The position numbers and the translations under genes were made by a program. A stretch of DNA of 43,356 bases from Deltaproteobacteria bacterium (lineage in GTDB: Bacteria > Myxococcota_A > Polyangia > JAAYKL01). A model generated the notes under the pieces. It did no database searches, had not been told where the DNA came from, and worked only from the letters and a program-made list of their open reading frames with translations. Below, piece by piece: positions 1 to 43,356 of the stretch; positions within the stretch are counted from its first letter, which is position 1, and each line of letters begins with the position of its first letter. Location of the stretch: assembly GCA_028713995.1 (NCBI GenBank), contig JAQTNF010000028.1:1-43356 (forward strand), in the 5' to 3' direction.

Positions 1-35
1 CCCACCGCCGCCACCGCCTCGTCCTTGTGTTTCAT
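1..35 (-). CDS. 5' end of an unknown gene, cut by the window edge
   Basis: Only the first 11 codons are present, reading MKHKDEAVAAV before the window ends. The ATG at 35 is chosen because GAGGAGG lies 8 nt upstream (44-50), a strong ribosome binding site. The product cannot be identified. It follows the FGE-like lipoprotein gene on the same strand by about 130 nt, so it may belong to the same transcript. Confidence 0.45.
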   Translation of the reverse strand, partial: MKHKDEAVAAV

Positions 36-162
36 CCGGCCGTCCTCCTCGCGGTGCTCCCGCGATAACGGCCTCGATCCTACGCAGCTACGCCGCAAAT
101 CTCATGCACGGCTGCCGAAGCGACACGGTTGACCATCTTCCCCTCCGTGTCGGCCATGGCAG

Positions 163-1284
163 TCAGTTTACGCCCGAGTCGGATGCAGGAGGCAAGATCG
201 ACTTCGCAAGGCGCAAGCCCGTCTCGTTCATGCTGTGTAGAGGGTTCAGGTAGCTCCGGGCGGCAGAACGGCAGATCCTGGCGGGACTATCCCAGCTGCC
301 GCCTCGCATGACCCGTTTGGGCTGCGTCCCGCTCCCCGACGGGTCCGTCGAGGCGTCGGGGTATGCCGCATATCGGTCCCACACCCACTCCAGCACATTC
401 CCGCTCATGTCGTAGAGCCCCCAGGCGTTCGGCGTTTTCTGCCCGACCGGATGCGGCGTGGCAGAGGAGTTCTTGCAGTACCAGGCGATGGGCAACAGGG
501 TAGCATCCCCCTCGCACCCGATCGTGGAGAGTTCGCCGCTGTAAACCCCCGTCGTGGTTCCGGCGCGGGCCGAATACTCCCACTCCGCCTCGGTCGGTAG
601 CCTGTATCCGGAGCAATCCTGCGGCTTCGCATACTCCGTCTTGAGGGAACACCTGGTGCCCCCCAGCGATCCGGTACAATCGAAGCACTCCGCAAGCCCA
701 TCCTGCGCGGAGAGCATGTTCGCGTACTTGAGCGCCTCGTGCCAGGTGAGGTTCTCGACGGGGCAACTGGCTCCGCAGGAAGTAAAGCTGCTCGGGTTGT
801 ATCCCATGACAGCCACGAACTGGCCCTGGGTAACCTCGTGGACCATGATCTCCCAGTCTACGGTCAACGTGACCTCGTGCTGCTTGTCGTCCCCCACGAA
901 GCCGTAGCCGCCCGGTTCGTCGGGCGGACACCCCTGGGAAACCGTCGTTCCGCCCTTCACCTCGACGGAGACCCATTCCGACGGCGGCGGACCCGTGTCG
1001 GTGTCGGCATCTCCATCCGCATCCGTGTCTGCATCCGTGTCGGCATCGTTGTCGGTATCTGTATCAGTGTCGGAGTCTGAGTCAGTGTCCGCATCGGAAT
1101 CAGCATCCAGGTCTCCACCTGTGTCAGTGCTCACGTCCGTGTCGCCGTCGGAATCTCCATCGCTGTCGCCATCAGTGCTCCCTGGACCCGAGTCCTGGCC
1201 TTCGTCGAGCGGGTTGACGTGGTAGCAGCCCGCAGCGGTGCACAGCCCCGCGACAAGCAACAAGGATTTCCCGAAGTCGAGCAT
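163..1284 (-). CDS. Lipoprotein with Ser/Asp linker and SUMF1/FGE-like domain
   Basis: A 373-residue protein. The start is the ATG at 1284 because GGAGGGG sits just before it; a longer frame from 1314 lacks such a site and would push the signal peptide inward. Residues 1-20 form a lipoprotein signal ending in AAGC (Cys20). Residues 38-97 are a Ser/Asp/Thr/Gly-Asp linker. From about residue 115 the protein matches the formylglycine-generating-enzyme fold family: GYRLPTEAEWEYSARAG, GLYDMSGNVLEWVWD, RVMRGGSWDSPARICR and a closing GLRLA. In a by-eye alignment to human FGE the second active-site Cys (Cys341) is kept in RICR, but the first (Cys336) is Ser. A sulfatase-activating role is therefore doubtful, and a surface binding or other SUMF1-type role is more likely. 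It probably acts as an outer-membrane-anchored protein. Confidence 0.85.
   Translation of the reverse strand: MLDFGKSLLLVAGLCTAAGCYHVNPLDEGQDSGPGSTDGDSDGDSDGDTDVSTDTGGDLDADSDADTDSDSDTDTDTDNDADTDADTDADGDADTDTGPPPSEWVSVEVKGGTTVSQGCPPDEPGGYGFVGDDKQHEVTLTVDWEIMVHEVTQGQFVAVMGYNPSSFTSCGASCPVENLTWHEALKYANMLSAQDGLAECFDCTGSLGGTRCSLKTEYAKPQDCSGYRLPTEAEWEYSARAGTTTGVYSGELSTIGCEGDATLLPIAWYCKNSSATPHPVGQKTPNAWGLYDMSGNVLEWVWDRYAAYPDASTDPSGSGTQPKRVMRGGSWDSPARICRSAARSYLNPLHSMNETGLRLAKSILPPASDSGVN
994..1173 (-). repeat. Ser/Asp/Thr-Asp coding repeat (linker of the FGE-like lipoprotein)
   Basis: A stretch of GAC/GAT codons alternating with Ser, Thr, Ala or Gly codons, about 60 codons long. It encodes an acidic, disordered spacer between the lipid anchor and the folded domain. 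Similar arrays occur at 20758-20961 and 24605-24721. It is coding sequence, not a CRISPR array. Confidence 0.85.
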
Positions 1285-1400
1285 GTTCCCCTCCGCGTCG
1301 GCAAGTCCGAACACCTGATTCTACCGCACGCCGGAGGATTTCACACCAACAACGCCACGGCCTCACAGACCGCGGCCCCAACAACCAGGAGAACCGGATC

Positions 1401-1688
1401 ATGACGAATAACACTTACGCCTCCGGCGCCTTCGTGTTCACCCGAACCCGCGCCTACGTGCCGAGAAACCCTGAGGACGTTATCCCCCTCGCCGCCAAGC
1501 ACGGCTTCGACGCCTCCATCGTGCCGGACTACGCAGGCGACAGGGCTGCCGTCGGTCGGGCCATCACGAAGACCGATACCAAGATCGCGGGCGACACGTA
1601 CCTGCTTCGCCCGATCCGCAGGACCGGCTCCGAGATGCACTCATTCTGGTTGACCATTCTGGTTGACCGCCCAGTTGCCGCGACTTAG
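1401..1688 (+). CDS. Small hypothetical protein, probably a truncated N-terminal remnant
   Basis: 95 residues from the ATG at 1401, with AGGAGAA 8 nt upstream. Residues 8-75 contain FVFTRTRAYVP, AAKHGFDASIVPDYAGDRAAVGRAI and LLRPIRRTGSE-like segments. From memory this resembles the N-terminus of longer uncharacterised myxobacterial proteins (possibly DUF6744-type); I could not verify this. After about residue 81 the reading frame enters a 13-bp tandem duplication (1643-1668) and stops shortly after, so the natural C-terminus appears to be lost. It may be a pseudogene or a functional short protein. Neighbours give no functional clue. Confidence 0.5.
   Translation: MTNNTYASGAFVFTRTRAYVPRNPEDVIPLAAKHGFDASIVPDYAGDRAAVGRAITKTDTKIAGDTYLLRPIRRTGSEMHSFWLTILVDRPVAAT
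1643..1668 (+). repeat. 13-bp perfect tandem duplication
   Basis: The unit ATTCTGGTTGACC occurs twice without a gap. It lies inside the 3' end of the 1401-1688 frame, where similarity to the presumed parent family seems to end. It looks like a scar of duplication or deletion. Confidence 0.8.
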
Positions 1689-1739
1689 GCTCGTCGATGG
1701 ATGGTGCTTGTCGCGTAGATCCCTCTGTCGATTGCGAAG

Positions 1740-1753
1740 TGAGTTCAAACTCA
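1740..1753. promoter_or_regulatory. Inverted repeat upstream of the methyltransferase gene
   Basis: TGAGTT-CA-AACTCA, a 6-bp inverted repeat with a 2-nt centre, lies 37 nt before the ATG at 1791. It could be an operator half-site pair. There is no further support. Confidence 0.2.
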
Positions 1754-1790
1754 TGCGGGCCGTAGTGCGCCCGCGGAAGGGATCAACGCC

Positions 1791-2549
1791 ATGCTGTCCG
1801 ACAAGTTCTGGAACTACTTCTTCGAGATCTACGAAGCCATCCCCCGCCAGGGGCCTGGCGATCGCGAAAGCACCGAGCGGGCCCTGGGTCTGCTCCCTCG
1901 CCTGACATCGCACCACCGCATCCTCGACATCGGCTGCGGTTCGGGAGCCCAGACCATCGACCTGGCACGAGCGACCGCGGCACAGATCGTGGCCGTCGAC
2001 AACCACGAAGCGTTCGTCACGCAGCTCGTGAAACGGGCCGCCGACCAGGGCCTCGAAGCCCGCATCCAGGCGCAGGTCGGCGACATGAACGACCTCGCGT
2101 TTCCGGATGGGTCGTTCGACGTCATCTGGTGCGAGGGGGCCATCGTCATCATCATCGGCTTCGCCAAGGGGCTTTCGACGTGGAGACGGTTGCTCGTCCC
2201 CGGCGGGCACATGGTCGTCTCCGAGCTTTGCTGGCTTCGCGACGACCCTCCAGCCGAGGTGAAGGCGTTCTTCGAGGCCGAAGGCGCAGACGTTACCGAC
2301 ATGGACGCCAGGCGCAAGGACATCGTCGAGAACGGGTATCGGCTCGTCGGTGACTTCGTGCTCCCCGCGGTCGGCTGGTGGGAGAACTACTACGTGCCCC
2401 TCGGAGCGACCCTCGAGCGCTTTCGGGCCACGCACGCCGGTGACCAGGAAGCGCTGGATGTGGCAGCCAGGAGCCAGTTTGAGATCGACATCTATCGCCG
2501 GTATCCCGAGCACTTCGGCTACGGCTTCTTCGTCATGCGGCGTCTCTGA
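1791..2549 (+). CDS. Class I SAM-dependent methyltransferase
   Basis: 252 residues, typical for a stand-alone class I methyltransferase. Motif I for S-adenosylmethionine binding is ILDIGCGSG (residues 44-52), followed by the acidic ribose-binding residue in VAVDNH (Asp70). VGDMNDLAFPDGSFDVIWCEGA fits the later motifs, and LVPGGHMVVSE fits the strand-4/5 region. The C-terminal part (WWENYYVPL, YPEHFGYGFFVMRRL) is typical of small-molecule methyltransferases, so the substrate is probably a metabolite, but it cannot be named. The ATG at 1791 has a purine-rich GGAAGGG about 9 nt upstream. The gene seems monocistronic. Confidence 0.88.
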   Translation: MLSDKFWNYFFEIYEAIPRQGPGDRESTERALGLLPRLTSHHRILDIGCGSGAQTIDLARATAAQIVAVDNHEAFVTQLVKRAADQGLEARIQAQVGDMNDLAFPDGSFDVIWCEGAIVIIIGFAKGLSTWRRLLVPGGHMVVSELCWLRDDPPAEVKAFFEAEGADVTDMDARRKDIVENGYRLVGDFVLPAVGWWENYYVPLGATLERFRATHAGDQEALDVAARSQFEIDIYRRYPEHFGYGFFVMRRL

Positions 2550-2631
2550 CGTGGTGGGCTCGAGTCTGTGAAGGGCGTCCATCGCGTAGACGGTAGCGCC
2601 TGACCGCGATAGCGGAGCCCGTTATAGCCGA

Positions 2632-2637
2632 TATAAT
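2632..2637 (+). promoter_or_regulatory. -10 box (TATAAT) upstream of the 2666 gene
   Basis: A perfect TATAAT lies 28 nt before the ATG at 2666. No convincing -35 element is seen 16-18 nt upstream, so the call rests on the -10 box and its position in the intergenic gap. Confidence 0.45.
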
Positions 2638-2665
2638 CGTCGACGGTGCAGACTGGGAGGGGCAA

Positions 2666-3208
2666 ATGAGACTCACCAGTGCTGGAAGCGCTTTTGCGGC
2701 TTGCCTTCTCTGCGTTTCGATTGCAACAGCAAGCCAGAAGGCAGAACAGGCATCGTCATCCCCGACACCTGGAGCCGAGACGCACGACGGATTCCTCTTC
2801 CGTGTCATGGCCGGCGGCGGTTATGCCGGCTTGTACCAGAAAAAAGCATCGACCGACAAATGGGACTGGACGCACCTCGGCGGAGGAGGCGTGAACTTGT
2901 CGTTCGGCGGGTCGCCGGTCAATAACCTGTCGCTTTACTTCGAGACGGCCCTCAACTTTCCCCAGCTCTTCGCCGCTGGGTTCGGCATCGGCGGCTATGT
3001 CGCTGGAAATGTCTTCATCGACGGGTCAATCGGTTATTCGTTCATGGTCAACGAATATGCGGCCCTGACCTTGGGAAAGGAATGGTGGACAAGCGACGAA
3101 TGGGGCCTCGGCTTGGCGCTGCGGGAAACGGTTGCCGGAGCACTGCCCAGATTTCCCGGTGGTGTGATGATGACCACGTTCTTGTTTTTCACGGCGACAT
3201 ATAACTGA
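2666..3208 (+). CDS. Small secreted, outer-membrane-like protein
   Basis: 180 residues with a signal peptide at about 1-23 (Arg then a hydrophobic core, ending near TASQ). The mature part is rich in Gly and aromatic residues with alternating patterns such as LFRVMAGGGYAGLY, FGIGGYVAGNVFIDG and FFTATYN. These suggest an eight-strand-size beta-barrel. The start has GGGAGGGG 4 nt upstream. A TATAAT box precedes it. It is followed after 10 nt by the lipoprotein at 3219, so the two are probably co-transcribed. I do not recognise the family. Confidence 0.7.
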   Translation: MRLTSAGSAFAACLLCVSIATASQKAEQASSSPTPGAETHDGFLFRVMAGGGYAGLYQKKASTDKWDWTHLGGGGVNLSFGGSPVNNLSLYFETALNFPQLFAAGFGIGGYVAGNVFIDGSIGYSFMVNEYAALTLGKEWWTSDEWGLGLALRETVAGALPRFPGGVMMTTFLFFTATYN

Positions 3209-3218
3209 GGAGGGTGAC

Positions 3219-3560
3219 ATGCATTCTTTTCACGGATTGATGAATGGACTGGTGGGGATTGCCATGGCGAGCACGTGCTGTTTGTTGTGCCTCGGCTGCG
3301 ATGACAGCGTCGGAGAAGGCGAGATATCCCAGGAGGATTGCGAAAAGCATTGTGACGAGCATTGTGGAAAATGGAAGCAGCAGGCTCACATCGATTATAG
3401 CGACGATCCCGGACTTGGCCTTGCGATGGGGTCGGACTACGAGCGAGAATGTCTGTACGGATTCGGAACGTGCGATGGATGTATGGATACCTGCTCTGAT
3501 AATGAAAACGCGAACTGGTGCGGTTCCTACACAAAAGAAGCTCCTCTGAAACCGCGCTAA
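3219..3560 (+). CDS. Small Cys-rich lipoprotein
   Basis: 113 residues with a lipoprotein signal ending in LCLGC (Cys27), so it should be lipidated. The mature part has CEKHCDEHC and CLYGFGTCDGCMDTC clusters, giving eight cysteines that could form disulfides or bind metal. GAGGAGGGTGAC directly before the ATG is a good ribosome binding site. It lies 10 nt after the secreted barrel-like protein. The function is unknown. Confidence 0.68.
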   Translation: MHSFHGLMNGLVGIAMASTCCLLCLGCDDSVGEGEISQEDCEKHCDEHCGKWKQQAHIDYSDDPGLGLAMGSDYERECLYGFGTCDGCMDTCSDNENANWCGSYTKEAPLKPR

Positions 3561-3642
3561 GTTGACATCGCAATCTCGCTATGGTGACGGGCGAAAGAGC
3601 GTCTGTTCTAACCACTCCAATATTGGAGAAGGAGAGGTGACC

Positions 3643-4017
3643 ATGAATTCGCAAGTAAATTTGAAAACTATCGCCATATACATTCTCCCGTTTATCTTGC
3701 TCTGTTTTGGGTTGGCATGCGAGGAGGAGAAAGAGGACGTGCGTGGCCAAAAATGCACCAGCAATGGTGATTGTGGTGAAGAGACTGGCGATTGCTATCA
3801 ACCGAGTGACGAATCGATCTGTCTTCGCACTGCATACTGTTGGGGCGAGACCGGCACTTGTGTTCCATCTTGTGGAGACTGTTCAATATGTCCTGGGTGT
3901 GGCGTTTATGGAGGCGATACAATTGATTGCTCTCCAAACAACGATGATTGCAAGGATGATGAGGTTTGCACCGGATTACGCTGGAAGACATGTTTTCCAA
4001 AGGAGGCCGTCAAATAA
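3643..4017 (+). CDS. Small Cys-rich lipoprotein of low GC content
   Basis: 124 residues from the ATG at 3643, which is preceded by GGAGAAGGAGAGG; an upstream TTG frame (3562) would bury the signal peptide. The lipoprotein signal ends in FGLAC (Cys25). The mature part has some 16 cysteines spaced as in EGF-like or dickkopf-like repeats (CTSNGDCGEETGDCY, CGDCSICPGCG, CSPNNDDCKDDEVC). Codon use is markedly AT-rich compared with its neighbours, which suggests recent transfer or relaxed selection. Its role is unknown. It lies 82 nt after the lipoprotein at 3219 and converges on the NusG-like gene. Confidence 0.68.
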   Translation: MNSQVNLKTIAIYILPFILLCFGLACEEEKEDVRGQKCTSNGDCGEETGDCYQPSDESICLRTAYCWGETGTCVPSCGDCSICPGCGVYGGDTIDCSPNNDDCKDDEVCTGLRWKTCFPKEAVK

Positions 4018-4049
4018 ATTTCTGAGCATGTGATCTTTTTCCGGAGCCC

Positions 4050-4580
4050 TCAAGATCCGCTGCCGAGCAGCGGCCTCACCTCTTCGGGCCCGATGGGCAC
4101 GGCCACGGCTCGGCCCAGGAACTCCACCTCGACCACGAGCCGCGGCTTGCGCCCGCCGGTCTGGGCAATCACGCCGACCGCGCCGGCGAACGGCCCGTCC
4201 GTGACCTCGACCCGTTGTCCGGTCCGGACGAGGGGATGGGGCTTCACCGTGTCCTGTCCCGCGCCCACCAGGATGCCGAGGCTGTGGATCACGTCGTCGG
4301 GAACCGGCACCGGCCCCTCGCCGAAACCCACGATCCGCACGGTCCCGGGCGCCTTGAGCACCTCGACGCGCTCCGCCGCGGCCAGATCGACGTGCACGAA
4401 CAGGTAGCCAGGAAACAGGGGCCGCGTCACCTCCACCCTGCGATCCGTTCGCCGCACGCGCACCCGATATGTCGGCAGGAAGATCTCGACGGCGCGGCCC
4501 ATGAGAAAACGACCCGTGGCGCGCTCCTGGTTCGAGCGCACGTGCACCGCGTACCAGAGCCTCTTGGCGATGTGGCTCAA
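4050..4580 (-). CDS. NusG/RfaH-family transcription antitermination factor (paralogue)
   Basis: 176 residues. The NGN domain begins RLWYAVHVRSNQE (residues 6-18) and includes LFPGYLFVHVD. A KOW domain follows: GQRVEVTDGPFAGAVGVI. The NGN domain binds the RNA polymerase clamp, and the KOW domain contacts ribosome, Rho or RNA. The start is TTG at 4580, which overlaps the FabZ stop codon (TTGA), so translation is coupled to FabZ; no other start fits before the NGN domain. Specialised NusG paralogues (RfaH, UpxY, LoaP) act on particular envelope or polysaccharide operons. The SecE and ribosomal neighbours typical of housekeeping nusG are absent, so this is probably a paralogue. Confidence 0.85.
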   Translation of the reverse strand: MSHIAKRLWYAVHVRSNQERATGRFLMGRAVEIFLPTYRVRVRRTDRRVEVTRPLFPGYLFVHVDLAAAERVEVLKAPGTVRIVGFGEGPVPVPDDVIHSLGILVGAGQDTVKPHPLVRTGQRVEVTDGPFAGAVGVIAQTGGRKPRLVVEVEFLGRAVAVPIGPEEVRPLLGSGS

Positions 4581-5029
4581 CCGTCGATCCGGGCCAGTGT
4601 CAGGGAGCCTGCCGCCACGTCCTTGCGACGCGTGAACGCCCGCACCTTGAACGCCACGAGCGCGCCGAAGGTCTTCTGGTGCGTCGACTCGAGGAGCAGC
4701 GTCTCTCCCGGCAGGGCCGGCTCGGTCCATTTCATGTCCGTCCGCGCCAGGTAGAAGAGGCGCCCGCGGGCGTCCTCCCCGCCGTCCATGGCCGTGAGCG
4801 CGAGGAGCAGGCCGGAAGTCTGGGCGAGCGCCTCTGTGATGAGCACCCCCGGCATGATCGGACGTCCCGGAAAGTGGCCGGCAAAGTGGGGCTCATCCAC
4901 CCTGAGCTCGCGCTCCGCCAGAATGCGCTTGCCGGCATCGAGCTCCACGACCCTGTCGACGAACAGGAACGGGGCGCGGTGCGGCAGGATGTTGAGAATC
5001 TCCTCAAGTCCCACGGTGATGTCCTTCAT
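4577..5029 (-). CDS. fabZ: FabZ-type 3-hydroxyacyl-ACP dehydratase
   Basis: 150 residues, normal length for FabZ. It dehydrates 3-hydroxyacyl-ACP to trans-2-enoyl-ACP in fatty-acid elongation. The active-site segment HFPGRPIMPGVLITEALAQ contains the catalytic His52 and Glu66, 14 apart as in the family, and ILPHRAPFLFVDRV is the usual N-terminal strand. The ATG at 5029 has GGGGAG upstream and overlaps the PlsC stop (ATGA). With an acyltransferase upstream it fits a membrane-lipid or lipid A supply operon. Because a separate housekeeping fabZ usually sits with lpxD/lpxA, this copy may be an additional or specialised one. Confidence 0.88.
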   Translation of the reverse strand: MKDITVGLEEILNILPHRAPFLFVDRVVELDAGKRILAERELRVDEPHFAGHFPGRPIMPGVLITEALAQTSGLLLALTAMDGGEDARGRLFYLARTDMKWTEPALPGETLLLESTHQKTFGALVAFKVRAFTRRKDVAAGSLTLARIDG

Positions 5030-5748
5030 GTCTCCCCTTTCTCCGCGTGCTCGGGGCCGCCGTCGAGCCGGGCCAGGCGCTCGGCGAGGACACGGCGCAC
5101 GCGGCGCGCCAGATCTTGGGGGCGCTCGCCGCGTTCAGGCGCGATCGGATCGCCAAGGAAGATCCTCCACGCGGCGCAGTACGGGGTCAAGCCGGATCCG
5201 GCCTCGGGCGCCAGGTAGGGCGCATCCGAATGGATGACGAGGGGAGCGACCGGGACCGCGGCCTCGATCGCGAGGCGGAACCCGAAGTCCGAGAATGGGA
5301 GCAGCGCGCCTCTTCTCGACCGGGTGCCTTCGGGGAAGACGCCCAGGAGCCCGCCTCTGGCCAGGATCTCGCGACACTCGGCGACGCCGCGGGCCACGGA
5401 ATCCCGCGACGCCCGGTCGATGGGCACGCAGCCGACCCAGCGCAGGGCCGTACCCAGGATCGGGATCCGTGCGTAGGTCGCGTTGACCGGCAGCCTGACA
5501 CCCGGCGCCAGAGCGAGGACGAAAAGGGCGTCGAGCCAGGAGCGATGGTTGGCGGCGAGGATGCGCGGTCCGGAGGGCGCGAACGACGCGGGATGAGGTG
5601 TTTTTGCGATGCGATAGACGCGGACGAACGGCAGGAAACGCAGGAAGAAGAAGCGCAGGAACCCGACCGCGAATCGCCGGAGGAAGCGCCGGCCGCGCCC
5701 GCCTCCCAAGGCGCCCGCAAGCAGCAGAAAGGGCAGGAGCACGACCAA
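5026..5748 (-). CDS. PlsC-type lysophospholipid (1-acyl-glycerol-3-phosphate) acyltransferase
   Basis: 240 residues. A hydrophobic N-terminus (1-15) is a membrane anchor. The acyltransferase motifs are NHRSWLDALF (the HX4D pair, His68 and Asp73) and FPEGTRSR (138-145), with LPVNATYARIPILG and PIDRASR between. It transfers an acyl chain to a glycerolipid, probably the sn-2 position of lysophosphatidate, at the inner membrane. TTG at 5748 is the most upstream usual start in frame; the hydrophobic character continues a little further upstream (GGWFLAGLGL), so the true start may be a rare CTG. The gene overlaps fabZ by 4 nt. Confidence 0.82.
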   Translation of the reverse strand: MVVLLPFLLLAGALGGGRGRRFLRRFAVGFLRFFFLRFLPFVRVYRIAKTPHPASFAPSGPRILAANHRSWLDALFVLALAPGVRLPVNATYARIPILGTALRWVGCVPIDRASRDSVARGVAECREILARGGLLGVFPEGTRSRRGALLPFSDFGFRLAIEAAVPVAPLVIHSDAPYLAPEAGSGLTPYCAAWRIFLGDPIAPERGERPQDLARRVRRVLAERLARLDGGPEHAEKGET

Positions 5749-5821
5749 CCCCAGGCCGGCAAGGAACCAGCCGCCGTAACTCGCGAGGCCGACCGTGAGC
5801 CAGCGCCGCAGGCCTGGTTGA

Positions 5822-7060
5822 CTACTGGATTGTCGCGTCGTTGCCCGGCCTGTCGTTGGTGGTCTCCTGATCGCTCGACCCCTCGATGCTGGAGATCATG
5901 GCGTCCAGGTCCAGGCTGACGCCGAAAGTCAGCATGGTCGCGCGGTTGAAGAACGGCGTGCGGTACTGTCCGTCCGGACCGAGTTGGTTGGACGACGTGA
6001 TCGCGCCGATGGAGAAGGTGAGCACGTCCCAGGGCGTATAGTCGAGACCGTAGGTGAAGGACTGCATGTAGACCCCGCGCTCGTTGTGGCCCGTGTTTCG
6101 TGCGTCCTCGCATCCCTTGGGGGTGGTGCGGCACGACTCGGCGTCCGTCGTGGTGACGTCGGAAACGGCATAGGTGTAGATATACGTATGAGCGTAGCCG
6201 AAAGCGAAGGTCAGCTGGTCGACGATGTTGAGGCTCAGGTTCAGGCCGTTTGCGATGGACCAGGACGGGTTCTCCCCGTCCGAGAATGCCAGAGCCTGGA
6301 ACTGTTCCGAGGTCTGCTGCTCGGACGGCGGGATGTCGAGAAGGAGGTTATCCTCGGGCTTGGGCGTCGCGGACTCGTGGAAATATTTTTTGAACGACGG
6401 ATCCCACGAGAGGCTGAGACCGCTCGCCACGTTGGGGAACGTGAAGCCGACCTTGGTCCCGAGGCTGAGGGCCGTGTACAGCGTCGTATACTGGGACATC
6501 TTGGAAGTGGGGATGAGCAAGCCGCCCTTCAGCCCTGTATTGAAATTCACATCTTCATTGATATCAGCCCTGTAACGGTACCGGACGTTCAGCGGGATAT
6601 CGTTGAAAAATACTTCATGTTTCTCTTTGGAGAAATCGCTGTTGGTGAGCTCGGTTGAGAACCCGATATCCGTCGACAGTGAAACCGATTTTGTCACGGC
6701 CCAGACCGGCCGGACACCGAACCCCATCTCGTAGACCGGGTTCCAGGTATAATCATATTCCTTGTCGAGGGAAATGGCCGAGAACGAGTTTTCCCAGTAG
6801 ATGCTCGTGCCGGCAAAGGGACGAACGAACTCCTCTTCTTTCTTTTCCTTCGACCCTTTGGCTTTCTCCCCGGATGCCTCGGTCGGGGACGCGGGCGTCG
6901 CCGTGGTTGCTGGTTGCGCGGGCGCCGGCTCGGTTGTTGCAGCCGGAGCAGGGGCCGTACCCGCACCCGCAGTGCCCCCGCCGGTCTCCTGGGCAAGCAC
7001 TTGCGAGGCCCAGCACATCGTCGCCACGACCGCTACAGTCATGAGTGCGCGCTTTTCCAC
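5822..7060 (-). CDS. Outer-membrane beta-barrel-like protein with Ala/Pro/Thr linker
   Basis: 412 residues from the GTG at 7060, which follows GGAAAGGA; this start gives a standard signal peptide (MEKRALMTVAVVATMCWA, cleaved near VLAQ). Residues 30-75 are an Ala/Pro/Thr-rich linker followed by a Lys/Glu-rich patch. The rest shows alternating amphipathic strands with aromatic girdles, such as ISLDKEYDYTWNPVYEMGFGV, VRYRYRADIN and FAFGYAHTYIYTYAV, as in porin-like proteins. It has a consensus promoter. The lipid genes follow 73 nt downstream on the same strand. The substrate is unknown. Confidence 0.75.
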   Translation of the reverse strand: MEKRALMTVAVVATMCWASQVLAQETGGGTAGAGTAPAPAATTEPAPAQPATTATPASPTEASGEKAKGSKEKKEEEFVRPFAGTSIYWENSFSAISLDKEYDYTWNPVYEMGFGVRPVWAVTKSVSLSTDIGFSTELTNSDFSKEKHEVFFNDIPLNVRYRYRADINEDVNFNTGLKGGLLIPTSKMSQYTTLYTALSLGTKVGFTFPNVASGLSLSWDPSFKKYFHESATPKPEDNLLLDIPPSEQQTSEQFQALAFSDGENPSWSIANGLNLSLNIVDQLTFAFGYAHTYIYTYAVSDVTTTDAESCRTTPKGCEDARNTGHNERGVYMQSFTYGLDYTPWDVLTFSIGAITSSNQLGPDGQYRTPFFNRATMLTFGVSLDLDAMISSIEGSSDQETTNDRPGNDATIQ

Positions 7061-7138
7061 GGTGCGTGATCCTTTCCGGTTCTTCTCCCAGACTGTCGCG
7101 AGACCAGGAGTCTTTATTGAAGGAATTCGGTGAAATGC

Positions 7139-7167
7139 ATTCAAGCCACTTTGCCGAGAGATGTCAA
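7139..7167 (-). promoter_or_regulatory. Sigma-70 type promoter for the 5822-7060 barrel gene
   Basis: On the minus strand, a perfect -35 TTGACA (7162-7167), a 17-nt spacer, and a weaker -10 TTGAAT (7139-7144). The -10 box lies about 78 nt before the GTG at 7060. Confidence 0.55.
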
Positions 7168-7278
7168 CCTTCAAGAATGTGGGTCCTTGATACACCATTG
7201 AAACGATGAATCTGCAATTTCTCTGCCAGTTTCAAGAGCTCGGGAAGCCGACAGGGAGGGAGGTGGGAAGCTCCGGGC

Positions 7279-7366
7279 TGGTGCGCGGAGGGGGACTCGA
7301 ACCCCCATGAGGAAACCCTCACTAGGCCCTCAACCTAGCGCGTCTACCAAGTTCCGCCATCCGCGC
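7279..7366 (-). tRNA. tRNA-Leu (anticodon GAG), CCA encoded
   Basis: The minus strand folds as a class II tRNA. The acceptor stem GCGCGGA pairs with TCCGCGC, then comes discriminator A and an encoded CCA (7279-7281). The anticodon stem CTAGG/CCTAG encloses the loop TTGAGGG, so the anticodon is GAG (7329-7331). The long variable arm TGAGGGTTTCCTCA and the T-loop GGTTCGAGTCC are present. GAG reads CUC and CUU leucine codons, which suits a high-GC genome. Confidence 0.97.
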
Positions 7367-7411
7367 ATTGTCGAAAGAACGGCCGGCAGCCTTTCTGCCG
7401 CCGGACGGTCG

Positions 7412-7441
7412 TTTATGGGGCTGGGGTGCATCCCCTGTCAA
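7412..7441 (-). promoter_or_regulatory. Promoter for tRNA-Leu
   Basis: On the minus strand, a perfect -35 TTGACA (7436-7441), an 18-nt spacer, and a -10-like CATAAA (7412-7417). It sits about 45 nt before the tRNA 5' end. A GC-rich hairpin (near 7383-7403) occupies the leader. Confidence 0.55.
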
Positions 7442-7462
7442 GAGTTTTGGGCGTTTGGGCGT

Positions 7463-7491
7463 TTGACGGAACGGGCCCGCCACACTAGGAT
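7463..7491 (+). promoter_or_regulatory. Promoter for the M20-PhoH gene run
   Basis: TTGACG (7463-7468), a 17-nt spacer, then TAGGAT (7486-7491), 36 nt before the ATG at 7528. It stands back to back with the tRNA promoter. Confidence 0.55.
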
Positions 7492-7527
7492 GGCTGCGAA
7501 AACCGACAAGGGGGACAAGGAGAAGCC

Positions 7528-8766
7528 ATGAGCGTGTCAGACGTCACAACCTGGATCGAGAACAACAAGGCGGAAATCGTCGAGCTCCAGCGGATGCTGG
7601 TGGCGATCCCGGCCTTGAGCCCGACCTACAACGCACCGCCGGAGCAGACCGGCGAGGCCCGCAAGGTCGCGTTCCTCAAGTCCTATCTCGCCGGGCACGA
7701 CATCACGGACCTGACCGAGATCGAGGCGCCGGACGAGAGGGTTCCAGGCGGCGTGCGGCCGAGCCTCATCGCCCGTATCAAGGGTGCGTCGAGCGAGCGC
7801 ACGGTCTGGATCATGGCTCACACGGACGTGGTGCCCCCGGGTGATCTCGGCAAGTGGACATCCGATCCGTTCCAGGTCAGGTTCGACGACGACAAGATAT
7901 ACGGGCGCGGCGTGGAGGACAACCACCAGGGGCTGGTGGCGGGCGTGATGGCCGGCCGGGCGCTCGTGGCGACCGGGACCGTGCCGGTGCACGACGTGGC
8001 CCTGCTCTTCGTCGCGGACGAGGAGTGCGGGTCCAAGTTCGGAATCCAGTATGTGCTCGATCACGCCAACCCGTTCCGCCCGGGCGACCTCATCATCGTG
8101 CCCGACGGCGGTTCCGCGGACGGCACCGAGATCGAGGTGGCCGAGAAGAGCATCTGCTGGTGCAAGTTCAAGATCACGGGCAAGCAGTGCCATGCCTCCA
8201 TGCCCGGCTCGGGCAACAACGCCATGCGCGCGGGCGCGAACCTCATCGTGCGTCTTGACAGGCTGCACGAGGTCTTCGACAAGGTCGACCCGGTGTTCAA
8301 CCCACCCATTTCCACGTTCGAGCCGACCAAGAAGGAGGCCAACGTTCCGAACGTCAACACCATCCCGGGCGAGGACATCTTCTATCTCGATTGCCGCGTG
8401 CTGCCGAGCTACGACATCGACGAGGTCGAGGCCAAGATCCTCGACTTCTGCGACGAGGTGAAGAAGGAGTTCAACGTGGGCGTGGAGCTCAGCTACGAGC
8501 AGCGCGAGAAGGCCGCTCCGGCCACGCCGACCGACGCGCCCATCGTCGGGATCCTGGCCAGGGCCGTCAAGGCCGTCTACGGCGTGGACGCGCGGCCCGT
8601 GGGCATCGGCGGCGGCACCGTGGCGGCCAACCTGCGGCGGCGCGGGCTGCCGTGCGTGGTGTGGGCGCGCCAGGACGAGACCATGCATGGGCCCGACGAG
8701 TACGCCCGGCTCTCGAACATCGTCGGCGACGCAAAGGTCTTCGCCAACGTCATGTGCGGCGAATAG
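7528..8766 (+). CDS. M20-family metallopeptidase / amidohydrolase
   Basis: 412 residues, usual for the M20 family (DapE, ArgE, CPG2, Xaa-His dipeptidase relatives). The metal and catalytic residues are visible: MAHTDVVP with His98 and Asp100, the bridging Asp131 in GRGVEDN, and the general-base/ligand pair Glu165-Glu166 in ADEECG. A C-terminal ETMHGPDEY supplies the last His ligand. The lid-domain segment KQCHASMPGSGNNAM also fits. It likely hydrolyses an N-acyl or peptide bond in the cytoplasm; the substrate is not evident. The ATG has AAGGAG upstream. It begins a five-gene run, with 6 nt to the deaminase. Confidence 0.9.
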   Translation: MSVSDVTTWIENNKAEIVELQRMLVAIPALSPTYNAPPEQTGEARKVAFLKSYLAGHDITDLTEIEAPDERVPGGVRPSLIARIKGASSERTVWIMAHTDVVPPGDLGKWTSDPFQVRFDDDKIYGRGVEDNHQGLVAGVMAGRALVATGTVPVHDVALLFVADEECGSKFGIQYVLDHANPFRPGDLIIVPDGGSADGTEIEVAEKSICWCKFKITGKQCHASMPGSGNNAMRAGANLIVRLDRLHEVFDKVDPVFNPPISTFEPTKKEANVPNVNTIPGEDIFYLDCRVLPSYDIDEVEAKILDFCDEVKKEFNVGVELSYEQREKAAPATPTDAPIVGILARAVKAVYGVDARPVGIGGGTVAANLRRRGLPCVVWARQDETMHGPDEYARLSNIVGDAKVFANVMCGE

Positions 8767-8772
8767 GGACGC

Positions 8773-9882
8773 ATGGACTTCGAGGACATCGCGAAGAAGA
8801 GCGTGGCCTTCGACGAGGGCTTCTTCAGGGCCCTGCCCAAGACCGACCTGCACGTGCACCTCGACGGGTCGCTCAGGCTCGCCACGATTCTCGATTTGGC
8901 GGAGAAGGACAAGGTCGATCTGGGCGTGGACACGCCCGAGGGGCTCGAGGCGCTCATCGCGCCCGGCAAGATCCACGAGTCGCTGCCCGAGTACCTGAAG
9001 GGCTTCGAGGTCACGCTCAAGGTGCTGCAGACCGAGGAGTCCCTGTACCGCGCCGCCTACGAGCTGGCCGAGGACGCGGCCAGCGAGAACGTGGAGTACA
9101 TGGAGGTGCGCTACTCGCCCATCCTCCACACGCGCGGCAACCTCTCGCTCGCGGCCATCGTCGAGTCGGTGCTCGCGGCCCTGCGCGACGCGGAGCGCGC
9201 CTTCGGCGTCAGGAGCGGCGTGATCGTGTGCGGCATCCGCAACATCTCGCCCGAGGTGAGCCTGCGCCTGGCCGAGCTCGCCGCGGTGTTCAAGAACCGG
9301 GGCGTGGTCGGGTTCGACCTGGCCGGCGCCGAGCAGAACCACCCGGCGCGCGACCACCTGGCGGCCTTCACCCTCATCCTGTCCAACAACGTCAACGTCA
9401 CCATCCACGCGGGCGAGGCGTACGGTCCGGACAGCATCCACCAGGCCCTGCACTACTGCGGCGCCCACCGGGTGGGCCACGGCACGCGGCTGCGCGAGGA
9501 CGGCGATCTGCTCAACTACGTGAACGATCACCGCATCCCGCTCGAGATCTGCCTTTCGAGCAACGTGCAGACGCGCGCGGTGAGGAGCCTGAGCGAGCAC
9601 CCCTTGAGGTTCTACTTCGACCTGGGTCTGCGCGTGACGCTCAACACGGACAACCGGCTCATCACGAACACCACCATGACGCGCGAGTACGAGCTCGCCT
9701 TCCGGCAGTTCGAGTTCACGCCCGAGGACGTCCTTACGCTCGTGCTCAACGGCGTGAAGTCCGCGTTCATCCCGCGCGAGTACAAACGCGATTTCCTGCG
9801 CCGCACCAAGGACAGCACCAAGCAGCTGATTGTCGACTACATACAGGCCAGGAGCCAAGCCGGCGCGGGCAAGGGAGCCTGA
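8773..9882 (+). CDS. add: Adenosine deaminase
   Basis: 369 residues. It converts adenosine (and deoxyadenosine) to inosine. The zinc-binding and catalytic residues are in place: TDLHVHLDGS (His27, His29), IHAGE (His212, Glu215), VGHGT (His236) and TLNTDN (Asp293). The residue after the zinc-binding Asp is Asn294 rather than Asp. From memory NTDN also occurs in actinobacterial-type adenosine deaminases, so it is probably a subtype marker rather than a defect. SSNVQT is the usual preceding loop. It starts 6 nt after the M20 gene and ends 1 nt before the next start, so it is clearly in an operon. Related purine-modifying specificities are possible. Confidence 0.9.
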   Translation: MDFEDIAKKSVAFDEGFFRALPKTDLHVHLDGSLRLATILDLAEKDKVDLGVDTPEGLEALIAPGKIHESLPEYLKGFEVTLKVLQTEESLYRAAYELAEDAASENVEYMEVRYSPILHTRGNLSLAAIVESVLAALRDAERAFGVRSGVIVCGIRNISPEVSLRLAELAAVFKNRGVVGFDLAGAEQNHPARDHLAAFTLILSNNVNVTIHAGEAYGPDSIHQALHYCGAHRVGHGTRLREDGDLLNYVNDHRIPLEICLSSNVQTRAVRSLSEHPLRFYFDLGLRVTLNTDNRLITNTTMTREYELAFRQFEFTPEDVLTLVLNGVKSAFIPREYKRDFLRRTKDSTKQLIVDYIQARSQAGAGKGA

Positions 9883-9883
9883 T

Positions 9884-10399
9884 GTGCCACGCACCGATTC
9901 CACGCGCCTCGCGGGGCGCTATGCGCGCATCCACGATCAGCTCGCGCTCCTCTTCCACAAGACCGAGGATCCGCTCTCGCGCATGGCCACGGCCGCGGCC
10001 GCCCTGCACCACAAGATGCCCCACTTCTTCTGGACCGGCTTCTACAGGATGGAGGGCGGCGACTTGATCGTGGGGCCGTACCAGGGGCCGCTCGCATGCT
10101 CGGTGCTGGTGAGGGGCAGGGGCGTGTGCTGGGCGTCGGTGGAGCGCGGCGAGGCTTTGCTCGTGCCGGACGTGCACGCGTTCTCGGGCCACATCGCATG
10201 CGACTCGCGATCGAGGAGCGAGGTCGTGGTTCCGGTGCGTGCGCGGGACGGGCACATCGCGGCCGTGCTCGACGTGGACGGCAGGGAAAAGGACGCATTC
10301 TGCCAGGTGGACGTGGACGGTTTGTCACGCATCGCGACGCTCATCCACATGCCGTTTCCGGAGCTGCCCGAGGGCAACGGCGGCGAAGGCGGTGACTAA
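9884..10399 (+). CDS. msrC: Free methionine-(R)-sulfoxide reductase (GAF domain, MsrC type)
   Basis: 171 residues forming one GAF domain. It reduces free L-methionine-(R)-sulfoxide. The three cysteines of the family are present with exact spacing (Cys72, Cys82 and Cys106; 10 and 24 apart as in E. coli). They lie in GPLACS, RGVCW and HIACDSRSRSEVVVP. VPDVHAFSGHIACDS is close to the family signature. The start is GTG at 9884, directly after the deaminase TGA (TGATGTG), so translation is coupled. Its place in this run suggests oxidative-stress repair linked to nucleoside or RNA metabolism, but that is inference. Confidence 0.92.
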   Translation: MPRTDSTRLAGRYARIHDQLALLFHKTEDPLSRMATAAAALHHKMPHFFWTGFYRMEGGDLIVGPYQGPLACSVLVRGRGVCWASVERGEALLVPDVHAFSGHIACDSRSRSEVVVPVRARDGHIAAVLDVDGREKDAFCQVDVDGLSRIATLIHMPFPELPEGNGGEGGD

Positions 10400-11195
10400 T
10401 TTGTTCAGCTACGTCGACAGGACCGTGAGGGAGCGGCTCGAGAGGGAGGGGCGCCTCGCGGCCGTGGACCTCACGGGGCGGCGCGCGGGCGAGCCGGGCG
10501 CGGGCGAGCCGTACCTGTCGGTGCTGGGGCCGATCCCCCTGCCGCGCATGGTGAAAGGCGAGGAGCGCTTGCTCGAGTGGTATCCCTTCGTGCGGCGCGT
10601 GGAGCTGACCAGCGTCTGCGACGCCGCGTGCGGCGTGCCACAGGGCAACGGCGAGTCCTTCCGCGAGCTCCTGCAAAGGACAATGGCGGTCAACAGCGCG
10701 CTTCTTTACGGCGATGTGGGAGCAACGAAGGCGCCGCTCGTCCGCATCCACTCGTGTTGCATGACCGGAGACGTGTTCGGCTCCATGCGCTGCGAGTGCG
10801 GGCCCCAGCTCGCGGTCTCGTTCGAGCGCATCGTGGAGGAGGGTGCCGGTGTCGTGGTGTACATGTCCGGCCACGAGGGCCGCGGCATCGGCCTGTGGGC
10901 CAAGGCCGTGACCTACATCCTGCAGGACGGCGGCCAGGACACCTACGAGGCCAACACGTCGCTCGGTCTGCCCGAGGACTCCCGCGACTTCACGGACGCC
11001 GCGGTGATCCTGCGCTATCTGCTCAAGGGTAAGCCCATCCGGCTCCTTACAAACAACCCGCTCAAGAAGGCGGATCTTGAGCGAGGCGGCCAGCCCGTGG
11101 CCGAGACCATTCCCATCGTCTCCGGCGTCAGCCGCCACAACCGTGGCTACCTCGCGGCCAAGCGCGGCAGGGGCCATACACTTCCAGAGCTGTAA
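10392..11195 (+). CDS. GTP cyclohydrolase II with N-terminal extension
   Basis: 267 residues. GTP cyclohydrolase II opens GTP to 2,5-diamino-6-ribosylamino-pyrimidinone phosphate, the first riboflavin step. The zinc ligands Cys123, Cys134 and Cys136 have the same spacing as E. coli RibA (54, 65, 67), in HSCCMTGDVFGSMRCECG. HEGRGIGL, LQDGGQDTYEAN and LLTNNPLKKADL are further signatures. About 100 residues precede the point where E. coli RibA starts, and no RibB (DHBP synthase) motif is seen there. The GTG at 10392 overlaps the MsrC stop by 8 nt; TTG at 10401 is an alternative. Without riboflavin genes nearby, its role may be riboflavin supply or another pterin-like product. Confidence 0.88.
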   Translation: MTNLFSYVDRTVRERLEREGRLAAVDLTGRRAGEPGAGEPYLSVLGPIPLPRMVKGEERLLEWYPFVRRVELTSVCDAACGVPQGNGESFRELLQRTMAVNSALLYGDVGATKAPLVRIHSCCMTGDVFGSMRCECGPQLAVSFERIVEEGAGVVVYMSGHEGRGIGLWAKAVTYILQDGGQDTYEANTSLGLPEDSRDFTDAAVILRYLLKGKPIRLLTNNPLKKADLERGGQPVAETIPIVSGVSRHNRGYLAAKRGRGHTLPEL

Positions 11196-11211
11196 CGAGG
11201 AGAATCGGTCC

Positions 11212-12537
11212 ATGAAGAAGAACTTCGTGCTCGACACCAACGTCCTGCTCTACGACCCGAACGCGCTCATGGCCTTCGAGGACAACAACATCGTCATCCC
11301 CATCTATTGCGTGGAGGAGGTCGACCAGTTCAAGAAGGATCTTTCCGAGCTCGGCCGCAACGCCAGGCAGGTGTCGCGCATGCTCGACCGCCTGCGCCAC
11401 GGGGGCAGCCTCTCCGAGGGTGTGCCCATCGAGGGCACGAACGGCGGCACCCTGCGCGTCGCGTTCACGGCCCGCATCCTGCCGCCCGAGTTCGCCAACA
11501 ACCACAAGACCGACAACCGCATCCTGGCCACGGCCTTGGACGTGCGCGAGCGCGAGCCCGGGACGCCGCTCATCTTCATCAGCAAGGACATCAACCTGCG
11601 CATCCGCGGCGCGGCTCTGGGCCTCGAGGTGCAGGACTACGACACGGAGCGTGCCGACATCTCGGAGCTCTACAGCGGGTGGTTCGAGCTCACGCTCGCA
11701 CCCGAGGCGCTGCAGGAATTCTACACTTCGGGCGAGGCCGCCCTGCCTCCGCCGCCGGCCGGCGAGCCCTACCCGCCCAACGCCTTCGCCATGGTCGGTG
11801 ACGGCAGCGGGCTGGGTGCATCTCCCGCGCGTCTGCGGACCGACACCGGGCGCGTCGTGGCGCTCAAGACGAGGACGCACCCCGTATGGGGAATCAAGCC
11901 GCGCAACTCGGAGCAGCGCTTCGCGTTCGAGCTCCTGCTCGATGACAAAGTGCGGCTCGTGACGCTCGCGGGCAAGGCGGGCACGGGCAAGACGCTGCTC
12001 GCGCTCGCGGCCGGCCTGCAGAAGGTGGCGGAAGAGGAGGCTTACCAGAAGCTGCTCGTGTCACGCCCCATCTTCCCGCTCGGCCGCGACATCGGCTTCC
12101 TGCCGGGCGATGTGGAGGACAAGCTCCGTCCGTGGATGCAGCCCGTGCACGACAACCTGGAGCTGCTCCTCGGGCTCGGCTCGGGCGACAAGAAGACGGG
12201 CCGCACGGCGGACGACGTGTTCGGCATGGACATGGTGCACATCGAGCCGCTCACGTACATCCGCGGCCGCTCCATCCCGCGGCAGTTCATCCTGGTAGAC
12301 GAGGCCCAGAACCTGACCCCCCACGAGGTGAAGACCATCATCACGCGCGTGGGCGACGACACCAAGATCGTGCTCACCGGAGATCCCTACCAGATCGACA
12401 ACCCATACGTGGACGCGGTGAACAACGGGCTCGTGCACGTGGTGAACCGCTTCCGCATGGAGCCGCTCGCCGGGCACGTGACCATGACGAAGGGCGAGCG
12501 CTCGTCCCTCGCCGAGCGCGCCGCGAACCTCCTCTAA
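11212..12537 (+). CDS. PIN-PhoH ATPase (PhoH2-type RNase/helicase-like)
   Basis: 441 residues. An N-terminal PIN nuclease domain has the acidic site residues Asp8 (FVLDTNVLL), Glu35/Glu36, Asp101 and Asp126. A PhoH ATPase domain follows with Walker A GKAGTGKT (254-261) and Walker B ILVDEAQN (360-367). Proteins of this design (PhoH2, YlaK) are reported to be RNA helicase-nucleases. The ATG at 11212 has GAGGAGA upstream and gives a PIN domain start; longer frames upstream run into the GTP cyclohydrolase gene. The gene is last in the run, 16 nt after the cyclohydrolase, and converges on the M50 protease gene. Confidence 0.92.
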   Translation: MKKNFVLDTNVLLYDPNALMAFEDNNIVIPIYCVEEVDQFKKDLSELGRNARQVSRMLDRLRHGGSLSEGVPIEGTNGGTLRVAFTARILPPEFANNHKTDNRILATALDVREREPGTPLIFISKDINLRIRGAALGLEVQDYDTERADISELYSGWFELTLAPEALQEFYTSGEAALPPPPAGEPYPPNAFAMVGDGSGLGASPARLRTDTGRVVALKTRTHPVWGIKPRNSEQRFAFELLLDDKVRLVTLAGKAGTGKTLLALAAGLQKVAEEEAYQKLLVSRPIFPLGRDIGFLPGDVEDKLRPWMQPVHDNLELLLGLGSGDKKTGRTADDVFGMDMVHIEPLTYIRGRSIPRQFILVDEAQNLTPHEVKTIITRVGDDTKIVLTGDPYQIDNPYVDAVNNGLVHVVNRFRMEPLAGHVTMTKGERSSLAERAANLL

Positions 12538-12539
12538 GC

Positions 12540-13427
12540 TCACGGCCCGTCCGGATCCTTGCGCGAGATGACCTCGACCTTGCCGCCCTCGACCACGATG
12601 ACCTCGCGGCGATCCGGGAGAGCGCCGCCCGGCTCGGCCCAGCCCGAAGGACGCTGCGGGCCGCCATTCTGCGACGGCCAGGTCCAGACGAACGTGCGCA
12701 CTCCGGGGAAACCCGCCTGGGTCGGCCCTCCGGCCGAACCCTGCTTCTGCATCTCGCGCCACAGGGCCATGCGCTCCTCGCCCCCGGCGGCCAGGTAGAC
12801 GAACACCGCGATCGCCGCGAGCGACCAGGAGTCGAGCCACAGGAGCGCGGCGATGAAGCCCGCCACGGCGATGATGCGCCCCACTCGGGCCGCCATGCGG
12901 GTGGCCGTGAGAAAATCGCGCTTCAGGGCAAGGTAGCCGCGCAGCACGCGCCCGCCGTCCATGGGCAGGGCCGGCACCAGGTTGAAGACGCCCAGCATCA
13001 GGTTGATCCCCGCCAGGTAGACCACTCCCTCATCCACCGCTCGCGGCACGAACGGCGCGGCGGACACGGCGAGGCCCAGCACCAGACCCAAGCCCGCGAT
13101 GCCGAGGGACACGAGCGGTCCGGCCAACGCGATGGCGATCTCGTGGCGCGGCCGCGACGGCATGTCGATGACCCGCGCCATGCCGCCGATGGGCGTCAGC
13201 ACGATGTCGAGCGTGCGCACGCCGAAGCGCCGCGCCATGAGCGCGTGGCCGAGCTCGTGGAGCAGGACCGAGCCGAAGAGGAGCACCACGATGCCGGTCT
13301 CCACGGCAAACGCGAGCGGGCTCTCAAGGGAGCGCTTGGAGTAAAGCAGGAACGGGATGAGCAGCATCGTGATGTGCAGCCTCACAGGAATGCCAGACAC
13401 GGTTCCCAAGCGCCACGACAGGGCCAT
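12540..13427 (-). CDS. M50 site-2-protease-family membrane metalloprotease
   Basis: 295 residues. The start at 13427 is chosen for GAGGAGGAG immediately upstream. Residues 1-40 and later hydrophobic stretches form about four to six membrane spans. The zinc site is HELGH (57-61) plus Asp157 in NLVPALPMDGGR, the M50 signature pair. The arrangement lacks a PDZ domain and resembles the SpoIVFB/rhomboid-like short M50B group. It should cleave substrates within the inner membrane; site-2 proteases often release membrane-bound regulators. A C-terminal 60-residue soluble tail rich in Gly, Trp and Pro has no recognised domain. It follows the J-like gene on the same strand by 72 nt. Confidence 0.9.
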   Translation of the reverse strand: MALSWRLGTVSGIPVRLHITMLLIPFLLYSKRSLESPLAFAVETGIVVLLFGSVLLHELGHALMARRFGVRTLDIVLTPIGGMARVIDMPSRPRHEIAIALAGPLVSLGIAGLGLVLGLAVSAAPFVPRAVDEGVVYLAGINLMLGVFNLVPALPMDGGRVLRGYLALKRDFLTATRMAARVGRIIAVAGFIAALLWLDSWSLAAIAVFVYLAAGGEERMALWREMQKQGSAGGPTQAGFPGVRTFVWTWPSQNGGPQRPSGWAEPGGALPDRREVIVVEGGKVEVISRKDPDGP

Positions 13428-13499
13428 CGCTCCTCCTCGTCCCCAACATACACGGATTCGCGCGTGCTGTCCGGTCAACCCTCGCGCGAGGGCGCGGGC

Positions 13500-15299
13500 T
13501 CACTCCAGATCGGCCTTGATGGCGTCGTACTGCTTTTTGAGCGAGGGCGGGACCGCACGGACCGCGGCCAGGTGCGCGCGCGCCTCCTTCACCCGCCCGA
13601 GCCTGTGCAGACAGCCGGCCAGGACGATGTGCGCATGGGCGTTCTCCGGGAGCACGTCCATGGCCGATTCGGCGAGCGGCAGGGCCACGTCCGGATTTTG
13701 CCGAAGGTGCAAGGCCACCTCAGCCTTGCGCAGCTGCAAATCCACGAACGACTCGAGTTGATCCTGGCCGTACATGCTGTTGCGGTACTCGCGTCGCGTC
13801 TGTTCGTCGCTCAAGACTTCCCATGCCTTGTCGAAGCGCTGCCTGATCCGTTTGAGGGCGTCCTTGTGCACGTCGTCGGCCTGGGGATACAGGCTCGGGT
13901 CGAACTCGGCGAGGCGGTTCCGGTATCGGGTCTTGATCTCCTCGAGCGTGGACACCGGATGCGCCGTGATCACGTTGAAGTGGTTGTCGACCTCGATGCG
14001 GCTCGCGAAGGGCGCGAGCTCCTCGAGGGGCACGGGCGTCACGCCGTCCGGGTTGGTCTCCACGAGCTTGACCACGGTCGACGTGACGAGCGCGCTCAGG
14101 ATCTTGCGCGTCACGGTGCGGAAAAGGGTGGAGATGGTCTGCGCCCTGCGCACCTGGATGGGCTTCTCGAGGACGTTCTTGACCCAGTGGGCTTCCTTGG
14201 GATCGAGGCCCATGGTGGCCACGAGCTGGAGCGCCGCGGGCGTCGCGACCATGTAGTACGGCCCCATCTTCTCGAGGAACGCCTCCTGCTCCTCGGTGAG
14301 CGACGACTTGCGCCAGTTGGCCGAGACGCCGGTGGGGGCGGCCAGGCTCACCTTGGGCAGCCGGGGCGGGACCGGATCGCCCGGCGTGACGGTGTAGGAG
14401 CCGTCGCGCCAGCCGTAGGCTTCTTCGATGAGCGACCGTCCGTGCCAGCTCGCGTGTCCGGCCATGGTCTTGCGGTCCTGTACGCCGGCGTATCGCAGGG
14501 CCACGATCGCGTTCGGCGAGCCGGCCTCGAGGGCCTGCTTGTAGGCCGCATACAGGATCTCGTCGATGCGGCCGCTCGTGCGCAGCATGGCGCCGAACTC
14601 GTGCTCCGGCGCCGAGCCCTCCGCTGCCACGGGCTGACCCTGCTCGAAGTACACCGTGATTTTTTTCCCCTGGCGGGAGAAGGCGACCGAGCCCGTCAGC
14701 CCCGTGATGCGCGCCTTGTCGACCACCGCCGCTGCCGGGGCATCCTTGAGATTCCCCGACGACGAGGCTGAAAAAGGCCCCGGAGGCAGCATGCTCGTGG
14801 ACGGCGGCCGCGGAGCCTCCGATCCCGTTCCTCGCAGGCCGTCCGCCAACGGCGCCGGGCTGGTCTCGGGCCCCGTGAAAATCATGCTCGGCCTGTGGCT
14901 CTGGGTCGGGCCGGGCATGTGTGTCCCGGTTTCAGGCGCCGGCGCCGGAGCGGTCACCCGTCCAGCGGCCGGCTTGGGCTCCGGGCGAAGGGATGGCCGG
15001 CCGTCCCGGTAGGCCGTGACCGCCGGCATGGCGGCCGACGGGCGGGTCGGTCGGAACCAGGGCAGGTGCACCACATGCGCGCGCGCCAGAAGCTCGAGCG
15101 TCTGAACAACCTGTCGCGGGTCCGCCTGGACGATGGCCGCGATCTCGCCCAGGTTGCGGCTGCCGTCGACCAGCTCGAGGATGCGCGTCGAGGTCGCGTC
15201 GAGCTTGAACCCGTCGGTTCGGGCGCCCGCCATGAGCTCCGGGACCTCGGCGAGAAGGTGGCCGATGTCCAGACCGCCCGGTGGAACCTGAGAGCTCAT
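13500..15299 (-). CDS. DUF4388-like / degenerate J-domain / TPR protein
   Basis: 599 residues from the ATG at 15299. Residues 1-80 form a small helical domain, followed by a Pro/Ser/Thr-rich linker (about 85-190). Residues near 195-320 (ITGLTGSVAFSRQGKKITVYFEQGQPVAAEGS) resemble the DUF4388/PATAN type found in myxobacterial signalling proteins. Near residues 440-520 there is a J-domain-like helical unit (YRNRLAEFDPSLYPQ, then AWEVLSDEQTRREYR), but the HPD tripeptide needed to stimulate DnaK is absent, replaced by FDPS. The C-terminus has TPR-like helices (AEVALHLRQNPDVALPLAESAMDVLP). It is probably a scaffold or regulator, and the DnaK partner function is probably lost. Confidence 0.78.
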   Translation of the reverse strand: MSSQVPPGGLDIGHLLAEVPELMAGARTDGFKLDATSTRILELVDGSRNLGEIAAIVQADPRQVVQTLELLARAHVVHLPWFRPTRPSAAMPAVTAYRDGRPSLRPEPKPAAGRVTAPAPAPETGTHMPGPTQSHRPSMIFTGPETSPAPLADGLRGTGSEAPRPPSTSMLPPGPFSASSSGNLKDAPAAAVVDKARITGLTGSVAFSRQGKKITVYFEQGQPVAAEGSAPEHEFGAMLRTSGRIDEILYAAYKQALEAGSPNAIVALRYAGVQDRKTMAGHASWHGRSLIEEAYGWRDGSYTVTPGDPVPPRLPKVSLAAPTGVSANWRKSSLTEEQEAFLEKMGPYYMVATPAALQLVATMGLDPKEAHWVKNVLEKPIQVRRAQTISTLFRTVTRKILSALVTSTVVKLVETNPDGVTPVPLEELAPFASRIEVDNHFNVITAHPVSTLEEIKTRYRNRLAEFDPSLYPQADDVHKDALKRIRQRFDKAWEVLSDEQTRREYRNSMYGQDQLESFVDLQLRKAEVALHLRQNPDVALPLAESAMDVLPENAHAHIVLAGCLHRLGRVKEARAHLAAVRAVPPSLKKQYDAIKADLE

Positions 15300-15456
15300 G
15301 CTTGTGCCCCGTGTGCCGTCCGTCCCATCATTCCATATTTCATCATAACTCGGTCTTGCCTTGAAATGCCAGAAGCTCGAAAAGCTTGCCGCTTTCCACG
15401 GCGAAAAGAGCGGCCGAAAACTGCGCTTTTGCCAAGGTTCGTGATTCCCATGCCGC

Positions 15457-15486
15457 TTGCGCAGGGTGCGGAAATTCGTATACAAT
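15457..15486 (+). promoter_or_regulatory. Promoter for the PilZ gene
   Basis: TTGCGC (15457-15462), an 18-nt spacer and TACAAT (15481-15486), 70 nt before the ATG at 15556. A second register, TATACA with a 16-nt spacer, overlaps it. Confidence 0.5.
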
Positions 15487-15555
15487 TGTCCGCTTTCTCG
15501 TTCCCACGTGTGTGCCGGCGACTCGGGCGGACACGTGGCGGAAGGGGTTCGAAAG

Positions 15556-16302
15556 ATGGCACCGGACGCGCACAAGATCGAGGCTGCGAAGCCCGCTCAA
15601 ATGGCGCGCGAGATCCTGGGCGAGGCTCTCGGCCAGATCCAGGATATCCGCAGCGGCGGCCTCGATCTCGAGGTGATCACGACGTCCATCGCCAAGGCCG
15701 TGCGCGCCCTGTTCGCGGTGCAGTCGTCGCAGCCGGACGAGCGGGCGCACGTGGCGGGCGTGTGTGAGGCCATGGATCACCTGCGGCACACGTTGGCCCT
15801 GCTCCAGGACGTGCGCAGCAACGAGCCGGCAGTGCTGGGCGCCGCCAGCACGATCGCGCGTGCGCTTGCCATCCTGTACCCGGTCAGCAAGGTCCAGGAG
15901 CGCCAGGGCGGAGCGCCCGGCAGCCCGGCGTCGATCATCCGCGGCCCGGTGGCGGACGACGCGCGACGGCACGAGAAGCGCCTGGCCATCGAGGCCGACA
16001 TCGGGTTCCAGTCTGACACCAACTTCTTCACGGGTTTTTCCGAGGACATCTCCTCGGGCGGGCTCTTCATCGCGTCGTATGATCTGCGACCCATCGGCGC
16101 GACCATGAACATCAACTTCACGCTTCCGGACGGGCACCTCGTCTCGGTGACCGGCGTGGTGCGCTGGATCCGCGAGTACACGGAGCTGCATCCGGACATG
16201 GCGCCCGGCATGGGCGTGCAGTTCCAGGGCCTCAAGCACGAGGACGAGCGCGCCATCAACCGGTTCCTCACCCAGCGCCCACCCATGTTCTTCGAGGAAT
16301 AG
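15556..16302 (+). CDS. PilZ-domain protein (cyclic-di-GMP-binding type)
   Basis: 248 residues. The N-terminal helical part (about 1-115) has no recognised family. A PilZ domain starts at RRHEKRLAIEAD (137-148), which supplies the RxxxR motif, followed by EDISSGGLFIAS, the (D/N)xSxxG motif; both contact cyclic-di-GMP. GVVRWIRE and GMGVQFQGL are typical later strands of the TIGR02266 group common in Myxococcus. The ATG at 15556 has GGAAGGGG upstream. A GTG nine codons earlier is an alternative start. It is followed after 13 nt by the exported protein gene. Confidence 0.85.
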   Translation: MAPDAHKIEAAKPAQMAREILGEALGQIQDIRSGGLDLEVITTSIAKAVRALFAVQSSQPDERAHVAGVCEAMDHLRHTLALLQDVRSNEPAVLGAASTIARALAILYPVSKVQERQGGAPGSPASIIRGPVADDARRHEKRLAIEADIGFQSDTNFFTGFSEDISSGGLFIASYDLRPIGATMNINFTLPDGHLVSVTGVVRWIREYTELHPDMAPGMGVQFQGLKHEDERAINRFLTQRPPMFFEE

Positions 16303-16315
16303 AGGGACGAAGGCC

Positions 16316-17491
16316 GTGCCTTGCTCGCGCGCTTGCGTGCTCGCCGCCGCGCTGCTCCTGGCGGGAGCCAAAGGTGCCGCGGAAATCCCTCAACCTCTTG
16401 ACATGCCGACGGACCGGGCCGCGCTGGGTGACGCGTTCGTACGCTCGTGGCTCGCCTTCAGGACCGACCTCGACACCATGGCCCACGGCAACGTGCACCC
16501 GGCCCTGCTCGGCGCGTGGCTCGACGCGGCCCCGCGTTTCCTGCTCGATGATGTTGCGCGACTTGCGGCCGAGCCCTCTGTGGCGGACGCGGCGAGGGCG
16601 AGGCTTGGGCCGCGAGGCGAGAGGCACCCGCCCGCGCGCGACGAGATCGCGCTCACGGACGAGGCCCTGCGCGGGGAGGCGGCCATGCGGCGCGCATTCC
16701 CGCTCCACCATCTCATGCTCGGGCGGCGCGATCCGGCCGGCGAGAGGTGGCGCACGGCGGGCGGCATGTACGAGACGTGGTTCACGCTCGTCGGCCGCGC
16801 GGTTGCGTCGGGGGCCCGCACCAGAAAGGCCCTGTTCGCATCCATCGACGCCTACAAACGCAGGCTGCCCGAGGGAGACGCGGGTGACATCCGCAGGCGC
16901 GAGATCGCGGCGCTCGTCGAGTTCTGGGACAACGTGGACGCGAGCATCAAGGCCACGCCGGCGGGACCGATCTGGCCCGCGGGTTTCGCGTCGGCCCTCG
17001 CATCGCTCGACAGCAGGCAGGCGGATCCGGCTTCGGCGCCGGCGGTCTTCGCCACGCGGGTCGCAGCCGAGATCGCGCTCCTTGCGTGGCTTGCGCCCGC
17101 GCTCGGACACGAACGATTCGCCGGCCCCGCGGCCGGCCTCGCGGTGATCACGCCCGGCGGCGCGCGGGCTGCGGACGGGGATCTTTCCACCGCGTGGCAC
17201 GGAACGGCCGGGCGATCCCTCGTCTTCGATCTGCCCAACGGCGCGCAGGCAAAGGCCCTCTTCCTCATGGGTGCATGCCCGGACAAGAGCGGCTCGCGCG
17301 TCCTTTCCGTGCGCGTCTCTGGGACGAGCCCGGCCGGGGCGTTCTCCGCGTCCCGCGACCTCGCCGCGAACACGCTCTACTTCGAGCGCGTCGACCTCGG
17401 CGTCGCGGCCTCGGGCCGCCTCACGGTCGAGATATCGAAGACGAGCGGCCCAGACCCCGCCTGCGTCCCCGAGATCCGACTCGGAGACTGA
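16316..17491 (+). CDS. Exported protein of unknown function with a discoidin-like C-terminus
   Basis: 391 residues from the GTG at 16316, preceded by GAGGGACGAAGG. Residues 1-22 look like a signal peptide (ALLLAGAKGAAE). The central part is helical with no recognised domain. The C-terminal 125 residues (AVITPGGARAADGDLSTAWHG, RSLVFDLPNGAQAKALFLMG) follow the pattern of F5/8-type-C or NADase-type glycan-binding beta-sandwich domains, which bind carbohydrates. That identification is by eye only. It sits 13 nt after the PilZ gene, so the two are probably co-transcribed. Confidence 0.65.
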   Translation: MPCSRACVLAAALLLAGAKGAAEIPQPLDMPTDRAALGDAFVRSWLAFRTDLDTMAHGNVHPALLGAWLDAAPRFLLDDVARLAAEPSVADAARARLGPRGERHPPARDEIALTDEALRGEAAMRRAFPLHHLMLGRRDPAGERWRTAGGMYETWFTLVGRAVASGARTRKALFASIDAYKRRLPEGDAGDIRRREIAALVEFWDNVDASIKATPAGPIWPAGFASALASLDSRQADPASAPAVFATRVAAEIALLAWLAPALGHERFAGPAAGLAVITPGGARAADGDLSTAWHGTAGRSLVFDLPNGAQAKALFLMGACPDKSGSRVLSVRVSGTSPAGAFSASRDLAANTLYFERVDLGVAASGRLTVEISKTSGPDPACVPEIRLGD

Positions 17492-17515
17492 CGTTCCAGA
17501 CGTTCCAGGCCCTCG

Positions 17516-17545
17516 TTGACCCTCCCCTCGCTCGTGCACTATCAT
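17516..17545 (+). promoter_or_regulatory. Promoter for the SPFH/zinc-ribbon gene
   Basis: TTGACC (17516-17521), an 18-nt spacer and TATCAT (17540-17545), 54 nt before the ATG at 17600. Confidence 0.55.
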
Positions 17546-17599
17546 GATCGAACAAGCTTCTGGCGCTCGTTCCCGCGAGGGGAGGGCAAGGAGAGAACC

Positions 17600-18784
17600 A
17601 TGGGCATCACGGATTTCCTGAAGCGCGGCGTCAAGGAGATGATGATCGCTCGGCCGCTCGAGGCCAAGCAGCACATCGTCTGGCAGCACCCGGACCCCAC
17701 GGTCCCGATGTACTCGCAGCTCACGGTCGAGGCCGACGAGCAGGCCATCTTCTTCAGGGACGGCGTCGTGGTCGGCACGCTGCCCAAGGGCCGCCACACG
17801 CTCGACTCGTCCAACATCCCGTTCCTGTCCAACCTCGTGGACTCGTTCACGGGCGGCAACGTGCTGCAGGCCAAGGTCTTCTTCGTCACGATCCGCGAGT
17901 TTCCGAGCATCAAGTTCGGCGGCAAGATCGGCTCGGTGGAGGATCCCAAGTCGGGCGTGCCGGTCGAGACCATGATCCACGGCGAGTTCTCCCTTCGGGT
18001 CGTGAAGCCCGAGGTGCTCGTGGTCGGGCTCGTGGGTCTCGGGACCACCGAGAACGACGCGGTCTTCGACTGGTTCCGCCAGCAGGTGCTCAAGGTCATC
18101 CGGGACCAGACCCAGGAGCTCATCGTCAAGCAGAAGTGGCCGCTGCTCGACGTGGTGTCCGGCGCCTACACCGAGGAGATCGAGCAGACCGTGATCGAGG
18201 GCGTCAAGAAGCACGTGGACAGCTACGGCGTGCAGATCGTCCGCCTCGGCAACTTCGTCATCGGCATCAAGGACGAGGATGAGAAGAACCTGAAGAAGCT
18301 CTATACCGACGCGGCGTACGTGCGCATGGCCGGCGGCATGCAGGGCTTCCAGCAGTTCGCGGCCGGCAAGGCCATGATGGGCGCGGGCGAGGGCATGGCC
18401 CAGGGCGGCGGCGAGGGAGGCGGCGGCAACGCGATGCTTGGCGGCGCGGCGCTCGGCGTGGGGTTCGGGATGGCGAACATGTTCCAGCAGCAGGCTCACG
18501 CGGCCCCGCAGCAGGGCGGCCCGCAGGCCCCGGCCGGGTATCCCCAGGGTCCGCAGGCCCCGCCCGCGCCGGGCGCGCTCTCGGGCGCCGCGTCCGCGCC
18601 GGGCCAGGCCACGGCAGGAGGCGGCGTCACATGCCCCGGCTGCGGCAAGGTGGTCGCGCCGGGCAAGTTCTGCGCCGAGTGCGGCAAGCCGCTCGCCGTT
18701 GGCCCCAAGTTCTGCGCGAACTGCGGGGCAAAGCTCGCCGAAGGGGCCAAGTTCTGTCCGGAGTGCGGCACGAAAGGCGCGTAG
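17600..18784 (+). CDS. SPFH-domain protein with C-terminal double zinc ribbon
   Basis: 394 residues; start at the ATG 17600 after GGAGGGCAAGGAG. Residues 1-270 are a cytosolic SPFH/band-7-like domain of the virion-core/YdjI group, beginning with GITDFLKRGVKEMM and a conserved WQHPD segment. A Gly/Ala/Pro/Gln-rich linker follows (about 275-345). The last 45 residues carry four CxxC knuckles (CPGC, CAEC, CANC, CPEC) that can form two zinc ribbons. Such proteins probably assemble into oligomers near membranes. Biochemical function is not established. It is followed by the GAF-kinase gene after 24 nt. Confidence 0.85.
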   Translation: MGITDFLKRGVKEMMIARPLEAKQHIVWQHPDPTVPMYSQLTVEADEQAIFFRDGVVVGTLPKGRHTLDSSNIPFLSNLVDSFTGGNVLQAKVFFVTIREFPSIKFGGKIGSVEDPKSGVPVETMIHGEFSLRVVKPEVLVVGLVGLGTTENDAVFDWFRQQVLKVIRDQTQELIVKQKWPLLDVVSGAYTEEIEQTVIEGVKKHVDSYGVQIVRLGNFVIGIKDEDEKNLKKLYTDAAYVRMAGGMQGFQQFAAGKAMMGAGEGMAQGGGEGGGGNAMLGGAALGVGFGMANMFQQQAHAAPQQGGPQAPAGYPQGPQAPPAPGALSGAASAPGQATAGGGVTCPGCGKVVAPGKFCAECGKPLAVGPKFCANCGAKLAEGAKFCPECGTKGA

Positions 18785-18808
18785 AAGTCACCGCGCAAGG
18801 AGGACCGC

Positions 18809-20572
18809 TTGCCAGACCCGGGCGCCCTGGATCTCGAGCGGCGGCTCGCGCGCAAGGAGCGCCAGATCGCCGCGCTCCGCGAGATCGGCCTCGCGCTCGA
18901 GTCCACCATGACCCTCGACGAGGTCCTCACCATGGCCGTCGCGCGCACGACGCGCCTGATGGGGGCCGAGCGTTCCACTCTCTTTCTCGTGGCCGACGAC
19001 CAGGGCCTCGTCTCGCGCGTAGTCGAGGGCGACGGCGTGTCGGAGATCAAACTCGCGCCGGGCACGGGCATCGCGGGCTGGGTGGCCCTGCACGGCCGTC
19101 CCCTGGTGGTCGAGGACGCACGCGTTGACGAGCGCTTCGACCCCGCGTGGGACGAACGTACCGGCTTTCGAACGCGCTCCGTCCTGGCCGCGCCGCTCGT
19201 CGGCAGGCACGGCACGGTCATCGGGGTCACGGAGATCCTGAACAAGGTCGACGGCGTGTTCGACGAGGAGGATCTGACTTTCCTCGGCGTCCTGGCCGGC
19301 AAGCTCGCCCTGTCCATCGAGAACGCCCGGCTCCTCGTGGACCTGGTGGAGAAGAACCGGGCCCTGCTCGAGGCGCGCGACGCGCTCGAGCGCAGGTGCC
19401 GCGAGATCGAGGTGCTGCTCGACGTCGAGCGCCGCGTGGCGCGCGCCGAGGATCTCGACGCGCTCTTCGAGGCGGTCCTCCACCGTACGAACGAGATCTG
19501 CCGCTCCCAGGTGTGCGTGCTCTACCGCATGGACGCGCGCGGCGCCGAGAGCCGCGTGGTGGTGGCCGGCCAGCCCGGGAGCCGCGTCATGCGGCGCGAG
19601 ATGGGGGCGGGCTTCTCCGGATGGGTGTGGCTCAAGGGCCGCGAGATCCGCGTGCGCGCGCCCGAGGGCGACCCGCGTTTCCAGGAGAGCCTGGTCCAGA
19701 GGATCGGCGTGCCCCTCGAGAACCTGGCCGCGGTCCCGCTGCTCGCGCCCGACGGCGGGCGGCCCAAGGGTTCGCTGCTCGTGGCCAACAAGATCGGGGC
19801 GGACGGCTTCGACGAGGACGACATGGTGATTCTGCGACTCGTGGCCTCGCAGCTTTCGCAGGCCATGGAGCACGTCATGGACCGCCAGGCGCGCGAGCGC
19901 GAGCAGCGGCTCGCCACGGTGGGCAGGCTGCTCGCCGGCGTGCTGCACGACATCAAGAGCCCCATCACGGTCATCTCGGGCTACTCGGAGATGCTCGCGG
20001 CCAAGGCGGGCGGACCCGAGGCCGAAGAGTACCTGGGCCACGTACAGCGCTCCCTCACGCGCATCTCCACCATGGCCGAGGAGATCATCTCGTTCTCCAA
20101 GGGCGAGCGGAGGATCCTCGAGCGCAGCGTGTCGCTGCCGGACTTCATGGACGGCTTCGCGCGGCAGATCCGACCGCTCGTGGAGGGAAGCGCGATCGAG
20201 CTCAGCCTGCGCGCGCGCGCCACCGGCACCTTGCGCTTCGACGAGGAGAAGATGCTGCGCGCCTTCCACAACCTGGTGATGAACGCGGTCGAGGCCATGC
20301 CGAACGGCGGCAAGCTCATCATCGAGGTGGACGCGATCGGCAAGGAGGTGCTGTTCGGTTTCACGGACACGGGTCAGGGCATCCCCGAGGAGATCCAGGG
20401 CAACCTCTTCGAGTCGTTCGTCACCCTCGGCAAGGAGCACGGCACGGGGCTCGGCCTCGCCGTGACGCGCGAGATCGTCGAGGCCCACGGCGGGCGCATC
20501 AGCTTCACCACCGCGCACGGCCGCGGCACCACGTTCCTCGTCAGCCTCCCTTCGCGGCCGAACCCCGTGTGA
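18809..20572 (+). CDS. Soluble GAF-GAF histidine kinase
   Basis: 587 residues. Start is TTG at 18809 with AAGGAGG 5 nt upstream. Two GAF sensor domains (about 25-175 and 200-355) are joined by a coiled coil. The kinase core has the H-box AGVLHDIKSPI (His380), N-box HNLVMNAVEAMP (Asn492 region), G1 FTDTGQGIP (Asp520) and G2 HGTGLGLAV (545-552). There are no membrane segments, so it senses an intracellular signal. No response regulator is in the window, which makes it an orphan kinase. It follows the SPFH gene by 24 nt and may share its transcript. Confidence 0.92.
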   Translation: MPDPGALDLERRLARKERQIAALREIGLALESTMTLDEVLTMAVARTTRLMGAERSTLFLVADDQGLVSRVVEGDGVSEIKLAPGTGIAGWVALHGRPLVVEDARVDERFDPAWDERTGFRTRSVLAAPLVGRHGTVIGVTEILNKVDGVFDEEDLTFLGVLAGKLALSIENARLLVDLVEKNRALLEARDALERRCREIEVLLDVERRVARAEDLDALFEAVLHRTNEICRSQVCVLYRMDARGAESRVVVAGQPGSRVMRREMGAGFSGWVWLKGREIRVRAPEGDPRFQESLVQRIGVPLENLAAVPLLAPDGGRPKGSLLVANKIGADGFDEDDMVILRLVASQLSQAMEHVMDRQAREREQRLATVGRLLAGVLHDIKSPITVISGYSEMLAAKAGGPEAEEYLGHVQRSLTRISTMAEEIISFSKGERRILERSVSLPDFMDGFARQIRPLVEGSAIELSLRARATGTLRFDEEKMLRAFHNLVMNAVEAMPNGGKLIIEVDAIGKEVLFGFTDTGQGIPEEIQGNLFESFVTLGKEHGTGLGLAVTREIVEAHGGRISFTTAHGRGTTFLVSLPSRPNPV

Positions 20573-20640
20573 CGCGGGATTTCCCCAACTTTCACGAGCA
20601 CGTGTGCTACCATCAAGCGTCGAAAAAAGGAGAAAGAGCC

Positions 20641-21813
20641 GTGGAAACGATGAAAACAGGTGGGAATTGTCTGTTCGCGGCGCTCGCGGCGGCGCTCGCA
20701 ATCGGATGCGCCACGGCCAGATCCGCGGACGACACAGGCAACGGCGTCGACGCGGGCGATTCTGACACGTCCGACGGGTCTGACACCGGAAGCGACACCG
20801 ACGCCGACGCCGACGCCGACACCGACGCCGACACCGACGCCGACGCCGACGCGGATACGGACAGCGACACGGACGGCGATACCGACGGGGACACGGATGC
20901 CGATGCCGATTCGGATGCAGATACGGATGCCGACACCGATTCGGATTCGAACAGCGGCACCGACTCCATCGCGGGCTGCCCGCCCGGGAGCGGCGACGGG
21001 CCCCTCGGCGGATCGCGGCCCACGAACCTCAAGATCCCCTCCGGCTACGACGCGACCCAGAAGTACCCGCTCGTCATCGAGCTCCACGGACGGGGCGGCA
21101 AAGGCACGGATGCCGAGAGCGTCTTCAAGATGAAGGCGATGGCCAACGCCAACGGCCTCTTCGTCATCGCCCCGGACGGGACCCTGGACTCGCCGCCGTC
21201 GCCGACCGCCCCCGCGACCTTCTGGAACGCGACCGACGGTTGCTGCGACAACTACGGCTCGAACGTGGACGACGTGGCCTACCTCCGCTCGCTCATCTGC
21301 CACACGATGACCAACTATTCCATCGATCCCGACAAGGTCTACATCATCGGCCACTCCAACGGCGGCTTCATGGCGCATCGCATGGCGTGCGACGCGTCCG
21401 ATCTCGTGACCGCCATCATCAGCATCGCGGGCGTGACGTGGAAGGATCCATCGAACTGCCAGCCGACCCACCCGGTCTCGGTATTGCAGATCCACGGCAC
21501 GGCCGACACGGTTGTCCTCTACGACGGGATGGACGCGCTCTTCCCGGGCCCGGCTCCCTCGGCGGAGGCGACGTACGAGACCTGGGCCACGCTCAACCAC
21601 TGCGAGGGGACCGACGTGACCGATCCGAGCGTCGATTTCGATCAGAGCGTCGCCGGGAACGAGACCGTGCCGGTGCACAAGCCCGCGAGCGCGACCTGCC
21701 TCGTGCGCACCGAGTTCTGGAAGGTCGTCGGCGGCAGTCACGTGCCCGACATGGCGTCGAGCACAAAGAAGTTCTTCATCGACTGGTTCAAGGCGGCGCC
21801 GGCGAACCACTAG
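20641..21813 (+). CDS. Lipoprotein esterase / PHB-depolymerase-like (LpqC family) with Ser/Asp linker
   Basis: 390 residues from the GTG at 20641, with AAGGAG 8 nt upstream; ATG at 20650 is an alternative. A lipoprotein signal ends in AIGC (Cys23). A long Asp/Thr/Ser/Ala linker runs over residues 40-107. The catalytic domain resembles polyhydroxybutyrate depolymerase/feruloyl esterase (COG3509): nucleophile Ser239 in GHSNGG, Asp289 in HGTADT and His367 in GGSHVPD. It also has the LVIELHG oxyanion region and a CCDNYGSNVDD loop typical of this group. It should act as a surface-tethered esterase on polymers or plant-type esters, at the outer membrane or cell exterior. Confidence 0.87.
   Translation: METMKTGGNCLFAALAAALAIGCATARSADDTGNGVDAGDSDTSDGSDTGSDTDADADADTDADTDADADADTDSDTDGDTDGDTDADADSDADTDADTDSDSNSGTDSIAGCPPGSGDGPLGGSRPTNLKIPSGYDATQKYPLVIELHGRGGKGTDAESVFKMKAMANANGLFVIAPDGTLDSPPSPTAPATFWNATDGCCDNYGSNVDDVAYLRSLICHTMTNYSIDPDKVYIIGHSNGGFMAHRMACDASDLVTAIISIAGVTWKDPSNCQPTHPVSVLQIHGTADTVVLYDGMDALFPGPAPSAEATYETWATLNHCEGTDVTDPSVDFDQSVAGNETVPVHKPASATCLVRTEFWKVVGGSHVPDMASSTKKFFIDWFKAAPANH
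20758..20961 (+). repeat. Asp/Thr/Ala/Ser coding repeat (linker of the esterase lipoprotein)
   Basis: A run of GAC/GAT alternating with ACC, GCC, TCG and GGC codons, about 68 codons. Hexamer units such as GCCGAC and ACCGAC repeat many times, so this stretch should be prone to slippage and length change. Confidence 0.88.
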
Positions 21814-21827
21814 GATTTCGGGGCACC

Positions 21828-23243
21828 ATGCACAAAACGCCACGTCCATTCTCTTCCGTGCGTCTCGTCGCCCTCGCCGGCCTCCTCGTCTGCATGGGAT
21901 GGGCGCTCGCCTGCAACGCGCCACCTGTTGCGCCTCAGGCCAAGCCCGCGTCCGTCTCTCCCCTCGCGACGCCGGTGAAGGCGGCCGCTGCGGGGCCGCG
22001 ATTTGTCGAGGACGACATCGACGCCGCGTTCAGGCAGGCCAGGGAGAGCGGCAGGGTCGTGTTCGTCGACGGCTGGGCACCCTGGTGCCACACGTGCCTG
22101 TCCATGCAGCGCGACGTCCTGCACGATCCGCGGCTCGCCAGGTACGAGGATCGCGTGGTCTTCGCGGCGATCGACACCGACCGGCCCGAGGCCGCTTCCT
22201 TCCTCGTGCGCTTCCCGCTCAAGGGCTGGCCCGGTCTCTTCGTCATCGATCCGCAGACGGATCAGGCGCTCGCCCTGCACGCCGGTTCGCTCTCTTTTCC
22301 CGAGTTCGAAAAGCTGCTCGACGACGCGCTCGCCACGCGCGACCCACGGAACGCGAGCGAGCCGCAGGTGAAGGCGATCCTCGAGGGGCACGCGGCCATG
22401 GGCAGGAAGGACTACGCGAGCGCCGCCCGTCACTATGAAGACGCCGTGGCCGCGGGAGGACCGCGCCTGCCCGAGGCCGCGCTCGGCGCCATGCGCGCGC
22501 TCTTCGCGCGAGAGGACCTCGCCGGCTGTATCGACTTCGGCATGAGGACGCTCGGCGCGTTTCGCACGTCTTCGTCGTCCGCGGACGTCATCGCGTACGT
22601 CGTGGCGTGCGCGAGGCGCCTCAAGGAAGGCGATCCGAAGAGGATCGCCGCGCTTTTTGCCGCGCGCGCCGCGCTCGAGCCGCTCACGACCGCGCCGCCG
22701 CCTGGCGCGTCCGTCGACGACAAGGCCGACGCCCTCGCCGTCCTCGCCGACATCGCCGAGATGCAGAAGGACGAGGCCGCCAGGAAAGCCGCGCACGAAA
22801 AGCGCCTTGAGCTGCTCGAAGCCGACGTCGCCGCGCAGAAGGACGTGGAGCACGCGCGCATCCACGACTACGCGCGGATGACCAGCTACCTCGCGCTCGG
22901 CCGGGGCGACGAGGCCGTGAAGATGCTCAAGGAGCGCACGAGCCAGCTTCCGGGATCCTACGAGGCGTGGGCGCGCCTCGCCTCGGCGTACCACGAGATC
23001 AAGCGCGACGACGATGCGATCCCGGCCGTTCAGAAGGCCATCGAGCTCTCCTACGGCCCGCGCCGCTTGCGGTACCTCACGCTGCTCGCGGACATCCTCG
23101 CCGCCCAAAAGGACGTCTCCGGCGAGCGCAAGACCGTGCAGGCGCTCATCGACGACGCGGAGAAGCTGCCGCCGGGCCAGCGGGACGACGCGACAATCGC
23201 GACCGCCAAGGACCGGCTCGCGAAGCTGCCGAAATCGATTTGA
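21828..23243 (+). CDS. Thioredoxin-fold lipoprotein with TPR-like repeats
   Basis: 471 residues with a lipoprotein signal ending in ALAC (Cys29). A thioredoxin domain follows (about 58-165) with the redox motif WCHTC (Cys87, Cys90) in DGWAPWCHTC and cis-Pro segment GWPGLFVID. It resembles DsbD-gamma/TlpA-type disulfide reductases of the periplasm. The C-terminal 280 residues have repeated helical pairs (GHAAMGRKDYASAARHYEDAV, WARLASAYHEIKRDDDAIPAV) typical of TPRs. It probably reduces disulfides or cytochrome/lipoprotein partners in the envelope. It lies 14 nt after the esterase, so they are co-transcribed. Confidence 0.87.
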   Translation: MHKTPRPFSSVRLVALAGLLVCMGWALACNAPPVAPQAKPASVSPLATPVKAAAAGPRFVEDDIDAAFRQARESGRVVFVDGWAPWCHTCLSMQRDVLHDPRLARYEDRVVFAAIDTDRPEAASFLVRFPLKGWPGLFVIDPQTDQALALHAGSLSFPEFEKLLDDALATRDPRNASEPQVKAILEGHAAMGRKDYASAARHYEDAVAAGGPRLPEAALGAMRALFAREDLAGCIDFGMRTLGAFRTSSSSADVIAYVVACARRLKEGDPKRIAALFAARAALEPLTTAPPPGASVDDKADALAVLADIAEMQKDEAARKAAHEKRLELLEADVAAQKDVEHARIHDYARMTSYLALGRGDEAVKMLKERTSQLPGSYEAWARLASAYHEIKRDDDAIPAVQKAIELSYGPRRLRYLTLLADILAAQKDVSGERKTVQALIDDAEKLPPGQRDDATIATAKDRLAKLPKSI

Positions 23244-23266
23244 TGGCCCGCCGTTTCGCGTGAACG

Positions 23267-24811
23267 CTACTCGACCACCGGCGAGGAGGGGGGAACGAGG
23301 AAGTACACCTCGCGCGTGTCGAGCACGGTGTGGTTGTCGCCGATGACGTCGACGTACGCCATGTAGACCTCGGGCTTGGCCGAGGACTGCACGGTCTCGT
23401 TCTTCTTCACGAAGATGTCGAAGCACACCGGCGTGCCGGCCTTCACCGTCGGGAACATGTCGGGCACGCTGTCGCCGTTGTCGTCCTCCACCTCGAGCCC
23501 GCCCACGCAGATCACGCCCGGTTTCTCCGGGTCCTCGGTCCCGCCCGCCGTGCTCGGCGAGATGTGGTCGATGAACACCGTGGCGTCCACGCCGTCGGTC
23601 GTGTCGTCGCGCGCCACGGCCGAGATCGCCATGGGCGTCTGGCTCGCGAGCGTGGCGACCGCGTCCACCACGTCCGAGTCGAGCCCGACCCCGTTCGCGT
23701 TCACGTCGTAGACGAGCGGTTTGTTCGACGCGTCGACCGTGCCCGTGTCGGTGGCGATCCTGTTCAGGTGCGTCTTGGTCAAGGGCGGCGATATGCCGAA
23801 CGGCATCGTGGACTTGATGGCCATGACCTTGGCGTGGATGCCGTTCAGCGCGGTGAGCGCCTCGGCGTACGTCGGCGGCGTGGGCGTGAGCCCGGAGTAC
23901 GGGTCGTAGTTGCCGGGGCCGTTGTGGAACGGAGAGTCCGTGATGATCATGATGATGGGCACCGCGCCCGGCCGGAAGCACGGGTACCCGATCTCGTCCG
24001 CGGCGCAGCCCGTGGCGTCCGGCAGGTACAAGCCGAGCCCCAGTCCCGTGGCCGTGGCCCACAGCGCGGGCACCTGCGCCTCGGACGGGTCCGCGCCGTC
24101 GTGCACCTTGAGCGTCTTCACCGCGTTCTCGGCCGCGACCGCGTCGTTCGTGGTGCGCTGCACCAGGGTGAACACCTTGTCGCCCGCGCTCGTGCTGCCG
24201 TACACCTCGTTCGGGTAGTCCTCGAAGTGGCCGAGGCCGAACCACACGTCCGGGATGATGTCGGCCACCTGCGGAATGATGACCGTGCGCAGGCCGGCCT
24301 TCAGTTTGTTGATGGCCATGGTCATGCTGGCCGTGTTGTCGATGAGAATAAAAAGATCCGCCATCTGGATGTTGGTGGAGAACACGAGCGAGTCGTCGAG
24401 GGGCTCGGGCGGCTCCTTGTAGGGCACCGTGAAGTAGAAGTTGCCCTCCTTCTGCGGGTTGGAATTCGGATCGAGCGGATCGGTGCCGGCCACCACCTCG
24501 GCCAGATCCGACACGCCGTCGCCGTCCGTGTCCGGCTTGTTCGGATCGGTTCCGATCTTGTTTTCGTACTGGTCGCTCAGGCCGTCGCCGTCCGAATCGG
24601 CCTTCGACGGATCGGTGTTGGTGTCGCTGCCGGAATCGCTGTCGGAGTCGCTGTCCGAATCGCCGTCCGTGTCGGAGTCACCGTCGCCGTCGGAATCCCC
24701 GTCGGAGTCGCCGTCCCCGCCGCTTGAGGCCGTGTTGCCGGCCTCATCGCAGACGAACGTCCCCAGACCGAGCAGCACGAGAGCCCCGGTCGCGAGCAGT
24801 CTCCTCACCAT
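23267..24811 (-). CDS. Secreted or lipidated VWA protein with Ser/Asp linker and TSP3-type repeats
   Basis: 514 residues. A signal sequence (1-20) ends in a lipobox-like TFVC (Cys21), not a perfect one. Residues 31-69 are the Asp/Ser/Gly linker. Residues 70-118 hold two thrombospondin-type-3 calcium repeats (DSDGDGLSDQYE, DTDGDGVSDLAE). A von Willebrand factor A domain follows from about 150, with a MIDAS motif in LFILIDNTASM (Asp158, Thr160, Ser162, a DxTxS form). It should bind a metal-dependent ligand and act as an adhesin or surface interaction protein. Its own promoter is seen. It converges with the thioredoxin-TPR gene. Confidence 0.85.
   Translation of the reverse strand: MVRRLLATGALVLLGLGTFVCDEAGNTASSGGDGDSDGDSDGDGDSDTDGDSDSDSDSDSGSDTNTDPSKADSDGDGLSDQYENKIGTDPNKPDTDGDGVSDLAEVVAGTDPLDPNSNPQKEGNFYFTVPYKEPPEPLDDSLVFSTNIQMADLFILIDNTASMTMAINKLKAGLRTVIIPQVADIIPDVWFGLGHFEDYPNEVYGSTSAGDKVFTLVQRTTNDAVAAENAVKTLKVHDGADPSEAQVPALWATATGLGLGLYLPDATGCAADEIGYPCFRPGAVPIIMIITDSPFHNGPGNYDPYSGLTPTPPTYAEALTALNGIHAKVMAIKSTMPFGISPPLTKTHLNRIATDTGTVDASNKPLVYDVNANGVGLDSDVVDAVATLASQTPMAISAVARDDTTDGVDATVFIDHISPSTAGGTEDPEKPGVICVGGLEVEDDNGDSVPDMFPTVKAGTPVCFDIFVKKNETVQSSAKPEVYMAYVDVIGDNHTVLDTREVYFLVPPSSPVVE
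24605..24721 (-). repeat. Asp/Ser/Gly coding repeat (linker of the VWA protein)
   Basis: About 39 codons alternating GAC/GAT with TCC, GGC and ACG. It is shorter than the arrays at 994-1173 and 20758-20961 but of the same type. Confidence 0.85.
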
Positions 24812-24851
24812 GGAATGCCTCCCTCAATGGTCGAAAATGACCATCCTCACC

Positions 24852-24880
24852 ATGATATCCCCGCGGGCAGCGGCGCTCAA
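24852..24880 (-). promoter_or_regulatory. Promoter for the VWA protein gene
   Basis: On the minus strand, TTGAGC (24875-24880), a 17-nt spacer and TATCAT (24852-24857), 41 nt before the ATG at 24811. A short ATGGTC/GACCAT hairpin (24827-24844) lies in the leader. Confidence 0.5.
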
Positions 24881-24919
24881 GCGCTTTCCCGGGGACACAC
24901 GATTGCCATGTTTTTGCCG

Positions 24920-26422
24920 TCAGCGCCGATCGCGGACGATGACCCGTGCGACCTCTTCCGGCGACGTGATGCCGCGGCTGACGGCCATGAGTCCGCCCTC
25001 GAAGAGGCTCATCATGCCCTGGTTCCTGGCCTGCCTGTAGATGGCGTCGGCCGAGGCTCCGGTCGCGACCAGCGTCCGGATGGGCTCCGTGACCTCGAGG
25101 ATCTCGAAGATGGCGTGCCGCTGGTGGTAGCCCTGGCCGTCGCACAGCTCGCACCCCGGTCCGGTGAACACCTTGAGCCCGGACGGCGCGGTCGAAAGGC
25201 CGAGGTCGTCGAGGTCCTGCCGGGTGATGGAGCGCTCCGTGACGCACGAGGGGCAGATGCGGCGCACGAGCCGCTGGGCGATCACGGCCGTCACGGCCGA
25301 ATTGAGGGCGTAGGGCGCGCAGCCCATCTCGAGCAGCCGCGAGAACGTGGCGGCCGAGTTGTTGGCGTGCACGGTGGTGATGATGAGGTGGCCCGTCATG
25401 CCGGCCTGGATGGCGATGCCGGCCGTCTCGGGGTCGCGGATCTCCCCCACCATGATCACGTCCGGATCCTGGCGCAGCACGGCGCGCAGCCCCTTGTCGA
25501 ACGTGAAGTCCTTGGCCTCGTCGACCTGCGACTGGTTCAGGCCCGGCAGCTCGTACTCTATCGGATCCTCGAGCGTGGCGATCGACCGGGCGCCGCGGCC
25601 GTCGCCGACGATGGCGCGCAGCGCCGCGTAGATGGTGGTGGTCTTGCCCGAGCCCGTGGGGCCGGTGAGAACGATCATGCCCTGCGGCATGGCGACGAAG
25701 CGCTCCATGGCCTTGACCTGCTCGTCGGTCATGCCGAGCGCACAGAAGTCGAGGCCCTTGCCGCTGCGGCCCAGGATGCGGATGACGATGCGCTCGCCGT
25801 GCAGCGTGGGCATGAACGCGATGCGGAAGTCGGTGCCCTTGAGCCCGGAGCGGACCAGCGTCTCTGCGTTCCCCGCCGCCTCCTCCCTTTGCCCGAAGCG
25901 TCCGTCCTGCGGCAGGAAGCCGCGGTAGATGATGAGGTTCGACAGCACCTTGAGGCGGTTCGAGATGTGCCCCGCGAGCGCCGCGGGGATGGTGGCGATA
26001 TCCATCATGATCCCGTCGACGCGGAACTTGAGCGCGAGCCCGTCGCGCGACGGGTCGAAGTGGATGTCCGAGGCGCCGCACGCGATGGCCTGGAAGATCG
26101 TGTAGTCCACAATCAGGGGCACGTCGGGCTTGGGCGCCCCACACAGGGCGCCGATGCGGGTCGCCACGTGCTTGGGATCCTCGCGCACGAACCGCGCGCC
26201 GCCTTCCTTTCCCCTTGCGCGGCGGTCGGGTCCGAAGATCGGCAGGAGGCTCAACGCGACGAGCACGGCCGCGACCACTGCGAAGGCCGAGGGGCCGGGC
26301 AACGATGCCGCGACGGCGCCGGACGTGCCGAGGACGCCGTCGAGGAGGGCCGCGTGCCGCGCGACCACCGCCAGGAAGAGGGCCGCGAGCGCTCCGCTGA
26401 AGACCAGCCGGTTCCGGATCAT
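24920..26422 (-). CDS. Membrane-anchored GspE/PulE-like ATPase
   Basis: 500 residues. The C-terminal ATPase is of the type II secretion/type IV pilus class: Walker A GPTGSGKT (254-261), Asp box TLEDPIEY, Walker B DVIMVGEIRD (321-330), His box GHLIITTVHANNSA, and the zinc knuckle pair CPSC (390) / CELC (424). The usual N-terminal GspE/MshE domain is replaced by two predicted membrane spans (about 8-30 and 45-63). No GspD/F/G pilin or secretin genes are within the window, so it is an orphan copy. It may drive a secretion or pilus-like machine, or have been recruited to another task. The start at 26422 has only a weak upstream GAAG. Confidence 0.87.
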   Translation of the reverse strand: MIRNRLVFSGALAALFLAVVARHAALLDGVLGTSGAVAASLPGPSAFAVVAAVLVALSLLPIFGPDRRARGKEGGARFVREDPKHVATRIGALCGAPKPDVPLIVDYTIFQAIACGASDIHFDPSRDGLALKFRVDGIMMDIATIPAALAGHISNRLKVLSNLIIYRGFLPQDGRFGQREEAAGNAETLVRSGLKGTDFRIAFMPTLHGERIVIRILGRSGKGLDFCALGMTDEQVKAMERFVAMPQGMIVLTGPTGSGKTTTIYAALRAIVGDGRGARSIATLEDPIEYELPGLNQSQVDEAKDFTFDKGLRAVLRQDPDVIMVGEIRDPETAGIAIQAGMTGHLIITTVHANNSAATFSRLLEMGCAPYALNSAVTAVIAQRLVRRICPSCVTERSITRQDLDDLGLSTAPSGLKVFTGPGCELCDGQGYHQRHAIFEILEVTEPIRTLVATGASADAIYRQARNQGMMSLFEGGLMAVSRGITSPEEVARVIVRDRR

Positions 26423-26577
26423 CTTTCTATCTTCGCCGCCTGCGGGTGAATGTCAATTCGCCGCCCACTCGTCCGCGGGTCTGATCCGCGATCCGTCGCA
26501 TCGAAGAAGCCCCCCCGGCGCAAACGGGCTGACGCTCCGGCTTGCGGGCCATGGGTTCCTCGACTAACGTCTCTTCC

Positions 26578-26967
26578 ATGAACGAAAGGCCGATGTTCAC
26601 CATCGCCGATCCCGAGCGCATGAGCCTGCTCGGGCACATGCTCGGCGGCATTCTCGAGACCAACCTCGCACGGCGCGAGGCCGCGTCCCTCGCGCGGCGT
26701 CTGCGCGGCTCCCTGGGCGTCACCGCCGGGAACATGTCGGTCACCCTCGCGTTCGGCGAGCGGGGCGTCACGATCACCCGCGGGCTCTCGGCCGGGCTCA
26801 AGGCATGCATCCGCGGATCGCTCGACGGACTCCTGCAAGTCAGCCTGGGCAAGGGCCCGATGCGCGCCTTCCTGGCCGGCGACGTGTCGTTCTCGGGAAA
26901 CCCATTCTTCGCCCTCAAGATCCTGCCCCTGTTCCGGGCGCCGGGCGCGGCGCGGGGCGCGCCATGA
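26578..26967 (+). CDS. SCP2-like sterol/lipid-binding domain protein
   Basis: 129 residues from the ATG at 26578. A short N-terminus is followed by an amphipathic alpha/beta domain with GNMSVTLAFGERGVTITRGL and a helix ending LRGSLG; this recalls SCP2/alkyl-sulfatase C-terminal domains that bind lipids. That call is weak. The stop overlaps the next gene start (ATGA at 26964-26967), so translation is coupled to the FAD dehydrogenase, and the two products probably act together. No good ribosome binding site is seen; ATG at 26593 is an alternative start. Confidence 0.6.
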   Translation: MNERPMFTIADPERMSLLGHMLGGILETNLARREAASLARRLRGSLGVTAGNMSVTLAFGERGVTITRGLSAGLKACIRGSLDGLLQVSLGKGPMRAFLAGDVSFSGNPFFALKILPLFRAPGAARGAP

Positions 26968-28403
26968 CGGTTGCCGGGCTCAAGGCGCTCTTCGCCGTGG
27001 CCGTGCCCGCTGAACGGCTCAAGGACGATGAGGATACGCTCGCGAGCTGCTCGCGCGACACGACCGAGCACCCGCCGGGCCGGCCCGATCTCGTGATCAT
27101 GCTCGAGACTGCCGAGGAGGCCGTGGCCGTGGTGAAGATCGCGGCCGCGCACCGCGTGCCCATCATTCCGCGCGTCGCGGGCACCAACCTGGGCGCCCTG
27201 TCCGTGCCCACTCGGGGCGGCGCCATCCTCGATCTCACGCGCATGAACCGCATCCTGGCGATCAACGAGGTGGACATGATCGCGGTGGTGGAGCCGGGCG
27301 TGACCTTCGGCGATCTGGTGGCCGAGCTCAAGGCGCGCGGCCTGCCGCTCACCATCGGCATCCCGCTCTCGCCTCCCGAGACGTCCGTCATGGCCAACTG
27401 CCTGCTCGACGGGCTCGGCAACCTGTCGCTCCTCCACGGCTCCATGGGCCAGTGGATCACGGGGCTCGAGGCCGTGCTCTCGAGCGGCGAGGTGATACGC
27501 ACGGGCGCGTGGGCCCTGTCCGACGTGCCGTTCGCGCGCGCCCCCCTGCCGGATCTCACGGGCCTGTTCGTGAGCTTCCAGGGCACGACCGGGCTCGTGA
27601 CCAAGATGGCCGTGGAATTGAAGCCCGTCCTGCCCCTGCGCAAGCGCCTGTTCGTGCTCACGTACGAGCGGCGCACGACCTACGAGCTCATGCGGCGCCT
27701 CGCGCGCGTCAAGCTGTTCGATGATCTGGGCGGGCTGTCGTGGCCCACGGGCAAGATGCTCTATGGCGTGGCGCGGCCCCTCGAGAAGGACCCGGACGAG
27801 CCCGAGTTCTTCACCTACGTGGACGTGACGGCCAGCACCCCCCGCGAGCTGACCGCCAAGCTCGAGATCCTGGTGGCCGAGCTGCACGCCCTGCGCGAGA
27901 AGGGGGCCGCCATCGAGGAGCCCTTCGACCTCGACACCCTGTGCGCCATCGCGCCGCGCTTCAAGGTCTTCGCCGAGTTTCCGACCGACCTCACGTTCCT
28001 CACGCGGGCGCCGGGCGGCGGGCTGACGTGGGTCGGCACCTACGGCCCCATGAGCCGCTTCGACGCGGCCGCCGACAAGGGCATCGCCATCATGGGGCGC
28101 CACGGGTTCCCGCCGGTCATCGTGTCGCGGCCCATGAAGGGCGGCCACTTCGGCGTGCTGCGCTTCATCACGACCTTCGACCGCGACGACGAGGCCGAGG
28201 TGCAAAAAGTGCGCGCGTGCAACGGCGAGCTCACGGACATGGTCCTCGACCTGGGCTTCATCCCCTACAAGACGCCGCTTGCGGCCGTGGACCGCATCCT
28301 TCCGCGCCTGTGGCCCGGCACGCACGACCTCATGCGCAGGATCCGCGCGGTCATGGATCCCGCGGGCATCATGAACCCCGGTCGCTGGCGCCTCGATCCG
28401 TAG
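26964..28403 (+). CDS. FAD-binding oxidase (GlcD/PCMH type)
   Basis: 479 residues. The PCMH FAD-binding domain is shown by LVIMLETAEEAVAVVKIAAAH, then PRVAGTNLGALSVPTRGGAILDL and VVEPGVTFGDLVAEL. The C-terminal cap contains the D-lactate/glycolate-dehydrogenase-like MDPAGIMNPGRW ending that contributes to the active site. It oxidises a hydroxyacid or alkyl substrate; the partner SCP2-like protein suggests a lipid-type substrate. The family also holds alkyldihydroxyacetone-phosphate synthase relatives, so ether-lipid chemistry is possible. It overlaps the SCP2-like gene by 4 nt. Confidence 0.88.
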   Translation: MTVAGLKALFAVAVPAERLKDDEDTLASCSRDTTEHPPGRPDLVIMLETAEEAVAVVKIAAAHRVPIIPRVAGTNLGALSVPTRGGAILDLTRMNRILAINEVDMIAVVEPGVTFGDLVAELKARGLPLTIGIPLSPPETSVMANCLLDGLGNLSLLHGSMGQWITGLEAVLSSGEVIRTGAWALSDVPFARAPLPDLTGLFVSFQGTTGLVTKMAVELKPVLPLRKRLFVLTYERRTTYELMRRLARVKLFDDLGGLSWPTGKMLYGVARPLEKDPDEPEFFTYVDVTASTPRELTAKLEILVAELHALREKGAAIEEPFDLDTLCAIAPRFKVFAEFPTDLTFLTRAPGGGLTWVGTYGPMSRFDAAADKGIAIMGRHGFPPVIVSRPMKGGHFGVLRFITTFDRDDEAEVQKVRACNGELTDMVLDLGFIPYKTPLAAVDRILPRLWPGTHDLMRRIRAVMDPAGIMNPGRWRLDP

Positions 28404-28471
28404 GTCGTTCGGGGATCGCGCTCCCGCGATATGCCGGATCGCAGATCGGACCTTCGCGCCTGTCGCGCAAC

Positions 28472-28499
28472 TTGACCTCTCATGCGTTCCACGTACACT
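28472..28499 (+). promoter_or_regulatory. Promoter for the OmpA-like lipoprotein operon
   Basis: TTGACC (28472-28477), a 16-nt spacer and TACACT (28494-28499), 44 nt before the ATG at 28544. Confidence 0.55.
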
Positions 28500-28543
28500 C
28501 GTCTCCGACCGGAAAGATGCAACCTGACGGAAAGGAGATATCG

Positions 28544-29362
28544 ATGTCTCGCAAAACCATCTTTTTCGCCGCAGTGCTGCTTGCGGCCGCGGGCTGCGGC
28601 ATCCCGGAGGAGCAGTACAACGCCAAGGTGAAGGAAGCCCAGAAGCTCAAAGCCGACCTCGAGGAGGCCAACGCGGCCAACAAGAAGCTCGATCAGAAGA
28701 TCTTCGAGCTGCGCGCCGAGAACCAGACCCTCGCCAAGCGCCTCACCGAGCTCGGCGACAACGTGCAGAAGCTGCTCGGCGAGAAGAGCAACCTGGCCGA
28801 GGACCTGGCCGCCACGCGCGACCGCGAGGCCCGGCTCAAGCGCGAGCAGGAGGCCCAGAAGGCCCGTCTCGCCAAGTACCGCCAGGTCATCGAGAAGTTC
28901 CGCTCGCTCGTCAGCTCGGGCAAGCTCAAGATCCGCATCGTGCGCGGCCGCATGGTCGTGGAGCTGCCCTCCAACATCCTGTTCCCGTCCGGCAAGGACA
29001 ACCTGACCGACGAGGGCAAGGCCGCGCTCACAGAGCTCGCGCAGATCCTCATGACCATCTCGGATCGCGACTTCCAGGTGGCCGGCCACACGGACAACGT
29101 GCCGATCGCCCGCGGTGGCCGCTTCGGCTCCAACTGGGAGCTGTCCACGGCGCGCGCCGTGACCGTGGTCAAGTACATGCAGGAGGCCGGCGTGAACCCG
29201 GCGCGCCTGTCCGCCTCGGGCTACGCCGAGTACCAACCGGCCGCGAGCAACGACACCGAGGAGGGCAAGGCCACGAACCGCCGCATCGAGATCGTGCTCA
29301 TGCCGAACCTCGACGAGCTGCCCGACATGAGCCAGGTCGAGGGCGAGCTCACCAAGCAGTAG
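28544..29362 (+). CDS. OmpA-domain lipoprotein (Pal/MotB-like)
   Basis: 272 residues. The start ATG at 28544 has GGAAAGGAG upstream. A lipoprotein signal ends in AAGC (Cys18). Residues 23-110 are a long coiled coil rich in Lys, Glu, Ala and Leu. The OmpA/MotB peptidoglycan-binding domain runs from NILFPSGKDNLTDEGK to NRRIEIVLMPN, with the typical AGHTDNVPIARG and LSTARAVTVVKYM motifs. It should tether the outer membrane or an envelope complex to peptidoglycan. The coiled coil makes it longer than Pal. It starts an operon with the Ppx/GppA gene 7 nt downstream. Confidence 0.9.
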   Translation: MSRKTIFFAAVLLAAAGCGIPEEQYNAKVKEAQKLKADLEEANAANKKLDQKIFELRAENQTLAKRLTELGDNVQKLLGEKSNLAEDLAATRDREARLKREQEAQKARLAKYRQVIEKFRSLVSSGKLKIRIVRGRMVVELPSNILFPSGKDNLTDEGKAALTELAQILMTISDRDFQVAGHTDNVPIARGGRFGSNWELSTARAVTVVKYMQEAGVNPARLSASGYAEYQPAASNDTEEGKATNRRIEIVLMPNLDELPDMSQVEGELTKQ

Positions 29363-29369
29363 GGCCCGC

Positions 29370-30314
29370 GTGGCCGTCTCCTTCCGCGGATCAGGCCCGG
29401 TCCTGGGCCTCGACATCGGCTCCAACACATTCAGTTGCACAGCGCTCGAAAGGCGCGGCGCGGGCGTGCACGTGGTCGACGATGCGTCACACGTGGTGCG
29501 CCTGGCCGAGGGTCTCGTGCCGGGCGGGCCCTTGTCGGCAGAGGCCGTGGCGCGCGGGCTCGCGGTGCTCTGTGCCATGTCGAAAAGGTTCGGTTTTCGC
29601 GAGCACCCCATGCGCGCCGTGGGCACGGCCGCCCTGCGGCTCACCGGCGATCCCTCGGCTTTCACGGCGCTCGCCGAGCCCATCCTGGGCGTGCCGGTCG
29701 AGATCGTGGACGGCGAGCAGGAGGCCCGGCTCGCGTGGCGCGGGTGCCTGCTCGGGCTAAAGGGGGAAGGCCCGCGCATCATGGTGGACGTGGGCGGGCG
29801 TTCCACGGAGCTGTGCTGGGAAGAGAACGGCGCGCCAAGGCCGGTGAGCCTCCCGCTCGGGGTGGTGGAGCTCACCTCGCGCTTCCTGCGCTCCGATCCG
29901 CCGAGTGCTGACGAGATCGCGGCGATGCGTCGCGAGATCCGCGATGTCCTCGCAGATGCCTTGCCGCGGGACATCGCGGGAGAAATCGTGGCCGTGGCCG
30001 GAACCGCGACCACGCTCGCGTTCCTGGAGCTGGGGCTCGAAAAGTGGAACCGCAACCTCGTGCACGGTGCGCGGCTCACGCGGGAACGGCTCGAGGGCTG
30101 GCTCGCGCGAATGACCGGAATTTCGTGCACGGCGCGCGTGTCGGACTTCAAGGTCAGCGCCGGCCGCGCGGACGTGTTCCCGGCCGGGCTCGCCATCTTC
30201 GCGGAGGTGATGGCGCTGCTGGGGCGCGATCAATTCGTGGTGTCGGCCAACGGGCTGCGGGTCGGCGCGGCCCTCGGCCTGCTCGAGGAGGTGGAGCATG
30301 GATCTGGGGCTTGA
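29370..30314 (+). CDS. Ppx/GppA-family phosphatase (short form)
   Basis: 314 residues, the short form with the two actin-like domains only. VLGLDIGSNTFSCTALE is the nucleotide/phosphate-binding segment 1 and VDVGGRSTELCW is segment 2. The C-terminal SANGLRVGAALGLL is the family ending. Members hydrolyse polyphosphate and/or guanosine pentaphosphate; the exact substrate cannot be set from sequence. The GTG at 29370 lies 7 nt after the OmpA gene and has weak upstream AG-rich sequence. It overlaps the SDR gene by 17 nt. Confidence 0.87.
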   Translation: MAVSFRGSGPVLGLDIGSNTFSCTALERRGAGVHVVDDASHVVRLAEGLVPGGPLSAEAVARGLAVLCAMSKRFGFREHPMRAVGTAALRLTGDPSAFTALAEPILGVPVEIVDGEQEARLAWRGCLLGLKGEGPRIMVDVGGRSTELCWEENGAPRPVSLPLGVVELTSRFLRSDPPSADEIAAMRREIRDVLADALPRDIAGEIVAVAGTATTLAFLELGLEKWNRNLVHGARLTRERLEGWLARMTGISCTARVSDFKVSAGRADVFPAGLAIFAEVMALLGRDQFVVSANGLRVGAALGLLEEVEHGSGA

Positions 30315-31089
30315 AGGCAGGCGTGCGCTCGTGTGCGCCGCGAGCAAAGGGCTTGGGCTGGCCACGGCGCGCTCGCTGCTCGCGGAGGGCGCGGTCGCGG
30401 TCATCGCGGCGCGGGGGAAGAAGGCGCTCGACGAGGCCGCATCAACGCTCGAGGCTGAGACCGGCAAACGGCCGTTCACCGTGCCCGCGGATCTCACGAT
30501 TTCATCCGAACGTGAGGCGCTCTTTGCGCAGGCCGAGCGGCTCATGGGCGGTGTGGACATCCTCGTCGCCAACGCGGGGGGCCCGCCGTCCGGGCCGTTC
30601 GAGAGCCACGGACCCGAGGCCTGGAAGCTCGCCATCGACCTGGCGCTGGGCTCGGTGACGCACCTGTGCGCGCTCGCGCTGCCCGGCATGAAGGCGCGTG
30701 CGTTCGGCCGCATCGTGCAGCTCGTCTCGATCGCGGGCGTGGAGGCGGTCGACGGGCTCATCCTGTCGAACGCGTCGCGACCGGCAGCGCTCGGCTTCGC
30801 AAAAGCCCTCGCGCGCGAGGTGGCACCGCACGGGGTGCTCGTGAACAGCATCTGCCCCGGCGTCTTCCTCACGGATCGCATCCGCGATCTCGCGGTTGAG
30901 CAGGCGAAGCACAAGGGCGTCACGCCTGAAGCGTGGCTTGCCGGCTTCGCGGGCGATATCCCGCTCGGTCGTCCCGGCCGTCCCGAGGCGGTCGGGGACC
31001 TCGCGGCGTTCCTCGCCTCGCCGCGCAACTCTTACGTGACCGGCGCAGCCGTGGTCATCGACGGCGGCAAGACGCGCAGGCTGTTCTAG
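30298..31089 (+). CDS. Short-chain dehydrogenase/reductase lacking the YxxxK pair
   Basis: 263 residues with an SDR fold: a cofactor segment ALVCAASKGLGLATA (a TGxxxGxG variant) and an NAGG (92-95) site. The Ser of the catalytic triad is at 144 (QLVSIAG). At the usual Tyr position, 13 residues later, is Ser157, and four on is Arg161 instead of Lys (SNASR replaces YAASK). Similar SNxxR forms exist in a divergent SDR group, so it may still bind NAD(P) but cannot use the normal mechanism. The start is ATG at 30298, 17 nt inside the end of the Ppx gene. Confidence 0.85.
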   Translation: MDLGLEGRRALVCAASKGLGLATARSLLAEGAVAVIAARGKKALDEAASTLEAETGKRPFTVPADLTISSEREALFAQAERLMGGVDILVANAGGPPSGPFESHGPEAWKLAIDLALGSVTHLCALALPGMKARAFGRIVQLVSIAGVEAVDGLILSNASRPAALGFAKALAREVAPHGVLVNSICPGVFLTDRIRDLAVEQAKHKGVTPEAWLAGFAGDIPLGRPGRPEAVGDLAAFLASPRNSYVTGAAVVIDGGKTRRLF

Positions 31090-31106
31090 GATCAAAAGGA
31101 GACACC

Positions 31107-31499
31107 ATGGACAACGAGATCAGAATCAGGTTCGACGGGGGCAAGAAGGTGACCGCGCTCCTCGGGGGCTTCGAGGTGAGGACCGACCAACCGGCCGCGG
31201 CCGGAGGGGACGGGAGCGCGCCGTCGCCGTTCGCGCTCTTCCTCGCATCCATCGGCGCGTGCGCGGGCTTCTACGCGCTCGCGTTCTGTCAGGCGCGCGG
31301 CATCCCCACAGACGGGGTGATCCTCACGCAGAAGATGGAAGCGGGCGAGCACGGGAAGCTCACGAAAGTCGCCATCGAGATCGCTCTGCCGCCGGGCTTC
31401 CCGGACAAGTACCGCGAGCCGCTCGTGCGCGCGGTCGAGTCGTGCGCGGTCAAGAAGGCAATAGCTCACCCGCCCATGTTCGACGTCCGGACTGTTTGA
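31107..31499 (+). CDS. OsmC/Ohr-family protein
   Basis: 130 residues. The family peroxidatic pair Cys52 (GACAGFY) and Cys113 (ESCAVKKAI) is present. They lie at the usual spacing of about 60. OsmC/Ohr proteins reduce organic hydroperoxides with thiols; many short members have other roles. The ATG has AAAAGGAG upstream, 17 nt after the SDR stop, so it is last in the OmpA-Ppx-SDR operon. Length is near the usual 130-140. Confidence 0.85.
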   Translation: MDNEIRIRFDGGKKVTALLGGFEVRTDQPAAAGGDGSAPSPFALFLASIGACAGFYALAFCQARGIPTDGVILTQKMEAGEHGKLTKVAIEIALPPGFPDKYREPLVRAVESCAVKKAIAHPPMFDVRTV

Positions 31500-31516
31500 G
31501 CAGGCCGCAGGATCGG

Positions 31517-32101
31517 TCAGAACCCGTACAGGAACCCGATGGTGCCGCCGCCCTCGTGGGCGGTGTCCTGCCAGAAGCGGAAGCGATAGTTCCCCTCGAG
31601 CACGATCTGCCAATGGCTGTCCGACGGCGCGAAGCCAAGGCCCAGCGAGGCCACCGCGGCCCAGTCGTGGATCGTGCGATCACTGTCCGTGTCGAGCTCC
31701 AGGCTCGGTCCGGCCGAGATGTGCACGACGAACCAGTCCGTGACCGCGAAGGGCGTCTTGAGCACCACGTCGATGGGCGCGCTGAAGAGCTCGTCCCCCA
31801 CGAGCGCGCGCACCGTGGCCTCGAGCTCGAGCGTGCGCGGAACGAGCACGAGCCCGAGCGCAAGCCCCGGGCCCCAGACGGATTCGCGCCCGGTGCTCGC
31901 GAAGTACGAGACCTTGAGCCCGGTGTAGAAGCGGCGGTCGAGAGGCGTCTGGCCGGGCCGCGCCTGTTCGAGGCGTCCCGGTCCCTCCTCGCCGGTTCCT
32001 TCCCCGGTCCCCTTTCCGGCCCCGGCAGCATATGACGCGAGCGGCATGCACAGCGCGGCCAGGAGCACCGCAGCGATCAGCGTTCCCGTTTGCGGCTTCA
32101 C
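31517..32101 (-). CDS. Exported beta-barrel-like protein of unknown family
   Basis: 194 residues from the GTG at 32101, with AAAGGAGGG 7 nt upstream. The signal peptide is about 1-27, ending near SYAAGAG. A Gly/Glu/Thr-rich linker follows. The remaining part has beta-strand pattern and ends in a terminal Phe (FLYGF), a feature of outer-membrane barrels recognised by BAM. I do not recognise the family. It is downstream of uvrB (85 nt) on the same strand and converges with the OsmC gene. Confidence 0.65.
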   Translation of the reverse strand: MKPQTGTLIAAVLLAALCMPLASYAAGAGKGTGEGTGEEGPGRLEQARPGQTPLDRRFYTGLKVSYFASTGRESVWGPGLALGLVLVPRTLELEATVRALVGDELFSAPIDVVLKTPFAVTDWFVVHISAGPSLELDTDSDRTIHDWAAVASLGLGFAPSDSHWQIVLEGNYRFRFWQDTAHEGGGTIGFLYGF

Positions 32102-32186
32102 CTCGAATCCCTCCTTTGCGGGCGCGGCCACGAACCTTCCGCGCACCCCTCTTTTGCCAGACTCGGGGCCGCAAGGGAAATCCGTT

Positions 32187-34271
32187 TCAACGCCCGCGCC
32201 TCCTGCCGCCCCTGCCCTTCGTCCGTGCCTTTGTCGGCTCCTGCGCCCGAACGGCGCCCTCGCCACCCAGCTCGCGGATGCGATTGCGCAGCTTCGCCGC
32301 CCGCTCGAACTCGAGCGCCGCGGCCGCGATGAACATCTCCTCGCGCAGCCGCTCGATGAAATCGGCCGTATCCGCGTCGTCCTCGTCGTCCGTCACGCGC
32401 GACACGGCCAGGTAGTCGGCCGTGGACGCGCCGGGTCCCATCTCGCCGAGCGCCTTGACGATGGTGGTGGGCGTGATGCCGTGCTCCGCGTTGTAACGCT
32501 CCTGGCGCGCGCGGCGCTCGCGCGTCACGCGGATGGCCTCTTCCATGGCCGAAGTGACCCTGTCGCCGTACAGGATGACCTGACCGTTCACGTTGCGCGC
32601 GGCCCGGCCGATGGTCTGGATGAGCGAGCGCGACGAGCGCAGGAAGCCCTCCTTGTCGGCGTCCAGGATGGCGACGAGCGACACCTCGGGCAGGTCGAGC
32701 CCCTCGCGCAGGAGGTTGATGCCGACGAGCACGTCGAACGTTCCCGCGCGCAGCTCGCGCAGGATCTCGATGCGTTCGAGCGTGTCGATGTCGCTGTGCA
32801 GGTAGCGCACCTTGACGCGGAGCTCCGCGTAGTACTCGGTGAGATCCTCGGCCATGCGCTTGGTGAGCGTGGTGACGAGCACGCGCTCCTTGGCGTCGAC
32901 GCGCAGGCGCACCTCGTGCAGAAGATCGTCCACCTGCCCCGAGGCGGGCCGCACCTCCACGCGCGGGTCCATGAGGCCCGTGGGCCGGATGACCTGCTCG
33001 ACGATGCTCCCGTGCGCGGCCGCGATCTCGAAGTCGGCCGGCGTTGCCGACACGAACACCACCTGGCCCACGCGCTCCTCGAATTCCTCGAACGTGAGCG
33101 GACGGTTGTCGAGGGCCGACGGCAGGCGGAAGCCGTACTCGACGAGCGTCTCCTTGCGCGAGCGGTCGCCGCGGAACATGGCGCCGAGCTGGGGCACGGT
33201 CTGGTGGCTCTCGTCGATGATGGTGACGAAGTCCTTGGGGAAGTAGTCGACGAGCGTGGTGGACGCCTCGCCCGCGCCGCGCCCCGCGAGGTGTCGCGAG
33301 TAGTTCTCGATGCCCGCGCAATGGCCGGTCTGCTCGAGCATCTCGAGGTCGTAGGACGTGCGCTCCGTGAGGCGCTGCTTCTCGACGAGCTTGCCCTCGG
33401 CGTCGAGCTCTCGCAGGCGTTCGCGCAGCTCCTCGCGGATGCGCTCGATGGCGGCCTTGAGCTTGTGCGCGGGGGTCACGTAGTGCGAGCCCGGGAAGAG
33501 CGCGACGCGACCGACGCGACGCAGGACCGTGCCGCGCAGGGGATCGATTTCGCTCACGCGCTCGACCGTGTCACCATAGAACTCCACGCGCACGGCCTTG
33601 TCCTCTTCGTAGACCGGGAAGATCTCGAGCGTGTCGCCGCGGGCGCGGAACGTGCCGCGCGCGAAGTCCGTGTCGTTGCGCTCGTACTGCACCTCCACGA
33701 GCCTGCGCATGAGCGTGTCGCGGCCGAGCACGTCGCCCTCGGCCACGGGGGTGAGCATCTCGCGGTAGTCCTCGGCCGCGCCGATGCCGTAGATGCACGA
33801 GACCGAGGCCACGATGATCGTGTCGCGCCGCGTGAGCAGTGAGCGCGTGGCCGAGTGGCGCAAGCGGTCGATGGCCTCGTTGATGGACGAGTCCTTCTCG
33901 ATGTACGTGTCGCTCGCGGGCACGTAGGCCTCGGGCTGGTAGTAGTCGTAGTAGCTCACGAAGTACTCGACCGCGTTCTTCGGGAAGAGCGAGCGCATCT
34001 CGGCATAGAGCTGGGCGGCGAGCGTCTTGTTGTGGGCGAGCACGAGGGCCGGGCGGCGCAGGCGCGCGATGACGTGGGCCATGGTGAAGGTCTTGCCCGA
34101 GCCCGTGATGCCGAGCAGCACCTGGCGCGGCTCGCCCTGCTCGAGCCCGCGCACGAGCGCATCGATGGCCTCGGGCTGGTCCCCGCGCGGCACGAAATCC
34201 GAGACGACCTCGAAGTCGCCCTCCTCGGGCGCCCGGATGTCGAAGTCGCCGTCGTCGAAAGTCCCTCGCAT
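32187..34271 (-). CDS. uvrB: Excinuclease ABC subunit UvrB
   Basis: 694 residues, usual length is about 660-700. The start is the ATG at 34271 after GGAAGGAG. Nucleotide-binding Walker A GITGSGKT (54-61), the DNA-locking beta-hairpin [16 protein letters not shown] (103-118), the DESH helicase box in [13 protein letters not shown], and the conserved [11 protein letters not shown] region are present. [10 protein letters not shown] is motif VI and the C-terminal UVR motif that contacts UvrC is [19 protein letters not shown]. The protein verifies DNA damage in nucleotide excision repair in the cytoplasm. It follows the FecR/TPR gene by 86 nt. Confidence 0.98.
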
Positions 34272-34357
34272 CGCTCCTTCCGCCGTCGCGCAGTACACCC
34301 TCACCCACAGAGGCCGTCAAGGACGGCGTCGACGAATCTCTCTGTGCGTGTCTGCGA

Positions 34358-36349
34358 CTACTTGCTCTCCATGTCCCACGAGTAGTTGGGATCGAGGATG
34401 GCGCGCTTCAGGCGCTCGGCGCGGACGCGGAACTGACCGTCCGGATGCTCGCGCAGGTACTCGTCGATCATGCGCAGGGCGCCGCGCTTGTCGCCCACCT
34501 GGTAGCGCCCCAGGGCCACGCGGTAGCGCGCCTCCTCGGACCTGGGGTGCTGGGGCTTGGCCTTGATAAAGGCCAGGAGGTCGCGCTCGGCGTCCACCCA
34601 GCGGCGCTCCACGTCCTGGGCCAGGGCGCCGCGCCACAGCCGCGCGTCGGGCTCGTGGTGGCCGCCCGGGAAGGCGCGCAGGAACTCGTTGAAGCAGTGC
34701 AGCGCGTCGCGGTGCGCACCCGCGCGGCCGTCGAGCTCGCACAGGGAGTAGTAGGCCTCCTCCTTGAGGTCGCCGCCGAGCGGCGAAGCCACGTACGCCG
34801 TGAACGAGGCGCGCGCCCGAGAGAGATCGCCGAGCCGGTCCATGGCCAGCCGGCCCACCTCGTAGCGCGCGTTCTGGCCCGCGCTCGACGCCGGCGTGGC
34901 CGTTGCGATACGGTCGAACGTGTCCGCGGCCTCGGCGTAACGGCCGGTGGCGGCGTAGCATTCGGCGAGCAGCGACAACCCGGTGGTGAGCCTCGCGCCC
35001 TCGGCGTCCGGAACCGCGCGTTCGAGGAGCCCGATGGCGTAAGGGATGTCGCCTGCGGCCATGGCGAGCCGCGCGCGCTCGAAGAGATCGAACCTGCCGC
35101 CCGCCGAACCCTTGCGCGACGCAGCGCCGGGACCGTGCACGCGGCGCGAGCCGTCCGCGGCGTCTTCGGACCTGACCACCGCGGGCTCGTAGTCGCGCAC
35201 CGGTTCGAGCGCGAAGCTCGCCACCTCGAAATCGGAGCGGCCGTCGAGCGTGCCGTCGAGGGGCTCCATGCCCGGCGCGGTCAGGCGGTAGGCGAGCGGG
35301 CCCTCGGGCAGCCGCACCGTGAGCGGCGTGGTGCCGAGCACCCGGCCCTCCACTTCGACCTTGACCTGCTCGGGCGTGCCGTCGAAGCGCACGAGCCGCG
35401 TGCCGTCGAGGCCCGCCTCGGTCAGCGGATCGAGCTCGGCGGTGAGGGCCCGAACATCGTCTGTGAGCGCCTCGGCCGGGCCGTCGCCGGGCAGTCTCAC
35501 CATCTCGCCCGCGCCCACCTCCACCGTGCGCACCGGCCCCGCCGCGGACACGACCTCGACCCGTCCACCCTCCACGCCCACGCGCGTGCCTCCGCCGGGG
35601 ATCACCTCGACCGTGAACACGGTGCCGACGACGCGCACCACCGCGTCAGGCGTCGCCACCTCCAGGTTGCGCCCGCGGCCGCCCTCGAACGAAACGGCCA
35701 GCCGGCCTCGCTCGAGCGAGACACCGACGAAGCTCCCGTCGGCCCTCGTCAGGCGCCATACGGCCTCGCCGAACAGGGCCATGCGCGCGCCGTCGCCGAG
35801 ATGGAACGCGAACCTGCCACCCTTGTCGACCTCCACGATCCGGCCCTCGACCGCGGAAAAGCGCGCCTCGCGGCCCGCCGGCGCGCGGTTCACGCGCACC
35901 GCGCCCTCGCAGCGATCGACCGTGCCCTCGATGGCGGCCGGTCTGGCACCGTCTTTGCTCGAGGCGCCGGCCGCTGCCTGACGCTCGTGATACGCATCCG
36001 GCGCGATGCGCAAGGCCCCGAGGGTCACGATCACGGCCGCGGCGGACAGCCCGACCGCCCACGCCAGGGCCGGCCGCGCCCAAAGCGGCCTGTGCGGCGC
36101 GCCGAGCTGGTCCGCCACCTCGTGGATGGCCGGGACCAGCCGGTCGTAGATCCGCTGCTGTCGGTCCTCGTCGAGCTCCGCGATCTCGCCGGGGCCGGCT
36201 TCGATGATCGCCAGGCTCTCGGCCAGGGCGCGGCACGACTCGCAGCGCCGCAGGTGCACGTCGATGAGGCCTTGCTCTACGGCCGAGAGCCGCTCCGGGC
36301 GCGTCAGGGCGTCCTCGATCCGGCGGCAGTCGGGGTGCATCCCGGTCAT
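34358..36349 (-). CDS. Anti-sigma-like zinc-finger / FecR / TPR transmembrane protein
   Basis: 663 residues. A cytosolic putative zinc-finger anti-sigma domain is at the N-terminus (HLRRCESC: His32, Cys36, Cys39). One membrane span follows (about 92-113). The periplasmic part contains a FecR-like beta domain (GRIVEVDKGGRFAFHLGDGAR, then VVRVVGTVFTVEVIPGGGTRVGVEGG), a PEGA-like strand region (VEVEGRVLGTTPLTVRLPEG), a low-complexity linker, and about five TPR-like helical repeats at the C-terminus. The ATG overlaps the ECF sigma stop codon (ATGA), so it is the cognate regulator. The layout implies an envelope signal passed through FecR/TPR to the sigma factor. Confidence 0.88.
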   Translation of the reverse strand: MTGMHPDCRRIEDALTRPERLSAVEQGLIDVHLRRCESCRALAESLAIIEAGPGEIAELDEDRQQRIYDRLVPAIHEVADQLGAPHRPLWARPALAWAVGLSAAAVIVTLGALRIAPDAYHERQAAAGASSKDGARPAAIEGTVDRCEGAVRVNRAPAGREARFSAVEGRIVEVDKGGRFAFHLGDGARMALFGEAVWRLTRADGSFVGVSLERGRLAVSFEGGRGRNLEVATPDAVVRVVGTVFTVEVIPGGGTRVGVEGGRVEVVSAAGPVRTVEVGAGEMVRLPGDGPAEALTDDVRALTAELDPLTEAGLDGTRLVRFDGTPEQVKVEVEGRVLGTTPLTVRLPEGPLAYRLTAPGMEPLDGTLDGRSDFEVASFALEPVRDYEPAVVRSEDAADGSRRVHGPGAASRKGSAGGRFDLFERARLAMAAGDIPYAIGLLERAVPDAEGARLTTGLSLLAECYAATGRYAEAADTFDRIATATPASSAGQNARYEVGRLAMDRLGDLSRARASFTAYVASPLGGDLKEEAYYSLCELDGRAGAHRDALHCFNEFLRAFPGGHHEPDARLWRGALAQDVERRWVDAERDLLAFIKAKPQHPRSEEARYRVALGRYQVGDKRGALRMIDEYLREHPDGQFRVRAERLKRAILDPNYSWDMESK

Positions 36350-37008
36350 GATCCCTTCCTTTTCAAGACCTCGACGATCTCCTTGCGCGCGGCCTGCAGG
36401 CGCGAGCCGATGGTGGAGACGGACGAGCCGAGCAGCTCCGCGATCTCCTCGAGCGAGTAGCCTTCATACATGTAGAGCACGTAAGTTTCGCGCTTCTTCG
36501 GGGCGATCTGGTCGAGCACCGCGTAGATGCCCTCGCGCGTGGCGAGACAGCGCTCGGGCGTCTGCTCGCAGCTCGTGAGCGACATCTTGTTCGCATCGCC
36601 CATGGCCGTGCCGAGCCTCCTGCGCCTCGTCCTCACCCGGATCTCCTGCCGCGCCACGTTGATCGTGATGCGGAAGAGCCACGTGGAGAACGCGGACTGG
36701 CCGCGGAACCTTCTGATGGACTGGAAGATGTTGAGGAAGACGAGCTGCGTGAGGTCGTCGATGTCGGGTCCGGGCCCCACGAGCAGGGAGAGGTGGCGGT
36801 ATACGCCGCCGACGTGCCTCTCGACGAGCAGGCGAAACGCCGGCCTGTCGCCCTCCTGGCAGCGCGCCACCAGCTGGCTGACCGATTCGGCCTTGGTCCT
36901 CTTCCCGGCAGCCAAACCCAATCTCTCGAGCACACCGACCTGCACAGTCTTCCCCTTCGCCGCTTTCCTTCCCGCGGTGTTGTTGCCCGATTGATTAGTC
37001 GACTTCAT
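36346..37008 (-). CDS. ECF RNA polymerase sigma factor
   Basis: 220 residues from the ATG at 37008, which gives a Ser/Lys/Gly-rich tail of about 45 residues before region 2. Region 2 is DIDDLTQLVFLNIFQSI and FRGQSAFSTWLFRITINVARQ, which contacts the core enzyme and the -10 element. Region 4 helix-turn-helix is GYSLEEIAELLGSSVSTIGSRLQ, for the -35 element. There is no region 3, as expected for ECF types. The stop overlaps the anti-sigma-like gene by 4 nt. It follows the 37046 exported protein on the same strand with a 37-nt gap; no strong ribosome binding site precedes it. Confidence 0.92.
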   Translation of the reverse strand: MKSTNQSGNNTAGRKAAKGKTVQVGVLERLGLAAGKRTKAESVSQLVARCQEGDRPAFRLLVERHVGGVYRHLSLLVGPGPDIDDLTQLVFLNIFQSIRRFRGQSAFSTWLFRITINVARQEIRVRTRRRRLGTAMGDANKMSLTSCEQTPERCLATREGIYAVLDQIAPKKRETYVLYMYEGYSLEEIAELLGSSVSTIGSRLQAARKEIVEVLKRKGS

Positions 37009-37045
37009 GGCCAAACATTTATGAGATCGGCACGTTTTTCGAACC

Positions 37046-38122
37046 CTAATTAAAGTAATACTGTATCCCGATATCCGCAAACGGCAAAACGCGGTCTTGC
37101 CTGTACACGGTCTTGCCCCGGTTTCGCAGCACATCCCGGTCGAGCACGACGGCCACGCCGCCGTCCACGGCAACGGCCCACGGACCGTACACATGGAGGA
37201 CCGCGACGGCCTTTCCGATCACCTGGGGGTTGAAGAGCACGTCCGTGCGATCCTGGCCGAAACCCGAGGTCCTGTAGATGGAGAAGCCCACGGACGCGCC
37301 GGCCGTCACCGCCAGATCGACCCACTTGCTCGCGAGGGCCAGGACCCCGATCGTGACGCCCAACGGGAGGTAGCTGACGGAGCCGTCGATCCCGTCCCTA
37401 TCAAAGGTTCCCCACCCGGCCCACGACGCGTTCACGGCCGCGATGACGCGGGAGTGCAGCGTGCCCTCGAGCTCAAGCCGCGGACCGAGCACGAACTCCT
37501 CGGTGGACAGGAGGCGGAAGACGGCCAGGGACAGGCCCACACAGCGCAGGACCGGGTAGGAGCTGCGATCCTTCTCCTTCTCCTTCTTCACTCCGCCAAC
37601 GACCGACGGCTCGATGATCGAGAGCCCGGCGCCGAGCGTCGCGCCCGGGTCGGCCGGCTCCAGGTAGGGCAGGATCGCCTCCTCGATCATGAGCGCCATG
37701 GTCCACGCCGTTCCGGCCGGATCCCGCTCGCGGCGCACCTCGCGCACCAGGTCGTCGTTCTCGCGGCCCACGGTGTTGTCCACGGCCACGAGAGCCAGCT
37801 CCGGGGACAGGACGCGCAGGTGAACGATCCACAGGAGGCGGTCCGCGGCCTGCGCCTCCTTGCCCGCGGCGTCCGGCGGCCGGATCTCGCCGGGCGCGCT
37901 CTTCATCACGAAGAGCCCGTACCGCGCCAACCTGAGGCCGAGCGTGTCGACGACGCGCTCGGCCTCGTCTCCGAGGGCCGGCTCGCTCTCGACGATGAGG
38001 CAGCGTTTCCCGCCGCAGCCCGCGGCGCCGGGGTCCTGCTCCTGCGCACCGGCCGCAGCCGGAACCGTCAGGACCGCGGCGAGGGCCACCCAAGGGGCGC
38101 GGCGCATGGTGAGGGCATGCAT
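37046..38122 (-). CDS. Exported outer-membrane-like protein upstream of the sigma factor
   Basis: 358 residues. The N-terminal signal peptide (MRRAPWVALAAVLTVPAAAGAQE) supports either ATG 38122 or ATG 38107; the longer is given. The first half (about 30-150, CLIVESEPALGDEAERVVDTL) has alpha/beta pattern with no recognised family. The second half has amphipathic strands (WAGWGTFDRDGIDGSVSYLPLGVTIGVLAL) and ends FADIGIQYYFN, typical of barrel C-termini. It shares strand and short spacing with the ECF sigma/FecR pair and may be a sensor or target in that pathway. The promoter region is not clear. Confidence 0.7.
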   Translation of the reverse strand: MHALTMRRAPWVALAAVLTVPAAAGAQEQDPGAAGCGGKRCLIVESEPALGDEAERVVDTLGLRLARYGLFVMKSAPGEIRPPDAAGKEAQAADRLLWIVHLRVLSPELALVAVDNTVGRENDDLVREVRRERDPAGTAWTMALMIEEAILPYLEPADPGATLGAGLSIIEPSVVGGVKKEKEKDRSSYPVLRCVGLSLAVFRLLSTEEFVLGPRLELEGTLHSRVIAAVNASWAGWGTFDRDGIDGSVSYLPLGVTIGVLALASKWVDLAVTAGASVGFSIYRTSGFGQDRTDVLFNPQVIGKAVAVLHVYGPWAVAVDGGVAVVLDRDVLRNRGKTVYRQDRVLPFADIGIQYYFN

Positions 38123-38129
38123 GGGCTTT

Positions 38130-38157
38130 TTGAAACTCCGCCGATCCCTTATATAAC
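38130..38157 (+). promoter_or_regulatory. Promoter for the pteridine-reductase-like gene
   Basis: TTGAAA (38130-38135), a 16-nt spacer and TATAAC (38152-38157), only 13 nt before the ATG at 38171. The transcript would have a leader of about 7 nt and no room for a ribosome binding site. Confidence 0.5.
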
Positions 38158-38170
38158 GTGAAGTGCCGAT

Positions 38171-38974
38171 ATGGAAAACGACAACGCTCACACGCAAGAA
38201 GCCGCGCGACCCGCCGCGCTCGTCACGGGCGGTGCGGTGCGCGTGGGTGCCGCCATCGCGAGCCTCCTCGTCGAGAGCGGTTACGACGTGGCGATCCACT
38301 GCAACACGTCCACTGCGGCGGCAGAGGGGCTCGCTGCGTCGCTCGCGGCGCACGGCGCTCGCACACCGGTGCTGCAGGCGGATCTGACGCGGCCCGGCGC
38401 GCCTTTTTCCCTCGTGACGCGGGCAGTCGAGGCGTTCGGACGCCTCGACGTCGTGGTCAACAGCGCGGCGGTGTTCGTGGCCGACGACGCGGCCATGATC
38501 GATCTCGCCCGCATGAAGGTGCTCAACGTGGACGCGCCGCGCGCCGTCCTCGACGCGGCTGCGCCCCACGTCGCGCCGTGGGCGGGGTGCGTGGTCAACA
38601 TCTCGGACGTGGCCGCCCTGTTCCCTTTCCGGGGTTACAAGTCGTACGCCCGCACCAAGGCGGCCCTGCTCTCGCTCTCGCAGGAACGGGCCCTCGCGCT
38701 CGCCCCGCACAACGTGCGCGTGAACGCCGTGTGCCCGGGCGTGGCCGTATTCGCCGACAGGTACACGAACAAGGAGCGCGCGCGCATCGTCTCGCGGATC
38801 CCGCTCGGCCGCGCGGGCTCGCCCCTCGACGTGGCGGGCGCCGTGCTCTACCTGGCGCGGGCGCCATACGTGACCGGCCAGATCCTCGTGGTGGACGGCG
38901 GGCGGACCCTGCGCTCCATGCAGGAGGCGGGCACGCGCGCCGCCACTGGGCGCTCGCGCTTCGACGTGAACTGA
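38171..38974 (+). CDS. SDR, pteridine-reductase (PTR1/FolM) type
   Basis: 267 residues. The NADPH-binding segment is TGGAVRVG (19-26), with the basic residue typical of pteridine reductases. The NSAA site is at 97-100. The catalytic Tyr159-xxx-Lys163 pair (YARTK) is present, and 13 residues before Tyr is Asp146 (NISD) in place of the usual Ser, as in PTR1 and FolM. It may reduce dihydropterins or folate. The 20-residue Asp/Glu/Asn-rich N-terminus has no assigned role. It starts from a nearby promoter with almost no leader. It is followed by Mpl after 27 nt. Confidence 0.82.
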   Translation: MENDNAHTQEAARPAALVTGGAVRVGAAIASLLVESGYDVAIHCNTSTAAAEGLAASLAAHGARTPVLQADLTRPGAPFSLVTRAVEAFGRLDVVVNSAAVFVADDAAMIDLARMKVLNVDAPRAVLDAAAPHVAPWAGCVVNISDVAALFPFRGYKSYARTKAALLSLSQERALALAPHNVRVNAVCPGVAVFADRYTNKERARIVSRIPLGRAGSPLDVAGAVLYLARAPYVTGQILVVDGGRTLRSMQEAGTRAATGRSRFDVN

Positions 38975-39001
38975 GCAAGGCCCCGCGCTTGAGGAGGCTC
39001 C

Positions 39002-40429
39002 ATGGAACATCCGCCCGCGTCCCGCATCGCCATCTCGCCGCCCGCGGTCGTGCACCTCGTGGGCGTGTGCGGCACGGCCATGGGCGCCTTGGCCGGGCTG
39101 CTCAAGGCGAGCGGTTTTCAGGTCACGGGCTCGGACGCGCACGCCTACCCCCCCATGAGCCTCGAGCTCGCGCGCATGGGCATCGCGGTCAAGGAGGGGT
39201 TCAAAGCCTCGAACCTGGATCACGGTCCCGACCTCGTGGTCGTGGGCAACGCGTGCCGCAGGGAGCATCCCGAAGCCGCGGCCGCCCGCGAGCGCGGCCT
39301 CGCGTACGCCTCGCTGCCGGCCACGATCCATGATCTGTTCCTTGCGGGACGCAGATCCCTCGTGGTGGCGGGCACCCACGGCAAGACCACGACCACCGCG
39401 CTCCTCGCCTATCTGCTCTTCGCCGCGGGCCGCGATCCTTCTGTGCTCGTGGGCGGCGTGGCCACGGACTTCGGCTCCGGGCATCGGCTCGGCTCGGGCC
39501 CGGACTTCGTCATCGAGGGTGACGAGTACGACAGCGCCTACTTCGAGAAGCGGCCCAAGTTCCTCTCGTACGCGCCCTCGGCCGCGGCCCTCACGTCGGT
39601 CGAGCACGACCACGTGGACATCTACCCCACCGAAGAGGCCTATCGCGCAGCGTTCGCGGGCCTCGTGGGGCTCGTCGATCCCGGGCCGCTCGCGGTGCAC
39701 GCCGGCGACGCCGCGGCCGTGGCGCTCTCAGCGACGGCCCGGGCGGAGGTGATCGCTTACGGCGTCACGGGCGACGTTCACGTTGCGCCGCCGCGGTGGA
39801 TCGCCGCGCCCGCGGGCAGGGGACGGTTCGAGCTACGCGTCGACGGGAGGGCCGCGGGAATCTTCTCGACCGCGCTCGGCGGGCGGCACAACCTGCGAAA
39901 CACGCTCGCCGCGCTCATCCTCGCGCATTGCGCCGCGGGCGTTTCGCTCGACGAGCTCGCGCGCGCGCTGCCCGGGTTCAAGGGCGTGCGGCGGCGGCAG
40001 GAGGTGATCGGCCGTCCGCGCGGCATCGCGGTGTACGACGACTTCGCCCACCACCCGACCGCGGTGCGCGTGACGCTCGAGGCCCTGGCCGAACTGCACG
40101 AGCCCGGGCGCCTGGCCGTGGCGTTCGAGCCGCGCTCGGCCACCGCGTGCCGCCGCATGCACCAAGCTGCGTACACCGGGGCGTTCGACCGGGCCGGCCT
40201 CGCGATCATCGCGCCGGTCGGTCGGGATCTCCCCGAGGCGGAGCGGCTCGACACGGCCCTGCTCGCCGCGGACCTGCGCGCGCGCGGCGTGGCCGCCACG
40301 GCCGCGGGCTCCATCGACGAGGTGCTCGAAGCGCTCGTGGCGTGGGCGCGGCCCGGCGACGGCGTCGCCCTGCTCTCGAACGGCGGGTTCGGCGGGCTTC
40401 ACGGACGCCTGCTCGAGGCGCTCGCATGA
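39002..40429 (+). CDS. mpl: UDP-N-acetylmuramate:L-alanyl-gamma-D-glutamyl-meso-DAP ligase (Mpl)
   Basis: 475 residues, usual for Mpl. It links recycled murein tripeptide to UDP-MurNAc with ATP in peptidoglycan recycling. The ATP loop GTHGKTTTT is at 124-132. VVVGNACRREHPEA and SLPATIHDLFL are of the Mpl/MurC N-terminal pattern, and VIEGDEYDSAYFEKRPKF and the YDDFAHHPTAV motif follow. The C-terminal domain has the FEPRSATACRRMHQ segment typical of Mpl rather than MurC. The ATG has GAGGAGG upstream. It overlaps the next gene (ATGA). Confidence 0.92.
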   Translation: MEHPPASRIAISPPAVVHLVGVCGTAMGALAGLLKASGFQVTGSDAHAYPPMSLELARMGIAVKEGFKASNLDHGPDLVVVGNACRREHPEAAAARERGLAYASLPATIHDLFLAGRRSLVVAGTHGKTTTTALLAYLLFAAGRDPSVLVGGVATDFGSGHRLGSGPDFVIEGDEYDSAYFEKRPKFLSYAPSAAALTSVEHDHVDIYPTEEAYRAAFAGLVGLVDPGPLAVHAGDAAAVALSATARAEVIAYGVTGDVHVAPPRWIAAPAGRGRFELRVDGRAAGIFSTALGGRHNLRNTLAALILAHCAAGVSLDELARALPGFKGVRRRQEVIGRPRGIAVYDDFAHHPTAVRVTLEALAELHEPGRLAVAFEPRSATACRRMHQAAYTGAFDRAGLAIIAPVGRDLPEAERLDTALLAADLRARGVAATAAGSIDEVLEALVAWARPGDGVALLSNGGFGGLHGRLLEALA

Positions 40430-41235
40430 CGCTGCTCCCGACCGAGCTCGACGAGGCGCTCGAGGCCGCGCGGGCCGTGGCCGCCGAGGCGGGCGCCCTG
40501 CTGCTCGAGGGCCTCTTGCGTCCCAAGACCGTGACATTCAAGGGCGACGTGAACCTCGTCACCGAGTACGACCGGCGAGCCGAGGACCTCATCACCTCCC
40601 GGCTCGGACGTCTGTTCCCGGGCTTCGGCATCCTGGCCGAGGAGGGCGGCGTTGCTGGCAAAGCCGACGCGCACGCGCGGTGGATCATCGATCCTCTCGA
40701 CGGCACCACCAACTTCTCCCACGGCCACCCGGTCTTTGCCGTGTCCATCGGGCTCGAAGACGGCGGCACACCCGTTGCCGGGGTGGTGGCCATGCCCGGG
40801 CTCGGCGTCACCGTATGGGCCCGGCGCGGCGGCGGCGCGTTCCGCAACGGGGAGCCGGTGCGCGTCTCGAACGCGGCCGAAATCGGCGTCGCGCTCGTGG
40901 CCACGGGCTTTCCCTACGACCGGCGCACGGCCCGCGACGACAACACGCGCGAGTACGCGGCCTTCGTGAAGCGCGCGCAGGGCGTGCGTCGCTGTGGCGC
41001 GGCGGCGGTTGATCTGGCGCTCACCGCGTGCGGCGTCTACGACGGTTACTGGGAGCCGCGCTTGAAACCTTGGGATCTGGCCGCCGGCGTGGTGCTCGTT
41101 CGCGAGGCGGGCGGGATCGCCACCGACTACGAGGGGACTGAAATCGATATCCACAAGGGATGGATCTTGGCCGCGGGCCCGCGCCTCCACCAGCCGATGC
41201 TCGAGATCCTGCGGGACGCACGTCGCTTTTTTTGA
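40426..41235 (+). CDS. Inositol-monophosphatase-family phosphatase
   Basis: 269 residues. Metal ligands are in AEEGG (Glu72/Glu73) and WIIDPLDGTTNF (Asp89, Asp92), with the later KPWDLAAGVVLVREAGG motif (Asp about 218). It hydrolyses small phosphate monoesters (inositol phosphate, NADP, or 3'-phosphoadenosine 5'-phosphate); the substrate is not determined. The ATG at 40426 overlaps the Mpl stop by 4 nt, so translation is coupled. Length is typical. It converges with tatA with a 6-nt gap. Confidence 0.92.
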   Translation: MTLLPTELDEALEAARAVAAEAGALLLEGLLRPKTVTFKGDVNLVTEYDRRAEDLITSRLGRLFPGFGILAEEGGVAGKADAHARWIIDPLDGTTNFSHGHPVFAVSIGLEDGGTPVAGVVAMPGLGVTVWARRGGGAFRNGEPVRVSNAAEIGVALVATGFPYDRRTARDDNTREYAAFVKRAQGVRRCGAAAVDLALTACGVYDGYWEPRLKPWDLAAGVVLVREAGGIATDYEGTEIDIHKGWILAAGPRLHQPMLEILRDARRFF

Positions 41236-41241
41236 ATCAAA

Positions 41242-41436
41242 TCAGGACTTCGAAGGGCCGGGCTTTATCTCGTCCTGCTCGATCTTGCGGACCGTGACGC
41301 CGTCGTCGCCGCGCACGGCGTGCCTGAAGTTGCGCACCGCCTGCCCCAGCCCGCGCGCCACGCCAGGCAGGCGCGTGCCGCCGAAGACCACCAGGATGAT
41401 CGCGGCGACGACGAGGATTTCGGTCCATCCGATCAT
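41242..41436 (-). CDS. tatA: Twin-arginine translocase subunit TatA/TatE
   Basis: 64 residues. An N-terminal membrane helix (GWTEILVVAAIILVVFGGT) is followed by the FGxxxLP hinge (FGGTRLPG) and an amphipathic helix (VARGLGQAVRNFRHAVRG), the TatA signature. A short acidic tail follows. It forms the pore-like component that moves folded proteins across the inner membrane. tatB and tatC are not seen nearby, as is common for solitary tatA. The upstream ribosome binding site is weak. Confidence 0.92.
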   Translation of the reverse strand: MIGWTEILVVAAIILVVFGGTRLPGVARGLGQAVRNFRHAVRGDDGVTVRKIEQDEIKPGPSKS

Positions 41437-41857
41437 GGGCCGACTCTAGCGCTTGTTCGGCGGTCCGGCCAGCTCCGACTCTTGACCGGTACGCAATGAG
41501 TTCATAGCTGGCCCGGCAGGCATGACACGGGTGTCGGGATCGCTGTCCGCGCGAGACCGTGTCCGAACGTGCGAGCGGGAGACGATGGTTGCGTCGCCGG
41601 CCCGCAACTCTCCGGAATCGCATCGTTTCATTGAATGCTGCGCGCCGGTTCAGACGTCTGGCATCGAGCTTGCAACTGTGATGAAGCAACGCGGCGCTTT
41701 GATAGCAGTCATTGAATATCGCCGCCTTACATACCTAATTTCGTTAGGTCCTGTTCTTAAAACCTGTGCTCCTTCTCTTTGGCCCGTCACTGTCCGCCCT
41801 CGGTGACGGGCCACCTTGTTTTTTGAGATTCCGCTTTTCGGTGTATTGCTACCATCC
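41437..41857 (+). other. 420-bp gap without a gene: stacked hairpins and terminator
   Basis: No convincing protein gene is visible; reading frames here have poor codon use and no ribosome binding site. The right half is less GC-rich. Three hairpins follow one another: GCGGCG/CGCCGC (41691-41725), ACCTAA/TTAGGT (41733-41749) and a strong terminator stem (41781-41812). This could be a small RNA, or a leader controlling the gene at 41858. Confidence 0.6.
41781..41824 (+). terminator. Intrinsic terminator (possible attenuator)
   Basis: A perfect 10-bp stem (GGCCCGTCAC with GTGACGGGCC) with a 12-nt loop, followed by ACCTTGTTTTTT. The T run lies only 33 nt before the ATG at 41858. It faces the plus strand with no protein gene close upstream on that strand. 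Confidence 0.75.
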
Positions 41858-43234
41858 ATGACCGATCCCGCAGGCCAACGACGCGGCTCACGGATTCCGA
41901 TCGACCGGCGGCTGCTGCGCCGGGCGGCCATGGCTGTGTCGGCGTCCCTGCTCCTGCACCTCGTGCTGCTCCTCGCCGTGCGCCCGGATTTCCGTTCGGT
42001 CGCGGACGAGGCCGTTGACATGGAAGTCCTCAAGGCCGAGCCGGGACCGCCACCGCAGACGCCGACCCCGCCCGCACCCGAGCCGCCTCCCAAGCCCGCT
42101 CCTGCGTCGTCGCCCGAGAACGTCGCGCGCACCGCATCCGACTCCAAGGCGCACGCGCCGCCGCAGGATTCGGGACCGCAGGACTCGGGATCGCAGGACG
42201 CTGGCGACGCGGCCGTGGCGGCGCGGAAGGGCGACGCCGGGCCGGCCGAGGGCGGCACCTGCATGCACGATCTTTTCCCCTTCGCGGGCGACGCTCCGTC
42301 CTGGATGCTCTGGATCTCGGTCGGGTCCCTGCGAGACACGGCATATGAGTCCGGCGTGGCCGGCACCTTGTCCGCGTTCAGCCTGTACCGCCGCATGACC
42401 GAGGCGACGAGCATCGACGCGGGAAAGGACGTCGCGGGGCTGCTCGTCACCGCGACGGACGTGCTCGACCCACGCACATTCCGCGTGTCGTGCACGTACG
42501 ATTCCGGGGAAGACGCCCTGCTCGCGCGACTGCGGTCCGCGAAGGGCGCGTCGGCCTTGCAGGTGACGAAGACCGCGGCCGGGTACGAAGCCCAGGCGCC
42601 GGGCGGGTTCCTCTGGCATCTCGTGGGCTCCGGCCGGGTGCTGGTCGTGGAGCACGCGCCGACACCGGTCGCGCCGAAGACGCCAGACGCCGGGCCGCAG
42701 CCCGGACACGGCTCACGGGACTGGCCTTCGCAGGTCGCCTGTCTCGCGCCGCCCGCCCGCGGCGCCCGTGCTCCGGACCAGGGCCCGAAACCGGACGCGG
42801 GCCTCATCGACGTCGCGCGCGCAGCCCTCGTTCCTCGCCCGGACGGGCACTGGCCGGTCGTCATGCTCGTCACGAGCGACCCGCGCGCCGTGGGGCTCGG
42901 ATCGCGCGCGTCCACGCGGGCGCCGGCCTTCCGCTCCGCCGAGGCGCGCGTCTTCCTCACGGATCCGGTGCGCGTCGAAGGCCGCGTGCGCTTCGCCGGG
43001 ACCGCCGAGCAGGTGGCGGGCGTGGCCGCGGCCTGGAAAGCGTGGGCCTCCGCGTCGCGCTCCGATCCGATGCTCAACCTGTTCGGGCTCGGCCACATGC
43101 TCGACGGGCTCGTCCTCACCGCGTCCGGCACGGACGTGCGGTTCGAGCTGCCCATGACGACAACGCAGATCCAGGCGGCGCTCTTCTTCCTGCAGACGCA
43201 GGGACAAAGCCTTGACCGCCGGCCGTCTCCCTAG
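41858..43234 (+). CDS. TonB-like N-terminus, periplasmic protein of unknown function
   Basis: 458 residues from the ATG at 41858. Residues 1-23 are basic, then a single membrane span (LLLHLVLLLAVR region). It is followed by VDMEVLKAEPG and a Pro-rich stretch (PPPQTPTPPAPEPPPKPAPA), as in TonB/energy-transducer proteins. A further Ser/Gln/Asp-rich linker follows. The rest (about 130-458) is an alpha/beta domain with SWMLWISVGSLRDT and repeated patterns, but no TonB C-terminal fold that I recognise. It may be an adaptor of an envelope machine. The upstream terminator and hairpins suggest a regulated leader. No good ribosome binding site is seen. Confidence 0.68.
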   Translation: MTDPAGQRRGSRIPIDRRLLRRAAMAVSASLLLHLVLLLAVRPDFRSVADEAVDMEVLKAEPGPPPQTPTPPAPEPPPKPAPASSPENVARTASDSKAHAPPQDSGPQDSGSQDAGDAAVAARKGDAGPAEGGTCMHDLFPFAGDAPSWMLWISVGSLRDTAYESGVAGTLSAFSLYRRMTEATSIDAGKDVAGLLVTATDVLDPRTFRVSCTYDSGEDALLARLRSAKGASALQVTKTAAGYEAQAPGGFLWHLVGSGRVLVVEHAPTPVAPKTPDAGPQPGHGSRDWPSQVACLAPPARGARAPDQGPKPDAGLIDVARAALVPRPDGHWPVVMLVTSDPRAVGLGSRASTRAPAFRSAEARVFLTDPVRVEGRVRFAGTAEQVAGVAAAWKAWASASRSDPMLNLFGLGHMLDGLVLTASGTDVRFELPMTTTQIQAALFFLQTQGQSLDRRPSP

Positions 43235-43356
43235 ACTGAAGTTCCCCGGCGATTTTCCCTGAAAGATGAGTGTGAACGAGGAGATGGGTGAATTGTGAGT
43301 GTAATATTGTAGCCATGTAATAAGCAATTATCATATTGACAATAAGCACGCAACAC
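43235..43356. other. AT-rich tail of the window without a recognisable gene
   Basis: The last 122 bases are clearly more AT-rich than the rest and hold no supported gene. A perfect -35 TTGACA is at 43336-43341 on the plus strand; its -10 would lie beyond the window. Confidence 0.45.

Follow-up and report, generated by a model that had tools for sequence, protein, structure and literature searches.

The window analysed here, the whole 43,356-nucleotide stretch of DNA shown above, contains three neighbouring genes, all on the minus strand and at the coordinates proposed in the earlier note. They encode an exported protein (positions 37046–38122), an ECF sigma factor (36346–37008) and a membrane anti-sigma factor (34358–36349); all the domains described below are likewise on the minus strand. 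The sigma factor, 220 aa long and starting with the ATG at position 37008, matched the Pfam families Sigma70_r2 (54.6 bits) and Sigma70_r4_2 (47.6 bits) as well as TIGR02937 (84.7 bits, for a cut-off of 42.9). According to these matches it possesses only the Sigma70 regions 2 and 4, which defines an ECF sigma factor. The end of the sigma gene and the beginning of the regulator gene share the four nucleotides ATGA (36346–36349), an overlap also seen previously.

The regulator is a protein of 663 aa, and the succession of zinc finger, FecR, PEGA and TPR domains first read in it was confirmed, with FecR and TPR_16 above their Pfam cut-offs and PEGA and zf-HC2 below. The cytosolic anti-sigma domain (residues 1–60; 36170–36349) scored 11.2 bits against zf-HC2, under the cut-off of 22.2, though it carried the signature C8...H32xxxC36xxC39 of this zinc finger, which was invariant in eight of eight aligned orthologues. 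The HxxxCxxC motif was found at 13 of the 14 orthologue loci, the last one (L077) being a contig-split fragment without the N-terminus. In the AlphaFold model, the helical N-terminus was followed by a transmembrane helix at residues 92–114 (36008–36076), coinciding with a hydrophobic peak at the matching position of the orthologues. Beyond the membrane lay a FecR beta-solenoid (residues 167–305; 35435–35851; PF04773, 33.4 bits for a cut-off of 24), a PEGA-like beta domain (residues 317–380; 35210–35401; PF08308, 18.4 bits, under the cut-off of 20.8) and a periplasmic TPR array (residues 420–652; 34394–35092; TPR_16, 35.3 bits for a cut-off of 32.7), which also matched a YbgF-type profile with 62.1 bits. 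The model showed beta structure at residues 140–286 and 317–380 and approximately 13 helices at 420–652. A FecR domain placed after a single transmembrane helix and paired with an ECF gene is the arrangement of FecR-type regulators. The modelled solenoid resembled that of PupR (6ovk_R; Z 17.5, rmsd 2.6, 136 aligned), and the modelled TPRs resembled the YbgF TPR domain (2xev_B; Z 18.6, rmsd 1.9). The PupR match ended at chain residue 250, where the STN subdomain starts if the boundaries given for FoxR in the available text of PMC11637429 are applied. No FecR_C/STN family matched the regulator in Pfam at E-values up to 1, and the PEGA and TPR domains fill that place.

The exported protein (358 aa) consists of a signal peptide, an N-terminal domain, a linker and a barrel. 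In its predicted model (pTM 0.46), an alpha/beta domain (residues 36–156; 37655–38017; modelled structure at 38–153) comes first and is followed by an 8-stranded beta-barrel (residues 186–358; 37049–37567; strands at 191–356), so that the description of this neighbour as barrel-like holds. The alpha/beta domain aligned with 7mx5_A (VIA-align; Z 10.6, rmsd 2.9, 102 aligned) and would have a TolB-N-like fold; STN was absent among the matches listed for this domain, and the match listed there was TolB-N. The modelled barrel is OmpA/OmpW/NspA-like, with fold matches of Z 17–19 and rmsd 2.6–2.8, including an OmpA model (9a2m, Z 18.7) and OmpW (2f1v_A, Z 17.9). On this prediction with a pTM of 0.46, the protein would belong to the small 8-stranded outer-membrane barrels of the OmpA/OmpW fold and is probably located in the outer membrane. 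The earlier note had not described its periplasmic domain. No Pfam or NCBIfam family was matched, and this, together with the eight strands of the model and the absence of any TonB plug match on the contig holding the window, led us to reject a FecA-like TonB-dependent transducer, with its plug and 22-stranded barrel. The protein is not TolB either: PF04052 was not matched, and the C-terminal half was modelled as a barrel, not a propeller. Homology of the N-terminal domain to TolB was also abandoned, as hhalign comparisons with the TolB of the genomes themselves gave E-values of 0.65–0.86, and the likeness to TolB-N is kept as one of fold alone.

A single-copy orthologue of the exported protein was present in all 14 genomes of the source family and in none of 130 other genomes of the class. 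The same 14 genomes encoded a full-length orthologue of the regulator, split over two contigs in G009, whereas 45 genomes other than these had none, the best partial match having an E-value of 1e-20. The conservation that the earlier note proposed to survey was borne out: the three genes lay together in 12 of the 13 other family genomes, with a contig end cutting the regulator in one, and divergent trios recurred across the class. In the exception, G008, the sigma–regulator pair was kept and the exported gene was found on another contig. As to autoregulation, inspection by eye of the DNA preceding the exported gene, at 12 orthologue loci as well as in the window, revealed no evident shared ECF-type promoter.

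The distribution of divergent trios was surveyed in four genomes. They contained 51 FecR loci, of which five with no sigma gene found (L084, L092, L109, L126 and L147) were excluded, leaving 46 ECF/FecR loci. Candidates for the exported protein were proteins of 250–520 aa with a hydrophobic N-terminus, closely adjacent and on the same strand. An exported relative was adjacent at 35 loci, upstream of sigma in 23 cases and downstream of the regulator in 12; the 11 loci without a clustered relative included contig-edge cases and two unclustered candidates (L115D and L144U). The presence of many paralogous trios within one genome was a further point beyond the earlier note. In hhalign comparisons, the relatives matched the window protein over its whole length (E 7e-13), in the barrel (E 6e-9) and in the N-terminal domain (E 9e-5), compared to E-values of 0.4–0.7 for unrelated controls; the N-terminal domain of the window protein did not match that of the downstream type (E 0.5). 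Pfam scans of the 23 and 12 relatives gave scattered weak matches, the sole relevant one being OMP_b-brl in one of the 23 (E 0.1), and a PDB sequence search with the upstream-type profile returned nothing relevant. Outside the family, sigma and regulator genes adjoined all of the 20 upstream-type exported hits (20 genomes, 15 genera, 9 families) and nine of the 12 downstream-type hits. A tenth downstream-type locus (L214) had the regulator at a contig that ended before any sigma gene, L212 had neither gene nearby, and L216 could not be judged as its contig ended just beside the exported gene. The HxxxCxxC motif was found in none of 12 downstream-type regulators.

The usual explanation for FecR-type switches involves TonB-dependent receptors. 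TonB plug domains were encoded in all 14 family genomes (2–24 in each). No plug gene was located within 10 kb of any listed FecR hit, and the nearest one on a shared contig was approximately 12 kb away. Together with the conservation of the trio, this supports the earlier suggestion of an envelope system operating without a TonB-dependent receptor, in which the trio would have a sensing role. The three genes have also diversified together. Within genomes, across all 35 trios, the correlation was r 0.857 for exported protein and regulator, 0.825 for exported protein and sigma and 0.882 for regulator and sigma, each value being reached in 0 of 2000 shuffles, a pattern which is no proof of contact because it is expected too of any genes inherited as a single operon.

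We propose, with a probability of about 0.6, that the trio performs a TonB-free cell-surface signalling similar to that of FecIRA, with the small barrel as the outer-membrane partner and a PEGA and TPR anti-sigma factor in place of one with STN. In this model, the exported protein would sit in the outer membrane as an 8-stranded barrel, its alpha/beta domain hanging into the periplasm. There this domain would touch the anti-sigma factor of the inner membrane at its periplasmic part, made up of FecR solenoid, PEGA and TPRs. The contact would probably involve the TPR/PEGA region, standing in for the STN domain by which PupR and FoxR meet their receptor. At rest, sigma would be held through contact with the cytosolic zinc-finger helices. 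A surface ligand, or a change in the state of the envelope felt by the barrel and its periplasmic domain, might alter the contact, upon which the anti-sigma factor would be cut or reshaped and the freed sigma would switch on its regulon. Candidate site-2 proteases are present in the genome.

It is possible, but in our opinion unlikely, that the barrel is an output, a structural outer-membrane protein made when sigma is active, and that the regulator senses peptidoglycan, lipoproteins or misfolded proteins, for instance, by means of its TPR/PEGA/FecR part. Its large periplasmic part could suffice for this, and the operon position is as suitable for a target gene as for a partner. A lipoprotein gene directly following 16 of 42 surveyed systems does look like an output. 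These lipoproteins fall into many unrelated groups, in contrast to the exported protein, whose co-diversification with the regulator is nearly as tight as that of sigma. Moreover, the exported protein is a two-domain protein with a conserved periplasmic domain, and its gene stays adjacent in two different gene orders.

It is common for ECF/anti-sigma pairs to bear extra domains, and the pair here could be an ordinary RseA/FecR-type envelope-stress switch, with the exported gene next to it through chance or history, as the pair without an adjoining exported gene in G008 might suggest. The repeated association at 35 of 46 surveyed loci and at all 20 upstream-type loci elsewhere, against none of 21 more distant loci fetched with sigma (L047, L049–L068), already disfavours this explanation and makes it highly improbable. 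Very little weight is likewise given to an exported protein acting as an accessory to a TonB-dependent receptor encoded elsewhere, in a classical FecIRA system. The plug domains of all 14 genomes would allow it, but their distance from the FecR hits argues against it, as do the lack of an FecR_C/STN match and the point at which the PupR match ends. A sensor of the Tol-Pal system, combining TolB-N and YbgF-like TPRs, was considered and is not claimed, as its basis would be a fold and a generic TPR similarity.

The TonB-free signalling proposed here shares with FecI-FecR-FecA, FoxIRA and PupIRB the ECF sigma factor, the single-pass FecR-type anti-sigma factor with the same beta-solenoid, the linkage of the genes and an outer-membrane barrel protein bearing an N-terminal periplasmic domain. 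The barrel differs from FecA in being 8-stranded, plugless and modelled like OmpA/OmpW, with a TolB-N-like domain where FecA has STN. The anti-sigma factor has PEGA and TPR domains after the solenoid where PupR and FoxR have STN, and many anti-sigma factors of the trios possess a zinc-finger cytosolic domain, unlike those of the three classical systems. RseA/ChrR-type zinc-finger anti-sigma factors have the same HxxxCxxC cytosolic signature as the window regulator, which differs from them by its very large FecR/PEGA/TPR periplasmic part. The Tol-Pal proteins TolB and CpoB/YbgF recall, respectively, the fold of the exported N-terminal domain and the TPRs of the regulator, whereas the exported protein has no propeller in the model and no sequence link to TolB, which the genome encodes separately. 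The trio VreA-VreI-VreR (PUMA3) of Pseudomonas aeruginosa, as described in the available text of PMC2729926, also replaces the TonB-dependent receptor by a non-classical partner, and the C-terminal domain of VreA resembles TolA, a Tol-like likeness of fold; VreA has no barrel and retains an STN domain, whereas the present trio has a barrel and no STN detected.

Some bacteria have FecR-like anti-sigma factors without a known suitable receptor. Such is the case of Leptospira LIC_12757/LIC_12756, where, in the available text of PMC12155086, no putative TonB-dependent receptor carries the needed N-terminal extension and an exported barrel partner is not mentioned. For Myxococcota, the exported family offers a concrete candidate, open to testing, for the outer-membrane partner that is missing. 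The trio is co-inherited across a large group of Myxococcota and seems to take the place of the TonB-dependent receptors from which such switches receive their input in other bacteria. We are evenly divided on the wider proposition of a class-wide, multi-copy and TonB-independent signalling, in which these undescribed barrels with a TolB-N-like domain would be the dedicated transducers of FecR-PEGA-TPR anti-sigma factors. If so, the TPR array would span the periplasm to meet the barrel protein, and these bacteria would possess numerous surface sensors with no relation to iron transport, the outputs of which would include surface lipoproteins. A literature search of titles and abstracts found no paper on this trio, the main ECF re-classification paper (NAR 2021) being outside its scope. 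The number of copies, with 4–33 FecR matches per genome, provides natural partner pairs for tests of specificity.

The three genes lay on the reverse strand of the window, with the exported protein encoded at 37046–38122, the ECF sigma factor at 36346–37008 and the FecR-type regulator, its putative anti-sigma factor, at 34358–36349. The ATG at 37008 was chosen as the start of the sigma gene because a longer reading frame would enter the exported gene, and the stop of sigma overlapped the start of the regulator as ATGA. Pfam confirmed both sigma regions, and in the regulator FecR and TPR scored over the cut-off while PEGA and zf-HC2 scored under it. The zinc-finger signature (C8, H32, C36 and C39) was invariant in the eight aligned regulator orthologues. 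No family in Pfam or NCBIfam matched the exported protein. The sigma factor carried an N-terminal extension of about 40 residues (36880–37008) containing a ‘VGVLEKIG’-like motif that recurred in the orthologues.

An earlier note had proposed that these genes form an envelope sensing system, and conservation of the trio had been set beforehand as a test. The trio proved to be conserved: exported, sigma and regulator genes were contiguous in 12 of the 13 other family genomes, including G009, where a contig end cuts the regulator. All 13 contained a full-length regulator orthologue, the G009 copy being divided between two contigs, whereas the 45 other genomes searched had none and a best partial match of E 1e-20. 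The exported-protein profile detected exactly one copy in each of the 14 family genomes and had no match in the 130 other genomes of the class. In genome G008, sigma and regulator stood without the exported gene beside them, and the profile search located this gene on another contig. The eight relatives with database names were listed as Myxococcota, Myxococcales or Deltaproteobacteria MAGs.

The window trio was one of many. FecR matches numbered 12 in its own genome and 4–33 per family genome, or 242 in all 14. Among 51 sampled FecR loci, window excluded (11 from its own genome, 20 from G004, 11 from G010 and 9 from G003), an ECF sigma gene adjoined the FecR gene in 46. No ECF sigma was found near the FecR-domain loci L084, L092, L109, L126 and L147, and the FecR reading frame of L092 spanned about 1360 aa. 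In 35 of the 46 ECF/FecR loci there was an adjacent same-strand exported protein belonging to one cluster (phmmer-linked at E ≤ 1e-3; at 1e-4 it separated into groups of 23, 9, 2 and 1), which preceded the sigma gene in 23 cases, the order seen in the window trio, and lay downstream of the regulator in 12. The upstream and downstream types matched each other (E 9e-6). The window family aligned with the cluster profile (hhalign E 7e-13). Taken alone, its barrel also gave an alignment (E 6e-9), and its N-domain matched that of the upstream type (E 9e-5, probability 59) but not that of the downstream type (E 0.5); unrelated controls gave E 0.4–0.7. A direct search with the upstream-type HMM recovered orthologues of the window protein at three of the seven loci with the exported gene, with E-values down to 4e-8. 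The HxxxCxxC motif was present in 17 of the 23 upstream-type regulators and in none of the 12 downstream-type regulators.

Across the class, which is probably Polyangia, the upstream-type profile matched 98 of 144 genomes and the downstream-type profile 71 of 144, counts that include some partial, barrel-only matches. A phylum sample gave matches in 39 of 282 genomes, of which 31, including the window's own genome, belonged to this class. Outside the family, 20 upstream-type loci (one per genome, from 15 genera and 9 families) were picked without regard to neighbourhood from higher-ranking listed matches with good coverage, and all 20 lay directly before sigma and regulator. Nine of 12 downstream-type matches followed sigma and regulator; of the others, L214 had the regulator and a contig end before any sigma, L216 had a contig end beside the exported gene, and L212 had neither sigma nor regulator nearby. 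The Polyangiaceae locus L048 was of the downstream type, and no exported relative occurred in 21 more distant loci fetched by sigma (L047 and L049–L068). At locus L163 (G069:C198:4021-5103), the upstream-type exported gene contained three internal stops and is apparently a decayed copy.

The AlphaFold model of the exported protein, built from 8 sequences (mean pLDDT 73, pTM 0.46), predicted an alpha/beta domain (residues 38–153), a low-confidence linker (157–185) and an eight-stranded barrel (191–356). The modelled barrel matched OmpA, OmpW and NspA (Z 17–19), and the modelled N-domain matched the N-terminal domain of TolB (7mx5_A; Z 10.6, rmsd 2.9, 102 aligned residues). Sequence profiles gave no link between this N-domain and the TolB proteins of the family, and the likeness is therefore one of fold only. 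In the regulator model (pLDDT 74), residues 167–305 matched the beta-solenoid of PupR (6ovk_R; Z 17.5, rmsd 2.6) as far as PupR residue 250, and the modelled TPRs at 530–654 matched YbgF (2xev_B; Z 18.6, rmsd 1.9). FoxR is described as having a periplasmic model nearly identical to PupR, with an STN-like domain after the solenoid that is predicted to contact the receptor (PMC11637429). In the window regulator a PEGA-like region and TPRs take up that place.

We read the trio as a cell-surface signalling system without a TonB-dependent receptor, in which a barrel protein with a periplasmic domain, probably in the outer membrane, would act with the FecR-PEGA-TPR anti-sigma factor and the ECF sigma factor. 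All 14 family genomes encoded TonB plug domains; when the matches listed were compared by eye, none was less than 10 kb from any of the FecR matches listed (out of 242 in all), the closest among them on a shared contig being about 12 kb away (G005:C165). Among known systems with an unusual partner, the nearest is PUMA3, whose VreA is described with an STN and a TolA-like domain and no barrel (PMC2729926); the exported protein of the trio is modelled with a barrel. No description of the trio was found in the literature searched, which did not extend to the main paper on ECF classification.

In the main alternative reading, the barrel protein would be an output of the system. Over the 35 trios, distances of the exported protein correlated with those of the regulator (r 0.83; within-genome 0.857, reached in 0 of 2000 shuffles) and of sigma (r 0.82; within-genome 0.825), close to the values between regulator and sigma (r 0.87; within-genome 0.88). 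Co-inheritance of an operon alone could yield such correlations, which thus establish a unit rather than contact. Under the signalling reading, contact between barrel protein and regulator, the direction of signalling and a proteolytic step would follow by inference; site-2 protease candidates were present.

A predicted lipoprotein was the next same-strand gene in 16 of 42 systems, compared with 8 of 120 background ORFs under the same rough rule. These lipoproteins, possibly output genes, often had Asp/Ser/Thr-rich linkers (for example L086 6928–8139, L130, L129 and L138); the window trio had no such gene downstream. A divergent short-chain dehydrogenase gene (38171–38974, forward strand), 48 bp from the exported gene, was conserved next to the trio in 11 of the 13 relatives; a Mur ligase gene, presumably Mpl-like (39002–40429, forward strand), was conserved in 7 of them. 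A Peptidase_M50 gene (site-2 protease family) occupied 12864–13289 on the reverse strand. In G008, where the exported gene had left the operon, a 536-aa protein that we take from its motifs to be M23-like was encoded directly upstream of sigma (L046 4046–5656).
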